From: Natronomonas salinimetallica
GTDB lineage: Archaea; Halobacteriota; Halobacteria; Halobacteriales; Haloarculaceae
DNA length: 64,000 bases
Direction of reading: 5' to 3'
Assembly (NCBI RefSeq): GCF_013839515.1
Contig: NZ_JACDNQ010000001.1
Coordinates: 146,691 to 210,690 of the forward strand
The position numbers were made by a program, and so were the translations under genes. Below, piece after piece: positions 1 through 64,000 of the stretch. Each line of letters starts with the position of its first letter. Within the stretch, counting starts at the first letter, position 1. A model generated the notes under the pieces. The model was not told the origin of the DNA, made no database searches, and saw only the letters and a list, made by a program, of their open reading frames with translations.

Positions 1-2
1 TA

Positions 3-428
3 TCAGGTCAACTCGATCCCGTCGATGTCGAAGTGGCGTTTCGCAAGCCGCCGGGCGAGCGCGATTCGGCGGCCGTCCTTGCCGATCGCGACGCCGCGGT
101 CGTCGGCATCGACTTCGGCGTAGGCGACTGTGGTGTCGTTTTCGCTTATCGTGACGTTGTACACCGCCGCCGGGGCGAGCGCGTTGGCGACGAAATCCTC
201 GGCCGTATCGGCGTTCTCTATCACCGTTACGTCGCGTCCGAGCGCCGATTCGACGCGTCGAACGTGTTTGCCGCCGGGGCCGATCGCCTGCCCCATCGTC
301 CCCGTGGGAACGACGAAGGCGATCCGGTCGAAGTCGTCATCGACGAGACAGTCGATCGCCGGGACGTCCGTCTCCTCGTCGAACAACGCGATGTAACGTC
401 TGGCTTCGTCCGAGAGAGTGATGGGCAT
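3..428 (-). CDS. nusA: NusA-like archaeal transcription factor (two KH domains)
   Basis: This is the short archaeal NusA form, which has only the RNA-binding KH part of bacterial NusA. Two GxxG loops are visible: GPGG at residues 50-53 and GKDG at 116-119, each inside a KH fold. It lies downstream of rpoA2 in the same direction, which is its conserved place at the end of the archaeal RNA polymerase operon, before rps12/rps7/EF genes that would lie outside the window. It is expected to bind RNA and assist elongation or termination. The length of 141 residues is normal for the family. A 94-bp gap separates it from rpoA2. The assignment is secure; the molecular role in archaea is less well known than in bacteria. 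Confidence 0.93.
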   Translation of the reverse strand: MPITLSDEARRYIALFDEETDVPAIDCLVDDDFDRIAFVVPTGTMGQAIGPGGKHVRRVESALGRDVTVIENADTAEDFVANALAPAAVYNVTISENDTTVAYAEVDADDRGVAIGKDGRRIALARRLAKRHFDIDGIELT

Positions 429-522
429 GGGTAAGTGAATGGGTCGTCGTCGGAGTGATGCGAGCGGGCCAAGCGTCCCACCGACGGGGCGTAGAGACCC
501 CGTAATGGGACGTCAGACGGTA

Positions 523-3207
523 TCAGTCGTCCGCCGAGGAGCCAGCGCCGCCCTGGCTGGCACCCATCCGCAGGTCGACGTCGCCGGTCCCGAGTTTGAT
601 CGGCTTGCCGACGATGACGTTCTCCGTGACGCCATCGAGGTCGTCGACCTCGCCGTGGATGGCCGCATCGAGCAGGTGGTTGACCGTCACCTCGAAGGCC
701 GCACGCGCGAGCACCGAGTCCTTGTTCCCGGAGATGCCGTGACGGCCGATCGACTCGATGTCGCCGTTGTTCGTCATGATGTCGGCGACGAGCATGAGGT
801 GTCGGATGTTCACGTCGTCGAGGCCCTGCTCTTCGAGCGTGTTCATCGTCTCCTCGATGATCGCCTCGCGAGCGGCCTCGATCCCGAGGTTGCTGTGAAT
901 CTCGTGGATGTTGTTACACGTCGTCCGCGAGGCGTCGACGCCCTCGATATCGAGGACCTTCTTCAGGTTCGACCCCTCCGTGTAGAGGACGAACTCCTCG
1001 CCGGTATCGAGTTCTTCCTTTCGGATGACGACCCGGCTGATCTCCTCGATCCCCTTGAAGACGATCTCCCGGAGCTCCTCGACGAGCTGGAGCAGCTGTC
1101 GGTAGGAGGGCTCCTCGGGGCCGAACTGAATGACCGTTTCCGACGGCCGGTCCGTTTCGACCCCCAACTCGGACTCGATCGTCCCCGCGATCCGGCCGGC
1201 GATGTCGTCGATGCTGCCGACCGTCGGCCACCGCTCGTCGAGCGTCTCCTCGTTGAGGTCGATCTGTACCAGCATGTCCGCGACGTTCGTCGAGACGTCG
1301 CCCAACGCGAGGATCTTCGTCGCCTCGATCTCCCAGACCACCTCGTGGGCGCGGTCGCGGTCCGCCGCGTACACGCCGTCGAGGTGAACCGTCATCATCG
1401 GCGTGTCGGGGGTTTTCCGTGCGTCGACCAACTCGATGAGTCGGGGCAGCCCCTGCGTGACGTCGATTTCGGCGACGCCCGCGTAGTGGAACGTGTTCAT
1501 CGTGTTGTGTGTCACGACGCCCTCGGCGGTCGTGAACGTCTCCAACCCCTCGACTGAGAAGTCGTAGACGTGCTCGTGGTCGCTTTCGACCGTTTCGATG
1601 GACTCGATTCGATCCCAGACGACGTCGCCGCACACAGCCTGCCGAAGGGCGTCAAGCTCTGGGGATCCCTCGCTGATTTCGTCTTCGGCCTCCGCGACCA
1701 GTCGGGTGAGACGGTTGCGGCCGATCCGCTGCCGCTTCGTCGCGCTGTTTATTTGACGTTTCGGGATCCCTGCGTCATCAGCAACCGACTCAAGGGCCTC
1801 ACCGAAGTTCGGAATCTGATCCGTCGTATCGGGGCCGTCCGAATCGATTGAGTCGGCCAGCGTTTCGAGTTCCGATCCCCGATCTCCAACCATACCGATA
1901 CAGTCGTCGAACCGGGAGACGTGCTTCTTTGGGACCCGCAACGTCCGGGACCCATCCTGTTCAGCGAGTGTCGCATATATATCGAAGCGCGAAAGTAGTA
2001 GTGCGATTCCGGCTGTAAGCCGTTCGCTCGTCGAGCTGGAGCGTACTGCGGCTTTTCCGACGTTCCCATCGCCGCTGAAGTACCCACGAAGTACTCCCGC
2101 TACGAACGCATCGTTCGACCCGAAAATAAACCCAGGGACCACTTTTTCATTCCCGTCCGTGCAAGCAGCACGGAGGAAATCAGCGAGAATAGTCCCGTTG
2201 AGACGGATATCGTATCCGGTCGCGAACCCACTTTCGTTTCGGTATTCGTTCACAGAGAGGTCGAACCGATCAGCGAACTCACGTACCTGTGACTGGAACT
2301 CCGGATCGATACTCGAGATAGATACGTAATGATCCGCTAGTGACCCTTCCGCGAGCCACGCACCGATAAAGAATCCCGTTCCTTCATCGAGCGGGAGCTG
2401 TTCCGGGAGACCGACGGTTCCCTGTACCGGATACACAGCATGATCGTCTATACTGCCCGATTCAAGGGCAGCACGTTTGTTCCGGAGCTGATCCGGGCCG
2501 CCCGGAACAGCTTCCACGCCGCCATCGGTAAGGGCCGACGTGTACCAATAGTCGCTTGTCGGGAGATACTCGCGTAGGTCGACAGAATCGGTATTGGAGC
2601 CATCGATCGAGGAGACGACCGGGAGCCAATCACCGGCCTCGAGTTCGTCACCGGAAACTGGGATTATTTCGTTATCCGTCCGCGTCACGAACGAGTGTGC
2701 TTTCGTCGCCCGGATAGAACGGCCCGATTCTAGCTCGAATCGGAGCAGTTCGTCGGGAGTTTCGTGTCGGCTGATCTCCTCGACCGGTTTCCACTCGACC
2801 GTCTCGTCACGCGCGAGGCTCGGGGCTTCGAGTCCTTCCGGAGCGAGCGCGACCTCGTGGTCGTCGACAGTCCGTGTCTCACGACCCTCCATCAGGGAGT
2901 CGACGAGTCGGCCGATTTCAGTCACGTCGGTTGTACCGTTCCGGCGGACGAGGACGCGCTCGTCGGCCGGAACGCTCATCTGCGTTCCGGGCTCCCCGAT
3001 GCTCTGTGCGGAGACCGTGCCGACCGGATCGAGTGGGTTGACTCGGTTTTCGAGGTATTTCGACTCGACGCCGTAGACGAGGTCCTCGATTTGCCCTTCG
3101 GTCATGTCCTCGCGGACCTGGATCGTCTCGTAGAGGTCGTCCTTCAGCCGTCGCGGGAGGTCGCTTCCCTCGACGATCGACTCGACCGCGTCGGTGATCT
3201 CAGTCAT
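523..3207 (-). CDS. rpoA2: DNA-directed RNA polymerase subunit A'' with intein
   Basis: This is the C-terminal half of the largest RNA polymerase subunit. The precursor has 894 residues; removal of the intein (residues 78-568) leaves about 403 residues, the usual size of archaeal A''. The N-extein ends in SIGEPGTQM and the C-extein resumes with [10 protein letters not shown], which together restore the conserved trigger-loop region of A''. The ATG at 3207 was chosen because it starts the conserved [10 protein letters not shown] sequence and overlaps the end of rpoA1 by 8 nt, a translational-coupling arrangement; upstream in-frame extension is just the shadow of rpoA1. It ends with a short acidic/glycine tail (GGAGSSADD). 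It is co-transcribed with the rest of the polymerase operon. Confidence 0.96.
1504..2976 (-). other. Class 1 intein with LAGLIDADG homing endonuclease, inside rpoA2
   Basis: The intein is 491 residues long. It starts with Ser1 ([10 protein letters not shown]), carries the block-B TKAH motif at intein residues 91-94, two LAGLIDADG motifs ([13 protein letters not shown] at 201-213 and [12 protein letters not shown] near 295-306), a block-F segment VYDFSVEG, and ends in His-Asn followed by Thr as the +1 extein residue. All splicing residues are therefore present and self-splicing is expected. Both LAGLIDADG motifs keep acidic residues (E210, D303), so the endonuclease may be active. The DNA of this stretch, especially 1740-2620, is visibly richer in A/T than the flanking exteins, which fits lateral entry. 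Inteins at A'' sites are known from other haloarchaea. Use of Ser rather than Cys as the first nucleophile is allowed for class 1. Confidence 0.94.
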
Positions 3208-6200
3208 CAGATTCCACCTCCGTACCCGAAGCCGTCCGCCACGACTCGCCGTGCTCGGAGATGTTCGTCGACGGCTCCTCGATACCGAGGAACTCCTCGC
3301 GTTCGGCCGGCGAGTCGAACTCCTCGTTGATGACGCGGTCTGCGATCCCCTCGACGTCGATCTCGAAGTCCCGCTTCGAGGAGACCTGAACGGGCGAGGT
3401 GCCGTCCTCGCCGAACTCGAACTGCACGACCGTATCGGAGGTGTCACGCACGGTCCCGTCGTATTGGGCTTCGAGCTCCGAGAGCGCGTTGATCAGCCGC
3501 CGCTGGAGGTATCCGGACTTCGAGGTCCGAACTGCCGTATCGACCAGCCCCTCGCGGCCACCCATCGCGTGGAAGAAGAACTCCCGCGGTGTCAGGCCGT
3601 TTCGATAGGAGTTCTCGACGAAGCCGTGGGCGTCCGCCGAGAGGTCGTTCGGCTTGAAGTGGCTGAGCGTTCGGTCCTCGTAGCCACGGTTGATCCGCTC
3701 GCCCCGAACCGCCTGCTGGCCGACACAGCCGGCCATCTGAGTCAGGTTGAGCATCGATCCACGCGCGCCGGATTGGGCCATCACGACGGCGGGGTTGTCG
3801 TCGCCGAAGTGGTCGTCGGCGATGTCACCCGCGGAGTCGCGGGCCTTTCCGAGCGTCTGCATGATCTTCATTTCGAGGGTCTCATCGACGGTCCGGCCGG
3901 GGAGCGACTCGAGTTCGCCGTTCCGGTAGGTCTCGATGAGCGTCTCGACGCGCTCGTTGGCGTTGCCGATCGCCTCGGAGATCTGCTCTTCGGCCTCCCG
4001 CTCGATGGACTCGTCGTCGATCCCGATCGAGAACCCGAAGTGCATGATCGACCGCATCGCGAGCGTCGCGACCTCGTTGACGAAGACGCGTGCACGGGTG
4101 TTACCGTAGACCTTACAGATCGTATCGACGACCTCGCCGCCGAAGGCACCGACGGCGTCCTCGTCGACCGTTCCGTCGGTGAGCTGGCCGTCCTCGATCG
4201 TCACGTCGTCACCCGCCGAGGAGGTAAAGGTGAGATCGAGGCCGTCCGGGAGCAGCTCCGAAAAGAGGCTCCGACCGGTCCAGTACTCGACGTTGTCCTC
4301 GGCGCCGTCCGCCTCGGGCAGACCGTCGATGCTCGTCGCGCGGAGCAGATCGAGCGCCTGGGTTTCGTTGAACCGCGGGTTCTCGTGGGTCAACAGGTAC
4401 AGCCCCGAGATGTGATCCTGGATCGCGCCGATGATGTTCTCGCCGAAGCGCGGGCTGAGGATCTGCTCTTGGACGCGCATGAGGACGCGGGCCTCCGCGC
4501 GGGCCTCCTCGTTTTGCAGCGCGTGCATGTTCATCTCGTCGCCGTCGAAGTCGGCGTTGTACGGCGGACAGACCGTCGTGTTGAGTCGGAACGTCTTGTA
4601 CGGCATCACGACGACCTCGTGGGCCATGATACTCATCCGGTGCAGCGAGGGCTGTCGGTTGAAGATGACGATGTCGCCGTCGATGAGATGGCGGGCGACC
4701 TCCCAGCCGGGTTGGATCTTCTCTGAAAGCTCCTCGCAGTTCTTCTCGGTCACCTTCAGCCGGCGACCGTCCGGCCGCTTGACGTAGTTCGCCCCCGGGT
4801 GCATTTCTGGCCCGTTCGAGACGTAGCGGCGGGCGTCCTGGAGGTTCCGCTCGTTGACGTTCATCGTCTGGGTCATCTCGCTTGCGACCCGGTCCGGCAC
4901 ACCGACCTCGTTCAAAGAGAGCGTCGGGTCCGGCGAGATGACGGTTCGGGCGGAGAAGTTCACGCGCTTGCCCGACAGCGAGCCACGGAACCGGCCCTCC
5001 TTGCCCTTCAGCCGCTGGCTGAGGGTCTTGAGAGGTCGACCGGAGCGGTGTCGCGCCGGCGGCGTCCCGGAGATCTCGTTGTCCATGAACGTGGTGACGT
5101 GGTACTGCAACAGCTCCCAGAGGTCCTCGATGATGAGCTGCGGCGCACCCGCCTCGCGGTTCTCCATGAAGCGCTGGTTGATTCGGATGATGTCGACCAG
5201 TTTGTGTGTGAGGTCGTCCTCCGAGCGCTGGCCGTTGTCCAGCGTGATCGACGGGCGCGCCGTGACCGGCGGCACCGGCAGCACCGTCAGGATCGTCCAC
5301 TCGGGTCTCGACCGGTCCGAATTGATCCCGAGCGTCTCGATGTCCTCGTCGGGGATCGCCTCAAAGCGGTCACGGATGTTGCTCGGCATCAGCTTGTCGC
5401 CGCTGTAGGAGACGAGGAAATCCGGTGCCGGCGCGTTCTCGAAGCGGCCGCCGAAGGCACCGTCCGAGGACATCACCTCGCCGGCGATCTGGAGCAACGA
5501 GACGTGTTCGCGGCCGATCCGTTCGCTGTCGCCGGGACCCTGTCCGCTCATCAGGCGGCTGATGTCCGCGACGGTGAGCCGTTCTTCACCGCCCCACCTC
5601 GCGACGACGTCGTTGACCGCCTCGACGAGCTCATCGAGTTCGATCTCGGTGTCGCCCTCGCCCCCCTCGAGGGATTCGGCGAGGAGGTCCCGCACGTCGG
5701 AGTCCGGCACCGGTCCCTGTTCGAGATACGTCGAGGGTTTCTCGTGGCTGACGTCGTATTGGGCCGTCGGGTATCCCTTGCGGTAGCCGTCGTCCTCCGT
5801 ACAGTACGGACAGTAGTCGGCGTCCCGGGCCTGTCGGATGCCCGCCTTCAGCACGTCGGAGGGATCCTCGCCGAGGTCCCGGGTTCGCTCGAGCTGTTCG
5901 AGGAACTGCTCGCGCTTCCGTTCGGCCGCCTGCTCGGCTTTCTCTTGGGCCTTTCGGGCGTCCTCCGGGGAGACGAACCACGTTCGGGGGGGCGTGTCCT
6001 CGCGCTCTTTGAAGAACTCGCGACGGTACTCCCGGTCCGAGGGATCCGCAAGCGTCAGTCGGCCGCAGTTGCGACAGGTCCCGCGGAGCAGTCGGCGGAT
6101 CAGTTTGGCGTGGCCGACGTGGACGACGGGGGCCGCGAGTTCGATGTGGCCGAAGTGGCCGTTACACGACCCCGAGTGTTTCCCACACGTCTTACACTCC

Positions 6201-6376
6201 AGGCCGGGATCGATGACGCCCAATCGGGGATCCATGAGCCCCATGTCGATCGGGAACCCGTCGTCGTCGTACGTGTCGGCCGTGATGATCTTCGTGGCCG
6301 ACATGTTCCGGTACTCTTCGGGATCCATCAGCCCGAAACTCAGCGTTCCGATCTCCTTTGGGGTTTGTCCTTGCAT
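3200..6376 (-). CDS. rpoA1: DNA-directed RNA polymerase subunit A'
   Basis: This is the N-terminal part of the largest polymerase subunit and holds the catalytic magnesium site: [12 protein letters not shown] is centred on residues 607-618. N-terminal zinc ligands are visible as C61, C64, C71 and H74, and a second set begins with C101 and C104 and continues in a CPYC motif near residue 240. The ATG at 6376 was chosen because it starts the conserved [19 protein letters not shown] and its A overlaps the stop of rpoB1 (TAATG). At 1058 residues it is longer than the roughly 970 I recall for Halobacterium; the extra sequence seems to be in the charged region between the zinc motifs and the clamp (about residues 120-330). 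No intein motifs were seen here. Confidence 0.96.
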
Positions 6377-8202
6377 TATACTGCGTCCTCCAGTTCGATT
6401 CGCGGGGCGATACCGAGCGCCTTCATTTCGTCGAGCAACAGTTTGAACGCGTAGCTCATCTCGACTTCGTGGACGTCCGTCTCCTCGTCGCAGTTCGGAC
6501 AGTACACCCGGCGCTGTTCGACGTTTTCGACGGCGCTCATCCCGCACTGCCCGCAGACGTAGATCTCCTCGCGGTCGGATTCGTCGAGCAGACGTTCTTT
6601 CAGCGTCATTGCCGCCCCGTGGCCGATGAACACGTCCCGTTCCATCTCACCGATCCGGAGACCACCCTCGCGGGCGCGGCCCTCGGTCGGCTGTCTCGTC
6701 AACACCTGTACGGGTCCGCGCGAGCGGGCGTGCAGTTTGTTCGAGACCATGTGATAGAGCTTCTGGTAGAAGATGACGCCGACGAATATTTCGGCCTCGA
6801 TCTTCTCCCCGGTGACGCCCGAGTACATGATCTCCTTGCCGTTGGATTTATAGCCGCGGTCGACGAGCGCATCGCGCAGTTCGTCCTCGTTTTCGCCCTG
6901 GAACGGCGTCCCGTCGACGCGGCGACCCTCCAGGGAGCCGACCTTGCCGCCGAGCATCTCGAGGATGTGGCCGACCGTCATCCGGGAGGGCAGCGCGTGC
7001 GGATTCAACACGAGGTCCGGCACGAGGCCCTCCTGAGTGAACGGCATGTCCTCCTGTGGGGCGAGGTGACCGACGACGCCCTTTTGACCGTGTCGGGAGG
7101 CGAACTTGTCCCCCAACTCGGGGATCCGCTCGTCGCGGACCTTCACCTTCGAGAGCTTCGAGCCGTCCTCGCCCTCCATGAGCGTGACGGTGTCGACGAC
7201 GCCGGATTCGCCGGAGCGCATCGTCACGGAGGTTTCGCGGCGTTTCTGGGGGCTGAGACCGCCCATGTCGTCGGGCTCCTCCAAAAAGCGCGGCGGCGAC
7301 GTCTTCCCGAGCAACACGTCGTTTTCGCCGACGTCGGTCTCGGGATTGACGAGGCCGTCCTCGTCGAGGTGGGTGTAGGCCTCCTCGCCCCGTGCGCCCC
7401 GGATGTCCTCGCCGGGAATTTCGAAGCGGTCCTCCTGGCCGCCCGGATACCGGCGTTCCTCGCCCTCGTAGGTCCGGAAGAAGTGCGACCGTGCGAGCGC
7501 GCGCTCGACGCTGGCTTTGTTCATCACGAGGGCGTCCTCGATGTTGAACCCCTCGTAGCTCATGACCGCGACGACGAAGTTCTGCGCCGCCGGCCGATCG
7601 TCGTAGCCGATCTGTTCGGTCGTCTGGGTTTTGACGATCGACAGCTGCGGGTAGTGCAGCAGGTGCTGTCGGGTGTCGGGTCGGATCCGGTAGTTGGCGC
7701 TCGGCAGCCCGAGCGACTGCTTGATCATCCCCGATCCCATCGTGATACGGGGGGAGGCGTTGTGTTCGGGGTAGGGGATCATCCCCGCGCCAATCCCGAA
7801 CATCAGCTGGGGATCGATCTCGAGGTGGGTATGATCGGCGGTGAGGTCGTCTTCGTCGATGGCGACGTAGATGTCCTCTTCTTCTTCGGCGTCGATGAAC
7901 TCGATGTAGCCGCGATCGACGAGCGATTCGAACTCGAGGTCGCCGTCTTTGACGGCTTCGAGTTCCTCGTCGCTCATGATCGGCTCGCCGTCCTCGATGA
8001 CGATGAGGGGGCGGCGAGCGCGGCCGGCGTCGGCGTTGACGATGACCTCGTCGGTCCGGTCTCTGACCGAGACGTTCACCATCTCGTCGATCTCGCCGCG
8101 GCGGCGCGATTCACGGATGTCGTTTGCGAGTCTGTGCGGGTCCGGATGGGTGCCGATGAGGCTCCCGTTTACGTACACTTTGGCTTCTCGTCCCTGGCTC
8201 AT
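6376..8202 (-). CDS. rpoB1: DNA-directed RNA polymerase subunit B'
   Basis: This is the C-terminal half of the second-largest polymerase subunit, 608 residues. It contains the conserved hybrid-binding and wall regions ([26 protein letters not shown]) and ends with a zinc ribbon with ligands C550-x2-C553 and C568-x2-C571. The split of subunit B into B' and B'' is typical of haloarchaea and methanogens. It sits 1 nt after rpoB2 and overlaps rpoA1 by one base, so the operon is translated in tight succession. Confidence 0.96.
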
Positions 8203-8203
8203 A

Positions 8204-9769
8204 TTAGTCGTCCGCCGTATGTGTTTCGACCGTCTCGATTCCCGGAATGCCCTCGACGCCCATCGACGCGAGTTCGCGCTTCAGTTCGCGCTCGTCGTCG
8301 ACGTTCTGGGACAGTTCCATCGACTGTGCGAAGTTCTTCACCAGCCCGCAGTTCGGCCCTTCCGGCGTCTCGGAGGGACAGATACGACCCCACTGGGTCG
8401 CGTGGAGATCCCGCGCTTCGAAGTGCGGCTGCGATCGCGAAAGCGGCGACCGGAGCCGCCGGAGGTGCGAGAGGACGCCCATGTAGTCGGTCCGATCGAC
8501 GAGTTGGGAGACGCCGGATCGGCCGCCGACCCAGTTGCCCGTCGCGATCGGGTGTTCGAGCCGTTCGGTGAGGACGTCGGAGCGGACGACCGTGCTCACG
8601 GCGAGCTGTCGGTTCCGCATGTTCGCCCGTTCGAGCTGATACTTCACGTCGCGTGCAAGTTTGTTCAGCGCCGTCCGGAACAGGTCCTTCATCAGGTCGC
8701 CCGAGACCTTCAGGCGCTTGTTCGCGTAGTGGTCCTTGTCGTCGGATTCGCGGCGTTCGAGCGCCAACTCGAAGCACGCTTCGGCCATCCGGCAGAGATA
8801 CACCGCCTTGTTCGTCCGTGTCTCCTCGTCCTCGACGCCCTCCTCGTGGAGGTGGGGCAACAGATACCGGTCGATGACGTAGTTCGCGCGCTTGAGCTGG
8901 TAGTTCTTGCCCTGGCCGGCGGCGACGCGCTGGCCAAGCGTCTCGATGGCCTCCGCGGTCGAGCCGACCTCGGCGGCCTCCAGGTTCTCGAGCATGAACT
9001 TCACGATCTCGGGATCCTCGCTCACGCGGTGGACGATCTCCTCGTCGGATTCGAGCCCGAGCGCACGGACGAGCGTCACGAAGTTGATGCTGCCCGAGAC
9101 GGAGGGGAAAGACACCTCCAGGATGCCGCTTCGGTTCCGTTCACACAACACCAGCGCGCGGTAGCCGCGACGCTGGGAGAACGTCTTTGCGATCTGGATC
9201 TCGTCGCCGTATTTGGTGTCGTACTCGGCGAGGATCTTGTTCGGCGCGAGGTCCTCGCTCGTCATCAGCACGCGCTCGGAGCCGTTGACGATGAAGTAGC
9301 CGCCGGGGTCGGCGGGGTCCTCCCCGATCTCGATGAGCTCCTCGTCGCTGAAGTCGGCGATGTTGCACTTGTTCGAGCCGACCATTATTGGCATCCGGCC
9401 GACCTTCGTTTCGGCCTGATCGACGACGTGTTCTTCTTCCTCCTCGCCGCCACGGACGATGGACATCTCCATGAAGACGGGGGCGGAGTAGGTGATGTTC
9501 CGGAGGCGGGCCTCCTGCGGATAGAGCAGCTCCTCGGACCCGTCGGCCTCCCTGACCCGGGGCGTTACGACCCGGACGTTCGAGAGGTCGACCCTGACGG
9601 GCTCTTGGCCCTCCTTGTCGCCGATGTCCGTGTCGATCGACTCTTTCTCCTCGACGACCCGCTGCATGCCACGATCGAGGAAGTTGTTGAACGATCGAAA
9701 GTGATGCTCCGCGAGCCGTTCACGCGAGAAGTACTCCCGCGAGATCGCGCGTCGGTCCTGTCTGTTCAT
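8204..9769 (-). CDS. rpoB2: DNA-directed RNA polymerase subunit B''
   Basis: This is the N-terminal half of the second-largest polymerase subunit (521 residues). It contains the protrusion and lobe domains and ends near the split point after the fork region ([20 protein letters not shown]), a highly conserved segment. It starts with [21 protein letters not shown], which is usual for haloarchaeal B''. It lies between rpoH (28-bp gap) and rpoB1 (1-bp gap). Confidence 0.96.
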
Positions 9770-9797
9770 GCTGTCACCGGTCGGCGTGTGGTTTCGT

Positions 9798-10025
9798 TCA
9801 TTCTACCACCAGTCGATACACGACCGCTTCGTCCGTCGTCCGGGAGTCACGGACGATCTTCACCACGTCGCCGACCTCGGCGTCCTCGGGCAGTGCGGCG
9901 TCGCGGCGCTGTATCTTCGGTAGGTCTGTGCGTCCGATGTCGTACTCCGTGAGCACGTCCTCGACGGCGTCTCGGTCGAGAACCGTATGCTCCGGAACCA
10001 GGTTGTGTTGGCTTACGTCTACCAT
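9798..10025 (-). CDS. rpoH: DNA-directed RNA polymerase subunit H
   Basis: This small polymerase subunit is the archaeal equivalent of the C-terminal domain of eukaryotic Rpb5, which contacts downstream DNA. The 75 residues match the family size and contain the conserved elements NLVPEHTVL near the start and DVVKIVRDS near the end. It is the first gene of the polymerase operon. Confidence 0.95.
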
Positions 10026-10067
10026 GAGTTGGGCTGGCCGGGGAAAGAAGCTGTCACGAGATACTAC

Positions 10068-10106
10068 AGCGTGCTATAATCGGGGAGGATTTAAGCGTTG
10101 TTAAAT
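10068..10106 (-). promoter_or_regulatory. Probable promoter of the RNA polymerase operon
   Basis: Upstream of rpoH this A/T-rich patch in a GC-rich setting reads, on the minus strand, with two TATA-like words: CTTAAATC (about 10089-10096) and ATTATAG (about 10074-10080). The nearer one lies about 50 nt from the start codon, which implies a short leader rather than a leaderless transcript. The gap 10026-10309 holds no other gene. Confidence 0.5.
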
Positions 10107-10277
10107 CGGACGGCGGTGGCTACCCGGCCCCGCCTCCAGTGCGGGCCGAAAACTGCTCGTTACACCGTCGTTCGTCGCCATTACTCAAAAACCCTTGTGT
10201 CGATGTGGCGATGGCGGGACGCGAGCAGCGGAGCGCGTTGGGTGTCGACGACTGGGTCGGTCTGTCCCGGCCGCCGG

Positions 10278-10332
10278 CGGTCACAACACGTGCTCCGTGT
10301 CGTCGACGGTCACAACACGTGCTCCGTGTCGT
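10278..10332. repeat. 26-bp direct repeat duplicating the 3' end of pheA
   Basis: A 26-bp sequence occurs at 10278-10303 and again at 10307-10332 (period 29 bp). The second copy encodes the last residues of PheA (DTEHVL) and its stop; the first copy lies just downstream and repeats the same end, including another TGA. It looks like a tandem duplication of the gene end. Confidence 0.85.
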
Positions 10333-11113
10333 AGGACCCGAGCACGCGAACCCACCCGTTGTCCGCGATGTCGCGTAACTCGTCGACGGCTTCCTGTGCG
10401 CGCTCCTCGTAGAGGCCGGCCGCGAAGTCCAGATGGAAGACGTAGTCGCCGAGGCGATCCCCGCTCGGCCTCGATTCGACCCGCGAGAGGTTGATGTCCC
10501 GTTCGGCGAACGGCTCGAGCATCTCGAGGAGGAGGCCGGGGAAGTTCGTGTTCGGGTAGACGATCACCGTGCTCTTGCCGCCGACGTCGGAGCGTTCGGT
10601 CTCGGGCGCCAGGACGACGAACCGGGTCGCGTTCGACGTGCTGTCCTGGATGTCCCGCGCGAGTACCTGCAGGTCGCTTCCCGCCGTCGCCGGGTGTCCG
10701 ATCGCCGCCACTGTCGGGTCCTCCCGGGCGCGTTCGACCCCGCGGGCCGTCGAGGCGACCGCCTCCGTCTTCGCGCTGGGGAACTCCTCGCTCAGGAAGT
10801 CCCGACACTGTGCGAGCGCCTGGGGGTGGCTGGCGACGGTCTCGAACTCGCCGGTCTGTGCGAGCAACGCGTGTTGGATCGGCGTGACGATCTCGCGAAC
10901 GACGGCGACGTTCCGGTCTGCGAGGGCGTCGAGCGACTCGGTGACCGACCCCTCGATGCTGTTTTCGATCGGGACGACGCCGCGTTCGTACTCGCCGCCG
11001 GCGACCCCCTCGACGATCCCCGTGACCGACTCGACGAACTCGATGTCGTCGGTGACTGATTTCGCCGCACGATGTGAGTACGTACCTTCCGGACCGAGCG
11101 TGAGGGCTCTCAT
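10310..11113 (-). CDS. pheA: Prephenate dehydratase
   Basis: This enzyme converts prephenate to phenylpyruvate in phenylalanine synthesis. The 267-residue protein has the periplasmic-binding-protein-like catalytic domain with the TRF motif (SNATRFVVL, about residues 159-167) and a C-terminal ACT domain that contains the phenylalanine-binding ESRP motif (NLSRVESRPSG). Inhibition by phenylalanine is therefore expected. There is no fused chorismate mutase. It stands alone with its own promoter. The last residues and stop lie within a 26-bp tandem duplication. Confidence 0.95.
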   Translation of the reverse strand: MRALTLGPEGTYSHRAAKSVTDDIEFVESVTGIVEGVAGGEYERGVVPIENSIEGSVTESLDALADRNVAVVREIVTPIQHALLAQTGEFETVASHPQALAQCRDFLSEEFPSAKTEAVASTARGVERAREDPTVAAIGHPATAGSDLQVLARDIQDSTSNATRFVVLAPETERSDVGGKSTVIVYPNTNFPGLLLEMLEPFAERDINLSRVESRPSGDRLGDYVFHLDFAAGLYEERAQEAVDELRDIADNGWVRVLGSYDTEHVL

Positions 11114-11133
11114 CGCTCCCCGGTAGTCCGGCC

Positions 11134-11143
11134 GAATTAAAAA
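11134..11143 (-). promoter_or_regulatory. TATA box of pheA
   Basis: The minus-strand word TTTTTAATTC lies 21-30 nt before the pheA start codon, the spacing expected for a leaderless haloarchaeal transcript. Confidence 0.6.
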
Positions 11144-11239
11144 GGCGTTGGGTGCGTATCGCAGCCGTCCGGGTCACGGGATGTGACCGTCCCCACAGCG
11201 TCTCGGAACGCATTTAGGCATCACGCCCCTCTCGAACGT

Positions 11240-11851
11240 ATGGAATACGAAGCCAGCCTCGACCGGGCGCTGGACGCCGTCCCCGATATCGGATCCTCGG
11301 GCGACCGGCTCTCGGTCCCCGACGCCGTCGCGCAAGCCGACGGTGCCTTCACGCGGTTTACGAACCTCGATGCGGTCGCGGACGCGTTGAACCGCGAGAC
11401 GGACCACGTCCACCGATTCGTCCAGCAGACGCTTGCGACCTCCGGAAAGCTCTCCGAGGGCGTCGGCCGGTACAACGGGAACTTCGACGACCGCGATTTC
11501 GAGCGCGTGATCGACGATTACACGGAGGAGTACGTCCACTGTAGTGAGTGTGGCCTACCGGACACCCGTCTCGTCCAGGAGAACCGCACCCTCATGCTTC
11601 GGTGTGACGCCTGCGGTGCGTTCCGCCCCGTCTCGAAGAGCAAGCGGACAAGCGACACCCAACAGAGCGAAGACGACGTCGAAGCCGGCAACACCTACAC
11701 GGTGAAAGTGACCGACACCGGCCGCAAGGGCGACGGGGTCGCCCACCGCGGCGACTACACGATCTTCGTTCCGGGGGCCGAAGAGGGCGATGTCGTCGAC
11801 ATCTACGTCGAAAGTACGAGCGGCAACCTCGCCTTCTCGCGGCTCGCCTGA
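11240..11851 (+). CDS. Translation initiation factor aIF2 subunit beta with C-terminal TRAM domain
   Basis: This is the beta subunit of the archaeal initiator-tRNA carrier aIF2. Residues 1-130 form the aIF2-beta/eIF5-type fold with a C2-C2 zinc ribbon (C101, C104, C122, C125). After a short polar linker, residues 150-203 form a TRAM RNA-binding domain (NTYTVKVTDTGRKGDGVAH...), a fusion found in haloarchaeal forms. The ATG at 11240 was chosen because it begins the conserved MEYEASLDRAL and an upstream CATTTAGG word lies at -29 to -22. It stands divergent from pheA. Confidence 0.93.
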   Translation: MEYEASLDRALDAVPDIGSSGDRLSVPDAVAQADGAFTRFTNLDAVADALNRETDHVHRFVQQTLATSGKLSEGVGRYNGNFDDRDFERVIDDYTEEYVHCSECGLPDTRLVQENRTLMLRCDACGAFRPVSKSKRTSDTQQSEDDVEAGNTYTVKVTDTGRKGDGVAHRGDYTIFVPGAEEGDVVDIYVESTSGNLAFSRLA

Positions 11852-11960
11852 CCGGTTCCTAAACGTTCGTTCATTATATACTCCAGTTTGCGGACAAAAC
11901 CGGACAATTGTCTTATCTCGGGGCCGCCAAAACGACCGACCCGGGGCGAAACTCGCCGGA

Positions 11961-11968
11961 TTTATATC
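11961..11968 (+). promoter_or_regulatory. TATA box of the aconitase gene
   Basis: TTTATATC lies 26-33 nt before the ATG at 11994, consistent with a leaderless transcript. Confidence 0.7.
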
Positions 11969-11993
11969 TATGGACAGTCCATTTGTACACGAT

Positions 11994-13979
11994 ATGGGAC
12001 AGACACTCACCGAGAAGATTCTCGACGATCACCTCGTCGAAGGGGAACTCGAGACCGGCGAGGAGATCGGTATCGAGATCGACCAGGTACTCACACAGGA
12101 CACGACCGGGACGCTCGTGTGGCTGCAGTTCGAGGCGCTCGGGCTGGACGAAGTCCAGACCGAACTCGCCGCGCAGTACTGTGACCACCAGACCTACCAG
12201 TTCGACTTCAAAAACACGGACGACCACCGCTTCCTCCGCAGCGCCGCGGGGAAGTTCGGGGCCTATTATAGCCGCCCCGGCAACGGTATCTGTCACAACG
12301 TCCACAAGGAGAACTTCGCCGCGCCCGGCAAGACGCTGCTCGGCTCCGATAGTCACACGCCGACGCCCGGCGGCCTCGGCGAACTCGCCATCGGCTCCGG
12401 TGGCCTCGACGTCTCCGTCGCGATGGGTGGCGGTGCCTACTACATCGAGATGCCGGAAGTCGTCAACGTCCACCTCGAGGGTGAACTCCCCGAGTGGGCG
12501 ACCGCGAAGGACGTCGCGTTGCACCTGCTCGGCGAACTCACCGTCAAGGGCGGCGTCGGCAAGATTTTCGAGTACACCGGTCCCGGCGTCGAGTCGTTGA
12601 CCGTCCCCGAGCGCACGACGATCACGAACCTCGGTACGGAACTCGGCGCGACCTCCTCTATCTTCCCGACCGACGAGAGAACGAAAGACTGGCTCTCGCG
12701 GATCGGCCGCGAGGACGACTACGTCGAGATCGGCCCCGACGAGGACGCCGAGTACGCCGACACCATCGAAGTCGACCTCTCGGATCTCGAACCGCTCATC
12801 GCGTGCCCGTCGATGCCCGACAAGGTCGTTCCGGTCGACGAGGTCGCCGGCACGGACGTCGAACAGACAATCATCGGCTCCTGTACGAACGGCGCTTACG
12901 AGGATATCCTCCCGGCCGCGAAGATGCTCGAAGGCCGCACCGTCGACAAAAAGACCGAGATGATCGTCGCCCCCGGTTCCAAACAGGCCTCCGAGATGCT
13001 CGCCCGCGAGGGCTGGACCGCCGAGATGATGGCGGCCGGCGTCAACTTCTCCGAGGCGACGTGTGGTGCCTGCATCGGCATCGGCCACGTCCCCGGTTCG
13101 AATTCGGTCTCGCTGCGGACGTTCAACCGCAACTTCGAGGGCCGCTCCGGCATCGAGGACGACAACGTCTACCTGTGCTCGCCCGAGGTCGCCGCCGCGG
13201 CGGCGATCGCCGGCGAGATCGTCGACCCCCGGGACCTCGCCGAGGAGTTCGGCGACCTCGAGGCACCCGAGTTCGAGATGGGCACGAAATACAGCGACGG
13301 AATGGGCCAAGAGGACCCCGACATCATCTCGCCCGACGAGGCCGTCGACGACGAACTCATCAAGGGCCCGAACATCGGCGACGTCCCGCTCAAAGACGAG
13401 ATGGGTGCCGACATCGACGGTCCTGCCCTCCTGAAGATGGAGGACAACATCACGACGGACCACATCATCCCGGCGACCCAGGACATCCTGATGTACCGCT
13501 CGAACATCCCGAAGCTCTCGGAGTTCACGCTCTCTCGCGTCGACGAGGACTTCGCCCAGCGCGCACTCGACAGCGACGGCGGCTTCCTCGTTGCCGGCGA
13601 GAACTACGGCCAGGGCTCCTCGCGTGAGCACGCGGCCCTGTGCCCGATGTATCTCGGCGTCGAGGGCGTCCTCGCACAGAGCTTCGCCCGGATCCACCGC
13701 GCGAACCTCTTCAACTTCGGTCTCATCCCGCTCGAGATCGACGAGGCCGACTACGAGAACATCGAGCAGGGCGACGACATCGAGATCGTCGACGACGTCG
13801 AAGACGCCGTCCGCTCCGGCCAAGAGGAGTTCACCGTCCGGATCAACGACGAGTGGGAACTCACCGCGGAGCTCGACGCCTCCGAGCGAGAACGACAGAT
13901 CCTCGCCGACGGCGGCAAGCTCTCGCACACGAAAAAACAGGCCGACTCCGGCGGCGACGCGGCACCCGCCGACGACTAA
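11994..13979 (+). CDS. acn: Aconitate hydratase
   Basis: This TCA-cycle enzyme converts citrate to isocitrate via a [4Fe-4S] cluster. Cluster ligands are C297 (GSCTNG) and C357/C360 (TCGACIGIGH). The C-terminal swivel domain includes GSSREHAALCP and ends near LSHTKKQ. The 661-residue length fits the haloarchaeal monofunctional aconitase. The start was placed at 11994 because of the conserved MGQTLTEKILDDH and the TATA spacing. It is a single-gene unit followed by a T-run terminator. Confidence 0.95.
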   Translation: MGQTLTEKILDDHLVEGELETGEEIGIEIDQVLTQDTTGTLVWLQFEALGLDEVQTELAAQYCDHQTYQFDFKNTDDHRFLRSAAGKFGAYYSRPGNGICHNVHKENFAAPGKTLLGSDSHTPTPGGLGELAIGSGGLDVSVAMGGGAYYIEMPEVVNVHLEGELPEWATAKDVALHLLGELTVKGGVGKIFEYTGPGVESLTVPERTTITNLGTELGATSSIFPTDERTKDWLSRIGREDDYVEIGPDEDAEYADTIEVDLSDLEPLIACPSMPDKVVPVDEVAGTDVEQTIIGSCTNGAYEDILPAAKMLEGRTVDKKTEMIVAPGSKQASEMLAREGWTAEMMAAGVNFSEATCGACIGIGHVPGSNSVSLRTFNRNFEGRSGIEDDNVYLCSPEVAAAAAIAGEIVDPRDLAEEFGDLEAPEFEMGTKYSDGMGQEDPDIISPDEAVDDELIKGPNIGDVPLKDEMGADIDGPALLKMEDNITTDHIIPATQDILMYRSNIPKLSEFTLSRVDEDFAQRALDSDGGFLVAGENYGQGSSREHAALCPMYLGVEGVLAQSFARIHRANLFNFGLIPLEIDEADYENIEQGDDIEIVDDVEDAVRSGQEEFTVRINDEWELTAELDASERERQILADGGKLSHTKKQADSGGDAAPADD

Positions 13980-13997
13980 CCCCGGTCTCCGAGCGCC

Positions 13998-14006
13998 GAC
14001 TTTTTT
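13998..14006 (+). terminator. T-run terminator after aconitase
   Basis: A run of six T lies about 20 nt after the acn stop codon, the usual form of archaeal intrinsic termination. It touches the last codons of the convergent hisA. Confidence 0.55.
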
Positions 14007-14721
14007 ATACGTCTATCGCCGCGTCGAGGCTGAACCGCCCCTCGTAGAGCGCCGTCCCGACGACGACTGCCGACGCCCCGAGTGCCCGCAGCGTCCGCAC
14101 GTCTTCGAGCGTCGAGACGCCGCCGCTGGCCACGACGGGGATATCAACCGCGTCGACGATCCGTTCGACCGGATCGCTGCGGACGCCGTCGAGTTGTCCC
14201 TCGACGTCGACGTCGGTAAAGAGGATCCCGCCGGCACCCTCGGCCTCGTACCGGGCGGCCGCCTCGGCGGGATCGAGTCCCGTCCCCTCTGTCCACCCGG
14301 AAACGACGACCTCACCGCCCTTCGCGTCGAGGCTCACCAGTACGCTCTCGTGGTATACGGCACTGATCTCGCCGACGATCTCCGGGGTCTCGACGGCCGC
14401 CGTGCCCAAAATGACGCGGTCGACGCCGGCGTCGAGGAGCTCGATCGCGTCGTCGGCGGTTCGGATACCGCCGCCGAGTTGGACGTCGACGTCGACGGCC
14501 TCGACGATCGCCTCGACGGCGGCGGCGTTGGCCCGCTCGCCCCCGAAGGCTCCGTCGAGGTCGACGAGGTGGAGCGTCCGAGCCCCCGCCTCGACCCACC
14601 GTTCGGCCGCCTCGATCGGATCGCCGTAGGTCTTTTCGGTGCCGCGCTCGCCGCCGACGAGCTGGACGACCTGTCCGTCCTGCATGTCCACCGCCGGGAT
14701 GACTTCGAATGAAGGGAACAC
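14005..14721 (-). CDS. hisA: Phosphoribosylformimino-AICAR-phosphate isomerase (HisA)
   Basis: This TIM-barrel enzyme opens the ribose ring of ProFAR in histidine synthesis. The catalytic aspartate of the first strand is seen in [12 protein letters not shown], and both phosphate-binding loops are present (GGGIRT and ASGGVST). The GTG at 14721 is chosen as start because it gives [13 protein letters not shown], which aligns with family N-termini, and a 238-residue protein; extension further upstream is low-complexity and lies in the divergent promoter region. Other his genes are not nearby. Confidence 0.93.
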
Positions 14722-14929
14722 AGCTACGTGGGCACGCTGCGGTGACAAAAACGTACCCGTTGGTGCCGACGGCGGGCCGGTAACGGCCGATCGCCCGGCC
14801 CGTCCCGGACGGCCGGTTCGGCCCGGTCTCGGGGAGTTTTCGACGGTCGGAAATCCTCCCTCATCTCCCCGGTTTGTCCGGTTCGATAACAGCAAGCTTC
14901 AACATACCCGGGTGTTAATCTACCCACTG

Positions 14930-15319
14930 ATGCCAACTGTAGAATACCTCAACTACGAAGTGCTGGACGACCACGGCTGGGAAATGGACGACGACGACCT
15001 CTTCGAGAACGCCGCCGACGCCGGCCTCGAGGGCGAGGACTACGGCGAACTCGACGTCGCCGAGGGCGAATACATCCTCGAAGCGGCCGAGGCCCAGGGC
15101 TACGATTGGCCCTTCTCGTGCCGTGCCGGCGCGTGTGCGAACTGCGCGGCCATCGTCAAGGAGGGCGAGATCGACATGGACATGCAGCAGATCCTCTCCG
15201 ACGAGGAGGTCGAAGACAAAATGGTCCGACTGACCTGTATCGGGAGCCCGGCCGCCGACGAGGTCAAGATCGTCTACAACGCGAAACACCTGGACTACCT
15301 CCAGAACCGCGTCATCTAA
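14930..15319 (+). CDS. Halobacterial-type [2Fe-2S] ferredoxin
   Basis: This is a plant-type ferredoxin with the halophilic acidic N-terminal insertion. The cluster ligands are C64, C69, C72 (CRAGACANC) and C103 (LTCIGSP). The protein has 129 residues and is very acidic, as expected for the main haloarchaeal electron carrier that accepts electrons from 2-oxoacid oxidoreductases. It is a single-gene unit divergent from hisA. Confidence 0.95.
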
Positions 15320-15343
15320 TTAACAGCGTAAAACGCTCGTTAA
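15320..15343 (+). terminator. Hairpin after the ferredoxin gene
   Basis: Immediately after the stop codon the arms TTAAC-a-GCGT and ACGC-tc-GTTAA form an inverted repeat around a 3-nt loop. It may act as a terminator or protect the abundant ferredoxin mRNA. Confidence 0.5.
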
Positions 15344-15478
15344 ACAGATGCGGTCCCTTCGAGGGGTAGCGACAGTTCGGACCAGCTGTTTCCGGCCTGA
15401 ACTAGCTCCCTCCTGACCGTTTTCTCTTCAGCACCAACTGCGTTCAGAACAGATCTGTGTTTTCGGGTTTCGTTCGGA

Positions 15479-16885
15479 CTATTCGGACAGTGTTTCAACG
15501 ACGCCGTCAACTGTGAACAGACCGAGGCCGTCCCGCTCCTCGGCTGCTTCCTCCAGTGACGACACGAACCCGCTTCGGCTGAACAGTGCGTACTCGTAGT
15601 TCACGTCGCCGTCGGTCGGCGACCACTCGATTTCGGGTGCCTCCTGTTCAAGCTGGGCGAGAACATCGTACCCCATCGGTTGCTGCTGGAATTTCGCTTC
15701 CCCGACCAGTAGCGTGTCGCCGTTCGTCGGGGCCACGATATCGATCTCGCGTCCGTCGGTGTCCCACCACCGACCCGGGGATTCCGTGAACGTGTACACG
15801 TCTCCGTACTCGTAGAGAACTGCCCGCTGACAGAGTCGTTCGAACGACGAACTGACGAAGTCCGGAAGATGTGGTTCGACCAGTTCGTCGTACGCATCCG
15901 CCCCGAACACTTCGTACCGAGACGAGCGACCGTGCACGAACCGGAACCAGAACGCGAACAGTTGGTCCCGGATTCGATATCGGCTGTTCCGACTCCGGGT
16001 GGGGTCAACGGTGACTGGGTACTCCTGCTCGATTATCTGGAGTTCCCGCAGGCGGGAGAGGTAGTAACTCGCGCTGTTGGCGTTGATACCAGCAGCCTGG
16101 ATGATCTCGTTTCGCTTGTGGTTTCCCTCCGCCATCGCTTTCAGAACGGCGAAATACCGATCCACCTCGTCCAGTTCCCGGTACAGGACGTCCTCGGGCT
16201 CCTCGTGGAGGCCGCCATCACGGAGAAGCAAGGTTTCCGTAATGTTTCCCTGGGGTGACTGCGTGTCGTCCACAGCACGGAGGTACTCCGGCGTCCCCCC
16301 GAACACGCCGTACGCGATCACCTGCTCAGCCGGCGCGTAGTTCGGGAAGAACTCCATCGCGGCAGCGAACGGTAGCGGGCCGATTTCGAGTTTTCCGTTC
16401 GGCCGTTTCGAGATTCGACCGTACAGCGGTGAACTCCCGTCGAGCGCGATTTTGTGTATCATCCCGATCGCCGAGCCAGTCAACACGAAGGTCGCAGCCG
16501 TATCAGCGACTTCGTGATCCCAGATCCGCTGGATGAGGGAGGGGAGCGCTTCGTTTTCGTCCACGAGGTACGGGAACTCGTCGAGGATTACGATCGCATC
16601 CTGTTCAGCGAGGTACGTGAGAACGTTCTCCCAGTCTTTCCGAATTCGATTGACTCCCGGGAACACCGTTGCAGCATCAGCGATGAAGGAGTCGAGTTGC
16701 TGCTCCGTTGTCCCATGTGCAGCTTGATGGTACACCGCGTCTTCACGGTTTTCGATGGATTTGACAACGAGCGCTGTCTTGCCCATCCGCCGACGTCCGT
16801 AGACGACGCTCAACTCCGCAGAGTCACTGTCGTATAAATCGTGGAGTCTGTCGAGTTCTTGTTCTCGGTTCACGAACGCAGGCAT
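15479..16885 (-). CDS. AAA-type archaeal ATPase with C-terminal nuclease-like domain (DUF234 type)
   Basis: The protein has 468 residues. It has a Walker A (YGRRRMGKT, residues 29-37), a Walker B (VILDEFP with D102/E103), a winged-helix segment in the middle (HKRNEIIQAAGINANSASYYL), and a C-terminal region with GREIDIVAP and LLVGEAKF that resembles a PD-(D/E)XK nuclease core. This is the layout of the Arch_ATPase plus DUF234 family, whose function is unknown; such genes are spread widely and patchily in archaea, and a defence or DNA-transaction role is only an inference. The ATG at 16885 was chosen because the TATA-like TTTTTATG is about 25 nt upstream. The gene looks less GC-rich than its neighbours. 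Confidence 0.85.
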   Translation of the reverse strand: MPAFVNREQELDRLHDLYDSDSAELSVVYGRRRMGKTALVVKSIENREDAVYHQAAHGTTEQQLDSFIADAATVFPGVNRIRKDWENVLTYLAEQDAIVILDEFPYLVDENEALPSLIQRIWDHEVADTAATFVLTGSAIGMIHKIALDGSSPLYGRISKRPNGKLEIGPLPFAAAMEFFPNYAPAEQVIAYGVFGGTPEYLRAVDDTQSPQGNITETLLLRDGGLHEEPEDVLYRELDEVDRYFAVLKAMAEGNHKRNEIIQAAGINANSASYYLSRLRELQIIEQEYPVTVDPTRSRNSRYRIRDQLFAFWFRFVHGRSSRYEVFGADAYDELVEPHLPDFVSSSFERLCQRAVLYEYGDVYTFTESPGRWWDTDGREIDIVAPTNGDTLLVGEAKFQQQPMGYDVLAQLEQEAPEIEWSPTDGDVNYEYALFSRSGFVSSLEEAAEERDGLGLFTVDGVVETLSE

Positions 16886-16907
16886 ACCCCACCTTTGAAC
16901 CACCAGC

Positions 16908-16968
16908 ACATAAAAAGTGCAGATAGCGTAGCTCAAACTATCGTAGCTCAAACTACGGTAGTTGGAAC
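16908..16968 (-). promoter_or_regulatory. Promoter with tandem palindromic operator upstream of the AAA ATPase
   Basis: On the minus strand a TATA-like TTTTTATG (about 16908-16915) is preceded by two copies of TAGTTTGAGCTAC (16928-16940 and 16943-16955, 15-bp period), followed further upstream by a partial third unit with CAACTAC (about 16958-16966). Each full unit is nearly palindromic (GTAG...CTAC). The position directly upstream of the TATA box suggests a regulator binding site. The rest of the gap up to 17181 shows nothing recognisable. Confidence 0.5.
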
Positions 16969-17181
16969 AACGGAACTTTAGGTAGAAGACGGTCGGTTCG
17001 TTCTCGCCAGTCGCTGGACGTCCCGAGAGGGCAGGGGTAACGCGACCGCGCCCCGAGGAACGATGTCCCCACTCCGGACGTTCGTCTCTCTTCGAGGGTC
17101 GCCCCTCCGACCTGGGCGAGAGACGTCGGGAGAAGCCGACGGACCGAGGCAGTTAACCGACCGACCGCCGTTCCACCCACA

Positions 17182-18945
17182 ATGACTCGGTCGCAGGGCG
17201 ACCTGGCGGCGCTATCGCGGTTCGTCTTCCGGGCGCCGGATTGGTCTGCGAGCCTGTTTTTCACCCTGTTGGTCGCCGCCGCCGTCGGCGTCGCCGCCTT
17301 CGAGTCCGGGTTCTTCCTCGACGACGCCTATCTCGGGATGATGTATATCGGCGTTCCGACCCTCGTCGCGGCGTTTCTCACCGCGCCGATCGACAGACGC
17401 CTCGGCGGGCAGTTCACCTACAACCGGTCGGCCCTGTTGGCGTTTCTCTGTGAGTTGATCGTCGTCGCCGTCCTCGTCGTCGCCGCGGCGCTCGCGGCGA
17501 TCGGCGGGTTCGGCCAGTCGTTCGTCCTCGACGCGCTCCTCGTCGCGCTCGCCTCGATATTCGCGCTCCGGTTGTTCGTCATCATCGCCGTCTCCCGGCG
17601 GTCGCTTCCGGCCGCGGCGGTCCCGGCGAGCATTCAGACCGTCGTCGCCGCCGGAGCCGTTACCGTCTACGATGGGGCCACGGACTACGTCCTCTTGCTC
17701 GCGCTCTGTGGCGTCTACGCGGCGGGCGTCTCGCTCTTCGTTTTCGCGATCGACCGGCCCTGGCGGCGGAGCCTCGACGTCTCGGTGTTGGATTTCGTCC
17801 GCGGGTTCGTCGGCCACGTCGCCGAGGGCTCGCGCGAACTCGAGACGTTCTTCGAGCAGGTCGGCGAGCGGGCGGTCGTTCCGGTCACGGTACTCTCGGT
17901 CCGTCGCCTCGACGGGACCCAAAAGGCCCGCTTCGTGGTGCCGATGGTTCACCCCGGCCCGATCGGCGACATCGGCGGCGGTAACCTCCCCGAGCGGATC
18001 GCGACCGCGACCGACGGTGTCGCCTTCCCCCCACACGCGACGGCGGGCCACGATTTCAACCTCGTCTCCGAACGCGAGGTCGGGACGCTCCTCGATGCCG
18101 CCGCGGACGCTGCGGACCGCATCGAATACACCCGGAGTGCGACCGTGAGCCGCCGTGAAACCGAGGGCGGGTCGACGTTTCTCGGACAGGCGATCGGTGA
18201 GGACCGGCTGCTCGTCGGCACCCACGCGCCCGAACCGGCCGACGACGTCGCCTTCTCGGTGGGGCTTTCTGTCGCCGCCGAGGCCCGGACCGCCGGCACG
18301 GAGGAGGTCATGCTCGTCGACGCACACAACTGCAACGACGGGCTTTCGGGGGGTGTTACTGACCGCGTCGCCCCCGGTTCCTCCCGATCGTTCGATATGA
18401 TCGGGGCTGCCGGACGGCTCTCCGAGCGGCTCGGGGACGCCGACCGGGGGGCGCTGTCGGTCGGCGTCGCACGGGACGGGACCGAGTGGACCCCTACCGA
18501 CGGAATCGGCCCGCTCGGTATCCGCGCCGCCGTCTTCGAGGTCTGTGGCCACCGGACGGCCTACGTGGTGATCGACGGCAACAACATGGAACCGGGGCTC
18601 AGAGAACGGCTCCTCGCGGCGATCGACGCCGACAACGCCGAGGTGATGACGACGGATACCCACGTCGTCAACACGGTCGAGGCGACAAACCAGGTCGGCG
18701 CGGCGATCGACCCCGACCGACTCGTCGACGCCGTCAGGGCGCTCGTCGACGAGGCGATCGCCGACGTCGACCCCGTCGAGGCCGGGATGGCGACCGAACG
18801 CGCCGAGGTGACCGTCTTCGGCGACGACCGGACCGAGTCGCTCGCGGCGACGGCGAACGCCATGATCGGGATGGGTGGGGTGCTCCTGGCGGCGATCGTC
18901 GGTGCCGCGACGGCGGTCAGCCTCCTCGTGTTCGTGTTGACGTAA
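17182..18945 (+). CDS. DUF2070 family archaeal membrane protein
   Basis: The 587-residue protein has about six or seven N-terminal membrane segments (residues 20-195), then a large soluble region, and one final membrane helix (about 562-586). The soluble part has the family motif MVHPGPIGDIGGGN and the histidine/asparagine-rich VDAHNCND. DUF2070 proteins are conserved in archaea; their function is not known, although the conserved polar motifs suggest an enzyme or ligand-binding site facing the cytoplasm. It is a single gene with no clear operon partner. Confidence 0.88.
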   Translation: MTRSQGDLAALSRFVFRAPDWSASLFFTLLVAAAVGVAAFESGFFLDDAYLGMMYIGVPTLVAAFLTAPIDRRLGGQFTYNRSALLAFLCELIVVAVLVVAAALAAIGGFGQSFVLDALLVALASIFALRLFVIIAVSRRSLPAAAVPASIQTVVAAGAVTVYDGATDYVLLLALCGVYAAGVSLFVFAIDRPWRRSLDVSVLDFVRGFVGHVAEGSRELETFFEQVGERAVVPVTVLSVRRLDGTQKARFVVPMVHPGPIGDIGGGNLPERIATATDGVAFPPHATAGHDFNLVSEREVGTLLDAAADAADRIEYTRSATVSRRETEGGSTFLGQAIGEDRLLVGTHAPEPADDVAFSVGLSVAAEARTAGTEEVMLVDAHNCNDGLSGGVTDRVAPGSSRSFDMIGAAGRLSERLGDADRGALSVGVARDGTEWTPTDGIGPLGIRAAVFEVCGHRTAYVVIDGNNMEPGLRERLLAAIDADNAEVMTTDTHVVNTVEATNQVGAAIDPDRLVDAVRALVDEAIADVDPVEAGMATERAEVTVFGDDRTESLAATANAMIGMGGVLLAAIVGAATAVSLLVFVLT

Positions 18946-18960
18946 AAAAATAAAAACGAC
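18944..18960 (-). terminator. T-rich terminator of the pfdB-DUF3194 unit
   Basis: On the minus strand the sequence GTTTTTATTTTTTTAC lies about 30-45 nt after the DUF3194 stop codon. It is between convergent genes, so it would serve the minus-strand unit. Confidence 0.55.
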
Positions 18961-18989
18961 GGCGGTGACCCACGCGGACCGTCGCCGTC

Positions 18990-19319
18990 TCAGCGCTCAA
19001 ACAGTTCGTCGACGGCGGCCTCGGCCGCTTCGACCGCCTCGTTTGCGACCGCCTCGGGATCGGGATCGTTCGGGGCGTTGAGATAGACGTCGACCTCGAG
19101 GACGCCATCCTCGAACCGGACGGTCACGTCCAGGTCGGTCACTTCGGACTGTTTGTATCGCGAGAGGACGACCCCTTCGGCGGCATCGGAGGCGGCCTCG
19201 ACGACCGCCTCGTCCGTCGGCTCCGCGTTTTCGTCCGTCGGCTCCGCGTTTTCGTCCGTCGGCTCCGCGTTTTCGTCCGTCGGCTCTGCGCCGCCGTCCG
19301 GGGTCGGTGTGTCGGTCAC
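18990..19319 (-). CDS. DUF3194 family protein, partner of prefoldin beta
   Basis: A 109-residue protein starting at GTG 19319 (10 bp after the pfdB stop); an ATG at 19355 would overlap pfdB by 26 bp and is less likely. Residues 5-38 are a low-complexity acidic tract with the word AEPTDEN repeated almost four times; the conserved domain (EAASDAAEGVVLSRYKQSEVTDLDVTVRFEDG...) follows. DUF3194 proteins are archaeal and usually sit beside prefoldin beta, as here, so a link to prefoldin is inferred from context. The function is unknown. Confidence 0.82.
   Translation of the reverse strand: MTDTPTPDGGAEPTDENAEPTDENAEPTDENAEPTDEAVVEAASDAAEGVVLSRYKQSEVTDLDVTVRFEDGVLEVDVYLNAPNDPDPEAVANEAVEAAEAAVDELFER
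19211..19290. repeat. 21-bp in-frame tandem repeat in the DUF3194 gene
   Basis: Units begin at 19211, 19232 and 19253, with a diverged fourth at 19274. Each unit encodes the seven-residue word AEPTDEN in the N-terminal tail. The unit length is a multiple of three, so copy number changes keep the frame. Confidence 0.9.
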
Positions 19320-19329
19320 GGTGTCGCCT

Positions 19330-19725
19330 CTATGCGCCGCCGGCTCCGGGGCCACCGGGACCCATCGGACCGCCGCCCGCGCCGCCCTGCAGCATCTTTT
19401 GAAGCTCCTCTTGGAGGCTCTCGAACTGATCTTGGACGCGCTCTTCTTGTTTGCTTAGCGTCTCGACACGGACCTCGAGGCTGTCGATCTTCTCCTCGAG
19501 GTCGTCGTAGGCCTCGTCGTACTCCGTCTCGATGAGGAGTTCGCCGACCTCGCGGTACATCTCGGCCTCGCCCTCGATCTCGTCGAGGGTCTCCAGTGCC
19601 GTCTCCGACTCCTGAAGCTGTGTCTCGGCCTGCTGTTTTTGTTGTGCGACCTGCTGTGCGGTCTCCTGGAGGTCTTGGAGTTCCTCGATCTTCTCTTGGG
19701 CCTCCGGCGGAAGGTTACCCTGCAT
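19330..19725 (-). CDS. pfdB: Prefoldin subunit beta
   Basis: This is the beta subunit of the archaeal chaperone prefoldin (GimC), which holds unfolded proteins for the thermosome. The 131-residue protein has two long coiled-coil helices joined by the beta hairpin segment [12 protein letters not shown], and ends with a flexible glycine-rich tail ([15 protein letters not shown]). The ATG at 19725 starts the conserved [13 protein letters not shown]. It forms a unit with DUF3194. Confidence 0.94.
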
Positions 19726-19864
19726 ACCCCGTACGTCGGTTTCAGGACTGAAAAACCCCCACTTTTCGATCGGACGGAAAAATGGAGGGCTCACGGGAAG
19801 ATCCATGGGGGGCTGTTGTCCCCCGACTTACGGCGAGAACCCGCACGGAACGCCGTACTCCTTG

Positions 19865-19919
19865 TCACCGCTGTGTTTTTCTCACCGCTGTGTTCTTTGT
19901 CACCGCTGTACTCTTTTGT
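19865..19919. repeat. 17-18 bp tandem repeat between pfdB and larE
   Basis: Three units beginning TCACCGCTGT start at 19865, 19882 and 19900, followed by a short TCACC remnant. They lie in the divergent promoter region, 55-110 nt upstream of the larE-type start codon. Confidence 0.8.
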
Positions 19920-19974
19920 CACCACCCCCACGCGGTCCCGCCGGGCTTTTCTACGGCCATCCCGAGAGGCTGGT

Positions 19975-20904
19975 ATGAACGTCGAGGCCAAACGCGACGT
20001 CGCACTCGGGGACCTCCGGGAGTTCGACGGCGTGCTCGTCGCCTTCTCGGGCGGGGTTGACTCGGCCGTCGTCGCCGCGCTCGCCGAGGAGGCACTCGGC
20101 GAGCGGGCCGTCGCCTGTACCGCGAAAAGCGAGACGCTCCCGGCCGCCGAACTCGAGGACGCGAGACGGGTCGCCGCGGAGATCGGCATCCGCCACGAGA
20201 TCGTCTCGTTTTCGGAACTCGAAAGCGACGCCTTCGCGGCGAACGACGACGACCGCTGTTATCACTGCCGGTCGATGCGGCTCGGAACGATGTTCGAGAC
20301 CGCCCGGGAACTCGGGATCGAGACGGTCTGTGACGGGACGAACGCCTCCGATCCGGGTGAGGGCCACCGCCCCGGCCTCCGGGCTGTCGAGGAGTTGAAC
20401 GCCTACTCGCCGCTTTTGGAGGCCGACATCGAAAAGCCCGAGGTCCGTGAGATCGCCAGAGCGTACGGTCTCTCGGTCGCGGAAAAACCCTCGATGGCGT
20501 GTCTCTCCTCGCGTATTCCCACGGGGCTCGAAGTCACCGAAGAGCGGCTGAGCCGGGTCGAGACGGCCGAGACACTGCTTCGGACGTGGGGCTTCGAGCA
20601 GTTCCGCGTCCGCGACCACGACGGATTGGCCCGCATCGAGGTCGGTACGGACGAACTGGAGCGCGCGCTCGATCCCGACTTCGCCGCGGCGGTCAGAGCC
20701 CACCTCGATGACGTCGGCTTCGACCACGTGACCCTGGATCTGGCGGGCTACCGGACCGGCAGCGTCTCGCCGGCGGACGAAGCCGAGGACGGGTCGGGGA
20801 ACGCGGTGGACGGGTCGGGGAACGCGGGGAGCGGGGCGAGCGACGGCGGCGCTCCCGACGCCGAGCGCGTGCTCGGAACGGAGTACCCGACGCCGGAGGA
20901 CTAA
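19975..20904 (+). CDS. larE: LarE-type ATP-dependent sacrificial sulfur transferase
   Basis: This PP-loop enzyme has SGGVDS at residues 25-30. C176 lies in the motif KPSMACLSSRIPTG, the same place as the sulfur-donating cysteine of characterised LarE. LarE adenylates and thiolates the pyridinium carboxylate precursor of the nickel-pincer cofactor. Extra cysteines C95 and C98 (DRCYHCR) may hold a metal. The C-terminal tail (after about residue 265) is a serine/glycine/asparagine-rich extension with the word DGSGNA twice. The ATG at 19975 gives MNVEAKRDVALGDL. LarB and LarC are not in the window, so the lactate racemase link is from family knowledge only. Confidence 0.85.
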   Translation: MNVEAKRDVALGDLREFDGVLVAFSGGVDSAVVAALAEEALGERAVACTAKSETLPAAELEDARRVAAEIGIRHEIVSFSELESDAFAANDDDRCYHCRSMRLGTMFETARELGIETVCDGTNASDPGEGHRPGLRAVEELNAYSPLLEADIEKPEVREIARAYGLSVAEKPSMACLSSRIPTGLEVTEERLSRVETAETLLRTWGFEQFRVRDHDGLARIEVGTDELERALDPDFAAAVRAHLDDVGFDHVTLDLAGYRTGSVSPADEAEDGSGNAVDGSGNAGSGASDGGAPDAERVLGTEYPTPED

Positions 20905-21001
20905 GACGGATCGCTGTCCCGATGTGGCGGTCACCGCCGGCACGGTGCGGGCAGTGGCCGGTACCAGCCGACGACAGTCCGTACGACGGTGACGACAGGT
21001 C

Positions 21002-22282
21002 TCACCGCCGCCACTGCCACAGCGTGTATGCGCCATCGGCGCTCTCGGCGTCGTCGGTGGCCGCCCCTCCGTTGCGGTCGTGGTATCTGATCGGTTCCTC
21101 GACGAGTACGCATCGGTCACCCGCGATTTCGGCCGCCGTGCAAACGCCCGCCCGCCGGCCCGAATCGAGGAGGCCTTCGGCCACGTCGAACAGCCGAAAG
21201 CCGTGGACCGAGGGGTCCCGATCGCGGACGTGCTGGGCGACCGGCACGAGGACACGGTCGGCATCGACCGCGATCTCATGGCAGAAGCCGCCGGTCTCGG
21301 CGCGCCAACGTCGTTCGCCGTCCGGCGCGTACCCGAACGCCGACTGCTCGTTCGGGTGTCGCTCGTCGGTCGCGCGGCCCTCGCTCGGGAACGAGTTGCC
21401 GGTTACGAAGACGACTCCCGAACCGCCGGTAGCGACGTGGTTGGGGTAGGTATACACCTCGTCGCCGTCGGGCCGTGGCGTCCCGAGATCGACTCGCCAC
21501 TCGACGGTGCCCCCGTCGAGCCGATAGCCGCGGTAGTCGGCGTGACTCGTGACGACGACGCTGTCGTCGATCGCCGCCACGTCGCCGACCCGCCGGGTCG
21601 AGTCCCGGTCGGGGTCCCACGTCCAGCGTTCGGTCCCGTCCGCACCGAGGACGACCAGTCCGTCGTCGTGGCCGCCCGGACAGCGGTTGTACGCCACGGC
21701 AACGCCGCGGCCGAGCGGTTCGAGCGCGACCGGCGACGCGTCGGCGTCGTAGCGCCACCGAACGTCGCCGTCGGCCCCGATAGCGTACACCGAACTCCCG
21801 AAGGCCTGTCCGCCGTCGCGACGCTCATAACGGCGGGCGGCGACGTAGGCCACCTCCCCGTCGACGGCCGCATCGACGACCATCGGCAGAAAAAAGCGCG
21901 TCTCCTTCGTCGGGCCGCCGAGGGCGTCGGCAGCGTCGTGTCGCCAGCGCTCGCCCCCCTTGTCGAGGAGCCTGATTCCCCCTCGCTTCGATCGTTCGCC
22001 GACGAGGACGCCGTCCGAAAACGGCACGAGCGTGATCGCGCTCCCGTCGCCGCCGAGTCGCCAGCGCTCGGTCCCGTCCCTGGAGAACGCCCGGACCGAG
22101 CCGTTCGCGAGGCCGACGACGGGACCGGCGTCGGTCAGCGTGAGGCCCGAACGCCGGCCTGCCTGCCGGGACCCACAGGGGTCGACGTCGCCGAGGCCGA
22201 TCCGGCGTGGGCGCTCTCTCTCGGGTCCGAGCGGGCGGCGGTCGTCGGATTCCGGGGGCGACCGGTCGTCGCCGTCACTCAT
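21002..22282 (-). CDS. PQQ-like beta-propeller protein at the end of the cobalamin operon
   Basis: The 426-residue protein has repeated blades with words such as DGTERWRLGGDG, DGDVRWRYDADA, DGTERWTWDPD and DGERRWRAETGG, the hallmark of PQQ-enzyme-like repeats. No signal peptide is visible, so it is probably cytoplasmic. It overlaps the DUF3209 gene by 8 nt and is the last gene of the operon. A similar protein is found beside haloarchaeal cobalamin genes, but its job is unknown; a scaffold or chelation-accessory role would be speculation. Confidence 0.82.
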   Translation of the reverse strand: MSDGDDRSPPESDDRRPLGPERERPRRIGLGDVDPCGSRQAGRRSGLTLTDAGPVVGLANGSVRAFSRDGTERWRLGGDGSAITLVPFSDGVLVGERSKRGGIRLLDKGGERWRHDAADALGGPTKETRFFLPMVVDAAVDGEVAYVAARRYERRDGGQAFGSSVYAIGADGDVRWRYDADASPVALEPLGRGVAVAYNRCPGGHDDGLVVLGADGTERWTWDPDRDSTRRVGDVAAIDDSVVVTSHADYRGYRLDGGTVEWRVDLGTPRPDGDEVYTYPNHVATGGSGVVFVTGNSFPSEGRATDERHPNEQSAFGYAPDGERRWRAETGGFCHEIAVDADRVLVPVAQHVRDRDPSVHGFRLFDVAEGLLDSGRRAGVCTAAEIAGDRCVLVEEPIRYHDRNGGAATDDAESADGAYTLWQWRR

Positions 22283-22646
22283 CGACCGGGAACGTCTCGT
22301 GGAGGGCGTGGTGGATCTCTCCGAGGTCGTCGAGGACCCCGCCACCGTGGTCCAGAAGGCGATCGAGGGCGGCCTCCGCGTCCCGAACCGCGACGAGTCG
22401 GCCACGGAGGTAGTCATAGCCCGGCGCGTCGTCGTCGGTCGCGGCGACCTCGGATTCGAGCTCGACGAGGGCGGTATCGAGGTGTCGCTTGCAGGCCGCG
22501 AGGCTCTCGGCGTCGGCGAGCGCCTCGATGTGGGGTTCGGGTTCCTCGCCGATCTCGTCGCGGGCGTGTTTTCTCGTGGCGTCGTCGCCGACGCCGAGGC
22601 TGTTCATCAGACCGAGTCGGAGTGCTTCGATTTCGTGACAAGTCAT
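22275..22646 (-). CDS. DUF3209 family protein of the cobalamin operon
   Basis: The 123-residue, mostly helical acidic protein begins with MTCHEIEALRLGLMNSLG. DUF3209 is known as a small haloarchaeal family next to cobalamin genes. C3 and H4 at the N-terminus with H20-s acidic helices could bind metal, but nothing proves it. It lies 15 bp after cbiX and overlaps the propeller gene. Confidence 0.78.
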   Translation of the reverse strand: MTCHEIEALRLGLMNSLGVGDDATRKHARDEIGEEPEPHIEALADAESLAACKRHLDTALVELESEVAATDDDAPGYDYLRGRLVAVRDAEAALDRLLDHGGGVLDDLGEIHHALHETFPVDE

Positions 22647-22661
22647 GGTTGGGGTCGAGTC

Positions 22662-23849
22662 TTACAACGTCTGGTCGACTAATTCCGATACGATGCGGTC
22701 CTCCGCAAGCGACGTTGCGAGCCGGTCGGCGTCCTCGGGTGAGACGGAGCCGTACCAGACGCCGTCGGGGTAGACGGCGACGTTCGGACCCTCACCGCAG
22801 CGGTCGAGACACGACGACCGGGTGATCCGGGCGTCGACGTCCGCCTCGCTCGTCGCCTGCCGAAGCCGCTCGAGTACCGTCGCGGCCCCCTGGGCCGCGC
22901 AGGTCCGGTTCGTACAGACCGCGACGTGTTTGTCGGGGGCGTCGTGGACGTGCGGTTCCGAGTCGACCGCCGAGCGGTCGGCGTGGGCGGCTTGATGGGT
23001 CATCGCGCGCAGCGCCGCACGCGCGCCGCCGACATCGTCCTCGAAGCCGTCCATCTCGACTTTGTACTTGCAGGTGTCACAGGACATCGATACGTCGCCC
23101 GTGCGTGCCTCCTCGAAGCGATCCGCCAGGACGTCGAGGAGCCGATCGTCCGTTCCGAGCGGGTCGCCGCACCCGGCGACTGCGTAGGGATACGCCTCGT
23201 CGAACTCGGCCGTTCGATCGCGGATCCGCCCGGCCAATACGCCGTCGCCGAGCATATACGGGAGGACGACGACCGCGTCGGGACGGCGCTTCGAGACGGT
23301 GTGTAAGGCGTCTTCGAGCAGCGGTTCGGTCACGCCGATAAACGCGGCTTCGACGTCGACGAACCCGCGACCCTCGTACAACAGGCGCGCGAGTTTGTGG
23401 ACGTCGCCGTTCGAATCGGGGTCCGAGGAGCCGCGGGCACACAGGACGACCAGAACGTCGTCGTCGGCGCGGTCGACGCCGAGGGTGTCCTCGACGGCTG
23501 CCGCCCGGTCGTCGAGCAACTCGACGATCGAGGGGTGGACGCCGAGATGTCGGCCGTTGTGCAGGGTCGCGTCGTGCTCGGCTCTCGCCTCGTTGACCAC
23601 GAGCGGGACGTCCGATTTGACGTGGCTGGCCGCGAACAGCGACAACGGGAGCACCGTCACGTCCGACGCCGAGGGGACGAGCGCGCCGATCGCCTCGCCG
23701 ATCGACGGCTCGGCGAGTTCGATGAACCCGGCGGCAGCGGGGAGGCCGAGGCGGCCCTCCAGCCCCGCGGCGAGTTCGCGGACCTGTTCGTTCGAGCGCT
23801 CCCGGCGCGATCCGTGTCCGGCCAGGACGACGGCTTCGGCGTCGAGCAT
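22662..23849 (-). CDS. cbiX: Sirohydrochlorin cobaltochelatase CbiX fused to a ferredoxin-like domain
   Basis: The 395-residue protein has two CbiX-type chelatase halves: the first begins VVLAGHGSRRERSNEQ with the metal-binding histidine, the second includes VLCARGSSDPDSN. It inserts Co2+ into sirohydrochlorin at the beginning of the anaerobic B12 pathway. A CDTCKYK motif follows (about residue 253), and the last 100 residues look like a thioredoxin-like [2Fe-2S] ferredoxin (CTNRTC and SSCLDRCGEGPNVAVYPDG). The ATG at 23849 overlaps the stop of the upstream gene by one base. Confidence 0.9.
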   Translation of the reverse strand: MLDAEAVVLAGHGSRRERSNEQVRELAAGLEGRLGLPAAAGFIELAEPSIGEAIGALVPSASDVTVLPLSLFAASHVKSDVPLVVNEARAEHDATLHNGRHLGVHPSIVELLDDRAAAVEDTLGVDRADDDVLVVLCARGSSDPDSNGDVHKLARLLYEGRGFVDVEAAFIGVTEPLLEDALHTVSKRRPDAVVVLPYMLGDGVLAGRIRDRTAEFDEAYPYAVAGCGDPLGTDDRLLDVLADRFEEARTGDVSMSCDTCKYKVEMDGFEDDVGGARAALRAMTHQAAHADRSAVDSEPHVHDAPDKHVAVCTNRTCAAQGAATVLERLRQATSEADVDARITRSSCLDRCGEGPNVAVYPDGVWYGSVSPEDADRLATSLAEDRIVSELVDQTL

Positions 23850-24565
23850 CAGTATCCCTCCGCCTCCTCGATGCTTCGCCGGAGTTTCCGACGGCGACTC
23901 GGGGCGAACAGTGCGGGATCGCGTGTCCCCTCGTCCGTTCCGGAGTAGACCCATTCGCCGAACGCCGGGGCCGCCTCGTCGTCGAGGCCGAACCAATACC
24001 CCCCCGAAGACGTCTCCGAGATATCGCCGCCGGGCGCGTCCACGCCGGCCGAATCGAGCAGCCCCGCGATCCGTTCGAGGGCCGTCCGGTCGTCGTGAAC
24101 GAACGAGATCCCGACCGTGCCGGCAGCGGACTTGAAACAGACGGTGCCACAGCCCTCGAGCAGCCCCCGAACGAGGTGACGGTCGTACTCGGCGAGGACA
24201 TCGAGCCGGTAACCGCCCGCGTCCCCCTCGAGGGGGAGGCCGAGCGCCGCGGCCGCCCGGTCGCCGATCGGGCCGTGTACCCGGACCGTATAGCGGTCCT
24301 CACTGCGGGTGATCGAGGTGTCGTGGGCGTACTGGCGCTCCGTGGTGCGGTGATCGACGTCCTCGGATCCGGCGATCGCCGCCAGCCGGCCGGCCGCGGC
24401 CTCGTCGGTCGTCCGAACCGCGACACCGCGGGCAGTGGCCTCGCCGTCGCCGACGACGCGGCCCCAGAAGTACGCCGTCTCGGGGTGGGCATCGAGGAGG
24501 TCGGTCGGTGTCGCCGTGTCGACGCCGGGGTCCGTGTCGGCCTCCGGATCCGTATCGACGTTCAT
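23849..24565 (-). CDS. LAGLIDADG-fold protein of the cobalamin operon, probably not an active endonuclease
   Basis: The 238-residue protein has two halves each starting with a LAGLIDADG-like helix: TAYFWGRVVGDGEATARG (about residues 30-47) and HLVRGLLEGCGTVCFKS (about 128-145). In the second motif the usual catalytic aspartate position is a cysteine (EGCG). It lies in the middle of the operon, with a 4-nt overlap to the small ferredoxin gene and a 1-nt overlap to cbiX, so it is a fixed operon member rather than an insertion. A cobalamin-related function of a domesticated homing-endonuclease fold is inferred from this position; the reaction, if any, is unknown. Confidence 0.7.
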   Translation of the reverse strand: MNVDTDPEADTDPGVDTATPTDLLDAHPETAYFWGRVVGDGEATARGVAVRTTDEAAAGRLAAIAGSEDVDHRTTERQYAHDTSITRSEDRYTVRVHGPIGDRAAAALGLPLEGDAGGYRLDVLAEYDRHLVRGLLEGCGTVCFKSAAGTVGISFVHDDRTALERIAGLLDSAGVDAPGGDISETSSGGYWFGLDDEAAPAFGEWVYSGTDEGTRDPALFAPSRRRKLRRSIEEAEGY

Positions 24566-24801
24566 GGGCTGGACACCTCCCGAACCGTGATCGCGTCCGT
24601 CGGGCAGGCGGCGGCGGCATCCTCGGCCTCGGACAGTCGGTCGTCCTCGAAGATGGCGGTCAGTTCCTCGCCGTCACGTCGGCTCCCCGCCAGCGTCACC
24701 AGTCCGTCCTCGGCCTCCTCGAAGCGATCGTCGCGGACGAGGCAGGCGAAGACCCCGTCACACGCGTTCAGATCGACCGTGATTTGGTATTTCGTCGCCA
24801 T
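24562..24801 (-). CDS. Small three-cysteine ferredoxin of the cobalamin operon
   Basis: The 79-residue protein resembles a monocluster ferredoxin. The ligand pattern is C14-x5-C20 and a later CP (AAACPTDAI, about residue 66). The central cysteine of the usual CxxCxxC is Val17, so a [3Fe-4S] cluster or a fourth ligand from elsewhere is likely. In the operon it may deliver electrons for a reductive corrin step or for CbiX's Fe-S domain; this is inference. It overlaps both neighbours by 1-4 nt. Confidence 0.8.
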   Translation of the reverse strand: MATKYQITVDLNACDGVFACLVRDDRFEEAEDGLVTLAGSRRDGEELTAIFEDDRLSEAEDAAAACPTDAITVREVSSP

Positions 24802-25772
24802 CAGTAGTCGTATTTCGTCTCGTAGCCACGGGGCGTCACCATCCGGTCCTCCCAGACGTAGGTGTCCTCGTTGCCGACGATGATCGTCGTCGTCATGTCG
24901 ATGATCTCCTCCTCGCCGAGGTCGGGCAGCGTCCCGAGGTCCGTGATCATCGTCGCCTCGTCGTCGCGGGAAGCGCCGTGGACGATGCCGACCGGCGTCC
25001 CCGGATCGCGGTGTGCCAAGAGGATCTCACAGCACGTCTGGAAGTTCTCCCGACGCTTGCGGCTCCAGGGGTTATAAATCGCGATCGTGAACCCCTCCGG
25101 TGCGACGGCTTCGAGCCGCGATTCGATGTCCTCCATCGGGGTGAGGTGATCCGACAGGGACACGGAGACGGTGTCGTTGACGAGCGGCGCGCCGAGACGC
25201 GCCCCACAGGACTGGGCGGCAGGGACGCCGGGGACGACCTCGAAGTCGACTGCCTCGGCGCTCCCGCCCTTCGATTCGAGGATCTCCAGCGCCAGTCCCG
25301 ACAGCGCGTAGACGTTGGGGTCGCCGGAGCCGATGATCGCGACGTCGTTGCCCGCGAGCGTCCGGTCGATCGCCTCCTCCGTCCGTGAGACCTCGCCGCA
25401 CATCGGCGTCGAGTAGATGTCCTCGGCGTCCGCCGTGATCTCGTCGGGCAGCAAGTCGACGTAGGTCCGATAGCCGACGATGTGGTCGGCGTTGGCGAGA
25501 GCGCCCTTCGCCCGCGCGGTCATCCCCTCCGGCTTTCCGGGGCCGAGACCGACCGTGACGAGCGTTCCGGGCTCCGCATCGAAGTCGTCCGCGCTCGCGC
25601 CGACCTCCTCCTCGTCGGTCGAGCCGCCGCAGTTCGACTCGGAATCGGTCGAGCCGCCGCAGTTCGACTCGGCATCGGTCGAGCCGCCGCAGTTCGACTC
25701 GGTGTCGGCTTTCGCCGCCGCGTCAGTTTCGGTCGATGCCTCCGCCGTCTCCGTGGTGTCATCAGTGCTCAT
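24801..25772 (-). CDS. cbiH: Cobalt-factor III (precorrin-3B) C17-methyltransferase, paralogue with Cys-repeat tail
   Basis: This SAM-dependent tetrapyrrole methylase has the family motifs VTVGLGPGKPEGMT, GSGDPNVYALSG and VVPGVPAAQS. It methylates C17 and drives ring contraction in the anaerobic B12 pathway. Residues 1-60 are unusual: acidic low complexity with the nine-residue word ESNCGGSTD (first copy preceded by T) three times. The body (about residues 68-323) is of normal length. It is one of two CbiH-like genes side by side; which one does the contraction cannot be said. Confidence 0.9.
   Translation of the reverse strand: MSTDDTTETAEASTETDAAAKADTESNCGGSTDAESNCGGSTDSESNCGGSTDEEEVGASADDFDAEPGTLVTVGLGPGKPEGMTARAKGALANADHIVGYRTYVDLLPDEITADAEDIYSTPMCGEVSRTEEAIDRTLAGNDVAIIGSGDPNVYALSGLALEILESKGGSAEAVDFEVVPGVPAAQSCGARLGAPLVNDTVSVSLSDHLTPMEDIESRLEAVAPEGFTIAIYNPWSRKRRENFQTCCEILLAHRDPGTPVGIVHGASRDDEATMITDLGTLPDLGEEEIIDMTTTIIVGNEDTYVWEDRMVTPRGYETKYDY
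25618..25706. repeat. 30-bp in-frame tandem repeat in cbiH
   Basis: Three near-identical 30-bp units start at 25621, 25651 and 25681. Each encodes a ten-residue unit with the SNCGGSTD word, so the repeat carries one cysteine per unit. Confidence 0.9.
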
Positions 25773-25773
25773 C

Positions 25774-26718
25774 TCAGAAGTCCTCCACCTCGCGGCCGCC
25801 GCGCGGCGTCACGAGGAAGTGTTGGTAATCGTTCGCCCACTCGTGGCTGTCCGCGGTCCCGATGAGGATCGAGGTCCCCATTCCGCCGACCTCGTCGGCG
25901 TGCTCGTCGGTCTCCCCGAGTGTCGTGATCGTGTGTGTCTCGTCTTCGAGGTTGCGGCCGTCCTCGCCGCGGCCGGCGTCGTTGAAGATCGCTACGGACA
26001 CGTCGTCGCTGCGCTCCTCACGGATCACGTCGATCGCGCGCTCGTGGTCGCGCCAGCAGTTATACAGGACGATGACGAACCCCGAAATCGCCGCCGCCCG
26101 CAGTTTCTCCTCGATCTCGTCCCAGCCGCGCCACTTATCCGACAGCGAGATCGTACAGAAGTCGTTCGACAGCGGGGCACCGAGGTTCGCCGCCCCGCCC
26201 AGCGCCGCCGTCACGCCCGGGACGATCTCGATGGGGACGTCCGTCGCGTCCTCCTCGTCGGCCATCAAGAAGACGAGATCGCTCTTCCCGTAGACGTTCG
26301 GGTCGCCGCCGGAGACGTGTGCGACGTCCTGGCCGGCCCGGACGCGCTCGAACGCCTCCTGTGTCAGTTCGACCTGTCGGCCCATCGAGGAGCGGACGAG
26401 CTCTTGGTCCGTCCCGTCAGGACGGGTCAGCACGGCCCCGTCGGACCACGATTCGGGGCGAGCCTCGGCTGTCGGCCCGGCCACGTCGGCCGCTGTCCCG
26501 CCGCCGTCCGCTGTCGCCTCGCCGTCACCGGCCGCGCGTTTCGGCGGGATCGTCCCGTCCTTTCGAAGGAACTCCTGATAGAGGTTCGAGGCGATGACGC
26601 AGTCGGCCGTCTCGATCACGTCCGTTGCGCGTCGGGTCATCGCGTGCGGCAGGCCGGGACCGATCCCGACGACGTAGAGGGTGCCGTAGCCCGCCGGCGG
26701 GTCCGACTCGTCGGACAT
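25774..26718 (-). CDS. cbiH: Second C17-methyltransferase-like enzyme (CbiH family)
   Basis: The 314-residue protein has tetrapyrrole methylase motifs (VVGIGPGLPHAMT, VSGGDPNVYGKSD, IVPGVTAALGG). An insertion of about 50 residues (roughly 55-105), rich in Gly/Ala/Asp, separates the first two motifs. It ends in HFLVTPRGGREV, very like the VTPRGYETKYDY end of the neighbouring paralogue, which supports a local duplication. It lies 1 nt upstream of the other cbiH and directly after cbiG (1-nt overlap). Confidence 0.88.
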   Translation of the reverse strand: MSDESDPPAGYGTLYVVGIGPGLPHAMTRRATDVIETADCVIASNLYQEFLRKDGTIPPKRAAGDGEATADGGGTAADVAGPTAEARPESWSDGAVLTRPDGTDQELVRSSMGRQVELTQEAFERVRAGQDVAHVSGGDPNVYGKSDLVFLMADEEDATDVPIEIVPGVTAALGGAANLGAPLSNDFCTISLSDKWRGWDEIEEKLRAAAISGFVIVLYNCWRDHERAIDVIREERSDDVSVAIFNDAGRGEDGRNLEDETHTITTLGETDEHADEVGGMGTSILIGTADSHEWANDYQHFLVTPRGGREVEDF

Positions 26719-27698
26719 TACCGTCCCACCGCCACGGTCACCGCGTCGTCGAAGCGCTCTTTCTCCCTGAGCAGTTCGTGTTCGCGCCCGCCCGCGATCG
26801 CCGATGCCTCGGCGATCCCCGGCCAGCCGATCAGCTCCTTCGCCCGGGAGGGCGTCGGCCCCTCGTGATCGAGCAGCGTCTCCTTTTCGAACAACACGAC
26901 CCCCGCGCCGATCTCCTGGGCGGCCTCGTAGAGCCCCTCCTCACCCTCCTTTCGGGTGGCGGTGGCGACGAACTCCACGTCCGAAACGCCGAGGTCGAGG
27001 TCGCCGAGCGCCGCATCCCAGGCGTCGAGTACCTGCTCTTTTTTGACGCCGCTGACGGTGCCGGTCCCCAACACGACGCCCCCGTCGTTGCGTTTCATGA
27101 CGGTCACGTCGCCGCCGACCAACACGGCACGGGGGCCGTCGAGGCGCTCGACTGGCCCGATTTCGTCGTTCAGGACGGCGAGGTTCGTCGCGACCGTCGA
27201 ATCGCCGTTGACGACGTGGGCGTCCAAAGCCTTCGCCTTCGATTCGATCCCCTGTTTGCCCGCGGCCTCGCTGGCGGTCGTCATCGCCGGGACGGCGCCG
27301 AGTTTCGAGAGATCGTATGCGACCTGGTTCGCGCCGTGGTGGCCACCGGTCAGCGGGATCGCCCACGTCAGTTCCTCGTCGACCACGACGACCGCGGGAT
27401 CGTCCCACTTGTCGTCGAGCAGCCCGGCGGTCTTCCGCATCGCGATCCCGGAGGCCATGAGGCCGACGAAGCAGTCGTACTCGCCCCAGTGCTCGGCGAA
27501 GACGTCGCCGTGGTACTCCAGGATCTCGATCGACTCGTAGTCGTCGGCCAGTTCGTCCTTGATTTCCTCGGCGACGGGCAGTTTGCGCTCGAAGCTCACG
27601 ATCGCGATCTCCTCGGCGACCTCGCCGTCGGAGTCCGGCGTCGAGCAGTGCCCGTCCGAGTCGTCGCTTCCGTCGTCCGCGTTCGTATCGGTGCTCAT
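26718..27698 (-). CDS. cbiG: Cobalt-precorrin 5A hydrolase CbiG
   Basis: CbiG opens the delta-lactone of cobalt-precorrin-5A and releases acetaldehyde. The 326-residue protein has the CbiG N-terminal region ([22 protein letters not shown] with the loss-of-lactone site context), the central [17 protein letters not shown], and the C-terminal [17 protein letters not shown]. The first 30 residues are an acidic tail typical of haloarchaea. The ATG at 27698 gives [10 protein letters not shown] and leaves a 2-nt gap to cbiF. Confidence 0.92.
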
Positions 27699-27700
27699 TG

Positions 27701-28672
27701 TCAGTCGTCGTCCGAGGGGCTCTCGGTTTCGGTTTCGGTTTCGGTGTCGCCGTCGGTTCGGCTCGGTTCGGACCCGGCGGACTCGTCCGTCCCCCGGTCC
27801 CCGCTGGCCCACCCGCCGTACAGGTAGGATCGCTCGTAGCCCGCCCCGGCGGCGGCATCGCCGATCAACACCATCGCGGAGGCACGGTAGCCGGCCTCGT
27901 CGACCTTTTCGCCGATGTCGCCGACCGTCCCCTCGATGATGTCCTCGTCGGGCCAGGAGGCGTGATAGACGACCGAGACGGGCGTGTCGGGGTCGACCCC
28001 CGACTCGACGAGGCGGTCCATCGTGTCGGCGACGGCGTGGGTGCCGAGGTAGATACAGGTCGTCACGTCGCCCATCCCGACGAACTCGGCGATGTGGTCG
28101 TCCTCGGCCTCGAGGGTCTTGCCCTGCGGCCGGGTGAACGCGACGTGGTTGGCCGTCTCGTTGAGCGTGAGCTGGGTCCGCAGCGTCGCGCTCGCCGCGA
28201 ACGCGGAGGTGACGCCGGGGACGAGATACGTCGGCACGCCCTCGTGCTCTAAGGCGTCCATCTGTTCGAGGGCGGCACCGTAGATCGCCGGATCGCCGCT
28301 GTGGAGACGGACGACCGTCCGGCCGTCCTCGTAGGCCTCGCGCATCAGGGGGACCAGCTCTTCGAGGTCCTTGCCGACGCTGTTGACCAACTCGGCGTGG
28401 GCGCAGTAGGCGTCGAGCACCTCGCTGTTGACGAGCGAGCCGGCGTGAACGACGAGGTCCGCGGCTTCGAGTGCCTCCCTGCCGGCGACGGTCAACAGGC
28501 GGGGGTGGCCCGGTCCCGCGCCGATAAAGGGGATCCCCTCGCGCTCGTCGCCCGCGGTGTGTTCGTAGACGCGCTCGTCGCGCTCGTGGGCGTGTCGCTC
28601 GCGCTGGGCGTCGATCGCCGTCTGGGGATCCGGGGAGGGTTCGTCGTCGGTGCCGTCGTCGGCTTCAGTCAT
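27701..28672 (-). CDS. cbiF: Cobalt-precorrin-4 C11-methyltransferase CbiF
   Basis: The SAM-dependent methylase has the motifs PFIGAGPGHPRLLTV, LHSGDPAIYGA and LVPGVTSAFAAS. The 323-residue protein carries an acidic N-terminal extension of about 60 residues and a C-terminal tail with a Thr-Glu dipeptide run (TETETETES) coded by repeated GGTTTC hexamers on the plus strand. It overlaps cbiL by 8 nt. Confidence 0.92.
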   Translation of the reverse strand: MTEADDGTDDEPSPDPQTAIDAQRERHAHERDERVYEHTAGDEREGIPFIGAGPGHPRLLTVAGREALEAADLVVHAGSLVNSEVLDAYCAHAELVNSVGKDLEELVPLMREAYEDGRTVVRLHSGDPAIYGAALEQMDALEHEGVPTYLVPGVTSAFAASATLRTQLTLNETANHVAFTRPQGKTLEAEDDHIAEFVGMGDVTTCIYLGTHAVADTMDRLVESGVDPDTPVSVVYHASWPDEDIIEGTVGDIGEKVDEAGYRASAMVLIGDAAAGAGYERSYLYGGWASGDRGTDESAGSEPSRTDGDTETETETESPSDDD

Positions 28673-29450
28673 CGGTTCCCTCCGAGTCCCGGTAGGCCTC
28701 GCCGTCGCCGGCCGACTCGGCGGCGGCGAGTTGGGCGGCGACCCGCCCGCCGTCTGTCTCCGTCTCGCTCCCGAAGGCCGCCGTCGCGGGGGCCTCACCG
28801 GTGTCGGGTTTCTCGGCGTAGGCGACGGTGTAGTAATCGCGCTCGTCGAGGCGGGTCGGCTCCTCCGTGACGATCGTCTCGTGGCCGTTCATGAACAGCC
28901 GTCGGCCGTAGGTCACGTCGTAGCCCGCCTCGATCAGCTTCTCGTGGGTCGTCGGGACGTCGGTCACTTTGAAGAGGACGAGCCGATCGGGACCGACGGG
29001 AGCGGCCCCGCGTGCGGCCTCACGGAGGACGAGTTCGGACCCGGCGGTGATCTCGACGCCGAAGGCGGTCGCAAAGGCCGTCACCGTCGAGACACCGGGG
29101 ACCGTCTCCACCTCGACGTCGGGATGGAACCGATCGAGGGTCCGACGCAGGTGGCCGAACGTCGAGTAGACGTTGGGATCGCCCAGCGTGACGAAGGCGG
29201 CGGTGCCCTCGGCCGCGGTCGGGGCGATCTCCGCAGCGGCGGCCTTCCAGGCCGTCCGGAGTTCGTCCTCGTCTCTCGTCATCGGGAAGTCGAGATCGCC
29301 CAACTGCCCGTCGTCGACGTACTCGGTCGCGACGCTCCGCGAGAGCCGGCCGGGCGTATAGACGACGTCGGCCGATTCGAGCGTCTCGCGGCCTTTGACC
29401 GTGATGAGATCGGCGTCTCCGGGGCCGAGGCCCACGCCGTACAGCGTCAT
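28665..29450 (-). CDS. cbiL: Cobalt-factor II C20-methyltransferase CbiL
   Basis: The 261-residue SAM-dependent methylase has MTLYGVGLGPGDADLITVKG, TLGDPNVYSTFGHL and VPGVSTVTAFA, and methylates C20. The start at 29450 is the ATG of the conserved MTLYGVGLGPGD and overlaps cbiT by 4 nt. The last 40 residues are an acidic tail. Confidence 0.93.
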   Translation of the reverse strand: MTLYGVGLGPGDADLITVKGRETLESADVVYTPGRLSRSVATEYVDDGQLGDLDFPMTRDEDELRTAWKAAAAEIAPTAAEGTAAFVTLGDPNVYSTFGHLRRTLDRFHPDVEVETVPGVSTVTAFATAFGVEITAGSELVLREAARGAAPVGPDRLVLFKVTDVPTTHEKLIEAGYDVTYGRRLFMNGHETIVTEEPTRLDERDYYTVAYAEKPDTGEAPATAAFGSETETDGGRVAAQLAAAESAGDGEAYRDSEGTDD

Positions 29451-29986
29451 GTGGCGCCTCCGGCGATGACGTAGACCGGATTGTCCGAGTCGAAACTCGT
29501 CGCGCCCGCGAGTTCGTAGCCCGTCGAGACCTGCAGTTGGACGACCTCCTCGAAGAGGTCCCGCTCGCGGAACGCCCGGACGGCGTCGCCTGCGACCTCG
29601 AGCCGCGAGACGTTCATAACGACGCGGTCGACGCCGGTCTCGACGGCGTGATCGAGGACGCCGACGTAGTTGCGCGAGCCGCCCAAAAAGAGCGCGTCGG
29701 CGTCGTCGGGCAGCGCCTCGGGGGCCTCCCCCTCGATCAACTCGACGGCCTCGACGCCGTTGGCCGCGAGGTTCTTTCGAGTCGCCTCGAGGCGCTCGGG
29801 CTTGCGTTCGAGGGCCGTCACACGGCCGGCCCGGCGGGCGGCTTCGATCGTCACCGCGCCGGTACAGGAGCCGACTTCGACGAAGTGGTCGCCGTCGTCC
29901 AACTCGAGCTTGCCGAGCGTGACGGACCGGACCTCCGGCTTCGTCGGACCGGCCTTCGCATCGTGTGGAAGCGCTGTGCGTGCCAT
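29447..29986 (-). CDS. cbiT: Cobalt-precorrin C15-methyltransferase (decarboxylating) CbiT
   Basis: A Rossmann-fold methyltransferase with the SAM motif HFVEVGSCTGAVTIEAAR. CbiT methylates C15 and decarboxylates the acetate side chain at C12. In archaea it is separate from CbiE, and CbiE is not in this window. The 179-residue protein is the first gene of the operon. Confidence 0.92.
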   Translation of the reverse strand: MARTALPHDAKAGPTKPEVRSVTLGKLELDDGDHFVEVGSCTGAVTIEAARRAGRVTALERKPERLEATRKNLAANGVEAVELIEGEAPEALPDDADALFLGGSRNYVGVLDHAVETGVDRVVMNVSRLEVAGDAVRAFRERDLFEEVVQLQVSTGYELAGATSFDSDNPVYVIAGGAT

Positions 29987-30010
29987 GGGTGTACAACCGG
30001 AGCGACCGAC

Positions 30011-30050
30011 AAAACAATTGTGGTTGTTTTAGCACAAGTGAAATTTATGA
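30011..30050 (-). promoter_or_regulatory. Promoter and possible operator of the cobalamin operon
   Basis: On the minus strand a TATA-like CATAAATT (about 30042-30050) lies 56-64 nt upstream of cbiT. Downstream of it, where the transcript start is expected, is the inverted repeat AAAACAA (30011-30017) / TTGTTTT (30024-30030) with a 6-nt spacer. This position suggests a repressor site. The 331-bp gap 29987-30317 contains this site, the divergent alcohol dehydrogenase promoter, and nothing else recognisable; no cobalamin riboswitch core was seen. Confidence 0.5.
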
Positions 30051-30282
30051 GCCGGGACGGGAGGATACCGAGCGTCGCGGCGGGTCCGGGTGCGTCGTGA
30101 GGACTGGCGGCACTGGGCCGGCTGTGCCGTGTTGGTGTCTACGGGCGGAGCAGGCCGGGGCGGCTCACGGCCGACCCTCGATTAACAAAAACAGGCATGA
30201 ATATATTAGTGTATATTACTGAATAGTCTACCTTACCAACAAGTGGGTGAATTTTACATCTCGGAGGCGGGATTTTGCACAA

Positions 30283-30291
30283 ATTTTAATA
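30283..30291 (+). promoter_or_regulatory. TATA box of the alcohol dehydrogenase gene
   Basis: ATTTTAATA lies 27-35 nt before the ATG at 30318 in a clear A/T-rich patch. Confidence 0.65.
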
Positions 30292-30317
30292 CAAGACCCT
30301 TGGTACGTGGGTTCGCA

Positions 30318-31385
30318 ATGCAAGCAGTACTACTGGAGGAGTTCGAGGAGCCCCTGGAGGTACAAGACGTCGAACGCCCGGAACCGGACCCCGACGGTGC
30401 CGTCGCCGAGGTCATCGGCTGTGGTGTCTGTCGGTCCGACTGGCACTGCTGGCAGGGTGACTGGGACTGGTTCGGCTACCGGCCCGACCCGCCGCACATT
30501 CTCGGCCACGAGCCAACCGGACGCATCGTCTCCGTCGGCGAGGACGTCGAAAACGTCGAGGAGGGTCAAGAAATCGCGATCCCGTTCAACTTCGCCTGCG
30601 GCGATTGCGACCTGTGCCGGAACGGTCGCGAGAACATCTGTGAGAACCACGTCGGTCTCGGGTTCATGAACCAAGCCCCGGGAGCGTTCGCCGAGGAGGT
30701 CCACATCCCCAACGCGGACACCAACGCGATTCCGCTCCCAGACAGTATCGACGCCGAGGCCGCCGCCGGCTGTGGCTGTCGGTTCATGACGTCGTTCCAC
30801 GCGATGGCCCACAGAGCACCCGTCAACGCCGGCGACGACGTCGTCATCCACGGCTGTGGCGGCATCGGCCTGTCGGCGGTCCACATCGCGAACGCCCTCG
30901 GCGCCAACGTCATCGGCGTCGACCTGATGGACGACAAACTGGAGAAAGCCGAGGAGCTCGGCGCGGTCGAGACGGTCAACGCGACGGAGGTAGACGACGC
31001 GGTCAAAGAGGTCCACGATATCACCAACGGCGGGGCGGACGTCTCCGCCGACGCGCTGGGTATCGCGACGACCTGCCAGAACGCCGTCAACAGCCTCAAG
31101 AAGGGCGGCACGCACGTCCAGATCGGACTGACCACCTCCGAGGAGGAGGGGATGGTATCGCTGCCGACCGACGACATCGTCGCCAAGGAGATCGAGTTCA
31201 AAGGGTCGCTCGGTCTCCAGCCATCCCGATACAGCGAGATGCTGGACATGATCGAGTCCGGAAAGCTCAATCCGACGGCGCTGGTCGAAAAGAAAGTCGA
31301 CCTCCACGCCGTGCCCGACGAACTGGCCGCGATGAGCGACTACGACACGCTCGGCATCCCGGTCTGTAACGACTTCAGTAGCTAG
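30318..31385 (+). CDS. Zinc-dependent alcohol dehydrogenase (MDR family)
   Basis: The 355-residue protein has the catalytic-zinc cysteine in GCGVCRSDWH, the GHE motif (HILGHEPTGR), the four-cysteine structural zinc loop (CGDCDLCRNGRENIC), and a Rossmann motif VIHGCGGIGLSAVH for NAD(P). It oxidises alcohols or reduces aldehydes; the substrate is not evident. The ATG at 30318 fits both the conserved MQAVLLEEF and the TATA position. It is a single-gene unit divergent from the cobalamin operon. Confidence 0.9.
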   Translation: MQAVLLEEFEEPLEVQDVERPEPDPDGAVAEVIGCGVCRSDWHCWQGDWDWFGYRPDPPHILGHEPTGRIVSVGEDVENVEEGQEIAIPFNFACGDCDLCRNGRENICENHVGLGFMNQAPGAFAEEVHIPNADTNAIPLPDSIDAEAAAGCGCRFMTSFHAMAHRAPVNAGDDVVIHGCGGIGLSAVHIANALGANVIGVDLMDDKLEKAEELGAVETVNATEVDDAVKEVHDITNGGADVSADALGIATTCQNAVNSLKKGGTHVQIGLTTSEEEGMVSLPTDDIVAKEIEFKGSLGLQPSRYSEMLDMIESGKLNPTALVEKKVDLHAVPDELAAMSDYDTLGIPVCNDFSS

Positions 31386-31404
31386 ATCCGCCGCGTCCAC
31401 GTCA

Positions 31405-31414
31405 CGACTTTTTT
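31405..31414 (+). terminator. T-run terminator after the alcohol dehydrogenase gene
   Basis: A run of six T lies about 23 nt after the stop codon. Confidence 0.5.
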
Positions 31415-31458
31415 CCGCTGCCGCGATCGACTCGCCAGTGTCGTCTTCTATGAACGTG

Positions 31459-31481
31459 ATATGTTCCGACATATGTTAGTA
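31459..31481 (+). promoter_or_regulatory. Palindrome overlapping the promoter of a universal stress gene
   Basis: ATATGT-tccg-ACATAT (31459-31474) is a perfect inverted repeat. Its right arm runs into the TATA-like ATATGTTAGT, which lies 27-36 nt before the ATG at 31507. Such a site would fit a dimeric regulator. Confidence 0.5.
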
Positions 31482-31506
31482 GTAGCCCTCCGTCAGCCTC
31501 GTCCGT

Positions 31507-31935
31507 ATGGCCGACTACGAGACGATTCTGATTCCAACCGACGGAAGCAAGGCGGCCGAGCGGGGTATCGAACACGGGCTCGGGATCGCAAACGATAACG
31601 ACGCCGACGTGTATTTCATACGAGTCATCGACGAGTCCCGATACGGCAAGACACCGGCGCTGTCGAACTACGAACTCGCGCTGGAGGAAGCCGAAAAAGA
31701 GGCGACGGCGGAGCTGGATGAGCTGGTCGAACGGGCCGAAAAACAGCGCTTGGACGCGGTGAGGGCCTACTGCAGGGGAACTCCCCACGAGGAAGTCGTC
31801 GACTACGCCGACGAGGTCGACGCCGATCTCATCGTGATGGGCAAACACGGCAGGGGTAGTTCGGAGACGCCCTACATCGGAAGCGTCGCCGACCGGGTGT
31901 TGCGAACGGCACACTGTCCCGTGTTTACGGTGTAG
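31507..31935 (+). CDS. Universal stress protein (UspA family)
   Basis: The 142-residue alpha/beta protein starts with ILIPTDGSKAAERGIEHG and ends with the nucleotide-binding pattern VMGKHGRGSSETPYIGSVAD, consistent with ATP binding. Such proteins act in stress adaptation; the trigger is not known. A perfect palindrome covers its promoter. It is a single gene. Confidence 0.9.
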   Translation: MADYETILIPTDGSKAAERGIEHGLGIANDNDADVYFIRVIDESRYGKTPALSNYELALEEAEKEATAELDELVERAEKQRLDAVRAYCRGTPHEEVVDYADEVDADLIVMGKHGRGSSETPYIGSVADRVLRTAHCPVFTV

Positions 31936-32069
31936 GCCCACCGGCCCGACGCCGGCTCACCACCCACGGTCCAGCGCTTTTCGGGGGTGGAGTCCCACCG
32001 TCAGGACGAGGGATCGCCGTACGCGCGACCCAACGCATTAAGCCGCCGGCCTCGAAGACGGGGACGAAA

Positions 32070-32336
32070 ATGACCGACATCCCGACCGAGCCCTACGACG
32101 TCGGCGACCACGTCCGGGTCCAACTCGCCGCCGATGGCGCCGAGAGCGATTTCGAAGGCACCGTCTGTCGCGTCCGCCACGTCTTCGCCGACCGACCGGA
32201 TCCCGACCCCGACGCGGACGACGACGGCCGGGAGATGGACCACGCGTCCTACCGCCTCGAGGACGCGGAAAGCGCCGAGACGCTGCCGGTCGTCTTCCGA
32301 CACCAGGACCTGGTCCCGGCCGGAGAGCGCGCGTAA
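32070..32336 (+). CDS. Small conserved haloarchaeal protein, function unknown
   Basis: The 88-residue acidic protein begins MTDIPTEPYDVGDHVRVQL and has the alternating pattern of a small beta-barrel (KOW/SH3-like), with an acidic loop in the middle. I do not recognise a named family. An ATTAAG word at about -33 supports a leaderless start at 32070. It sits alone between a stress gene and an ABC exporter. Confidence 0.65.
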   Translation: MTDIPTEPYDVGDHVRVQLAADGAESDFEGTVCRVRHVFADRPDPDPDADDDGREMDHASYRLEDAESAETLPVVFRHQDLVPAGERA

Positions 32337-32426
32337 GCCGCGCGCACGTGAGCCGTACGTCTCCCAATACCTCCCGTCCTGCCCCGTTTCACGCCGCTTA
32401 ACCGCGTCCCTGACCTACGGTCGTGT

Positions 32427-33374
32427 ATGGATCCCGCAATACGGACTGACGGCCTCCGGAAGGCCTACGGCGACGTACAGGCGCTCGACGGGCTGACCTT
32501 CGAGGTCGATCGAGGGGAGTTCTTCGGACTGCTCGGCCCCAACGGCGCGGGCAAGACCACTTTCATCAACGTCCTCGTCGGGCTCGTCCGAAAGGACGGC
32601 GGGACGGCGGAGGTGTTCGGCTTCGACGTCGAAGGCGAATACCGCCAGGCCCGCGACCGGATCGGGCTCGCGCCACAGGAGTTCAACGTCGATCGGTTCT
32701 TCCCGATCCACGAGGTGCTCGAACACAAGGCCGGCTACCACGGCGTCCCGCAGGGGGAGGCCGAACGCCGCGCCGAGGAGGCGCTGAAGACGGTCGGTAT
32801 CTGGGAGAAACGCGACACGCGCTTCGATTGGCTCTCCGGCGGAATGAAACGGCGATTCCTACTCGCGCGCGCGCTCGTGACCGAGCCGGAACTGCTCATC
32901 CTCGACGAGCCGACGGCGGGCGTCGACGTCCAGTTACGGCGGGACCTGTGGCGCGTCATCGAACGGCTCAACGCCGGCGGGACGACGATCCTGCTTACGA
33001 CTCACTACATCGAGGAGGCCGAACGGCTCTGTGACCGGGTCGCGATCGTCGATTCGGGCCGGATCGTCGAGGTGTCGACCCCGGACGAACTCCGGTCCCG
33101 CGGCACCGATCAGGTACATCTCACCCTCTCGGAGCGCCCGGCGGCCGTCCCGGCTCTCGACGTCGAGGGGGTCGTCGAGACGCGACTAGAGGGGTCGACG
33201 CTCGTCGTCACCGCGCAGGGCGGCGGTACGGTCGCACCCGATCTGCTTCGGGAACTCGAATACGAGGGCTACGACGTGCTCGATCTCGACATCCGGCGGG
33301 CCTCCTTAGAGGAGGTCTTCGTCGATATGACCCGGACCGACGAGGCCGCCGAGCCGATGGGGGTGATCCAGTGA
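32427..33374 (+). CDS. ABC-2 type exporter, ATP-binding protein
   Basis: The 315-residue protein has Walker A GPNGAGKTT, signature LSGGMKRR, Walker B LLILDEPTAG and the H-loop in LLTTHYIEEAE, plus the C-terminal extension found in DRR/NodI-type exporters (residues 225-305). The last codons overlap the permease start (GTGA), so the two make one transporter. A CTTAACC word lies about 30 nt upstream. The cargo is unknown. Confidence 0.9.
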   Translation: MDPAIRTDGLRKAYGDVQALDGLTFEVDRGEFFGLLGPNGAGKTTFINVLVGLVRKDGGTAEVFGFDVEGEYRQARDRIGLAPQEFNVDRFFPIHEVLEHKAGYHGVPQGEAERRAEEALKTVGIWEKRDTRFDWLSGGMKRRFLLARALVTEPELLILDEPTAGVDVQLRRDLWRVIERLNAGGTTILLTTHYIEEAERLCDRVAIVDSGRIVEVSTPDELRSRGTDQVHLTLSERPAAVPALDVEGVVETRLEGSTLVVTAQGGGTVAPDLLRELEYEGYDVLDLDIRRASLEEVFVDMTRTDEAAEPMGVIQ

Positions 33375-34279
33375 GCGCGGATTCGAATCCGGGGGAGCGT
33401 CGAGCATCGAATCCGGGGGAGCGTCGAGCATCGAATACCGGGGAACATCGAGCATCGAACACGGGGGACGGCCGGGAGACCCCCACGCGAGCGGTCGATT
33501 CTCGGGGCGGAAATGGCGTCTTCGGTGTCGGCTTTCGCTCGCTGCTCCGCCGGGAGATACTGCGGTTCGTCCGACGCCCCACGAACACGTTCTTGCCGCC
33601 GGCGATCACGAACGTACTGTATTTCGCCGTCTTCGGCGTCGTGTTGGGCCAGCGGATCGAGGACGTCGCGGGCTTTGATTACATCGTCTTCTTGCTGCCC
33701 GGCTTGGTGGTGCTCGGCGCGATCTCGAACGCCTTCGAAAACGCCTCGTTCTCGATCTTCCACGGCCGATGGAACGAGTACATTCACGAGACGCTCACGT
33801 CCCCGTTGTCGTACACGTCGATGGTACTCGCGTACATCCTCGCGGCCGCCCTGCGGGGGATTACCGTCGGGCTCATCATCGTCGGGATCGGCCTCGTGTT
33901 CACCCCGGTGCCGATCGCCGAGCCGGTCTATCTGGCCGCGTTCATGATCGTCGTACCGCTGCTTTTCGCCTCCCTTGGCGTCATCGGCGGGCTGGTCGCG
34001 AACGACTTCGACGATCTGACCGTGATGACCCAGTTCATCCTCCGGCCGCTGGTGTTCTTCGGCGCGGTGTTTTACTCCTTGGAGATCCTCCCGCCGCTGT
34101 ACCGGACGCTCTCGCTCGTAAATCCGATGGTATACATGGTCAATGGCGTTCGGTACGGCTTCTTGGGGTATCAGGAGGTCGACCCCCTCGTCTCGTTAGG
34201 CGTCCTGAGCGGATTCACGGCCGCCGTCGTCGCGCTCGACGTCTATCTGTTTAAGAGGGGATACGGACTGATCGACTGA
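33371..34279 (+). CDS. ABC-2 type exporter, permease
   Basis: The 302-residue protein starts at GTG 33371 overlapping the ATPase stop. It has six membrane segments (about residues 75-300), with family features such as LPGLVVLGAISNAFENASFSIFHGRWNEY and LRPLVFFGAVFYSLEILP. Before the first membrane helix is a 60-residue hydrophilic tail made largely of an eight-residue word (SNPGERRA, twice exact, then SNTGEHRA and SNTGDGRE). The tail is not part of the family and is encoded by a 24-bp DNA repeat. Confidence 0.88.
   Translation: MSADSNPGERRASNPGERRASNTGEHRASNTGDGRETPTRAVDSRGGNGVFGVGFRSLLRREILRFVRRPTNTFLPPAITNVLYFAVFGVVLGQRIEDVAGFDYIVFLLPGLVVLGAISNAFENASFSIFHGRWNEYIHETLTSPLSYTSMVLAYILAAALRGITVGLIIVGIGLVFTPVPIAEPVYLAAFMIVVPLLFASLGVIGGLVANDFDDLTVMTQFILRPLVFFGAVFYSLEILPPLYRTLSLVNPMVYMVNGVRYGFLGYQEVDPLVSLGVLSGFTAAVVALDVYLFKRGYGLID
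33383..33474. repeat. 24-bp in-frame tandem repeat in the ABC permease gene
   Basis: Units begin at 33383, 33407 and 33431 with a partial fourth at 33455; the first two are identical. The repeat sits immediately after the start codon and codes for the repeated SNPGERRA-type tail. Confidence 0.92.
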
Positions 34280-34335
34280 GGGGCCCCGACGCGGTCGCAA
34301 GCGTTAAATGACCCGCCGGGAACACCGAACGGACG

Positions 34336-35037
34336 ATGGACGATCCGGACGGACGCGGACGGGCGGCACTCATCGAGGACGACGCCGAGTTCGACGCGCG
34401 GGACGCGGCCTTGCTCCGGGCGATCGCCCGACACGGCTCGGTCGCGAAGGCCGCTTCGGAGCTCGGTCGTTCTCGCGCGCGAGCGCTCTCCCGGATCGAG
34501 GCGCTCGAGGCGGCCTTCGGCGAGTTGGTCGAACGACGCCGTGGGGGCGAAGGCGGCGGCGGGAGCCGGGTGACGGACAACGGAACTGGGCTTCTCGATC
34601 GATACGGCCGGCTGCAGGCCGCTCTGACCGCGACGGCTGGAGTCCCGGAAACCGTACTCGACGGCACCGTTACCGGGGTATCGGGGGAGCTAGCCGACGT
34701 GGAGACGCCGATCGGCCCCGTGCGCGGCCTCCACGACGGATTGGCCACCGACGAGGCTGTCCAGGTACGCGTCGGCGCGGATGCGGTGACGGTCCACGCC
34801 CCCGACGGCGATCCCGAACCGGGGTCGACGAGCGCCCGAAACCGCTTTGAGGGGCGAGTGTCGGGGACCGACCCGGGGGAGACCGTCCATACCATCCGCG
34901 TCGACGTCGATGGGACGGCGTTCCGGGCGTTGATCACCGACGAGAGCGCGATCAAACTCGGCGTGACGGCGGGCCATGCGGTCGTCCTCACCTGGAAGGC
35001 GACCGCTACGCGGCTCGTCCGCGAGACGCGGCGGTGA
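34336..35037 (+). CDS. ModE-like transcriptional regulator with TOBE-type domain
   Basis: The 233-residue protein has an N-terminal winged-helix domain of ModE type (DAALLRAIARHGSVAKAASELGRSRARALSRIEALE, about residues 24-59) with a following GGGSRVTDNG turn, and a C-terminal pair of molybdate-binding-like (TOBE) segments including TSARNRFEGRVSG and DESAIKLGVTAGHAVVLTWKATATR. It is a clear paralogue of the gene at 62675. It would sense molybdate or tungstate, but the neighbouring genes are an ABC-2 exporter, not a molybdate importer. It lies 56 bp after the permease. Confidence 0.85.
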   Translation: MDDPDGRGRAALIEDDAEFDARDAALLRAIARHGSVAKAASELGRSRARALSRIEALEAAFGELVERRRGGEGGGGSRVTDNGTGLLDRYGRLQAALTATAGVPETVLDGTVTGVSGELADVETPIGPVRGLHDGLATDEAVQVRVGADAVTVHAPDGDPEPGSTSARNRFEGRVSGTDPGETVHTIRVDVDGTAFRALITDESAIKLGVTAGHAVVLTWKATATRLVRETRR

Positions 35038-35038
35038 G

Positions 35039-35482
35039 CTAGAACTTTGCGCCGCCGCCGGTGACGAGTCCGGCCGACCCGATGTCGCTTTTCGCCTGCC
35101 GGAGGTCCCCGGGGGTATCACAGATAACCAGCGTCTCCCGGTTGTCGAGCGCGTGGAACTGGTATCGGTCGGGATCCGAGAGGTTCTGGAGCGCGTGGTG
35201 GTACGCCCGGATGGGGAACCGGGTCGATCCGGGACCCCACAGGCTCAGGTCGTGGACGGCCGGATCGCCGTCGAGTTCTTTGAAGATCTCGGCGAACGCT
35301 TCGATCTCGTCGATACCGAGCGCTCTTTCCGGGACGAGGACGCCGGCGCGCTCGTCGGCGTCGATGTTCGACTGTTCGTAGCTGACCGACTCGTAGGCCT
35401 CGACATACGGGTCCAACACCTCCTCGATGCCGTCCGATAGCTCGTCCTCGAGTAGCTGTACGTACAGCGTAAACTCACCCAT
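35039..35482 (-). CDS. Conserved haloarchaeal protein, function unknown
   Basis: The 147-residue soluble protein starts MGEFTLYVQLLEDELSDGIEEVLDPY and is acidic. No catalytic motif is apparent. It is convergent with the ModE-like gene with a 1-bp gap. I do not recognise the family. Confidence 0.6.
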   Translation of the reverse strand: MGEFTLYVQLLEDELSDGIEEVLDPYVEAYESVSYEQSNIDADERAGVLVPERALGIDEIEAFAEIFKELDGDPAVHDLSLWGPGSTRFPIRAYHHALQNLSDPDRYQFHALDNRETLVICDTPGDLRQAKSDIGSAGLVTGGGAKF

Positions 35483-35654
35483 GGGCGCTCATACGGTCGA
35501 ACGGATCATACCGTTTCCGGCTCCGAGACGCGGACGCACGCGTCGGTCGCGGCGGTTATTCGTCCACGCGACGTCGATCCCGGGACCGGCTCCGTCGGTG
35601 TCGGTCCCGGCCGGAACCGTGGCCGCGGTAGCGGGGAAGCATCACACCGGCGGA

Positions 35655-35897
35655 TCACGAACCCTCTTCGAGGACCTCACGCCGCGTCTCGTACTCGTCG
35701 TCGGTCAGTTCACCGTGCGCGTAGGCGAGACGGAGTTCCTCCAGCGCCGGGTCCGAATCGCGGTCCGCCGTGACCGCCCGAAAGACGAGATACCCCGCAG
35801 CGAGGATGGCGGCGAGGAACGCGAACTGCATGCCGATACCGATCAGCGGGATCCAGCCCGATCCGGCTGTGCTGTCCCACGCGCCGTGGCCTCCCAT
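35655..35897 (-). CDS. SHOCT-domain small membrane protein
   Basis: The 80-residue protein has one membrane helix (about residues 22-43) and a C-terminal SHOCT motif (DPALEELRLAYAHGELTDDEYETRREVLE). SHOCT domains are short oligomerisation modules. It begins exactly after the stop codon of the upstream 41-residue gene, so the two are a unit. Confidence 0.82.
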   Translation of the reverse strand: MGGHGAWDSTAGSGWIPLIGIGMQFAFLAAILAAGYLVFRAVTADRDSDPALEELRLAYAHGELTDDEYETRREVLEEGS

Positions 35898-36023
35898 TTA
35901 ACCCATCATCGGTCCGGTTCCCATCATCCCGAGGCCCATAGCGAACATCGGGAGCAGAACCAAGACGCCGACGACGATGAGGGCGACCGTGATGAACCGC
36001 GTTTCGTTCGTGTCGTTGGACAT
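35898..36023 (-). CDS. 41-residue membrane peptide, operon partner of the SHOCT protein
   Basis: The small ORF starts MSNDTNETRFITVAL, has one hydrophobic helix with a Gly/Met-rich end (MGLGMMGTGPMMG), and its TAA stop abuts the ATG of the SHOCT gene with no gap. The codon-position pattern, adjacency and membrane character support it as a real gene. The function is unknown; methionine-rich ends sometimes bind copper, which is only a guess. A TATA-like CAAATAAAG lies about 70 nt upstream. Confidence 0.68.
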   Translation of the reverse strand: MSNDTNETRFITVALIVVGVLVLLPMFAMGLGMMGTGPMMG

Positions 36024-36106
36024 ATGTCTTCCTCCGTGGGCTCCGCCCACACCGGGCGGTACGAGCTCGCCGTTGAATGTAGTTTCCCCCCTTTATTTGA
36101 ACGTTC

Positions 36107-36147
36107 GCCCGCCGAACGTCGACCTCGTCCGCCCGCCGAACGTCGAC
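36107..36147. repeat. 17-bp direct repeat in the 36.0-36.4 kb gap
   Basis: GCCCGCCGAACGTCGAC occurs at 36107-36123 (with its first base at the joint) and 36131-36147, a 24-bp period, next to the palindrome GAACGTTC at about 36099-36106. The 353-bp gap 36024-36376 also contains a TATA-like TATATAT (about 36203-36210) followed by the palindrome ACACTG-t-CAGTGT (36224-36236). I see no convincing gene on either strand. Confidence 0.7.
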
Positions 36148-36376
36148 GAATCGGCGCCTCGGCCGGGGACGTCGCCACGATACGGCCCGCCCCCGTCCCG
36201 CCGTATATATGTATGCGTGGAAAACACTGTCAGTGTGAGCTGGCGGAGCGAATGCGAGGGCGCCCGCCGCCCCTGTCCCCCGTGGCCACGGCCGGGGCCG
36301 GTCGTCCCGGCCACGGTCGATCGGCCCCGATCCGACACGGTTCGGTCTGTCGCCAGTTCCGATCCGATTGAAACCC

Positions 36377-36523
36377 ATGAGCGTCGAAACACTCTGTCAG
36401 ATCTGTGAGGCAGCGCCCGCCGAACACCAGTGCTCCCGATGTGGAGCGCTCGTCTGTAAGACCCACTACGACGCCGGAACCGGCCTGTGTACCGACTGTG
36501 CTCGGACGGCCCGTAAGCGGTGA
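36377..36523 (+). CDS. Small HIT/B-box-like zinc-finger protein
   Basis: The 48-residue ORF starts MSVETLCQICEAAPAEHQC and has a C7-x2-C10, C19-x2-C22, C27-x2-H30 and C38-x2-C41 pattern, which is a complete set for two zinc ions as in HIT-type or B-box fingers. It ends with a basic tail (RTARKR). It is a likely protein- or RNA-binding module; no partner is evident. It is too short for many gene finders. Confidence 0.75.
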   Translation: MSVETLCQICEAAPAEHQCSRCGALVCKTHYDAGTGLCTDCARTARKR

Positions 36524-36589
36524 CGGCTCGGACCGGTTCGAACCGTAACCGTTTCACCCGGTCTCCGAGGAGTACGGATAGACGGCATC

Positions 36590-37603
36590 ATGCCCTACGA
36601 TCGGCTCCCGCGGCATCTTGCGACCTCGGACTCGCCGACGGTCACGACGCTCCCGGACGGGAGCATCGACCACTACTGTTCGGTCTCCGGCGGCGCTGAA
36701 GCGCTCGAGACACGGGCGTCGTTCGCCCGCGGGATCCTCGGCGACCGAAGCTCCTTCGGGTTTCACGTCGAGACGACAGAACCTGGCGGGCAGGCGGTCA
36801 ACGCCGCGAAACAGCTCCACGGGCTTGGCGGGGACGTGACCTGTTATGGCCACCTTGAGGACCCCGTCTTCGAGCCGCTACCGTTCGAGACGGTTTCGAT
36901 GGGTGATCCCTCGACTGTCTACGTCCTCGAGTTCGCCGACAGGGACGTCATGTTCGTCGACGACTCGGCGCTCACGGACTGGACGCTGGAGGAGATACGA
37001 CGCGTCGGCGGTCTCCCGGACGTACTCCACAGCGACGCGGTCTGTTGTAGCAACTGGACGTCCGCGTCCGGCTTAGAGGCCGCGTTTCATCGGCTGGGGA
37101 CCGAGGAGGCGGGACGGGTTCCGTTCGTGTTCGATCCGGGAGACGTGGTCGGCAACAGCCCCGACAGGATGGAGGCGTTACACGACGCACTCGCCGCCCT
37201 ACAGAATACGTTCGACGTGGTTTACAACGGGAACCGGGAGGAGGTCCGGGCGACGGCCGATCCCCTCGGGGCCTTCGAGTCCGACATCGAACGCCTCGCT
37301 GCGATCCGGGAGGCGACGGGCATCACGGCCGCCGTCATGCACGCTCGCGACGAGGCCGCCGTCGCGGCGGGCGACGGGCGGACGCGCGTCGAGAACTACC
37401 GCGCTCTCAGCCCCGAGCGCCACACCGGGGGCGGCGATCGGTTCAGCGGGGCGTTGACCCACGCGCTGGCGTGTGGGTGGGACTGGGACGTCGCGCTGGC
37501 GTGTGCGAACGCCTGTGCGACGTACTACGTCGAGTCGGGGGAGACCGGCACCGCCGCCGACGTCGCACGCCTCGTCGAGGAACGGCCGGCCGCCGGTCCG
37601 TGA
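36590..37603 (+). CDS. PfkB-family carbohydrate kinase (ribokinase superfamily)
   Basis: The 337-residue protein has the substrate-binding PGGQAVNAAKQLHGLGG (about residues 65-81) and the C-terminal signature GGGDRFSGALTHALACG, which contains the catalytic aspartate. The usual GAGD is GGGD here. Substrate may be a sugar or nucleoside. It is probably a single gene; its 3' end lies in a 27-bp tandem duplication. Confidence 0.85.
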   Translation: MPYDRLPRHLATSDSPTVTTLPDGSIDHYCSVSGGAEALETRASFARGILGDRSSFGFHVETTEPGGQAVNAAKQLHGLGGDVTCYGHLEDPVFEPLPFETVSMGDPSTVYVLEFADRDVMFVDDSALTDWTLEEIRRVGGLPDVLHSDAVCCSNWTSASGLEAAFHRLGTEEAGRVPFVFDPGDVVGNSPDRMEALHDALAALQNTFDVVYNGNREEVRATADPLGAFESDIERLAAIREATGITAAVMHARDEAAVAAGDGRTRVENYRALSPERHTGGGDRFSGALTHALACGWDWDVALACANACATYYVESGETGTAADVARLVEERPAAGP

Positions 37604-37643
37604 CGCGAGAGATCGGCCGCCGGTCCGTGACGCGAGAGATCGG
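37590..37643. repeat. 27-bp tandem duplication spanning the pfkB-type stop codon
   Basis: Two identical 27-bp units lie at 37590-37616 and 37617-37643. The first contains the gene's stop codon, the second repeats the same end just downstream. The 86-bp palindromic element starts 21 bp further on. Confidence 0.9.
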
Positions 37644-37664
37644 CCGGTCGAGCGCCGATCGGAT

Positions 37665-37750
37665 CTATAGTAGAGACCGGAAGACGATACACACTCGACC
37701 GCACGGCGGCAGTGCGATCGACGTGTGAATAGTTGCGATGTTCACTATAG
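37665..37750. mobile_element. 86-bp palindromic dispersed element, copy 1
   Basis: The element begins CTATAGTAGAGA and ends in CACTATAG, so the ends are inverted. The middle has an inverted repeat around CGACCGCAC and GTGCGATCG. Its length and sequence match the copies at 44779 and 59114. It lies between a kinase gene and a universal stress gene, both intact. It may be a MITE-like remnant or a structured RNA. The rest of the gap to 37862 shows nothing else. Confidence 0.8.
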
Positions 37751-37862
37751 CGCTCGTCGGTGATCCGTTGGACCGATCCGTCTCATACTGCCAGCCGTAC
37801 GTCTGTCGAGGATCCCGCCACTCGGGATGACGAATATCGTCAGGAAGTAACAGCCGGCAGCG

Positions 37863-38294
37863 TCAGTCCTCGTCCGCCCGCACCGTCATAACTGGACACG
37901 TCGCGGTTCGAACGACTTTCTCGGCGACACTCCCGAGCAGGTACCGATCGACCCCGCGCCGACCGTGTGTCCCCATCACGACCAGATCGACGTCGTGCTC
38001 GTCGACGTAGTCCAGAATCCGTCGGTACGGCGCTCCCCCGGCGATCGATCCCCGGATCGATTCGAGGCCCGCGGCCTTCGCTTCGGCCCGGGTGTCCTCG
38101 AGTATCCGTTCACCCTCCTGTTCGAGCTCCTCCAGAAGCTCCGGGGTTCCGGTCTCGACGGTGGGGGCGGTCTCCTCGATGACATAGAGGACGTGTAGCG
38201 TCGCCTCGTACGTCAGCGCGTGGTCGATAGCGTGCCCGAGCGCCGCGGCTGCGCCCTCGCTGCCGTCGGTCGGGAACAGGACGTCATCGTACAT
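37863..38294 (-). CDS. Universal stress protein (UspA family)
   Basis: The 143-residue protein starts [20 protein letters not shown] and has the nucleotide-binding pattern [32 protein letters not shown] word at about 24-31 nt upstream of 38294 suggests a leaderless transcript. It is a second, diverged paralogue of the gene at 31507. Confidence 0.9.
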
Positions 38295-38430
38295 ACGCGT
38301 AGATAGCGGGCACCGATGATAAAAGGGACCCGTGGAATTCGGCGATCGGATGCCCGAGCGTACGTCGGAGAGACCGATCCGACGACTGCTGTGAACGGTG
38401 CGGGTTTCGCTTCGACCGTTCCGAGGCGGT

Positions 38431-38601
38431 TCACCCGTCGTCCGACGGCTCGTTTCGGAGCCGGTCCCAAAGCCACAACACGAGCAACAACGGGGCAGCC
38501 GGCAACAAAAGCGCCATCGCGCCGATCCCGATGACGAGATCGAGGAGTTTGTTGCCGACGGACGTCTCCTTCGACGTGACCGGCGTTACGGTGTCTTCCA
38601 T
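38431..38601 (-). CDS. Small membrane protein, function unknown
   Basis: The 56-residue protein starts MEDTVTPVTSKETSVGNKLL and has one long hydrophobic segment (LDLVIGIGAMALLLPAAPL and on) followed by WDRLRNEP. The ATG at 38601 was chosen because the upstream part is arginine-rich shadow sequence. It stands divergent from dnaJ. Confidence 0.68.
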   Translation of the reverse strand: MEDTVTPVTSKETSVGNKLLDLVIGIGAMALLLPAAPLLLVLWLWDRLRNEPSDDG

Positions 38602-38702
38602 GTGCGGGCTACAGCGTCGTCCGTCATAACCGTGACGCGTCCGCGGCCGGGAGTCGCGACCCGTTCTTTTCAAGTGTCTCAACCGTCTAGACACGGTAAC
38701 GA

Positions 38703-39845
38703 ATGAGCGAGGACTTCTACTCGGCACTCGGCGTCTCCCGTGACGCGGGCGAAGACGAGATCAAACAGGCGTATCGAAAGAAGGCCGCCGAGTACCACCC
38801 GGACGTCTCCGACGATCCGAACGCTGACGAGAAGTTCAAGAAAGTAAAGAAAGCAAAGGAGGTGCTCTTGGACGACGAAAAGCGCCGGATGTACGACCAG
38901 ATGGGCCACGAGCGCTTCGCGGAAGCCGAAAAGCGCGGCGCGACCGATGCCGACCGCGGTGCCGGCGGCATGGGCGGGATGGGTGGTGCCGGCGGTATGG
39001 GCGGAATGAACGACATCTTCGAGCAGTTCTTCGGCGGTGGCGGCTCCCGGTCGCGGTCCGGCCCCCGGCAGGGCTCGGATCTCAAAACCCGGCTCCGGAT
39101 CGATCTGGGGGACGCCTACGAGGGCGTCACGAAACAGCTAACCGTTACCCGTCCCGAGCGCTGTCCGGACTGTGACGGTGCGGGCCACCCACCCGACGCC
39201 GACTCACGCACCTGCTCGGCGTGTAACGGTCAGGGACAGCGGACGACGGTGCGACAGACGCCGCTCGGACGCGTCCAACAGACCGAGACCTGCTCGCAGT
39301 GTGGCGGCGAGGGAACGATCCACTCGGAGACGTGTTCGACGTGCCGCGGTGACGGACAGGTCCGGAACGAGGCGACGCTGCAGGTCGAAGTGCCCGCGGG
39401 CATCCGGGAGGGCCAGACGCTCCGGATGGAACGTGAGGGGGCCCCCGGCGAGAACGGCGGCCCGAACGGCGATCTCCTGGTCGAGATACGGATCGACGAC
39501 CACGAACTGTTCGAGCGCGACGGCGACGATCTCCGGCGGCGTCACCCGGTTTCGTTCCCACAGGCGGTCTTCGGCGACACCGTCGAAGTGCCGACCCTCG
39601 ACGGTACCGTCGAGATGGACGTCCCGGCCGGGACCCAAAGTGGCGAGACGTTCCGCCTGCAGGGCAAGGGAATGCCCCGACTGCAGCGTCGTGGCTACGG
39701 CGACATGTACGTCCAGGTCCGGATCGTTACGCCGGAAGCCCTCAACGAGGAGCAACGCGAGGCCCTAGAAGCGTTCGCCGAGGCAGGCGGCGAGGACATC
39801 GACGTCGAGCAGGGCTTCTTCGAGAAACTAAAACAGAGCTTCTGA
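38703..39845 (+). CDS. dnaJ: Chaperone DnaJ
   Basis: This is a full-length type-I J protein of 380 residues: J domain with HPD (EYHPDVS, residues 32-34), Gly/Met-rich linker (GGMGGMGGAGGMGG), four CxxCxGxG zinc motifs (CPDCDGAG, CSACNGQG, CSQCGGEG, CSTCRGDG), and the C-terminal substrate-binding domains. It stimulates DnaK. dnaK and grpE are not in the window, so it is probably a separate transcription unit here. Confidence 0.95.
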   Translation: MSEDFYSALGVSRDAGEDEIKQAYRKKAAEYHPDVSDDPNADEKFKKVKKAKEVLLDDEKRRMYDQMGHERFAEAEKRGATDADRGAGGMGGMGGAGGMGGMNDIFEQFFGGGGSRSRSGPRQGSDLKTRLRIDLGDAYEGVTKQLTVTRPERCPDCDGAGHPPDADSRTCSACNGQGQRTTVRQTPLGRVQQTETCSQCGGEGTIHSETCSTCRGDGQVRNEATLQVEVPAGIREGQTLRMEREGAPGENGGPNGDLLVEIRIDDHELFERDGDDLRRRHPVSFPQAVFGDTVEVPTLDGTVEMDVPAGTQSGETFRLQGKGMPRLQRRGYGDMYVQVRIVTPEALNEEQREALEAFAEAGGEDIDVEQGFFEKLKQSF

Positions 39846-39930
39846 TCGACGACACCGGCCCGATTACGGTGGGGGCCGCCACGATCGAGTGAGCTGTTCC
39901 GCGTCTGGCGTACGTGGGCGAGGTACACCG

Positions 39931-39999
39931 AGTCAGGGTGTTGAATATGCCGGACTCAGGGTGTCGAATATGCCGGACTCAGGGTGTCGAATCATGCGG
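39931..39999. repeat. 23-bp tandem repeat between dnaJ and the globin gene
   Basis: Three units (39931, 39954, 39977) share the core CAGGGTGTCGAAT; the third has an extra C in ATCATG. They lie in the convergent region between two gene ends. Confidence 0.9.
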
Positions 40000-40026
40000 A
40001 CCGCTCCGTCGGGACACCGATCCCTA

Positions 40027-40452
40027 TCAGCGCGCCCCGGTTCCGCCCTCACTGCGTGCTCCGTTCTCGTCGCCGCCACCGTCCCCATCGGGTCGCGCCA
40101 GCAGCTCCGCCTCGTATTTCGCCACCGCTTCGACGACAGTCCGTGCGTCCTCGTCCGGAACGTCGAACTCGTCGAGACTCTCCTCGAGGATGCCGACCGC
40201 CCGCTCGACGTGGGCGGGCGTAAGCGGGACGTGGAGGTGAGCCTCCCGGACGGGTGCGGCGTCGTACGTCTCCGGCCCGCCGGCCGCCTCACAGAGGAAA
40301 TCCGTCTGCGTCCGCTGAAGTGACTCCAGATCGGCCGTCTCGAAGAACGGCCCCAGTTTCTCGTCGGCCACCAGTCGGTCGTAGAACTCGTCGACGACGG
40401 CGCGTATCCCCTCGCGCCCGCCGAGTCGGTCGTACAGAGTCGTCTCGGTCAT
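40027..40452 (-). CDS. Group I truncated haemoglobin
   Basis: The 141-residue protein has the globin start TLYDRLGGREGIRAVVDEFYDRL, the FFETADLESLQRTQTDFL segment, and a proximal-histidine region REAHLHVPLTPAHVERAV. The 2-on-2 fold is expected to bind O2 or NO. The last 25 residues are a Gly/Asp-rich tail. It is a single gene. Confidence 0.9.
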   Translation of the reverse strand: MTETTLYDRLGGREGIRAVVDEFYDRLVADEKLGPFFETADLESLQRTQTDFLCEAAGGPETYDAAPVREAHLHVPLTPAHVERAVGILEESLDEFDVPDEDARTVVEAVAKYEAELLARPDGDGGGDENGARSEGGTGAR

Positions 40453-40586
40453 ATCGGAGCGTTCTGTACATCCGAATAAAACGGTTGTGTCCTCCCGGCC
40501 GCCGAGCGGGGCTGTCGGGGCTCCTCACGTGGGCGATACCGGCCCGGAGAGAGCCGACGGTACGTACCGAACGGTGACCGCCAGTA

Positions 40587-41579
40587 TCAGAACCGAACGT
40601 CGAACTCGCCGCCCGGATCGCCGAATCGGGCGGCGATTCCGGCCCCGAAAGCGTAGGCGACGCCCTCGGCCCCGCCTCGAAGCCGCGCTGTGATCCCGAT
40701 CGAAGGCTCGAGTTCTTTGATTTCGACGTCGCTACCGAGTCGCTCTTCCAGGCGCGTCTCGACGTCCTCTCGCGTCCCGAGGGCGTCGACGAGCCCCCGC
40801 TCCGTGGCCTCCTCGCCGAGAAAGACCTTCGCTTCGGTCTCCCTGAGGGCGTCGGCATCCGTCCCCCGTTCCTCGGCGACGGTCTCGACGAACTGGTCGT
40901 AGTAGTCGTCGACGATCCCCTGGAGGTACTCTCGCTCCTCGTCGGAGAGATCGTTGAACGGTGCGCCCGCCTCCTTGTACTCGCCCGCCGTCAACTGTTC
41001 GTACTTCAGGCCGACCTTCTCCAGCAACTCGGTGGCGGTCACCCGCGACCCCCGGACGCCGATGGAGCCGACGATACTCCCTTCTCGTGCCCACAGCTCG
41101 TCACAGCCGCTCGCGATCCAGTAACCGCCGCTGGCGCAGACGTCGGTCGCGTACGCCACCGTCGGACCGTCGAAGGCCTTCGCCGCGAGACGGATGTCGT
41201 CGCTCGGGACGACCGCTCCGCCCGGGGTGTTCAATTTGAGTACGAGCGCGTCGGCGTTGTCATCGTCGTCCGCCCGTTCGATCAGTTCGACGACGTCGTC
41301 GGCTCCGGCCGAGCCGGGCGAGGGGACCGCCCCCCCGCCGTCGCGGGTGATCGGCCCCTCGATCGCGACCTCCGCGGCGTTGTAACCGGGGAAGACGCTC
41401 CGTCCGAACGCGCCACCGATGCGGAGGCCCCCGATGGCCACGACGACGGCGAGTACGACGCCGAGCAGTTCGGCCGTCCCGTTCGGTATCTCAACGAACA
41501 AAACCCAGCCGATGGCGGCCGCGATCGCGACCGCTCCGAGTCCGATTCCGAGACGTCCAACGGTCTTGAATCCGTCCAT
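40587..41579 (-). CDS. sppA: Signal peptide peptidase SppA-type serine protease (S49)
   Basis: The 330-residue protein has two N-terminal membrane helices (about residues 8-55). The S49 motifs are VLKLNTPGGAV, the serine site in CASGGYWIASGCDEL, and the lysine region LKYEQLTAGEYKEAGAPF. It cleaves residual signal peptides in the membrane. The ATG at 41579 is preferred over a TTG four codons earlier, because a CTTAAC word is 26-31 nt upstream. A 24-bp repeat begins at the edge of that TATA word. Confidence 0.9.
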   Translation of the reverse strand: MDGFKTVGRLGIGLGAVAIAAAIGWVLFVEIPNGTAELLGVVLAVVVAIGGLRIGGAFGRSVFPGYNAAEVAIEGPITRDGGGAVPSPGSAGADDVVELIERADDDDNADALVLKLNTPGGAVVPSDDIRLAAKAFDGPTVAYATDVCASGGYWIASGCDELWAREGSIVGSIGVRGSRVTATELLEKVGLKYEQLTAGEYKEAGAPFNDLSDEEREYLQGIVDDYYDQFVETVAEERGTDADALRETEAKVFLGEEATERGLVDALGTREDVETRLEERLGSDVEIKELEPSIGITARLRGGAEGVAYAFGAGIAARFGDPGGEFDVRF

Positions 41580-41604
41580 CGAGTTCGACAACGGTCCGAG
41601 CCCT

Positions 41605-41681
41605 GTTAAGTGCTTGAGGCCCCGGCCGGTGGAGTGCTTGAGGCCCCGGCCGGTGGAGTGCTTGAGACCCCGATCGGCGAC
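41605..41681. repeat. 24-bp tandem repeat at the sppA promoter
   Basis: Units at 41610-41633 and 41634-41657 are identical and a third (41658-41681) has diverged. The first begins where the TATA-like word (41605-41610) ends, so the repeat occupies the BRE and upstream promoter region of sppA. Confidence 0.9.
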
Positions 41682-41730
41682 GTACCCGGGGCTGCGACCG
41701 CGCTGGGTGGCACGGACACGCCGGGGGCGA

Positions 41731-41913
41731 TCAGACCCCGACGCCTTCCTCGGAAAGCCCGATCAGTAACGTCCCGGCGGTCATCGCGACGGCTGCTACG
41801 GCGGCGGCGATGCCGGGGACGGGCGAGCCGAGAAGCCCCGAAGCGAAGATGAGGACGCTGCCGACGCCGAGCGCGATCGCCCCGAGAACGAGCTTCTGCG
41901 TACCTGTTGGCAT
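41731..41913 (-). CDS. Small two-helix membrane protein, function unknown
   Basis: The 60-residue protein starts MPTGTQKLVLGAIALGVGSV and has two hydrophobic segments with a short GSPVPG turn. It ends with EEGVGV. It lies upstream of sppA in the same direction. I do not recognise a family. Confidence 0.65.
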   Translation of the reverse strand: MPTGTQKLVLGAIALGVGSVLIFASGLLGSPVPGIAAAVAAVAMTAGTLLIGLSEEGVGV

Positions 41914-41980
41914 ACCGCCGACTCGGTAGTTTGATACCATAAGTGCTGTGGAAACCATCCGGACGATGCGAACGCTTTGG

Positions 41981-42046
41981 AGGATGTGGGACGGCAATCC
42001 GGAGGATGTGGGACGGCGGTCCGGGGGATGTGGGACGGCGGTCCGG
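41981..42046. repeat. 22-bp tandem repeat upstream of the PUA-domain gene
   Basis: Three units (41981, 42003, 42025) have the core GGATGTGGGACGGC; a fourth diverged piece follows. They lie between divergent genes, about 100 nt upstream of the PUA gene. Confidence 0.9.
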
Positions 42047-42145
42047 GGGATACGGGGCGATCGGAGGTGTTCGCGGCCTCGCCCGAGGAACCCGCTGTGG
42101 CGTCCGGGTCGAAAGGCGTATTCGCCCCCCGGCGTACGATCGGGT

Positions 42146-42604
42146 ATGGCAAGCGACATCGACGCGCTCCGGACGGTCGCCGACTACCAGTTCGGGGCCG
42201 GGGCCGGGCGGGCGCTCTTCGACGGTGACGTCGTCATCCAGCGGACCGGATCCGGCCGCCCACAGCAGATCCTCGCCGACGGAGAGCGGGTCGTCTCCTA
42301 CGGGACCGACGGCCGGTTCACGCTCGGCATCGCCGGCGGACGTCGGCTGCAATCGGCGCTTTCGTCCCCGGCGTACCGCGTCGTCGTCGGCGACGACAGC
42401 GAGCCGTTCGTCCGCGAGGAGCGAAACGTCTTCGCGAAGTTCGTCCGACACGTCGATCCGCAGGTCCGACCGGGCGACGAGGTCATCGTCGAACACGAGC
42501 GCGGCGAACTCATCGCCGTCGGGCGGGCGGAGCTCTCGGCGGACGCGATGGCCGATTTCGATACCGGCATGGCCGTCAAGGTTCGAAACGGCCGGCCGGC
42601 GTAG
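42146..42604 (+). CDS. PUA-domain protein
   Basis: The 152-residue protein has a helical N-terminal part (residues 1-70) and a C-terminal PUA RNA-binding domain (RNVFAKFVRHVDPQVRPGDEVIVEH and LIAVGRAELSADAM). It resembles the free C-terminal part of archaeosine tRNA-guanine transglycosylase-type proteins. A role in RNA modification is inferred only. The ATG at 42146 gives MASDIDALRTVADYQFG. Confidence 0.78.
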   Translation: MASDIDALRTVADYQFGAGAGRALFDGDVVIQRTGSGRPQQILADGERVVSYGTDGRFTLGIAGGRRLQSALSSPAYRVVVGDDSEPFVREERNVFAKFVRHVDPQVRPGDEVIVEHERGELIAVGRAELSADAMADFDTGMAVKVRNGRPA

Positions 42605-42694
42605 CGAACATCCGGCCTCGGGCTCCCGCCACACGATATCATCCGCGGATATCGAGGCCCGAGTATATTATCGTGGCCGGCGATGGTTCCTGAC

Positions 42695-43183
42695 ATGACC
42701 TCCCGACACCCCGCCGACGGACCCGCTGACGAACTCGTTTCCCGGCTCGATCGAACGGCCGTCGGTGGTGACGTCGATATCGATCTCGGCGCGGCGATCG
42801 AACGGTTCGGTCTCGTCGATCTCGCCTGTGAGACGCGCTGTGGCAGCGGCGAACCGATCGAGGGCCACTGGCGGGGTATCGAACTCGTCGAGGTCCTCGG
42901 GGATATCGATCCCGACGCGACACACCTCCTCGTCGAATCGGAGGACGGGTTCCGCGTCTGTGTCCCGGTCGCGGACGCGGTCGAGGGGATCCTCGCCGTC
43001 GACCGACTCGATACCGAGTTCTCCCCGGAGGGGCTCCCGCGGCTCGTCTCGCCGTCGCTTTCGGGGACACGGCTCGTCCGCCGCGTCGCCACCATCGAGG
43101 GCACACGGCTCTCGGGGTCCGCCGATCCCGCGGCCTACGAGGAGCTGTTGCCCGGAGAGACACCGCGAACGGAGCGTCCGTGA
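42695..43183 (+). CDS. Probable molybdopterin-dependent-oxidoreductase-like domain protein
   Basis: The 162-residue protein has features of the sulfite-oxidase-fold domain: LACETRCGSGEPIEGHWRG with a cysteine where the family holds its Mo-ligand region, and GIELVEVLGDIDPDATHLLVESEDGFRVCVPV. It is short and lacks the partner dimerisation domain. The ATG at 42695 was preferred to 42683 because TATATTA is 25-31 nt upstream. Cofactor binding is uncertain. Confidence 0.55.
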   Translation: MTSRHPADGPADELVSRLDRTAVGGDVDIDLGAAIERFGLVDLACETRCGSGEPIEGHWRGIELVEVLGDIDPDATHLLVESEDGFRVCVPVADAVEGILAVDRLDTEFSPEGLPRLVSPSLSGTRLVRRVATIEGTRLSGSADPAAYEELLPGETPRTERP

Positions 43184-43457
43184 CGTCCGCCCCGCGGTGA
43201 ACGCCAGACCCGCACCGCGTGCGCCGGTCTGGGAACCTCGGGGTCGTCTCCCGTCGTGAGACGGGGAGTGTCACGCCCCGGTATCCCTATCGGCGCTGGG
43301 TTCGGAGTCCCTCGTTGTTTTCCGACGGTCTCCACGACGGCCGACTCGATGGGGATGCCACCGAAGGACCGAACGGAACGACCGAGACTGTCCCACGAGG
43401 CCCTACACCGCGGAAAGAACATCAGGCTTTTTGCGCCGTCGGCCCCTCGATGGGGAT

Positions 43458-43850
43458 ATGTTCGGAGGAGGCGGCGGGTTGAACCCGCGCAAAATGAAGC
43501 AGATGATGAATCAGATGGGAATCGACCTCGAGGATATCGACGCCGAGGAGGTCATAATCCGCACGCCGGAGGAGGAACTCGTCTTTCACGACGCCGACGT
43601 CCAGCGGATGGACGCCCAAGGCGAGCAGACCTACCAGATCGTCGGCGAGCCCGATACCCGCCCGCGCGGCGAGGGGAGCACGTCCCCGGACGCCGAGGCC
43701 GACACCGGTGGGGAGACCGCCGTCGAAAGCGGATTCGACGAGGACGACGTCGAGATCGTCGCGATGCGAACCGGGGCGTCCGAAGAACGGGCCCGCGAGG
43801 CCCTCGAGGAGACCGGCGACCTCGCCGCGGCCGTCCAGAAACTCGAGTGA
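43458..43850 (+). CDS. nac: Nascent polypeptide-associated complex protein
   Basis: The 130-residue archaeal NAC has an N-terminal NAC domain ([20 protein letters not shown]...), an acidic linker, and a C-terminal UBA domain ([21 protein letters not shown]). It binds ribosomes and nascent chains as a homodimer. It is translationally coupled to the next gene by a 4-nt overlap (GTGA). Confidence 0.93.
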
Positions 43851-44716
43851 CGGGTGAGAGCTCCGACGGGACCACGGCGGACTCCGAATCGGCGGACTCC
43901 GAATCGGCGGACTCCGAATCGGCGGACTCCGAATCAGCGGATCCCGAATCGGCGGATCCCGAATCGGCGGATCCCGAGAGCCGCGTGCTTGCCGTCCGCG
44001 GGTCCCGCGCGTTCTTGCTCGCGCCGGGTGAGACCCAGGAGACGGATCTGGGCGTCCTCGAACTCCCCGAGGACGTGACGCCCGGGACGGTCGTCGAGAC
44101 GCATCTGGACGAGGCCTTCGAGGTGCGGCGACTCCGCGGCCCGGACCTGTTCGACCACCTCGAACGCACCGGCGCGCCGATGATGCCCCGGGACATCGGA
44201 CTCGTGATCGGGCATACGGGCGTCGCCTCGGGCGATCGAACCCTCGACGCCGGGACCGGAACCGGCGTTCTCGCGGCGTATCTCGGCCGTCTCGGCGTCG
44301 GCGTGACGACCTACGAGCGCGACCCCGAGTTCGCCGAGGTCGCCCGCGAGAACATGTCGACTGCGGGCGTCTCCGACCTCGTCGACGTCCGAACGGGCGA
44401 TCTGACCGACGAACTCGACGAACTCGAAGGGGGGTACGACCTGCTCACACTGGACACCGGCGACGCGGCCGCCGTCGTCGGACGGGCCGATGATCTGTTG
44501 GCTTCCGGCGGCTTTATCGCCGTCTACTCGCCGTTCGTCGAGTCGGCCCGCGAGTGCGTCGAGGCCGCCAGGTCGGCCGGGCTCGCCGAAATCGAGACCC
44601 TAGAGACGATCCAGCGGCGGATGGACTTCGACGACCGCGGCTCGCGGCCCTCGACGGCCGGCGTCGGCCACACGGGGTATCTCGTCTTCGCCCGGTTTCT
44701 CCCCGACGTCGGGTGA
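43847..44716 (+). CDS. trmI: tRNA (adenine-N1)-methyltransferase TrmI
   Basis: The 289-residue protein starts at GTG 43847, overlapping the NAC stop. Residues 45-289 are the TrmI fold: [39 protein letters not shown] and the SAM motif [16 protein letters not shown]. It methylates A57/A58 of tRNA. The first 45 residues include the five-residue words ADSES (four times) and ADPES (three times), a repeat tail not found in the family core. Confidence 0.9.
43877..43981. repeat. 15-bp in-frame tandem repeat in trmI
   Basis: Seven units of 15 bp encode [10 protein letters not shown] words near the N-terminus. The first four and last three form two sequence subtypes, which suggests successive duplications. 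Confidence 0.92.
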
Positions 44717-44778
44717 TCGCCCCCGGGCCAACCCGGATCTCTCACGCCACCACCGGCCGATCCGGATTCGTCCCCCCG

Positions 44779-44864
44779 CTATAGTAGAGATCGAAAGACA
44801 ATACATACTCGACCGCACGGCGGCCGTGCGGTCGATGTGTAACTAGTTGCGATGTCTACTATAG
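44779..44864. mobile_element. 86-bp palindromic dispersed element, copy 2
   Basis: The ends CTATAGTAG and CTACTATAG are perfect 9-bp inverted repeats; arm pairing extends to about 15 bp with one mismatch. The central stem CGACCGCACG / CGTGCGGTCG is perfect with a 5-nt loop, so this is the best-paired copy. It overlaps the last 22 bp of the membrane protein gene at 44843, supplying its final codons and stop. Confidence 0.85.
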
Positions 44865-45502
44865 TCGGGATCGAGCCGGACCCGACTGCCGACCCAGAGC
44901 AGCGTACCGAGAAGCGACGCGACCGCGAGCGGCACCATCCACTGCATCGCGGCTACGAGCCCCGCGGAGGCCTGCAGCCCGATGACGACGAGCAGTTGCG
45001 GGCCACAGCAGGCGAACCCGGAGAGGAGCCCCGGGACGCCGGCCGTAGCCCCCGCACCGGCCCCGATCCGGCAAGCGTCCGGTCCGCGCCAGGAGACGAC
45101 CGAAACGGCGAGCGTCACGCCGACGAGAAGCCCCAGCCCGACGCCGAGCGCGACGTTGACCGGCCGGAACAGATAGACGATCGGTCCGGCCTCGATTCGA
45201 GCGACGGCCTCGAAGAGAAACGGCGAGAGAGGAGTTAACGCGGTCGTGATCGGCTCGGAGACGACGAAGACGTCGAGGCCGCCGGGGCCGGTCGCGGTCA
45301 GGTCCCGCAGCGCCCAGAGGTACGTGAGCGAATACAGCCCCGCCACGAGGAGCAGGGTCGCCCGGCCATCGCGTCGCCGCAACGCGCCGCGGACGGCCAC
45401 GCCGGTTCGGGCGAACAGGCTTCGAATCCAGGTGATCGGCGCGGTCCGGGGGGTCGGCGCTTCCGGGCCGGTTTCCGTCCGTCCGTCGGTCGGCGTCGTC
45501 AT
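44843..45502 (-). CDS. Membrane protein with CCGP motif, partner of the DUF3179 lipoprotein
   Basis: The 219-residue protein has about five membrane segments. A conserved-looking GLLSGFACCGPQLLVVIG resembles the CC motif of metal-transport membrane proteins, but no clear family match is evident. It overlaps the DUF3179 gene by 4 nt, so both are probably co-translated. The C-terminal residues (DPDYSRHRN) and stop lie inside the 86-bp repeat element, so the original end of the gene may have been replaced. Confidence 0.75.
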   Translation of the reverse strand: MTTPTDGRTETGPEAPTPRTAPITWIRSLFARTGVAVRGALRRRDGRATLLLVAGLYSLTYLWALRDLTATGPGGLDVFVVSEPITTALTPLSPFLFEAVARIEAGPIVYLFRPVNVALGVGLGLLVGVTLAVSVVSWRGPDACRIGAGAGATAGVPGLLSGFACCGPQLLVVIGLQASAGLVAAMQWMVPLAVASLLGTLLWVGSRVRLDPDYSRHRN

Positions 45503-46728
45503 ATTTCGACCCGTCCGGTGTTTGGATAGAAGCCGTGCCACGCGAACCACATAGCATCGAACGCGGGGAGTCGATCGAGCGGAAGGCCATCTGGCGGTGC
45601 GGACGTCCCGTCGATCGCGTACGCATCGCCGTCGCGTTCGACGGGGAGACCCTCCGGGTTGGCGTAGACGTATCCTGTGGTTATCCCCTCGTCGGCGACC
45701 GCGACGACCGGCGCGTCGCCGAGGGTTCCCGTCAGCACTGACGACTCCATCAGCGTCCGCTTGTCGAAGGCGACCGCGCCCGCCCCCGTCCGCGCGCCGA
45801 CGACGACCCGCTTGGATTCGGCGCTGTCGTAGGCCAAAAGCGGGAAGTTGGGCTGTCTTCCGGCCTCCGTCGAGTAGTGGCCGGAGACGGGCGGCTCGTA
45901 GGAGCCGTATGGGTCCCGATTGTAGTTCCGTGCCGCATCCGTCCCCTCCGTCAATACGAGCGTCTCCGGGTGTCGGTCGCTCCAGCGCCGCCAGGTCGTC
46001 CAGACGACCCGGAACTCGCGGAGCGACTGCCCGAGGTGCCGATCTGCGCCGTCGGTGTCGCGTTGTCCACCGACTTCGATCCCCGTGGCCGCGATCTGTG
46101 GCCAACGGACGTCCCTGGCTCGATCCCACATGATGAGATTCGAGTTGACGAGGCGGCCGGAGACGCCGAACTCGGTCCCACCGCGGTAGAACCCCTGGGC
46201 GGTCCCGGTCAGTGGGCAGTACGTCACCGCGACCGGCTCCCCGCCGACGACGTCGTTGACGATCTCGTGGTGGACGAGCACGCGTTGTGGATACGCCCGA
46301 ACGTCGCCCCCCAACGCGACGCCGAAGACCCGCGCACAGCCGGGAAGTTCGACGTCACCGGCCCGGGCGAAGCGGGGGTCGTCGATCGACGGAATGCCGT
46401 CGTGGCCGACGCCACCGCTCATGTCGCCGTCGACGAGGGCACTCCGTTCGTGGCCCAGGTGAAGCGGCGTCCCCCGGAGCGGGAGGTCGCCGTCCGCGTA
46501 CGTCGCCTCGGGCGTCGCCCGGGTGCCGTCGAACGCCGCTGCCGGACGCCCACCGGAGAGGTCGACGGAGCCGCCCGAGTCCGTACACGGGACGCCGAGG
46601 TCGACGACCGGTTCCCCGTCGGGGCCGTCGTCGGCCGACGGCCGATCCGGACGGCCGAGACACCCGGCGCTCGATCCCGCCGTCACGGCCGCAAGCGCAG
46701 TTATGAACCGACGGCGAGTGTGTGACAT
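45499..46728 (-). CDS. DUF3179 family lipoprotein
   Basis: The 409-residue protein starts MSHTRRRFITALAAVTAGSSAGCLG: a twin-arginine motif followed by a lipobox cysteine, so it should be exported folded and lipid-anchored. The body has DUF3179 features: LVHHEIVNDVVGGEPVAVTYCPLTGTAQGF with a cysteine-histidine context, and a long domain ending in FYPNTGRVEI. Function is unknown, possibly metal- or cofactor-dependent. The TATA-like CTTATATCG lies 31-39 nt upstream, with a 30-bp repeat just behind it. Confidence 0.88.
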   Translation of the reverse strand: MSHTRRRFITALAAVTAGSSAGCLGRPDRPSADDGPDGEPVVDLGVPCTDSGGSVDLSGGRPAAAFDGTRATPEATYADGDLPLRGTPLHLGHERSALVDGDMSGGVGHDGIPSIDDPRFARAGDVELPGCARVFGVALGGDVRAYPQRVLVHHEIVNDVVGGEPVAVTYCPLTGTAQGFYRGGTEFGVSGRLVNSNLIMWDRARDVRWPQIAATGIEVGGQRDTDGADRHLGQSLREFRVVWTTWRRWSDRHPETLVLTEGTDAARNYNRDPYGSYEPPVSGHYSTEAGRQPNFPLLAYDSAESKRVVVGARTGAGAVAFDKRTLMESSVLTGTLGDAPVVAVADEGITTGYVYANPEGLPVERDGDAYAIDGTSAPPDGLPLDRLPAFDAMWFAWHGFYPNTGRVEI

Positions 46729-46758
46729 CTGTTCGCATAAAACACAGACGGGCAGTCG

Positions 46759-46852
46759 ATATAAGGGCGGAGCGATCGTGTACGCGTGACACACGCTGGG
46801 GAAAAAAGGCGCTCAACACGATCACGCTGGGGAAACGAAAGCTCAACACGAT
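46759..46852. repeat. Promoter and 30-31 bp tandem repeat upstream of the DUF3179 gene
   Basis: On the minus strand the TATA-like CTTATATCG lies at about 46759-46767. Two units with CACGCTGGGGAAA at one end and GCTCAACACGAT at the other lie at 46792-46822 and 46823-46852, about 25 bp upstream of the TATA word. The rest of the gap to 46998 is GC-rich and shows nothing. Confidence 0.8.
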
Positions 46853-46998
46853 CCAGGGCGGCATCAGGTACCCGGCTGCGCGGCCGCGTATACGAGAGCG
46901 GGGACGACTATTACGGGCTGTCTTCGCCGTGTCCCGGCAAGCACTGACCTCGGCGAGCACCGACCCCGGCCGCCGATCCGTCGGGACGCCGACCCGTC

Positions 46999-47325
46999 TC
47001 AGTGGTCGTCCTCTCGCCACTTTTGATCGCACTCGACGCAGGTGAAAAACCGCGTTTCGGACTCGTCGGCGGCCCGGATCTGTTTCATTTCGTAGCGTGC
47101 CCGGTCGTGGCCGCAGTTCGGGCACTTCACCGTCGTCGTCGGGCCGATCTCCGCGTCGTCGACGTCGGACATATCAACGGGACCGCTGTCGGTGTCTTGG
47201 CCCTCCGTCGTGACCATATCCGTCTCGCTGTCGGTGTCGCGGGCCTTCTCGAAGTCACAGGAGCCACACACCCACACCCCCTCTTGATTGTGCATCATCG
47301 ATCCGCACTCGTCGCAGAATTCCAT
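46999..47325 (-). CDS. tfs: Transcription factor S (TFIIS-like)
   Basis: The 108-residue protein has an N-terminal zinc ribbon (CDECG...CGSC) and a C-terminal TFIIS ribbon (CPNCGHDRARYEMKQIRAADE...CVECDQKW) with the catalytic acidic pair D-E in AADESETRFF. It restarts backtracked RNA polymerase by transcript cleavage. The linker is acidic, as in haloarchaea. It is a single gene. Confidence 0.93.
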   Translation of the reverse strand: MEFCDECGSMMHNQEGVWVCGSCDFEKARDTDSETDMVTTEGQDTDSGPVDMSDVDDAEIGPTTTVKCPNCGHDRARYEMKQIRAADESETRFFTCVECDQKWREDDH

Positions 47326-47529
47326 ACCATGGATGTGGTCCGACCGCGTATTTAACTTTTGCAGGCTAAGTCCCCGTCCTCAAGGAGCGAACGGCGCTAA
47401 CCGTGAGCGAGTAGGGTGGGGTAGTTCACCCGGCGGGGTTCGGTGCCGTCCGCAGACCCGCGCCGCTTCGGCGTGGGCTCCGTTCCGAAACTGTGATGCG
47501 TGGATCGTCCCTTCGTTCGACGGAGACGG

Positions 47530-48819
47530 ATGTTCGGAACCGATCGAAGAGTCGTCGTACTGGCGTTGGCCAGGATGGCCGACGCGGTCGCGAACTCGTT
47601 TCTCATCATCGTGTTACCGCTGTACATCGCCAGCGGCGAGCTCGCGCTCCCCGGCTTCGAGGGAGCCTCGGTGCTCGGAATCCCGATAACGCTCGAACTG
47701 TTGATCGGCGTTGCGCTGTCGCTTTTTGGCTTTCTGAACAGTTTCGCCCAGCCGTTTACCGGGCGGCTCTCCGACCGGACCGGCCGACGCAAAGTATACA
47801 TCCTCTTCGGGCTGGTCGTCCTCGCGGTCACGAGCGTCGCCTACGCCCTCGTCGAGAGCTACGAGGCGTTGCTCGTCGTGCGGGCGCTGCAGGGGCTCGG
47901 TGGCGCGTTCGTCATCCCGACGACGATCGCCCTGGTCAACGACCTGGCTCGAAGCGACGCCGAACGCGGCGGCAACTTCGGCGTGTTCAACACGTTTCGG
48001 CTCATCGGCTTCGGCTTCGGCCCGGTCGTTGCCGGCCTCGTGATTCAGGCCGGTCCCTACACGCTTCCGTTCGGCGGGGTCCTTTCGGGGTTCGACGCCG
48101 CCTTCGGCATCGCGGTCGCCGGGGCGCTCGTGAGCTTCGTGTTGGTGACGGTGCTCATAACGGAGCCGCCGATGTCGGCCGCCGAGGCGGGGGGGAACCT
48201 CTCGATCGCGGTCCTCGGCGACGACGGGCACCTCCTCGATCCCGTGTTCGTCCTCGGGGTGGGGACGTTTTTCATGGCGACGTCGATCGCGCTGTTCGCG
48301 ACGCTTCAGGACCCGATCAACGCGAGACTCGACCAGGGGCCGACGTGGTTCGGCGTCCAGTTTTCCGCAGTCGTCATCGCGAACGTCGCGCTGCAGGTGC
48401 CGATCGGGCGGGCGGCCGATCGGATCGGCCGCAAGCCGTTTCTCGTCTGGGGGCTCGCCCTCCTCGTACCCGCGGTGTTGACGCAGGGACTCGTCACTTC
48501 CTCGTCGGCGATGCTCGTCGCCCGGCTCGTACACGGCGTGTCCGTCGCGATGGTGTTTGCCCCGTCGCTCGCGGTCGCGGGCGACCTCGCCCTGGAGGGC
48601 GAGTCCGGGACGACGCTGTCGGTGCTGACGATGGCGTTCGGGTTCGGGACGGCCATCGGACCACTGGCTTCGGGCGTTCTCTTCGGGTACGGCTTCGTTG
48701 TCCCCTTCGCCCTCGGAGCGGTGTTGGCTCTCGCCGCGCTCGCTCTCGTCGCCACGCAGGTCGAAGAGACGTTGGAGGGAGCCGTCTCGCCGATACCGTC
48801 CCTGCGCCGGAACGGGTGA
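47530..48819 (+). CDS. Major facilitator superfamily transporter
   Basis: The 429-residue protein has twelve membrane segments and the MFS loop motif GRLSDRTGRRKVYI after helix 2 (about residues 78-91) and a second one, GRAADRIGRKPFLV, in the second half. The pattern looks like a drug-efflux-type carrier; the substrate is unknown. An upstream GTG at 47500 is possible. Confidence 0.87.
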   Translation: MFGTDRRVVVLALARMADAVANSFLIIVLPLYIASGELALPGFEGASVLGIPITLELLIGVALSLFGFLNSFAQPFTGRLSDRTGRRKVYILFGLVVLAVTSVAYALVESYEALLVVRALQGLGGAFVIPTTIALVNDLARSDAERGGNFGVFNTFRLIGFGFGPVVAGLVIQAGPYTLPFGGVLSGFDAAFGIAVAGALVSFVLVTVLITEPPMSAAEAGGNLSIAVLGDDGHLLDPVFVLGVGTFFMATSIALFATLQDPINARLDQGPTWFGVQFSAVVIANVALQVPIGRAADRIGRKPFLVWGLALLVPAVLTQGLVTSSSAMLVARLVHGVSVAMVFAPSLAVAGDLALEGESGTTLSVLTMAFGFGTAIGPLASGVLFGYGFVVPFALGAVLALAALALVATQVEETLEGAVSPIPSLRRNG

Positions 48820-48895
48820 CGACGGTAGCGCCGACCTCCCGTCTTCGCTCCCGAGCCGACCTCCGGGTGTCGTCTCCGACCTCCGACCGTCGCCG

Positions 48896-49909
48896 TCAGG
48901 GGCCGCTGAGAACGCCCCGAACGACACCGGGAAGCGTCCGGCCTTCCCCGATAACGTCACGACGATACTGCATGTAGACCGCTCCGAGCGGTGGCTGGAC
49001 GAGATAGGCGAGCGCGATGGGGAGTACGGATTCCGCGGGCGGGAAGCCGGGAGCGGCCGCGATCGCCAACGCGATCGAGAGATTTCGCATGCTCGTCGCA
49101 TACACGAGTGCGACGGACTGCGATTCCGACAACAACAGCCGCCCGATGCCGGCACCGATCGCGAGGACGATCGCATAGAAGACGACGAGCGGGACGATCG
49201 TGACCACCGAGGCGATCGGGTCGGCCAGGATGTGCTCCGAGCGGATCGCCATCGCGATGAAGACGATGAGCATCACGCCGAAGGATGAGACGCCGCCGAA
49301 CGTGGGTTTGAGCCGCTTGAATCCCGCCTCGCCGTAACGACGGAGGAGCAGCCGCCGGGTCAGATTTCCGGCCACCATCGGGATGGCGACGACGATCGCC
49401 AACTGACGATAGAGCGCGTTGGGATCGAAGCCGACATCGCCGCCGACGAGCGCGGACAGATACACGGGGAGGACGAACACGGCCGCGACGAGGTTGACCG
49501 CGATCGCGACGAGTGCCGCCTCCAGATCGCCGCCGGCGAGGCCGGTCCAGGCGGCCGTCATCCCCGACGTCGGGATGAGCGCGATCAGATACAGCCCGAT
49601 CGCGTACGCGGGCGCGCCGGAGAAGAAGAGCCGGGCGAGTCCGACGGCGACGAGCGGCGCGATCCCGAAGTTCACGACCAGACTCGCGCCGACGGGGCCG
49701 ACGTGTTCGCGGACGGAGAGTATCTCCCGCAGGTCGATGTTGATCATCATCGGGTAGATCATGACGAAAAGCACCGGGACGACCGCCATCCGGAGCCGAC
49801 TCTGTGCCCCGGAACCCATGAACTGTCCGACGACGAGGCCGGCAGCGAGTGATCCGACGACGACGTATATGAGGTTCTGTTGTATGCTCTTGAGCGCTCG
49901 GGAGATCAT
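48896..49909 (-). CDS. BASS/ACR3-family transporter
   Basis: The 337-residue protein has about ten membrane segments. Motifs such as VLFVMIYPMMINIDLREI, ALIPTSGMTAAWTGLAGGDLEAAL and VYATSMRNLSIALAIAA fit the bile-acid:sodium-symporter superfamily, including arsenite exporters of the ACR3 type. The cysteine usual for ACR3 in helix 4 is not seen, so the substrate is open. It is a single gene divergent from the DCC-family gene. Confidence 0.82.
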   Translation of the reverse strand: MISRALKSIQQNLIYVVVGSLAAGLVVGQFMGSGAQSRLRMAVVPVLFVMIYPMMINIDLREILSVREHVGPVGASLVVNFGIAPLVAVGLARLFFSGAPAYAIGLYLIALIPTSGMTAAWTGLAGGDLEAALVAIAVNLVAAVFVLPVYLSALVGGDVGFDPNALYRQLAIVVAIPMVAGNLTRRLLLRRYGEAGFKRLKPTFGGVSSFGVMLIVFIAMAIRSEHILADPIASVVTIVPLVVFYAIVLAIGAGIGRLLLSESQSVALVYATSMRNLSIALAIAAAPGFPPAESVLPIALAYLVQPPLGAVYMQYRRDVIGEGRTLPGVVRGVLSGP

Positions 49910-50019
49910 TCGGTGTCACCCCGATCGGGGAGGAAGGTAGTCCGTACGCGGTAGTACATAATAGTATTGCGATCACTACACAATATAAAATGTTACGCTC
50001 ATCGCGGGGACCCCTTCGG

Positions 50020-50082
50020 TTCCGTTTCGGCGAGTTTCTCCTGTTCCGTTCCAGCGAGTTTCTCCTGTTCCGTTTCGGCGTC
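50020..50082. repeat. 24-bp tandem repeat upstream of the DCC-family gene
   Basis: Two full units (50020-50043, 50044-50067) with core GCGAGTTTCTCCTG and a partial third (50068-50082) lie in the divergent gap between the BASS and DCC genes. The gap 49910-50162 is otherwise empty. Confidence 0.88.
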
Positions 50083-50162
50083 CCCACCCCGCCGCGTTCG
50101 CCCACGAACCGGCCGACCTCGCACCCGAGATACATATCAATCCCCCGCCCGAACTGTCGGTC

Positions 50163-50531
50163 ATGAGCGCCGACGTCCTCGTCTATGACGACGACTGTGG
50201 CTTCTGTACGTGGTGGGCCGACTACTTCGCCCAGCGGACGAACCTGGAGGCAACGGGCTTCGGTGATCTCACCGGCGAACAGCGCGAGCGGCTCCCCGAT
50301 GGCTTCGAATCGTGTGTTCATCTGCTGACCGACGATGCGGTCTACTCCTGCGGTGCCGCCGCCGAGCGCGCGTTCGCCCGGGCCGACGTCCCGCCCGGAT
50401 CGGACGAACTCGCGCGGTTCCTCCGCCAGTTCGAGGACTACAAACGGCTCCGAGAGCGACTCTACCGGGAGGTGGCGGACCGACGCGACCTCTGGGGGCT
50501 GTTCGTCTCGAAGGACCGACCCGAGAGCTGA
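50163..50531 (+). CDS. DCC-family thiol-disulfide oxidoreductase-like protein (DUF393)
   Basis: The 122-residue protein has the family motif DDDCGFC at residues 8-14 with the CxxC pair, followed by a thioredoxin-like fold. Its redox partner is unknown. It is a single gene with a GC-rich promoter region containing a tandem repeat. Confidence 0.85.
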   Translation: MSADVLVYDDDCGFCTWWADYFAQRTNLEATGFGDLTGEQRERLPDGFESCVHLLTDDAVYSCGAAAERAFARADVPPGSDELARFLRQFEDYKRLRERLYREVADRRDLWGLFVSKDRPES

Positions 50532-50565
50532 CCAGGACCTGGCCGAATATAATCGTGCGGCGTTG

Positions 50566-50768
50566 ACGAGACGCAGAGCGTCTCGTTCGCGCGCGAGAGC
50601 AAAGCTCTCGTGAACGCTGTATCCCCTCCCTACTGCGTCCTCAGAAATCTCCGATTTCTGACGTGCGAACGAGAGCTTGCTCTCGTTAACGCTACTCGGT
50701 CGCTTTGCTCCCTGCGTTGTCGTCCGAGAGACGTAGTCTCTCGTGATCACGAAAATCTCCGATTTTCG
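50566..50768. repeat. Array of six short perfect hairpins
   Basis: Six inverted repeats with tiny loops follow each other: ACGAGACG/CGTCTCGT (50566-50586), CGAGAGC/GCTCTCG (50594-50610), CAGAAATC/GATTTCTG (50642-50660), AACGAGAG/CTCTCGTT (50668-50687), CGAGAGAC/GTCTCTCG (50725-50743) and CGAAAATC/GATTTTCG (50750-50768). Loops are 3-5 nt. The order GAGAGC-type then AAATC-type hairpin occurs twice, so the array looks like a duplicated module with one extra hairpin. The 498-bp gap 50532-51029 has no gene; it holds this array and the nested elements after it. Confidence 0.88.
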
Positions 50769-50793
50769 AACGGCTCCTTGAGGAAGGGGACTT

Positions 50794-51013
50794 ATACTGT
50801 CGGACGTAATTTCGTGAATACCTGATACTGACGGACAAAAGAATGTACACACGACGCACGAGGATCACGCCGTTCGACGGAGCGAACGGCGGATCACTCG
50901 TGAGTCGGTTTCATTTGATTTCGTCCACCAGTATGAATCGTTCAGATAGACGAAACCGTACTGTGACACGACGCTCAGAGATTTTCGATTCAAGTAGTTA
51001 CGTCCGACAGTAT
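50794..51013. mobile_element. Outer element with 16-bp perfect terminal inverted repeats
   Basis: ATACTGTCGGACGTAA at 50794-50809 is matched exactly by its reverse complement at 50998-51013. A further TGAAT is shared a few bases inward on both sides. The span is 220 bp; without the 110-bp inner element (50825-50934) it would be 110 bp. No coding capacity is seen, so it is probably a MITE-type remnant interrupted by a second one. It ends 16 bp before the 3' end of engB. Confidence 0.8.
50825..50934 (+). mobile_element. 110-bp terminal-inverted-repeat element, copy 1 (nested)
   Basis: The ends are ATACTGACGGAC and GTCCACCAGTAT (inverted, ten of twelve matched). A central hairpin is GCCGTTCG-acggag-CGAACGGC. 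It matches the element at 63430-63539 in reverse orientation over all 110 bp with one base difference. It has no open reading frame of its own. Confidence 0.88.
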
Positions 51014-51029
51014 TAGCGCCTAATTCCAG

Positions 51030-51647
51030 TTAAAAGAACTTGAACAGGTCGTCGCGGCCGGCCTCGTGGAGGTGGTGTCTGACGGCCTCGTTGAGCGGCC
51101 CGATCGACCCGCGTTTCGCCGAGATCGGGGCGAGGATATCGTCGAACTGCTGCCAGGGTGGATAGAGGCCGAGCCGTTCGGCGAGCGCGTCCAGTCGTTC
51201 GTCGCGGTCGTCGACTTTGTCCATCTTGTTGACCGCGACGACGACGGGGACGTCGAGTTCCTGGAAGAACCCGAACAGTTCGACGTCGTGGGGGATCTCG
51301 TCGGGGCCCGAGTGGCGGTCGATGATGTCGATGGCCGCCTTCCCGTCGACGACGAGGACACCGACGATGATCTTCTCGGCGTTGGCCTCGACGTAGCGGA
51401 CCACGTCGGTTTTGATCCGTTCACGAACGTCCTCGGGGACGCCGGCCATGAACCCGAAGCCCGGGAGATCGGAGACCACGAAGTCCTCGGACGTCCAGTC
51501 GTAGTGGTTCGGTTTTTTCGTGACGCCGGGGCTGCCCCCGGTGTCGACGTTGTGTCCCGTGATCTCACGCATCAGGGTCGACTTGCCGACGTTCGACCGC
51601 CCGACGAGGACGACCTCGGCGTCGCGGTCGGGGCGCGTCTCGAACAT
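51030..51647 (-). CDS. engB: GTP-binding protein EngB/YsxC
   Basis: The 205-residue TRAFAC GTPase has G1 [10 protein letters not shown]3 DLPGFGF, G4 NKMD and G5 SAK. Family members act in ribosome assembly in bacteria; archaeal roles are less clear. The ATG at 51647 was preferred because the codon six bases upstream is GTG. The promoter region contains a 25-bp repeat. Confidence 0.9.
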
Positions 51648-51698
51648 ACCCACCGTTTGCCGGTGGCGGGGATAAGCCGCCCGGTCGATGCGCCCCGG

Positions 51699-51766
51699 GA
51701 GACGTTCTGTGCAATACGTCCGAGAGACGTTCTGTGCAATACGTCCGAGAGACGTTCTGTGTGTGC
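51699..51766. repeat. 25-bp tandem repeat upstream of engB
   Basis: Two identical units (51699-51723, 51724-51748) with the core GAGACGTTCTGTG and a partial third occupy the gap between the GalT-like gene's end and the engB start. Confidence 0.9.
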
Positions 51767-51791
51767 GGACGCTGTGGGGAATCGGCCCACG

Positions 51792-52847
51792 CTATTCGAC
51801 GTGTTCGGCGACCGCCGACGCGTACACCTCCGGGGCGACGTCGACGACGCCCTCGCGGTGGACCGTCTGCGCGTAGAAGGCGTCGTTCACGTAGTACGCT
51901 TCGAACGGCGCGCGGGCGACGATGTCCAGAACGGGCGTGGAGGCGGGGTCGTCGGGGGCGAACCGCAACCCGAAGTTAAACGCGTTGAGCCCGCGGTCGG
52001 CGTAGTATTCGAGGACGCCGTCGATCCCGACGGCGAGGTCGTCGAGGAGTTCGGCATCCGGAGAGAGAACACCGTCGTCGCCCCCGATTGCGTCCGGATC
52101 GAGGACACCGGCGACGTGGAACTGCCCGAGCGGCGCGAACGGCGCGACCCACTCGACGCCACCGGTCCGGCCGACGTATCGGTCCCCGGACCGTTCGTGT
52201 TCGAGCAGATCGGACCAGTAGCGGCTGTCGTGTTCGTCGTCGTATTCGCGCTCACGGCGGAGAATCCGGGCCTGCCGGTCGGTGCCGTGGTCGTCCGCGA
52301 TCACCTGCATGTGGGGATGAAAGACGCTGCCGCCCGACGAACGCAGGAAGTTCATGTTGATCGACGCGAGCCGCGAGCCTTCGTGGTCGCGGACTGAACG
52401 GACGTACTCGAGCCCGCAGGCGAGGCCGTCGGCGAGTCGCTCCGGGCCGAGGTCGGTCATCGGCCGGAAGTGCTCTTCGGTCAGTACGACGACGTTGGCG
52501 TGTTTCGCGTACGGAAAGAGGTTCGGAAACGCGGTCGCCTCCCCCCGCATCGTCCGGCCGCCGCCGACAGTGTCGGGATACTCGGGCGTCGCCGTTTCAA
52601 TGCTGTCCGGACAAAAAAAGCAGCCCTCGCTGTCGCCGACGAGGGCGTCGAGAGCCGCCCCCGTTTCGCCCTTGGAGTGCGTTTCCGCTCCGCCCTCGGG
52701 ATCCGGAAACACGTCCGGGACGATACGGGCCTTCCGATCGGTCAGTGGATCCCACCGGTGTTCGACCGTCTCGGTCACCGTCTCGAACGCCTCGAGGGGG
52801 CTTTTGAGCCGCGCTTCGTCGACGGATCGCTCGAACTCGATCGGCAT
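51792..52847 (-). CDS. Galactose-1-phosphate uridylyltransferase-like protein (HIT superfamily)
   Basis: The 351-residue protein has the GalT features RWDPLTDRKARIVPD near residue 31, a CFFCP zinc-type motif, AFPNLFPYAKHANVVV, and the HIT-superfamily nucleotidyl site GSVFHPHMQVIAD (HPHMQ with the catalytic histidine). It transfers a nucleotidyl group to a sugar phosphate; the true substrate in a haloarchaeon may not be galactose-1-phosphate. It is a single gene. Confidence 0.82.
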   Translation of the reverse strand: MPIEFERSVDEARLKSPLEAFETVTETVEHRWDPLTDRKARIVPDVFPDPEGGAETHSKGETGAALDALVGDSEGCFFCPDSIETATPEYPDTVGGGRTMRGEATAFPNLFPYAKHANVVVLTEEHFRPMTDLGPERLADGLACGLEYVRSVRDHEGSRLASINMNFLRSSGGSVFHPHMQVIADDHGTDRQARILRREREYDDEHDSRYWSDLLEHERSGDRYVGRTGGVEWVAPFAPLGQFHVAGVLDPDAIGGDDGVLSPDAELLDDLAVGIDGVLEYYADRGLNAFNFGLRFAPDDPASTPVLDIVARAPFEAYYVNDAFYAQTVHREGVVDVAPEVYASAVAEHVE

Positions 52848-52938
52848 ACCGAACGGCTGGGTCCCCTGGTACGTAGCCGTTGTGCCGGACGGTCCCGCGA
52901 ACAGTTGGGTTTATTCATGCGCCCCGAGAGGTCCCGGC

Positions 52939-54252
52939 GTGCGACTCGTCCAGGTGACGATCCCGACCGGGAAGCGCGAAACCGTCCTCGAACTCCTCGA
53001 CGACGAGGGGATCGACTACGTCGTCACCGACGAGTCCAGCGGCCGGGAGTACACTGCAGTCGCGTACTTTCCGCTGCCGACGAACGCCGTCGAGCCGGTC
53101 TTGGAGACGTTGCGGGAAGCCGGCCTCGAACGGGAGGCTTACACCGTCGTGTTGAAGGCTGAAACGGTCGAATCGGACCGGTTCGATGCGCTCACCGAAG
53201 CCTATGCCGAAAAAGAAGAGAGCGAGGAGCGGATCGCGAGGCAGGAACTCGAATCCAGAGCCGAGGAACTCGCCTCCGCACTGCCGACGTACGTGATCAT
53301 GACGGTCGTCTCGGCGGTGATCGCGACCGCGGGACTCCTCCTCGATTCGCCCGCGACGGTCGTCGGTTCCATGGTTATCGCGCCGCTTATCGGCCCCGCG
53401 ATGTCCGCCGCCGTGGGCAGCGTCATCGACAACGGGGAGCTGTTCCGGCGGGGGATCGGCCTCCAGGTGTTCGGAGTCGCCCTCGCTATCGCCTCGGCGA
53501 CGCTGTTCGCGGCCTTCGTCCGGGTGACGAACCTCGTCCCGCCGGGGCTGGACCCGCTCTCGCTGTCGGAGGTCGCAGAGCGACTCTCGCCGAGCGTTCT
53601 CTCGCTCGCCGTCGCGTTGGGAGCCGGTATCGCCGGGGCGGTGAGCCTGATGACGGGCGTCTCGACCGCGCTCGTCGGCGTCATGATCGCCGTCGCGTTG
53701 ATTCCGCCGGCCGCGACGGTCGGGATCGGGATCGCCTACGGCGAGCCGGCCCTCGCGGTCGGGTCGGCAGTCCTCGTGGCGGTTAACGTCCTCTCGATCA
53801 ACCTCGCGGCCCTCGTCGTTCTTTGGTACGGCGGCTACCGCCCCGAACAGTTCTTCAGACACGATCGGGCGAAAACCGCGACGCTGAAACGGGTCGCCGT
53901 CCTCGTCGCCGCTATCGCGTTGTTATCGGTGTTTCTCGGCGGCGTCACCTACGACTCCTATCAGGCCGCGAACACCGAACAGGACATCCGGGAGGGCGTG
54001 GCGACGGAACTCGAAGAGCCGGAGTACTCGGGATACGAACTCGTCGAACTCGAGGTCCGAACGGAGACCGAGCACTTCCTCCTCCGGCGGCCGAGCGTGG
54101 TCGTCGGCACGGTCGGCGTCCCGCCCGACGCCCCCCGTGGGAGCCTCGCGGACGGGATCGAGACCCGGCTCTCCGAGGGATACGGGATCGAGACGGACGT
54201 TCGGATCCTCTACGTCGAGATCGAACGGAGCAGCGGCGGCGGAGACGGATGA
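52939..54252 (+). CDS. DUF389 family membrane protein
   Basis: The 437-residue protein starts at GTG 52939; a GTTTATTC word at -30 to -23 supports it. An N-terminal ACT-like domain (residues 1-85) is followed by a helical linker, the DUF389 membrane core with six segments (LDSPATVVGSMVIAPLIGPAMSAAVG, MTGVSTALVGVMIAVALIPPAATVG), and a soluble C-terminal domain. Function is unknown. It is 60 bp upstream of the SIMPL gene. Confidence 0.85.
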   Translation: MRLVQVTIPTGKRETVLELLDDEGIDYVVTDESSGREYTAVAYFPLPTNAVEPVLETLREAGLEREAYTVVLKAETVESDRFDALTEAYAEKEESEERIARQELESRAEELASALPTYVIMTVVSAVIATAGLLLDSPATVVGSMVIAPLIGPAMSAAVGSVIDNGELFRRGIGLQVFGVALAIASATLFAAFVRVTNLVPPGLDPLSLSEVAERLSPSVLSLAVALGAGIAGAVSLMTGVSTALVGVMIAVALIPPAATVGIGIAYGEPALAVGSAVLVAVNVLSINLAALVVLWYGGYRPEQFFRHDRAKTATLKRVAVLVAAIALLSVFLGGVTYDSYQAANTEQDIREGVATELEEPEYSGYELVELEVRTETEHFLLRRPSVVVGTVGVPPDAPRGSLADGIETRLSEGYGIETDVRILYVEIERSSGGGDG

Positions 54253-54311
54253 CTCAAACGGCCGTTTGACGTTCCGTCGCGTATATGATCGCTCCCGCGG
54301 TCGATCCGCGT

Positions 54312-55058
54312 ATGCAACGGACAGCAATCGCGGTACTGGTCGTTCTCGTGTCCCTGCTGGCGATGACGCTCGTCGGCGTCGCGGTCGTCTCGCCGATCGG
54401 CGCACAGTCACCCGACGACGCTGCGGACCGAACCGTCTCGGTCGATGCGACCGGCGGGGCGGATGCGCCGCCGGATCGGGCGGTCGTCCGGGTCCGCGCC
54501 GTCGCCGAGGGCGACGACCCGGACGCGGTCCGTCGGGAACTCGCGACCGATGCCGACGCGCTTCGGACGAACCTCGACGGGATCGGCCTCACTGACGACG
54601 ACTACGAGACGATGCACTACCGGGTCCGATCGCCCAGAGTCCCGCCCCGCGAGGAGGACGAGGTGCCGGCGTACCGTGGCGTCCACGGGTTCGAGGTGAC
54701 CCTCGATGACCCCGACCGCGTCGGAGAGGTCATCGATGCGACTGCCGACGCCGACGTCGAAGTCGAAGGTATCGAGTTCACTCTCTCGGAGGTCGTCCGG
54801 ACCGACCTCCGCGAGGAAGCGATCGCCAACGCGATGTCGGACGCCCGAATGCAGGCCGACGCCATCGCGAGGAACGGCGACCTCCACGTGACGAGCGTCG
54901 CAAGCGTCGACGCGACCCAGCGGAACTTCAGCCCGGTTCGTTACGAAGGGGCCGCAATGGCGACGCCGGAGCCGGAATCGGCTGACACGAACGTCGAGAC
55001 CGGCGACGTCTCCGTGGAGTACGCGGTCGAAGTAACCTACAACGCGACGGGCGGTTGA
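54312..55058 (+). CDS. SIMPL-domain protein (DUF541), exported or membrane-anchored
   Basis: The 248-residue protein has an N-terminal hydrophobic segment (residues 5-30) with a likely cleavage or anchor site, and a SIMPL domain with features RTVSVDATGGADAPPDRAVV and EEAIANAMSDARMQADAIA. Such proteins are poorly characterised extracytoplasmic proteins. It may be co-transcribed with DUF389. Confidence 0.85.
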   Translation: MQRTAIAVLVVLVSLLAMTLVGVAVVSPIGAQSPDDAADRTVSVDATGGADAPPDRAVVRVRAVAEGDDPDAVRRELATDADALRTNLDGIGLTDDDYETMHYRVRSPRVPPREEDEVPAYRGVHGFEVTLDDPDRVGEVIDATADADVEVEGIEFTLSEVVRTDLREEAIANAMSDARMQADAIARNGDLHVTSVASVDATQRNFSPVRYEGAAMATPEPESADTNVETGDVSVEYAVEVTYNATGG

Positions 55059-55097
55059 TCCCCGATACCGATACCCCGATCGGACGCTGAAGGGCCG

Positions 55098-56075
55098 CTA
55101 CTCCTCGAAGGGCAACTCCGGTTCGTAGCCGACGGCGTCGACCGTCGCTTCGAGCACCGCTTCGACCCCCTCGCCCGTCTCGACGCTCATATAGTGGTCG
55201 GCGTCGGCGTCGGTCGAGCGATCGGCCTTGTTGCAGACGACGAGGACGGGGACCTCGAACGTCGACTCGACGTCGTCGAGCAGTTCGAGTTGGTCGTCGA
55301 GGGGATACCCGCACTCCCCGCTGGCGTCGAGCACGAAGAGGACGGCGTCCGCCAGGTGCGTCAGCGCCGAGACGGCCTGTGATTCGATCGCGTTTCGGTC
55401 CTCGGCGGGCCGGTCGAGCAATCCGGGTGTATCGACCAGTTGGTACCGGACGTGGTCGCGTTCGAGGTGACCGACGCTGAGTCGGGTAGTCGTATACGGG
55501 TAGGCCGCCGTCTCGTTCGTGGCGTTCGTCATCCGGTTGACGAAGGAGGACTTGCCGACGTTCGGGTAGCCGGCGACGACGATCGCGGGTTCGTCGGCAC
55601 GGATGTCGGGGAGCGTCTTGAGCGCGTCTCGGGCCTCGCCGACCGCGATGAGGTCGTCTTCGACCTGCTCTGTGACGTCGGCAAGGCGGGCGAACGCCTG
55701 CTTGCGGAGTTTCCGGGCGGTGTCCTTGTCGGCGTTTCTGATCCGGCCGTGGTACTCCCGCTTCAGTTCGTCCGTCTGCCGGGAGGCCCACATCACCTCG
55801 GAGAGGTGCTGTCTGAGCCGGTCGACGCCTTCGACGTCGGTGTCGGCGAGCGTCGCGTCGGCGAGTTCGTAATAAAACGGGTCGACGACGTCGAAATCCG
55901 GCCACGACGTGACGACGTTGCCGAGGTTATCCGAGAGGATGTTCGCGGCCGTCTGCAGCATCGACTCCTGGGCTTCTTTGCCCTGTTTCGCCCGCCCCGC
56001 ACGCGCCGCCCGAGAGAACGCCTTGTCGACCAACTCCTCCGACCGGGGCGTCGTCGGAAGGTCTTCGAAGTGCAT
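55098..56075 (-). CDS. Nog1-type GTPase
   Basis: The 325-residue protein has the Nog1 N-terminal helical region (residues 1-155) and an OBG/Nog1 G domain: GYPNVGKSSFVNRMT, TTRLSVGHLE, DTPGLLDRP, NKAD. Nog1 binds the large ribosomal subunit in biogenesis; a ribosome role here is inferred. It stands convergent to SIMPL. Confidence 0.92.
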   Translation of the reverse strand: MHFEDLPTTPRSEELVDKAFSRAARAGRAKQGKEAQESMLQTAANILSDNLGNVVTSWPDFDVVDPFYYELADATLADTDVEGVDRLRQHLSEVMWASRQTDELKREYHGRIRNADKDTARKLRKQAFARLADVTEQVEDDLIAVGEARDALKTLPDIRADEPAIVVAGYPNVGKSSFVNRMTNATNETAAYPYTTTRLSVGHLERDHVRYQLVDTPGLLDRPAEDRNAIESQAVSALTHLADAVLFVLDASGECGYPLDDQLELLDDVESTFEVPVLVVCNKADRSTDADADHYMSVETGEGVEAVLEATVDAVGYEPELPFEE

Positions 56076-56154
56076 ACCCCCGTTTGTGCGCCGTCACGTA
56101 TAAACGGCGTGTCTCCCGCCGAGACGGGCGTTCGGGCCCCGAAAGTCCGGGCGG

Positions 56155-56679
56155 TTACAGCATCTCGACGGCGTCGTCGACGGAGATGTCGCCGCGTTCG
56201 AGCGCGCCGAGGATCTCGCGGGTGTCCTCGTCCCCATCGTCCTCGTCGTCAGCGGCGATCTCGTCCAACGTCACCTTTTTCGAGTCGCCGGTGAACTCCG
56301 CGAAATCGGTCCCGTCGGCGAGGGCGGTCTCCTTTTTGACCCGGTAGTTTCCGCCGGGGGTCTCGTAGAGATCGCCGGGGTGGAAGAAGTACCAGTCCTC
56401 GCGGTCGAAGCGGACGCCGACGCGGGGGTTCGCGCCGAAGTTCCGCGCGAAGTAGACGAGCGCCTCGATCTCCTCGCCCGAGAGGTAGATCGGGTCGCCG
56501 GCGGAGGACTTCGCCTCGATCGCGTAGAACGTCCCGCCGTCGCCGGCGAGCACGTCCGGGAGTTCGCGCTCGGTCGCGCTGCCGGAGGCCGGTGCGCGCA
56601 TCACCGCAAACCCGGCCTCGTCGAGTGCCGTGACGAGTTCGCGCTCGCGGCGGTCGCCCTTCGCGTTCGGGTTCGCCAT
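56155..56679 (-). CDS. hjc: Holliday junction resolvase Hjc
   Basis: The nuclease core is visible: E in [10 protein letters not shown] in [10 protein letters not shown], and E-x-K in YAIEAKSS. It cuts four-way DNA junctions in recombination. At 174 residues it is longer than the usual 130-140; the extra C-terminal part (about 130-174) is acidic and ends with a small helical module ([21 protein letters not shown]). A single gene with a TATA-like patch upstream. Confidence 0.92.
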
Positions 56680-56765
56680 TGGCGGCTCTGGGGATCGGAG
56701 CGATTTAAATAGGGCGGTCGGCGGCGACTGTAGCGGCTGTGCCGGTCGGCGCGTCGTTGTGGCGA

Positions 56766-58604
56766 TCAGTTCGCGTCCGTCGGCGCGTAGTAGTACTCGC
56801 CGGCCTTTTTTTGCTCGCGGTCCTTTTGGGAGCCGGGCTTGTTGATCCGGGGGCGGCCGGTCCGTTCGTCGCGGCGGAACGTCACGTCGAGGTTCGAAAG
56901 GAAGGTATTCATTCCCTCACGCATCCCCATCGGCCGGCCGGCGTGGCCGTGCTCGGCGGGGGTCCCCTCGAAGACCTGCAGGCGATCCGAGAGCAGATCG
57001 ATCATGTAGATATCGTGGTCGATGACCATCGCCGTCTTGTCGTGTGTCTCGGTGTAGCGGCGGATGGCCCGCGTCGCGAGCACGCGCTGTTCGACGTCGA
57101 GGTGCGCGGAGGGTTCGTCGAGGAGATACAGGTCGGCCTCCCTCGAGAGACACGCGGCGATCGCAACGCGTTGACGCTCGCCGCCGGAGAGGTCCGTCAG
57201 GTCCTGTTCCATGATCCGATCGAGCTGGAGCGGACCCGCGATCTCGGTGTTCCAGTAGGAACTGCCGAAGTCGTCGGTGATCGAACTGAGGAACGCGTCG
57301 ACCCGCATCGGCTGGTCGATCTCGACGTACTGGGGCTTATACGAGATATCGAGGCGGGCGTCGAAGCTCCCCTCGTCGGGCTCGAGCCGCCCGGCGAGCA
57401 GTTTCGCGAACGTCGACTTGCCGATCCCGTTGGGGCCGACGATACCGAGCACCTCGTTGTGTTTGATCTCGCCGGCGTCGATTTCGAGGCTGAACTCCCC
57501 CTCGCCGTAGGACTTCCGCATGGCGGGATACTCGACGAGCGTCTCGGCGTAGCTTTCGACCCGAGGGGCGTGTTCTTGGAACTCGATCGCCCCCGGGCGG
57601 ATGCGCATGTTCTCGTTTTCGAGGTAGCCGCTGAGATACTCGTTGATGCCGCCTTTCGTCGATTTCGGCGGCGTGACGACGCCGAAGACGCCCGGCTCAC
57701 CGTAGGCGACGTGTAGGGCGTCGGCGAGCAGATCGAGTACGGCGAGGTCGTGTTCGACGACGAGCATCGAACGGTCGTCGGCCGACAGCTCCTGGATGAG
57801 CCGTGCCGCCGTGACGCGTTGGCCGATGTCGAGGTACGGCGTGATCTCATCGAGGAAATAAAAGTCGGCGTCCCGCACCAGCGTCGCCGCGAGGGCGACC
57901 CGCTGAAGTTCGCCGCCGGAGAGCGTATCGATCGGCTGGTCGACGACCGAGGCGATCCCGAGGCGCTCCGTGAGTTCGGCGGCGGCACCGCGTTCGTCCA
58001 CGCTGGAGAGTAGCTCGCTCGTCTTTCCCTCGAAGGTGTCGGGTATCTTATCGACGTACTGCGGTTTGCGGGCGACCGTCACCTCGTTCTCCTGGAGGTC
58101 CTCGAGGTACTCCTGGAGGGCGGTCCCACGGTATTCCTCGAGGACGTCCTCCCAGTCCGGTTCGTCCCCGAAGCGGCCGAGGTTCGGCGTGATCTCGTCG
58201 GCGAGGACGTGGACGGCGGTCGTCTTCCCGATCCCGTTGGGGCCGAGAATCCCCGTCACGCGTCCCTCCTCGGGGGCCGGAAGGCCGTACAGCGCGAAAC
58301 TGTTCTCGCCGTAGCGGTGGGTTGGCTCCTCGTCGAGTTCCTGCGGGAGGTTGATGATCTCGATCGCATCGAAAGGGCACTTCTCGACGCAGATGCCGCA
58401 GGTCTCGCCGAGACACAGCTCCTCCGAAATCGAGATCTGGTCGGCACCACCGGCGTAATGTTCGCCCTCGTCGTGGCGTTCCTCGCGGGTGACGATACAC
58501 TCCTCGCCGGTCCGGTTCGGCGGACAGAAGTTCGCACACTCGTAGTTACACCGGTCGGGCTGACAGCGGTCCAGATCGACGACGGCGATGCTGTCGTCGG
58601 CCAT
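56766..58604 (-). CDS. Ribosome recycling ATPase ABCE1 (RLI)
   Basis: The 612-residue protein has an N-terminal [4Fe-4S] domain ([15 protein letters not shown] and [18 protein letters not shown]) and two ABC domains: GPNGIGKTT with LSGGELQRV, then GPNGIGKST with LSGGERQRV, plus the hinge. ABCE1 splits ribosomes after termination. The ATG at 58604 starts [10 protein letters not shown] and overlaps the upstream gene's stop by one base. Confidence 0.95.
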
Positions 58605-58921
58605 CAGACGCTCGCCCCGGTCGTGAGCAAAATTGCCCAACAGACGAACCAGAGCGCGAACGTCATGAAGGCGACGTAGAGATAGTCCTTCACCCCGAAA
58701 TCATCGGTGTCCAGTTCGATCCCGGCCGTCTCGATGAGCCGGTGGATCGGAAACTGCACGATGACGGCGCTCGCGAGGACGTAGACGGCGAGGGTGTCCC
58801 CGGCACCGTCGGCGACGGCCGCCGAGATGAGGGCGGCGGCGACACCGGCCAGACACGCGATCGCCGTGACGGTGACGCCACGGACGTGTGCGGTCCGGCG
58901 TTCGACCGTATCGGTTGCCAT
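58604..58921 (-). CDS. EMC6-like small membrane protein
   Basis: The 105-residue protein has three hydrophobic segments and resembles archaeal EMC6-like proteins, which are often next to the ABCE1 gene. The ATG at 58921 gives MATDTVERRTAHVRGVTV and a TTTTGAC word is about 25 nt upstream. It is co-transcribed with ABCE1. Eukaryotic EMC6 belongs to a membrane insertase complex; the archaeal role is unknown. Confidence 0.72.
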   Translation of the reverse strand: MATDTVERRTAHVRGVTVTAIACLAGVAAALISAAVADGAGDTLAVYVLASAVIVQFPIHRLIETAGIELDTDDFGVKDYLYVAFMTFALWFVCWAILLTTGASV

Positions 58922-59002
58922 AGTTACCCTTGTGCCATCCGTCGTCAAAAGCGGTTCGTTCCCGGGGCGACGGTCTCGGCGGGAGGAAAAGCGTGAACCG
59001 GC

Positions 59003-59097
59003 GACGTCCGGCGGAACGCGCCGGCTGGATGACGTCCGGCGGAACGCGCCGGCTGGATGACGTCCGGCGGAACGCGCCGGCTGGATGACGTCCGTGG
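59003..59097. repeat. 28-bp tandem repeat in the 58.9-59.3 kb gap
   Basis: Three identical 28-bp units (59003, 59031, 59059) and a partial fourth. Each unit contains the hairpin CCGGCG-gaacg-CGCCGG. The 363-bp gap 58922-59284 holds this repeat, the third copy of the 86-bp palindromic element and the promoter of the next gene; nothing else is visible. Confidence 0.92.
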
Positions 59098-59113
59098 ACA
59101 CCTCGGTTTCGGT

Positions 59114-59199
59114 CTATAGTAGGGATCGGAAGACAAGACACACTCGACCGCACGGCGGCAGTGCGATCGATGTGTACATAGTTGCGATGTCCACTATAG
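59114..59199. mobile_element. 86-bp palindromic dispersed element, copy 3
   Basis: The sequence matches copies at 37665 and 44779, with ends CTATAGTAG and CCACTATAG. As in copy 1, a 27-28 bp tandem repeat ends about 17-21 bp before it. It lies upstream of the promoter of the HTH gene at 59285. Confidence 0.85.
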
Positions 59200-59250
59200 G
59201 CGGGTCCTCACGCCCCGTTCGGCCGCGTACCTTCCATGTTTGGATCAACG

Positions 59251-59258
59251 TTTATACC
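59251..59258 (+). promoter_or_regulatory. TATA box of the HTH gene
   Basis: TTTATACC lies 27-34 nt before the ATG at 59285, as expected for a leaderless transcript. Confidence 0.7.
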
Positions 59259-59284
59259 TGTGGCTCCCCTCTTTTACGGTAGAG

Positions 59285-59566
59285 ATGGCCGATTCTGATG
59301 GGGAAGCACTCACCGACCTTCCACCCAGCGCGAAACTCGTTTACAAGGTTCTCGAGTACAACGGCGCGATGACGCAAAAGAGCATCGTCGAGGAGTCGAT
59401 GCTCTCGGCGCGGACCGTCCGGTACGCGCTCGAACGGCTCGAGGACATCGAAATCGTCTCGGAGGACGTCTATTTCGCTGACGCGAGACAGAACCTGTAC
59501 GAACTGACTGACACCGGCGAGGCGGCCGTCGACGGCGCCGGCGAGGCGGCGGCCTCCGACGACTGA
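59285..59566 (+). CDS. MarR-like winged-helix DNA-binding protein
   Basis: The 93-residue protein has a winged helix (AKLVYKVLEYNGAMTQKSIVEESMLSARTVRYALERLED) with a wing and a short acidic Ala/Gly tail. It is expected to be a transcription regulator; the target is unknown. The ATG at 59285 fits the TATA box. Confidence 0.85.
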   Translation: MADSDGEALTDLPPSAKLVYKVLEYNGAMTQKSIVEESMLSARTVRYALERLEDIEIVSEDVYFADARQNLYELTDTGEAAVDGAGEAAASDD

Positions 59567-60116
59567 ACGGTCCCCGTCGTCCGCTTTTCGCTCCGATCGC
59601 AACGCCCACGGCAGCGACGGGTGCGGCCCGTCCGGCGACGGCGTGTTCCGCGCGAGTACCCGAGCGACCGACAGCGCGATACCGGGGCGTCCGCCCGGTT
59701 CTCTTGGCCGGTGCCGTCGCTCGGCATCGGTGAACGGTGGCTCGGAAAAAACCCTCATCACAAGGGGCTCAGAGGGGGTAACTGTCGTCACCGCCACCAC
59801 CGGCCGTTCTCGCTTCACCCCTAAGAACCCACGCTTCTGTAGCGGGGCCGTTCGGACGCCCCCAGGCCGGCCGATGCGACGGGAGCGCGTCGGCTAGGCG
59901 GTTTCGGCTAGTGCCGTGACGGAGCCGTCAGATCCGCCACCACGTCGGCGAGCGCCTCGGATCCGACGGAGGGCGACAGCGACCCCTAGCGTCGCGAAGA
60001 CGGGATCGCCACCCGGTGGCGCGGATCGAAGCGGATCGTGATGCGACGGGGGCGTTGGCGATACCAGTTACCCGGGCGGCACAAAATATAATAGAGATCG
60101 ACCCATCGGTGTTTCC
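59567..60116. other. 550-bp gap without a recognised gene
   Basis: Between the HTH gene and tupA I find no convincing coding region on either strand. Local inverted repeats exist, such as CCCTC...GAGGG around 59750-59775, but no known RNA signature (7S RNA, RNase P RNA, tRNA) is recognised. The last 40 bp hold the tup promoter. Confidence 0.5.
60083..60090 (+). promoter_or_regulatory. TATA box of the tup operon
   Basis: AAAATATA lies 27-34 nt before the tupA start codon in an A/T-rich patch. Confidence 0.7.
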
Positions 60117-61079
60117 ATGTCGATACAACGAAGGCGGTTCGTCGCGGCTGTCGGCGCGGGCGCGCTCGCCGGCGCGGCCGGGTGTCTCGGGGGGACGCCC
60201 GTCTCCGTCGGCTCCAGCAGTTCGGCGGGGGCCGGCGACGCCGATGCCAGCGACGACGGACCCGGCGTCGCCGGCGAGACGCTGACGCTCACCACGACGA
60301 CGAGCACCTACGACACGGGGCTGCTTGACGCGATCCACCCCGACTTCGAGGAGATGTACGGCGTCTCGGTCGACGCGGTCGCACAGGGGACCGGAGCGGC
60401 CCTCGAGACGGCCCGCAACGGGGACTGCGACGTCGTGATGGTCCACGCCCGCGGCCTCGAGGACGAGTTCATGCGCAACGGCTACGGGGTCAACCGCCGC
60501 GATTTGATGTTCAACGACTTCGTCATCGTCGGCCCGACGGACGATCCGGCGGGCATCGAGGGGATGGGGTCGGCGACCGAGGCGCTCACCGCGATCGCGG
60601 ACGCGGAGGCGGCGTTCGTCTCGCGGGGGGACAACTCGGGGACGCACACCAAAGAACGCAACCTGTGGGAGGCCGCCGGCACCGATCCGGGCGGCGACTG
60701 GTACCAGGAGATCGGCGGCGGGATGGGCGAGGCGCTGAACAACGCTAATCAACAGGGCGCGTACACGCTCTCGGACCGGGGCACCTTCATTTCCCAGCGC
60801 TCGGAGATCGGTCTCACCGTTCTGGTGCAGGGCCCGATCGAGGACGGGCCGGAGGTCCTCGCGAACCCCTACGGCGTCATGGCCGTCAACCCGGGCGTCC
60901 ACGACGACGCCAACTACGACCTCGCGATGGCCTACATCGGCTGGGTCACCAGTCCGGGAGTCCAGGAGATGATTTCGGAGTACGAATCCGACGGCGAACA
61001 GCTGTTCTTCCCCGAGGCGGTCTCCGAGAACCCCGACTTCCAGCAGTACGTCCCCGACGGCTGGAACGGCGGCGAATAG
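60117..61079 (+). CDS. tupA: Tungstate/molybdate ABC transporter, substrate-binding lipoprotein
   Basis: The 320-residue protein starts [19 protein letters not shown] with a twin-arginine motif and lipobox cysteine (GCLGG). The body has TupA features: [30 protein letters not shown] and [12 protein letters not shown]. TupA binds tungstate with high selectivity in characterised systems. It is the first gene of tupABC. Confidence 0.9.
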
Positions 61080-61082
61080 AAC

Positions 61083-61802
61083 GTGGCGCTCGACCCAGCC
61101 GTAGATCTGCTGCCGGCGCTGCTCGACTCGCCGTTCAGAGAGGGGTACGTCTCGAGTATCGTCTACGTCTCGCTGTACGTGAGCGTCATCGCGGTGTCGC
61201 TGAGCACGCTTGTCAGCGTTCCGGTCGCCATCGTGATGGGGTTCGTCGACTTCCGCGGCAAGCAGTTCGTGAAGTCGGTCATCAACACCGGGATGGGGTT
61301 TCCGAGCGTGGTCGTCGGCCTGCTCGTCCTGTTCGCCGTCTCGAACCAGGGACCGCTCGGCTCCCTGGAGTTGATCTTCACGAAGGAGGCGATGATCATG
61401 TCGCAGTTCGTGCTCGCGACGCCGCCGATCACGGCGATCAGCCTCGCGGCCGTCACCGGCGTGGAGGGAAACGTCCGCGACGCGGCCCGGGTCCTCGGGG
61501 GGACCCGCCTCGACGTGGCGCTGGTCGTCATCAAGGAGGCGCGCTACGGGATCGCAACGGCGGTGCTCGCGGGGTTCGGGCGCGCGATCAGCGAGGTCGG
61601 CTCCGTGCTCATCGTCGGCGGGAACATCACGAGTTCCGACGGGATCTCGAAGACGCGGACCCTGACGACCGCGGTCCAACTCGAGGCCCGTCAGGGGCGG
61701 TACGAGACCGCGATGGTGCTCGGGGCGGTGCTGGTCGCGATCGTACTGCTCGTCAACGCCGTCGTCGTCCGACTCGGAGACACCGGGGGGATGGGCCGAT
61801 GA
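61083..61802 (+). CDS. tupB: Tungstate/molybdate ABC transporter, permease
   Basis: The 239-residue protein starts at GTG 61083, 3 nt after tupA. It has six membrane segments and the ABC-importer EAA loop region ([30 protein letters not shown] and [15 protein letters not shown]). It overlaps the ATPase start (ATGA). Confidence 0.9.
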
Positions 61803-62563
61803 TACGCCTCTCGAACGTCTCGCACACCTACGGGGACGGACCCGTACTCGAGGACCTCTCGATGTCCGTCGACCCCGGGGAGGTGCTCGCGATCATCGGC
61901 CCCTCGGGCGTCGGGAAGACGACGCTGCTGCGGGTGCTCGCGCTGTTCGTCCGGCCGAGTTCGGGGACGACCGAGTTGGACGGGCGGGCGGTGTGGTCGG
62001 TGGGCGAGAGCGAGCGGCTGGCGCTCCGTCGGCGCATCGGCATGGTGTTCCAGGAGGCGAGCCTCTTCGACGCCTCGGTCGTCCGGAACGTCGAGTACGG
62101 CCTGCGGGTCCGCGAGTCGTGGCGCGAGCGGCTTCGGAGCCAGTTTCGGTCGGTGCTCGGATCGAACGGGACGTCCGAGGCAGTCGAGGAGGCCCTCGAG
62201 GTCGTGGACCTCGACGACAGCCTCGAACAGGACGCCGACTCGCTCTCGGGGGGCGAGGCGCAGCGGGTCTCGTTCGCGCGGGCGCTGGCGTACGACCCCA
62301 AGTACCTCATGCTCGACGAGCCGACGTCGGATCTCGACCCCCGGAACACGGGGTTGATCGAGGACGCTATCGGGACGGCCCGCGAGCGCGGCATCGGTGT
62401 CGTGGTCGCGACCCACGACATGCATCAGGCCGAGCGGATCGCGGACCGGGTGGGGGTACTCCTCGGGGACGGGTTCAGTGAGATCGGTCCCACGGAGCGG
62501 GTGTTCGAGGACCCGACGGACGACCGGACGCGGAAGTTCATCTCCGGCGAACTGGTGTATTGA
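61799..62563 (+). CDS. tupC: Tungstate/molybdate ABC transporter, ATP-binding protein
   Basis: The 254-residue protein has Walker [10 protein letters not shown], signature LSGGEAQRV, Walker [12 protein letters not shown] and the H-loop VVATHDMH. It completes tupABC. It is followed by a ModE-like regulator. Confidence 0.92.
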
Positions 62564-62674
62564 TCCGGGGATCGGGGTCGGTGTCGCCGCGTCGTCGGGG
62601 CGTCGGGCCGATCGGCCCCGGTGGCCGCCGGAACGAACACAACGGTTTTTGTGCCCCGTCGGCCGAGGTACGGC

Positions 62675-63430
62675 ATGAACGTCGGTGTCGAAGCGCGCTT
62701 GCGGGCCGGCGACGTGACGTTCGGGGCGGCCGACGCCGAGTTGCTCCGCTCGATCGGGGCACACGGGTCGGTCCAGGGTGCGGCCGAGGCGCTCGGGCGC
62801 TCCCGGGCGCGAGCCTTGAACCGCGTCGCGGCGTTGGAGGAGGGGTTCGGGCCGCTGGTCGAGCGCCAGCGCGGCGGCGCGGACGGCGGGGGGAGCCGAC
62901 TCACCGCCGACGCCGAGACGCTTCTCGCCCGGTTCGACCGCCTGCGGGCGACGCTCTCGGAGACGGCGGCGGTCCCCGAATCGGTCCTGTCCGGGGAGAT
63001 ACGCGACCGCGAGGGCGAGTTCGGGTCGGTCGAGACGGACGCCGGGGTGGTTCGAGCGCTGCTCGTTGACCGGGTGCTCGCGAACGGAGACGGGGGGAGC
63101 GAGGGGGGAGCGTCCGGGGGCGGGCCGGCGGAACTCGACGTCGGCACGGAGGTACAGGTGAGCGTCCAGGCCGACGCGGTCACGCTGTATCGTCCCGCCG
63201 ACGCACCCGACGGCGGGGCGACGAGCGCCCGGAACCGCCTCCCCGGAAGCGTCGCCGACGTTGAGTCGGGCGAATCGATCGTCCGCGTCGGGGTCGACGT
63301 GGGCACCGACGCGTCGCTTCTGGTGTTGATAACGCGGGAGAGCCGCCGCCGCCTCGGCATCGAACCGGGGGCGGACGTCGTCGCGTCGTTCAAGACCACG
63401 GCGACGCGGGCGACGGCGATCGACTACTGA
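62675..63430 (+). CDS. ModE-like transcriptional regulator with TOBE-type domain
   Basis: The 251-residue protein has a ModE-type winged helix (DAELLRSIGAHGSVQGAAEALGRSRARALNRVAALEE), a GGGSRLTADAE turn, and C-terminal molybdate-binding-like segments (TSARNRLPGSVADVE, ITRESRRRLGIEPGADVVASFKTTATR). Position after tupABC suggests it controls that operon in response to tungstate or molybdate. It is a paralogue of the gene at 34336. Its stop codon's last base is the first base of the 110-bp repeat element, so the original end of the gene may have been altered. Confidence 0.87.
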   Translation: MNVGVEARLRAGDVTFGAADAELLRSIGAHGSVQGAAEALGRSRARALNRVAALEEGFGPLVERQRGGADGGGSRLTADAETLLARFDRLRATLSETAAVPESVLSGEIRDREGEFGSVETDAGVVRALLVDRVLANGDGGSEGGASGGGPAELDVGTEVQVSVQADAVTLYRPADAPDGGATSARNRLPGSVADVESGESIVRVGVDVGTDASLLVLITRESRRRLGIEPGADVVASFKTTATRATAIDY

Positions 63431-63539
63431 TACTGGTGGACGAAATCAAATGAAACCGACTCACGAGTGATCCGCCGTTCGCTCCGTCGAACGGCGTGAT
63501 CCTCGTGCGTCGTGTGTACATTCTTTTGTTCGTCAGTAT
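63430..63539 (-). mobile_element. 110-bp terminal-inverted-repeat element, copy 2
   Basis: This copy runs from ATACTGGTGGAC to CGTCAGTAT and is the reverse complement of 50825-50934 with a single base difference. It directly follows the ModE-like stop codon. No outer 16-bp inverted repeat surrounds it. The remaining sequence to 63609 has the promoter of the next gene. Confidence 0.88.
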
Positions 63540-63552
63540 GAGCCGACCGGAG

Positions 63553-63563
63553 GGATATATATC
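63553..63563 (+). promoter_or_regulatory. Promoter region of the PAS-domain gene
   Basis: GATATATATC at about 63554-63563 is TATA-like and lies roughly 47-56 nt before the ATG, implying a short leader. It is only 15 bp from the end of the 110-bp element. Confidence 0.5.
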
Positions 63564-63609
63564 GGTATTAGCAAGCCACAGGTGGCACCGTATCGACGGA
63601 CGACCATCG

Positions 63610-64000
63610 ATGGCGACCGAGAAACGAGTCACGTTGCCGTCCGAGTACGACACGCTCCACGTCGGAACCGCGCTGTACGAGGCCGAGACCGGAACGATCC
63701 GGGATGCGAACACCTGGCTGGGGACGATACTGAAATATCCCCTCGAGGAACTCCGCGACCTCTCGGTCGAGGAGTACACCGCAAACACCTATTCGTACGC
63801 CGCCCCCGAGTTCAAATCTCGGCTCCAGGCCAGCGCTGCGGGCGATCCACAGCAGTTCGTCTGGCGGGCAAAGCGTTCCGATGGGGAGCTCATCTGGATA
63901 CGGATCCACCTCTCACGACAGCCGTTCTGTGGCCCGGAGTACGTCTACGCGGAGATACAGGACATAACCGAGTATTACGACACACACCATAGAGCGGAGC
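63610..64000 (+). CDS. PAS-domain signalling protein (N-terminal part, runs off the window)
   Basis: The open frame begins with MATEKRVTLPSEYDTLHVG and stays open for 130 codons to the window end. It contains a PAS/PAC pattern: TALYEAETGTIRDANTWLGTILKYP and DGELIWIRIHLSRQPFCGPEYVYAEIQDIT. Haloarchaeal PAS proteins are often sensor kinases or Bat-type regulators; the output domain lies beyond the window. The ATG at 63610 was chosen as the first in frame. Confidence 0.7.
   Translation, partial: MATEKRVTLPSEYDTLHVGTALYEAETGTIRDANTWLGTILKYPLEELRDLSVEEYTANTYSYAAPEFKSRLQASAAGDPQQFVWRAKRSDGELIWIRIHLSRQPFCGPEYVYAEIQDITEYYDTHHRAE

Follow-up and report, generated by a model that had tools for sequence, protein, structure and literature searches.

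The window, a stretch of 64,000 nucleotides from Natronomonas salinimetallica, holds three copies of a short palindromic repeat, the parts of which are as follows.

Copy A, 37665..37750, + strand: C, TA duplication 37666-37667, 80-bp element 37668-37747, TA 37748-37749, G; borders set by analogy with empty sites in Haloarcula
Copy B, 44779..44864, + strand: 80-bp element 44782-44861 between TA duplications, with outer C and G
Copy B, outer stem: 44780-44796 pairs with 44847-44863
Copy B, inner stem: 44805-44818 pairs with 44826-44840
Copy C, 59114..59199, + strand: element 59117-59196 between TA duplications, with outer C and G

As the original prediction held, the three copies lie at these coordinates, are each 86 bp long, and share both the inverted ends CTATAGT/ACTATAG and a central stem, CGACCGCAC. 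They align with one another without gaps. The same prediction took 86 bp as the unit; this is indeed the length of the window copies, but the mobile unit is 80 bp, within a full layout of C-TA-80 bp-TA-G. Positions 1 and 86 of the 86-bp unit are far more variable between copies than the remainder, because the outermost C and G are part of a CTAG target. Copies A and C are each closely preceded by perfect tandem repeats, 27-bp and 28-bp (37587-37646; 59003-59094).

Copies in the host genome and the site of insertion

Within the host genome, searched as 2.78 Mb in 30 contigs, blastn located the element at no fewer than 41 different places (43 rows, two being the palindromic reverse of listed copies), the weakest of the 41 with an E value of 1.2e-23, and end patterns recovered 63 left ends and 67 right ends, with none for the reversed controls. 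Intact distinct copies differ by a mean of 8.4%. The fixed length seen in the window does not extend to all of these, as some host copies depart from 86 bp through nested insertions (195, 194 and 496 bp), a dimer, tandem growth or truncation. The dimer is head-to-tail, with an exact 80-bp period and no TA between units (L078 2103-2300, host C23:234703-234867), and at four places the right end has expanded to 17- or 18-bp tandem arrays (L052 2196-2352, L051 2550-2678, L060 2014-2166 and L042 2792-2961). No autonomous copy was found among the host left ends. Short, without a transposase gene, present in many copies and bounded by terminal inverted repeats, the element has in these respects the make-up of a MITE.

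The manner of insertion is documented by empty sites in Haloarcula. At one site, filled in H. hispanica (L112, G070), H. amylolytica JCM 13557 (L129, G065) has a single CTAG; at a second, filled in H. amylolytica (L117, G065), it is H. hispanica (L112:3713-3914, G070) that has the single CTAG. Flank identity is 96.5-97% at both sites, one in each direction, and both filled forms read C-TA-80 bp-TA-G. Since the empty sites contain a single CTAG, the second TA arose by duplication of the target, to which the outer C and G also belong; the element thus inserts at the TA of CTAG with duplication of the TA. At two more sites many Haloarcula species are empty too, but the correspondence is less exact, with diverged junction bases. 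In a congener (G003), the sequences on either side of copy B can be aligned and have no element between them, i.e. the homologous place is empty. At the L083 site the right flank yielded no alignment. Of 36 intact host copies, 14 have C..G flanks, whereas CTAG accounts for 14 of the 1109 TA sites in the window. CTAG is scarce in the window (14 observed vs 37 expected from trinucleotides), so the element prefers a rare target. IS630 is said to prefer TA within CTAG (title of Tenzen and Ohtsubo 1991, cited in PMC2170065).

REP/BIME elements are palindromes of 20-40 bp that make no target duplication, often form mosaic arrays and depend on a RAYT transposase. Because the element comes as a single 80-bp unit and duplicates TA on insertion, this class, one of three offered at the outset, is unsupported. 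Of the other two, a structured small RNA has no Rfam match, but paired changes conserve the fold, which may have a role in DNA or RNA. The MITE is supported by the duplicated target, the empty sites, the inverted repeats at the termini and, as described below, an insertion sequence (IS) with similar ends. PATEs, which derive from IS605 and lack both terminal inverted repeats and target duplication, were likewise rejected, as the element shows both.

Hairpin structure and paired changes

The terminal inverted repeats are imperfect, span about 17 bp counting the TA, and continue as a long imperfect hairpin. In a gapless structure alignment of 59 diverse copies, the two-helix hairpin pairs 94.9% of cells, compared with at most 44% for slid controls, and 15 of 30 pairs are altered on both sides, in both arms and including the inner hairpin. 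The search for compensatory change advised in the original prediction has accordingly been run and gave strong paired change in both helices, i.e. 104 compensatory cells vs 31.1 +/- 4.7 after shuffling, with 0 of 500 shuffles as high, in a test that is inflated by related rows and uses a structure derived from the same sequences. The inner stem of a single copy, in a genome of the genus Halomicrobium (L107, G118), has been swapped for AAGGGCA/TGCCCTT. The strand bias of G-T relative to A-C pairs favoured neither an RNA nor a DNA fold.

Selection on pairing is one reading of these changes; arm-to-arm correction in replication, by template switch, could produce them without selection. It is conceivable, and put forward tentatively, that selection acts on the inner hairpin and the exact length, because an extruded DNA hairpin or its transcript is recognised in transposition or has control over adjacent genes. 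Another reading is that the repeat is retained for host function, as a structured RNA gene or a regulatory element, with mobility incidental; compensatory changes in both helices and the fixed length speak for it. It is nevertheless very improbable, given the empty sites in close relatives, the nested insertions and truncations among copies, the lack of any Rfam match at gathering score over window positions 36000-60500, and the capacity of template switching between palindrome arms to mimic selected pairing.

The probable mover

A partner was found by screening IS630 (DDE_3) loci. The congener G003 carries an IS630 element of 1062 bp including TA, with ends TATAGTAGTCGGTAGAA / TATAGTAGACACTAGAA and C/G flanks, whose transposase lies in two frames that meet at an A9 run, a likely site of frameshifting. 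Transposases of this type have HTH and DDE_3 domains and are assigned to NCBIfam IS630. Homologues in further genomes and in Natrinema and Natronorubrum plasmids have similar ends (TATAGTAG...), and relatives, named ISNamo16 and ISNpe3 in the NCBI annotation, occur in the host's genus and in Natrialbaceae. The advice to look for an IS with the same ends was therefore borne out by this group, to whose ends those of the element are identical at 16-22 of 30 bases. With the 7 search bases left out, 12-15 of 23 positions of the element ends agree with the right end of the IS (p 0 to 0.01 by shuffling); the similarity beyond TATAGTAG is moderate but above chance.

The host genome contains no DDE_3 protein and no ISNamo16-like transposase, and the IS left-end pattern gave one weak match there, below controls. 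Among ten element-rich Haloarculaceae genomes, a whole ISNamo16-like transposase is present in G003 only, that of G084 being broken; G070 has only 45% relatives, and in the other seven none was detected at 1e-20. A matching transposase is present in Natrialba magadii pNMAG02 (L336), where, judging from the ends, the outermost TATAGTA ends around the gene look like an 80-bp element holding an inserted IS. Among the candidate partners that were rejected, the TACTGACGG group of IS630 elements has different ends, and no PF01609 element among the loci of four genomes had the ends of the repeat. The one candidate, L281, resembles an IS that has inserted into a copy. The 1.49 Mb of DNA examined contained no other IS with such ends.

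Taken together, the element is quite probably a non-autonomous MITE of 80 bp, without a gene, that is moved in trans, most likely by a transposase of the IS630 family (Tc1/mariner-like) and, within it, of the ISNamo16/ISNpe3 group. Target duplication, empty sites and ends related to a full transposon all suit a MITE, and TA duplication and CTAG preference suit IS630 mobilisation, for which the host lacks a matching transposase in the same genome. Since most element-rich Haloarculaceae genomes, the host's included, are without the transposase, we infer the mover from sequence. By end similarity and IS630 biochemistry, an ISNamo16/ISNpe3-group transposase would bind the ends, excise the element and paste it at TA; master copies would have amplified separately in each lineage, and the host may since have lost this enzyme or may never have retained its gene. 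The lack of ISNamo16-like genes in most element-rich genomes also accords with movement by some other TA-duplicating transposase, the likeness to ISNamo16 ends being convergence on a TATAG terminus, and the Correia elements of Neisseria also start with TATAG and have no known mover (PMC2649163). That alternative is rather unlikely, as the similarity to ISNamo16 ends continues beyond the first 8 bases, the behaviour at CTAG/TA is in keeping with IS630, and neither the 1.49 Mb nor the PF01609 loci offered another IS with such ends.

A second gene-less repeat, of about 108 bp, is found at window positions 50826-50933, where it sits within another element, and 63431-63538. Its ends, TACTGACGGACAAAA / TACTGGTGGACGAAA, are like those of local IS630 elements, and flanks at three insertions (the 50826-50933 copy, L040 and the L207 type) suggest duplication of TGA, not TA.

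Relatives in kind, spread and meaning

The closest analogue is RUP of Streptococcus pneumoniae, a gene-less repeat of about 100 bp for which IS630-Spn1 has been proposed as mover (PMC2229807). Both are gene-less, intergenic and of high copy number, with a TA target and inverted ends resembling an IS630 element (PMC2229807); unlike RUP, the present element is 80 bp long, resides in haloarchaea, has an inner hairpin conserved between families and lacks its partner IS in most element-rich genomes. Correia elements share TATAG ends, a TA target and a long stem-loop (PMC2649163, PMC2229807), but are 104-157 bp long, have ends that diverge after TATAG and have no known mover. ISNamo16 and ISNpe3 themselves share the TATAGTAG... 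ends, the C/G flanks and the TA at both ends, and differ in being about 1.06 kb long with a two-frame transposase. The small mobile repeats (SMRs) of Haloquadratum walsbyi (80-110 bp) come near in size, inverted ends, absence of a gene, high copy number and absence of a resident transposase (PMC3119063). That the element is an SMR is nonetheless the least probable reading of all, since SMRs are by description without target duplication and with ends that match no transposon, both of which fail here. The literature searched gave no name for the element; we take it to be a new family of IS630-type MITE with an unusually conserved interior, but it may be catalogued in ISfinder.

Of 146 genomes in the host's family, 35 carry the end pattern, as do 52 plasmid records, mainly from Natrialbaceae and Haloarculaceae and also from Halostella; the viral and phage collections searched gave no matches. 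In a sample of named genome contigs, end-to-end length is 84 bp in 75 of 76 paired copies and 83 bp in one. Similarity between the Haloarcula and Natronorubrum types is 94-95%, and that of the host type to either of them 75-79%, which suggests horizontal spread. In Halomicrobium katesii (L207 2736-2902; L258 4041-4208), copies of the 80-bp element contain a further small hairpin element, whose ends are TACGG; the one in L258 has an inner stem (GACCGCAC..GTGCGGTC) similar to that of the 80-bp element.

The catalogue of MITEs in haloarchaea is thin, and small mobile repeats there had been called enigmatic; exact borders, a target site and a likely mover are now given for a repeat common to many haloarchaea. 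The many CTAG sites that are polymorphic between named Haloarcula species constitute a natural test that is already at hand. The paired changes in the interior pose a testable question as to what MITE interiors do, and, if the interior is indeed under selection, this would be a MITE with a functional interior, beyond its ends, conserved across haloarchaeal families.
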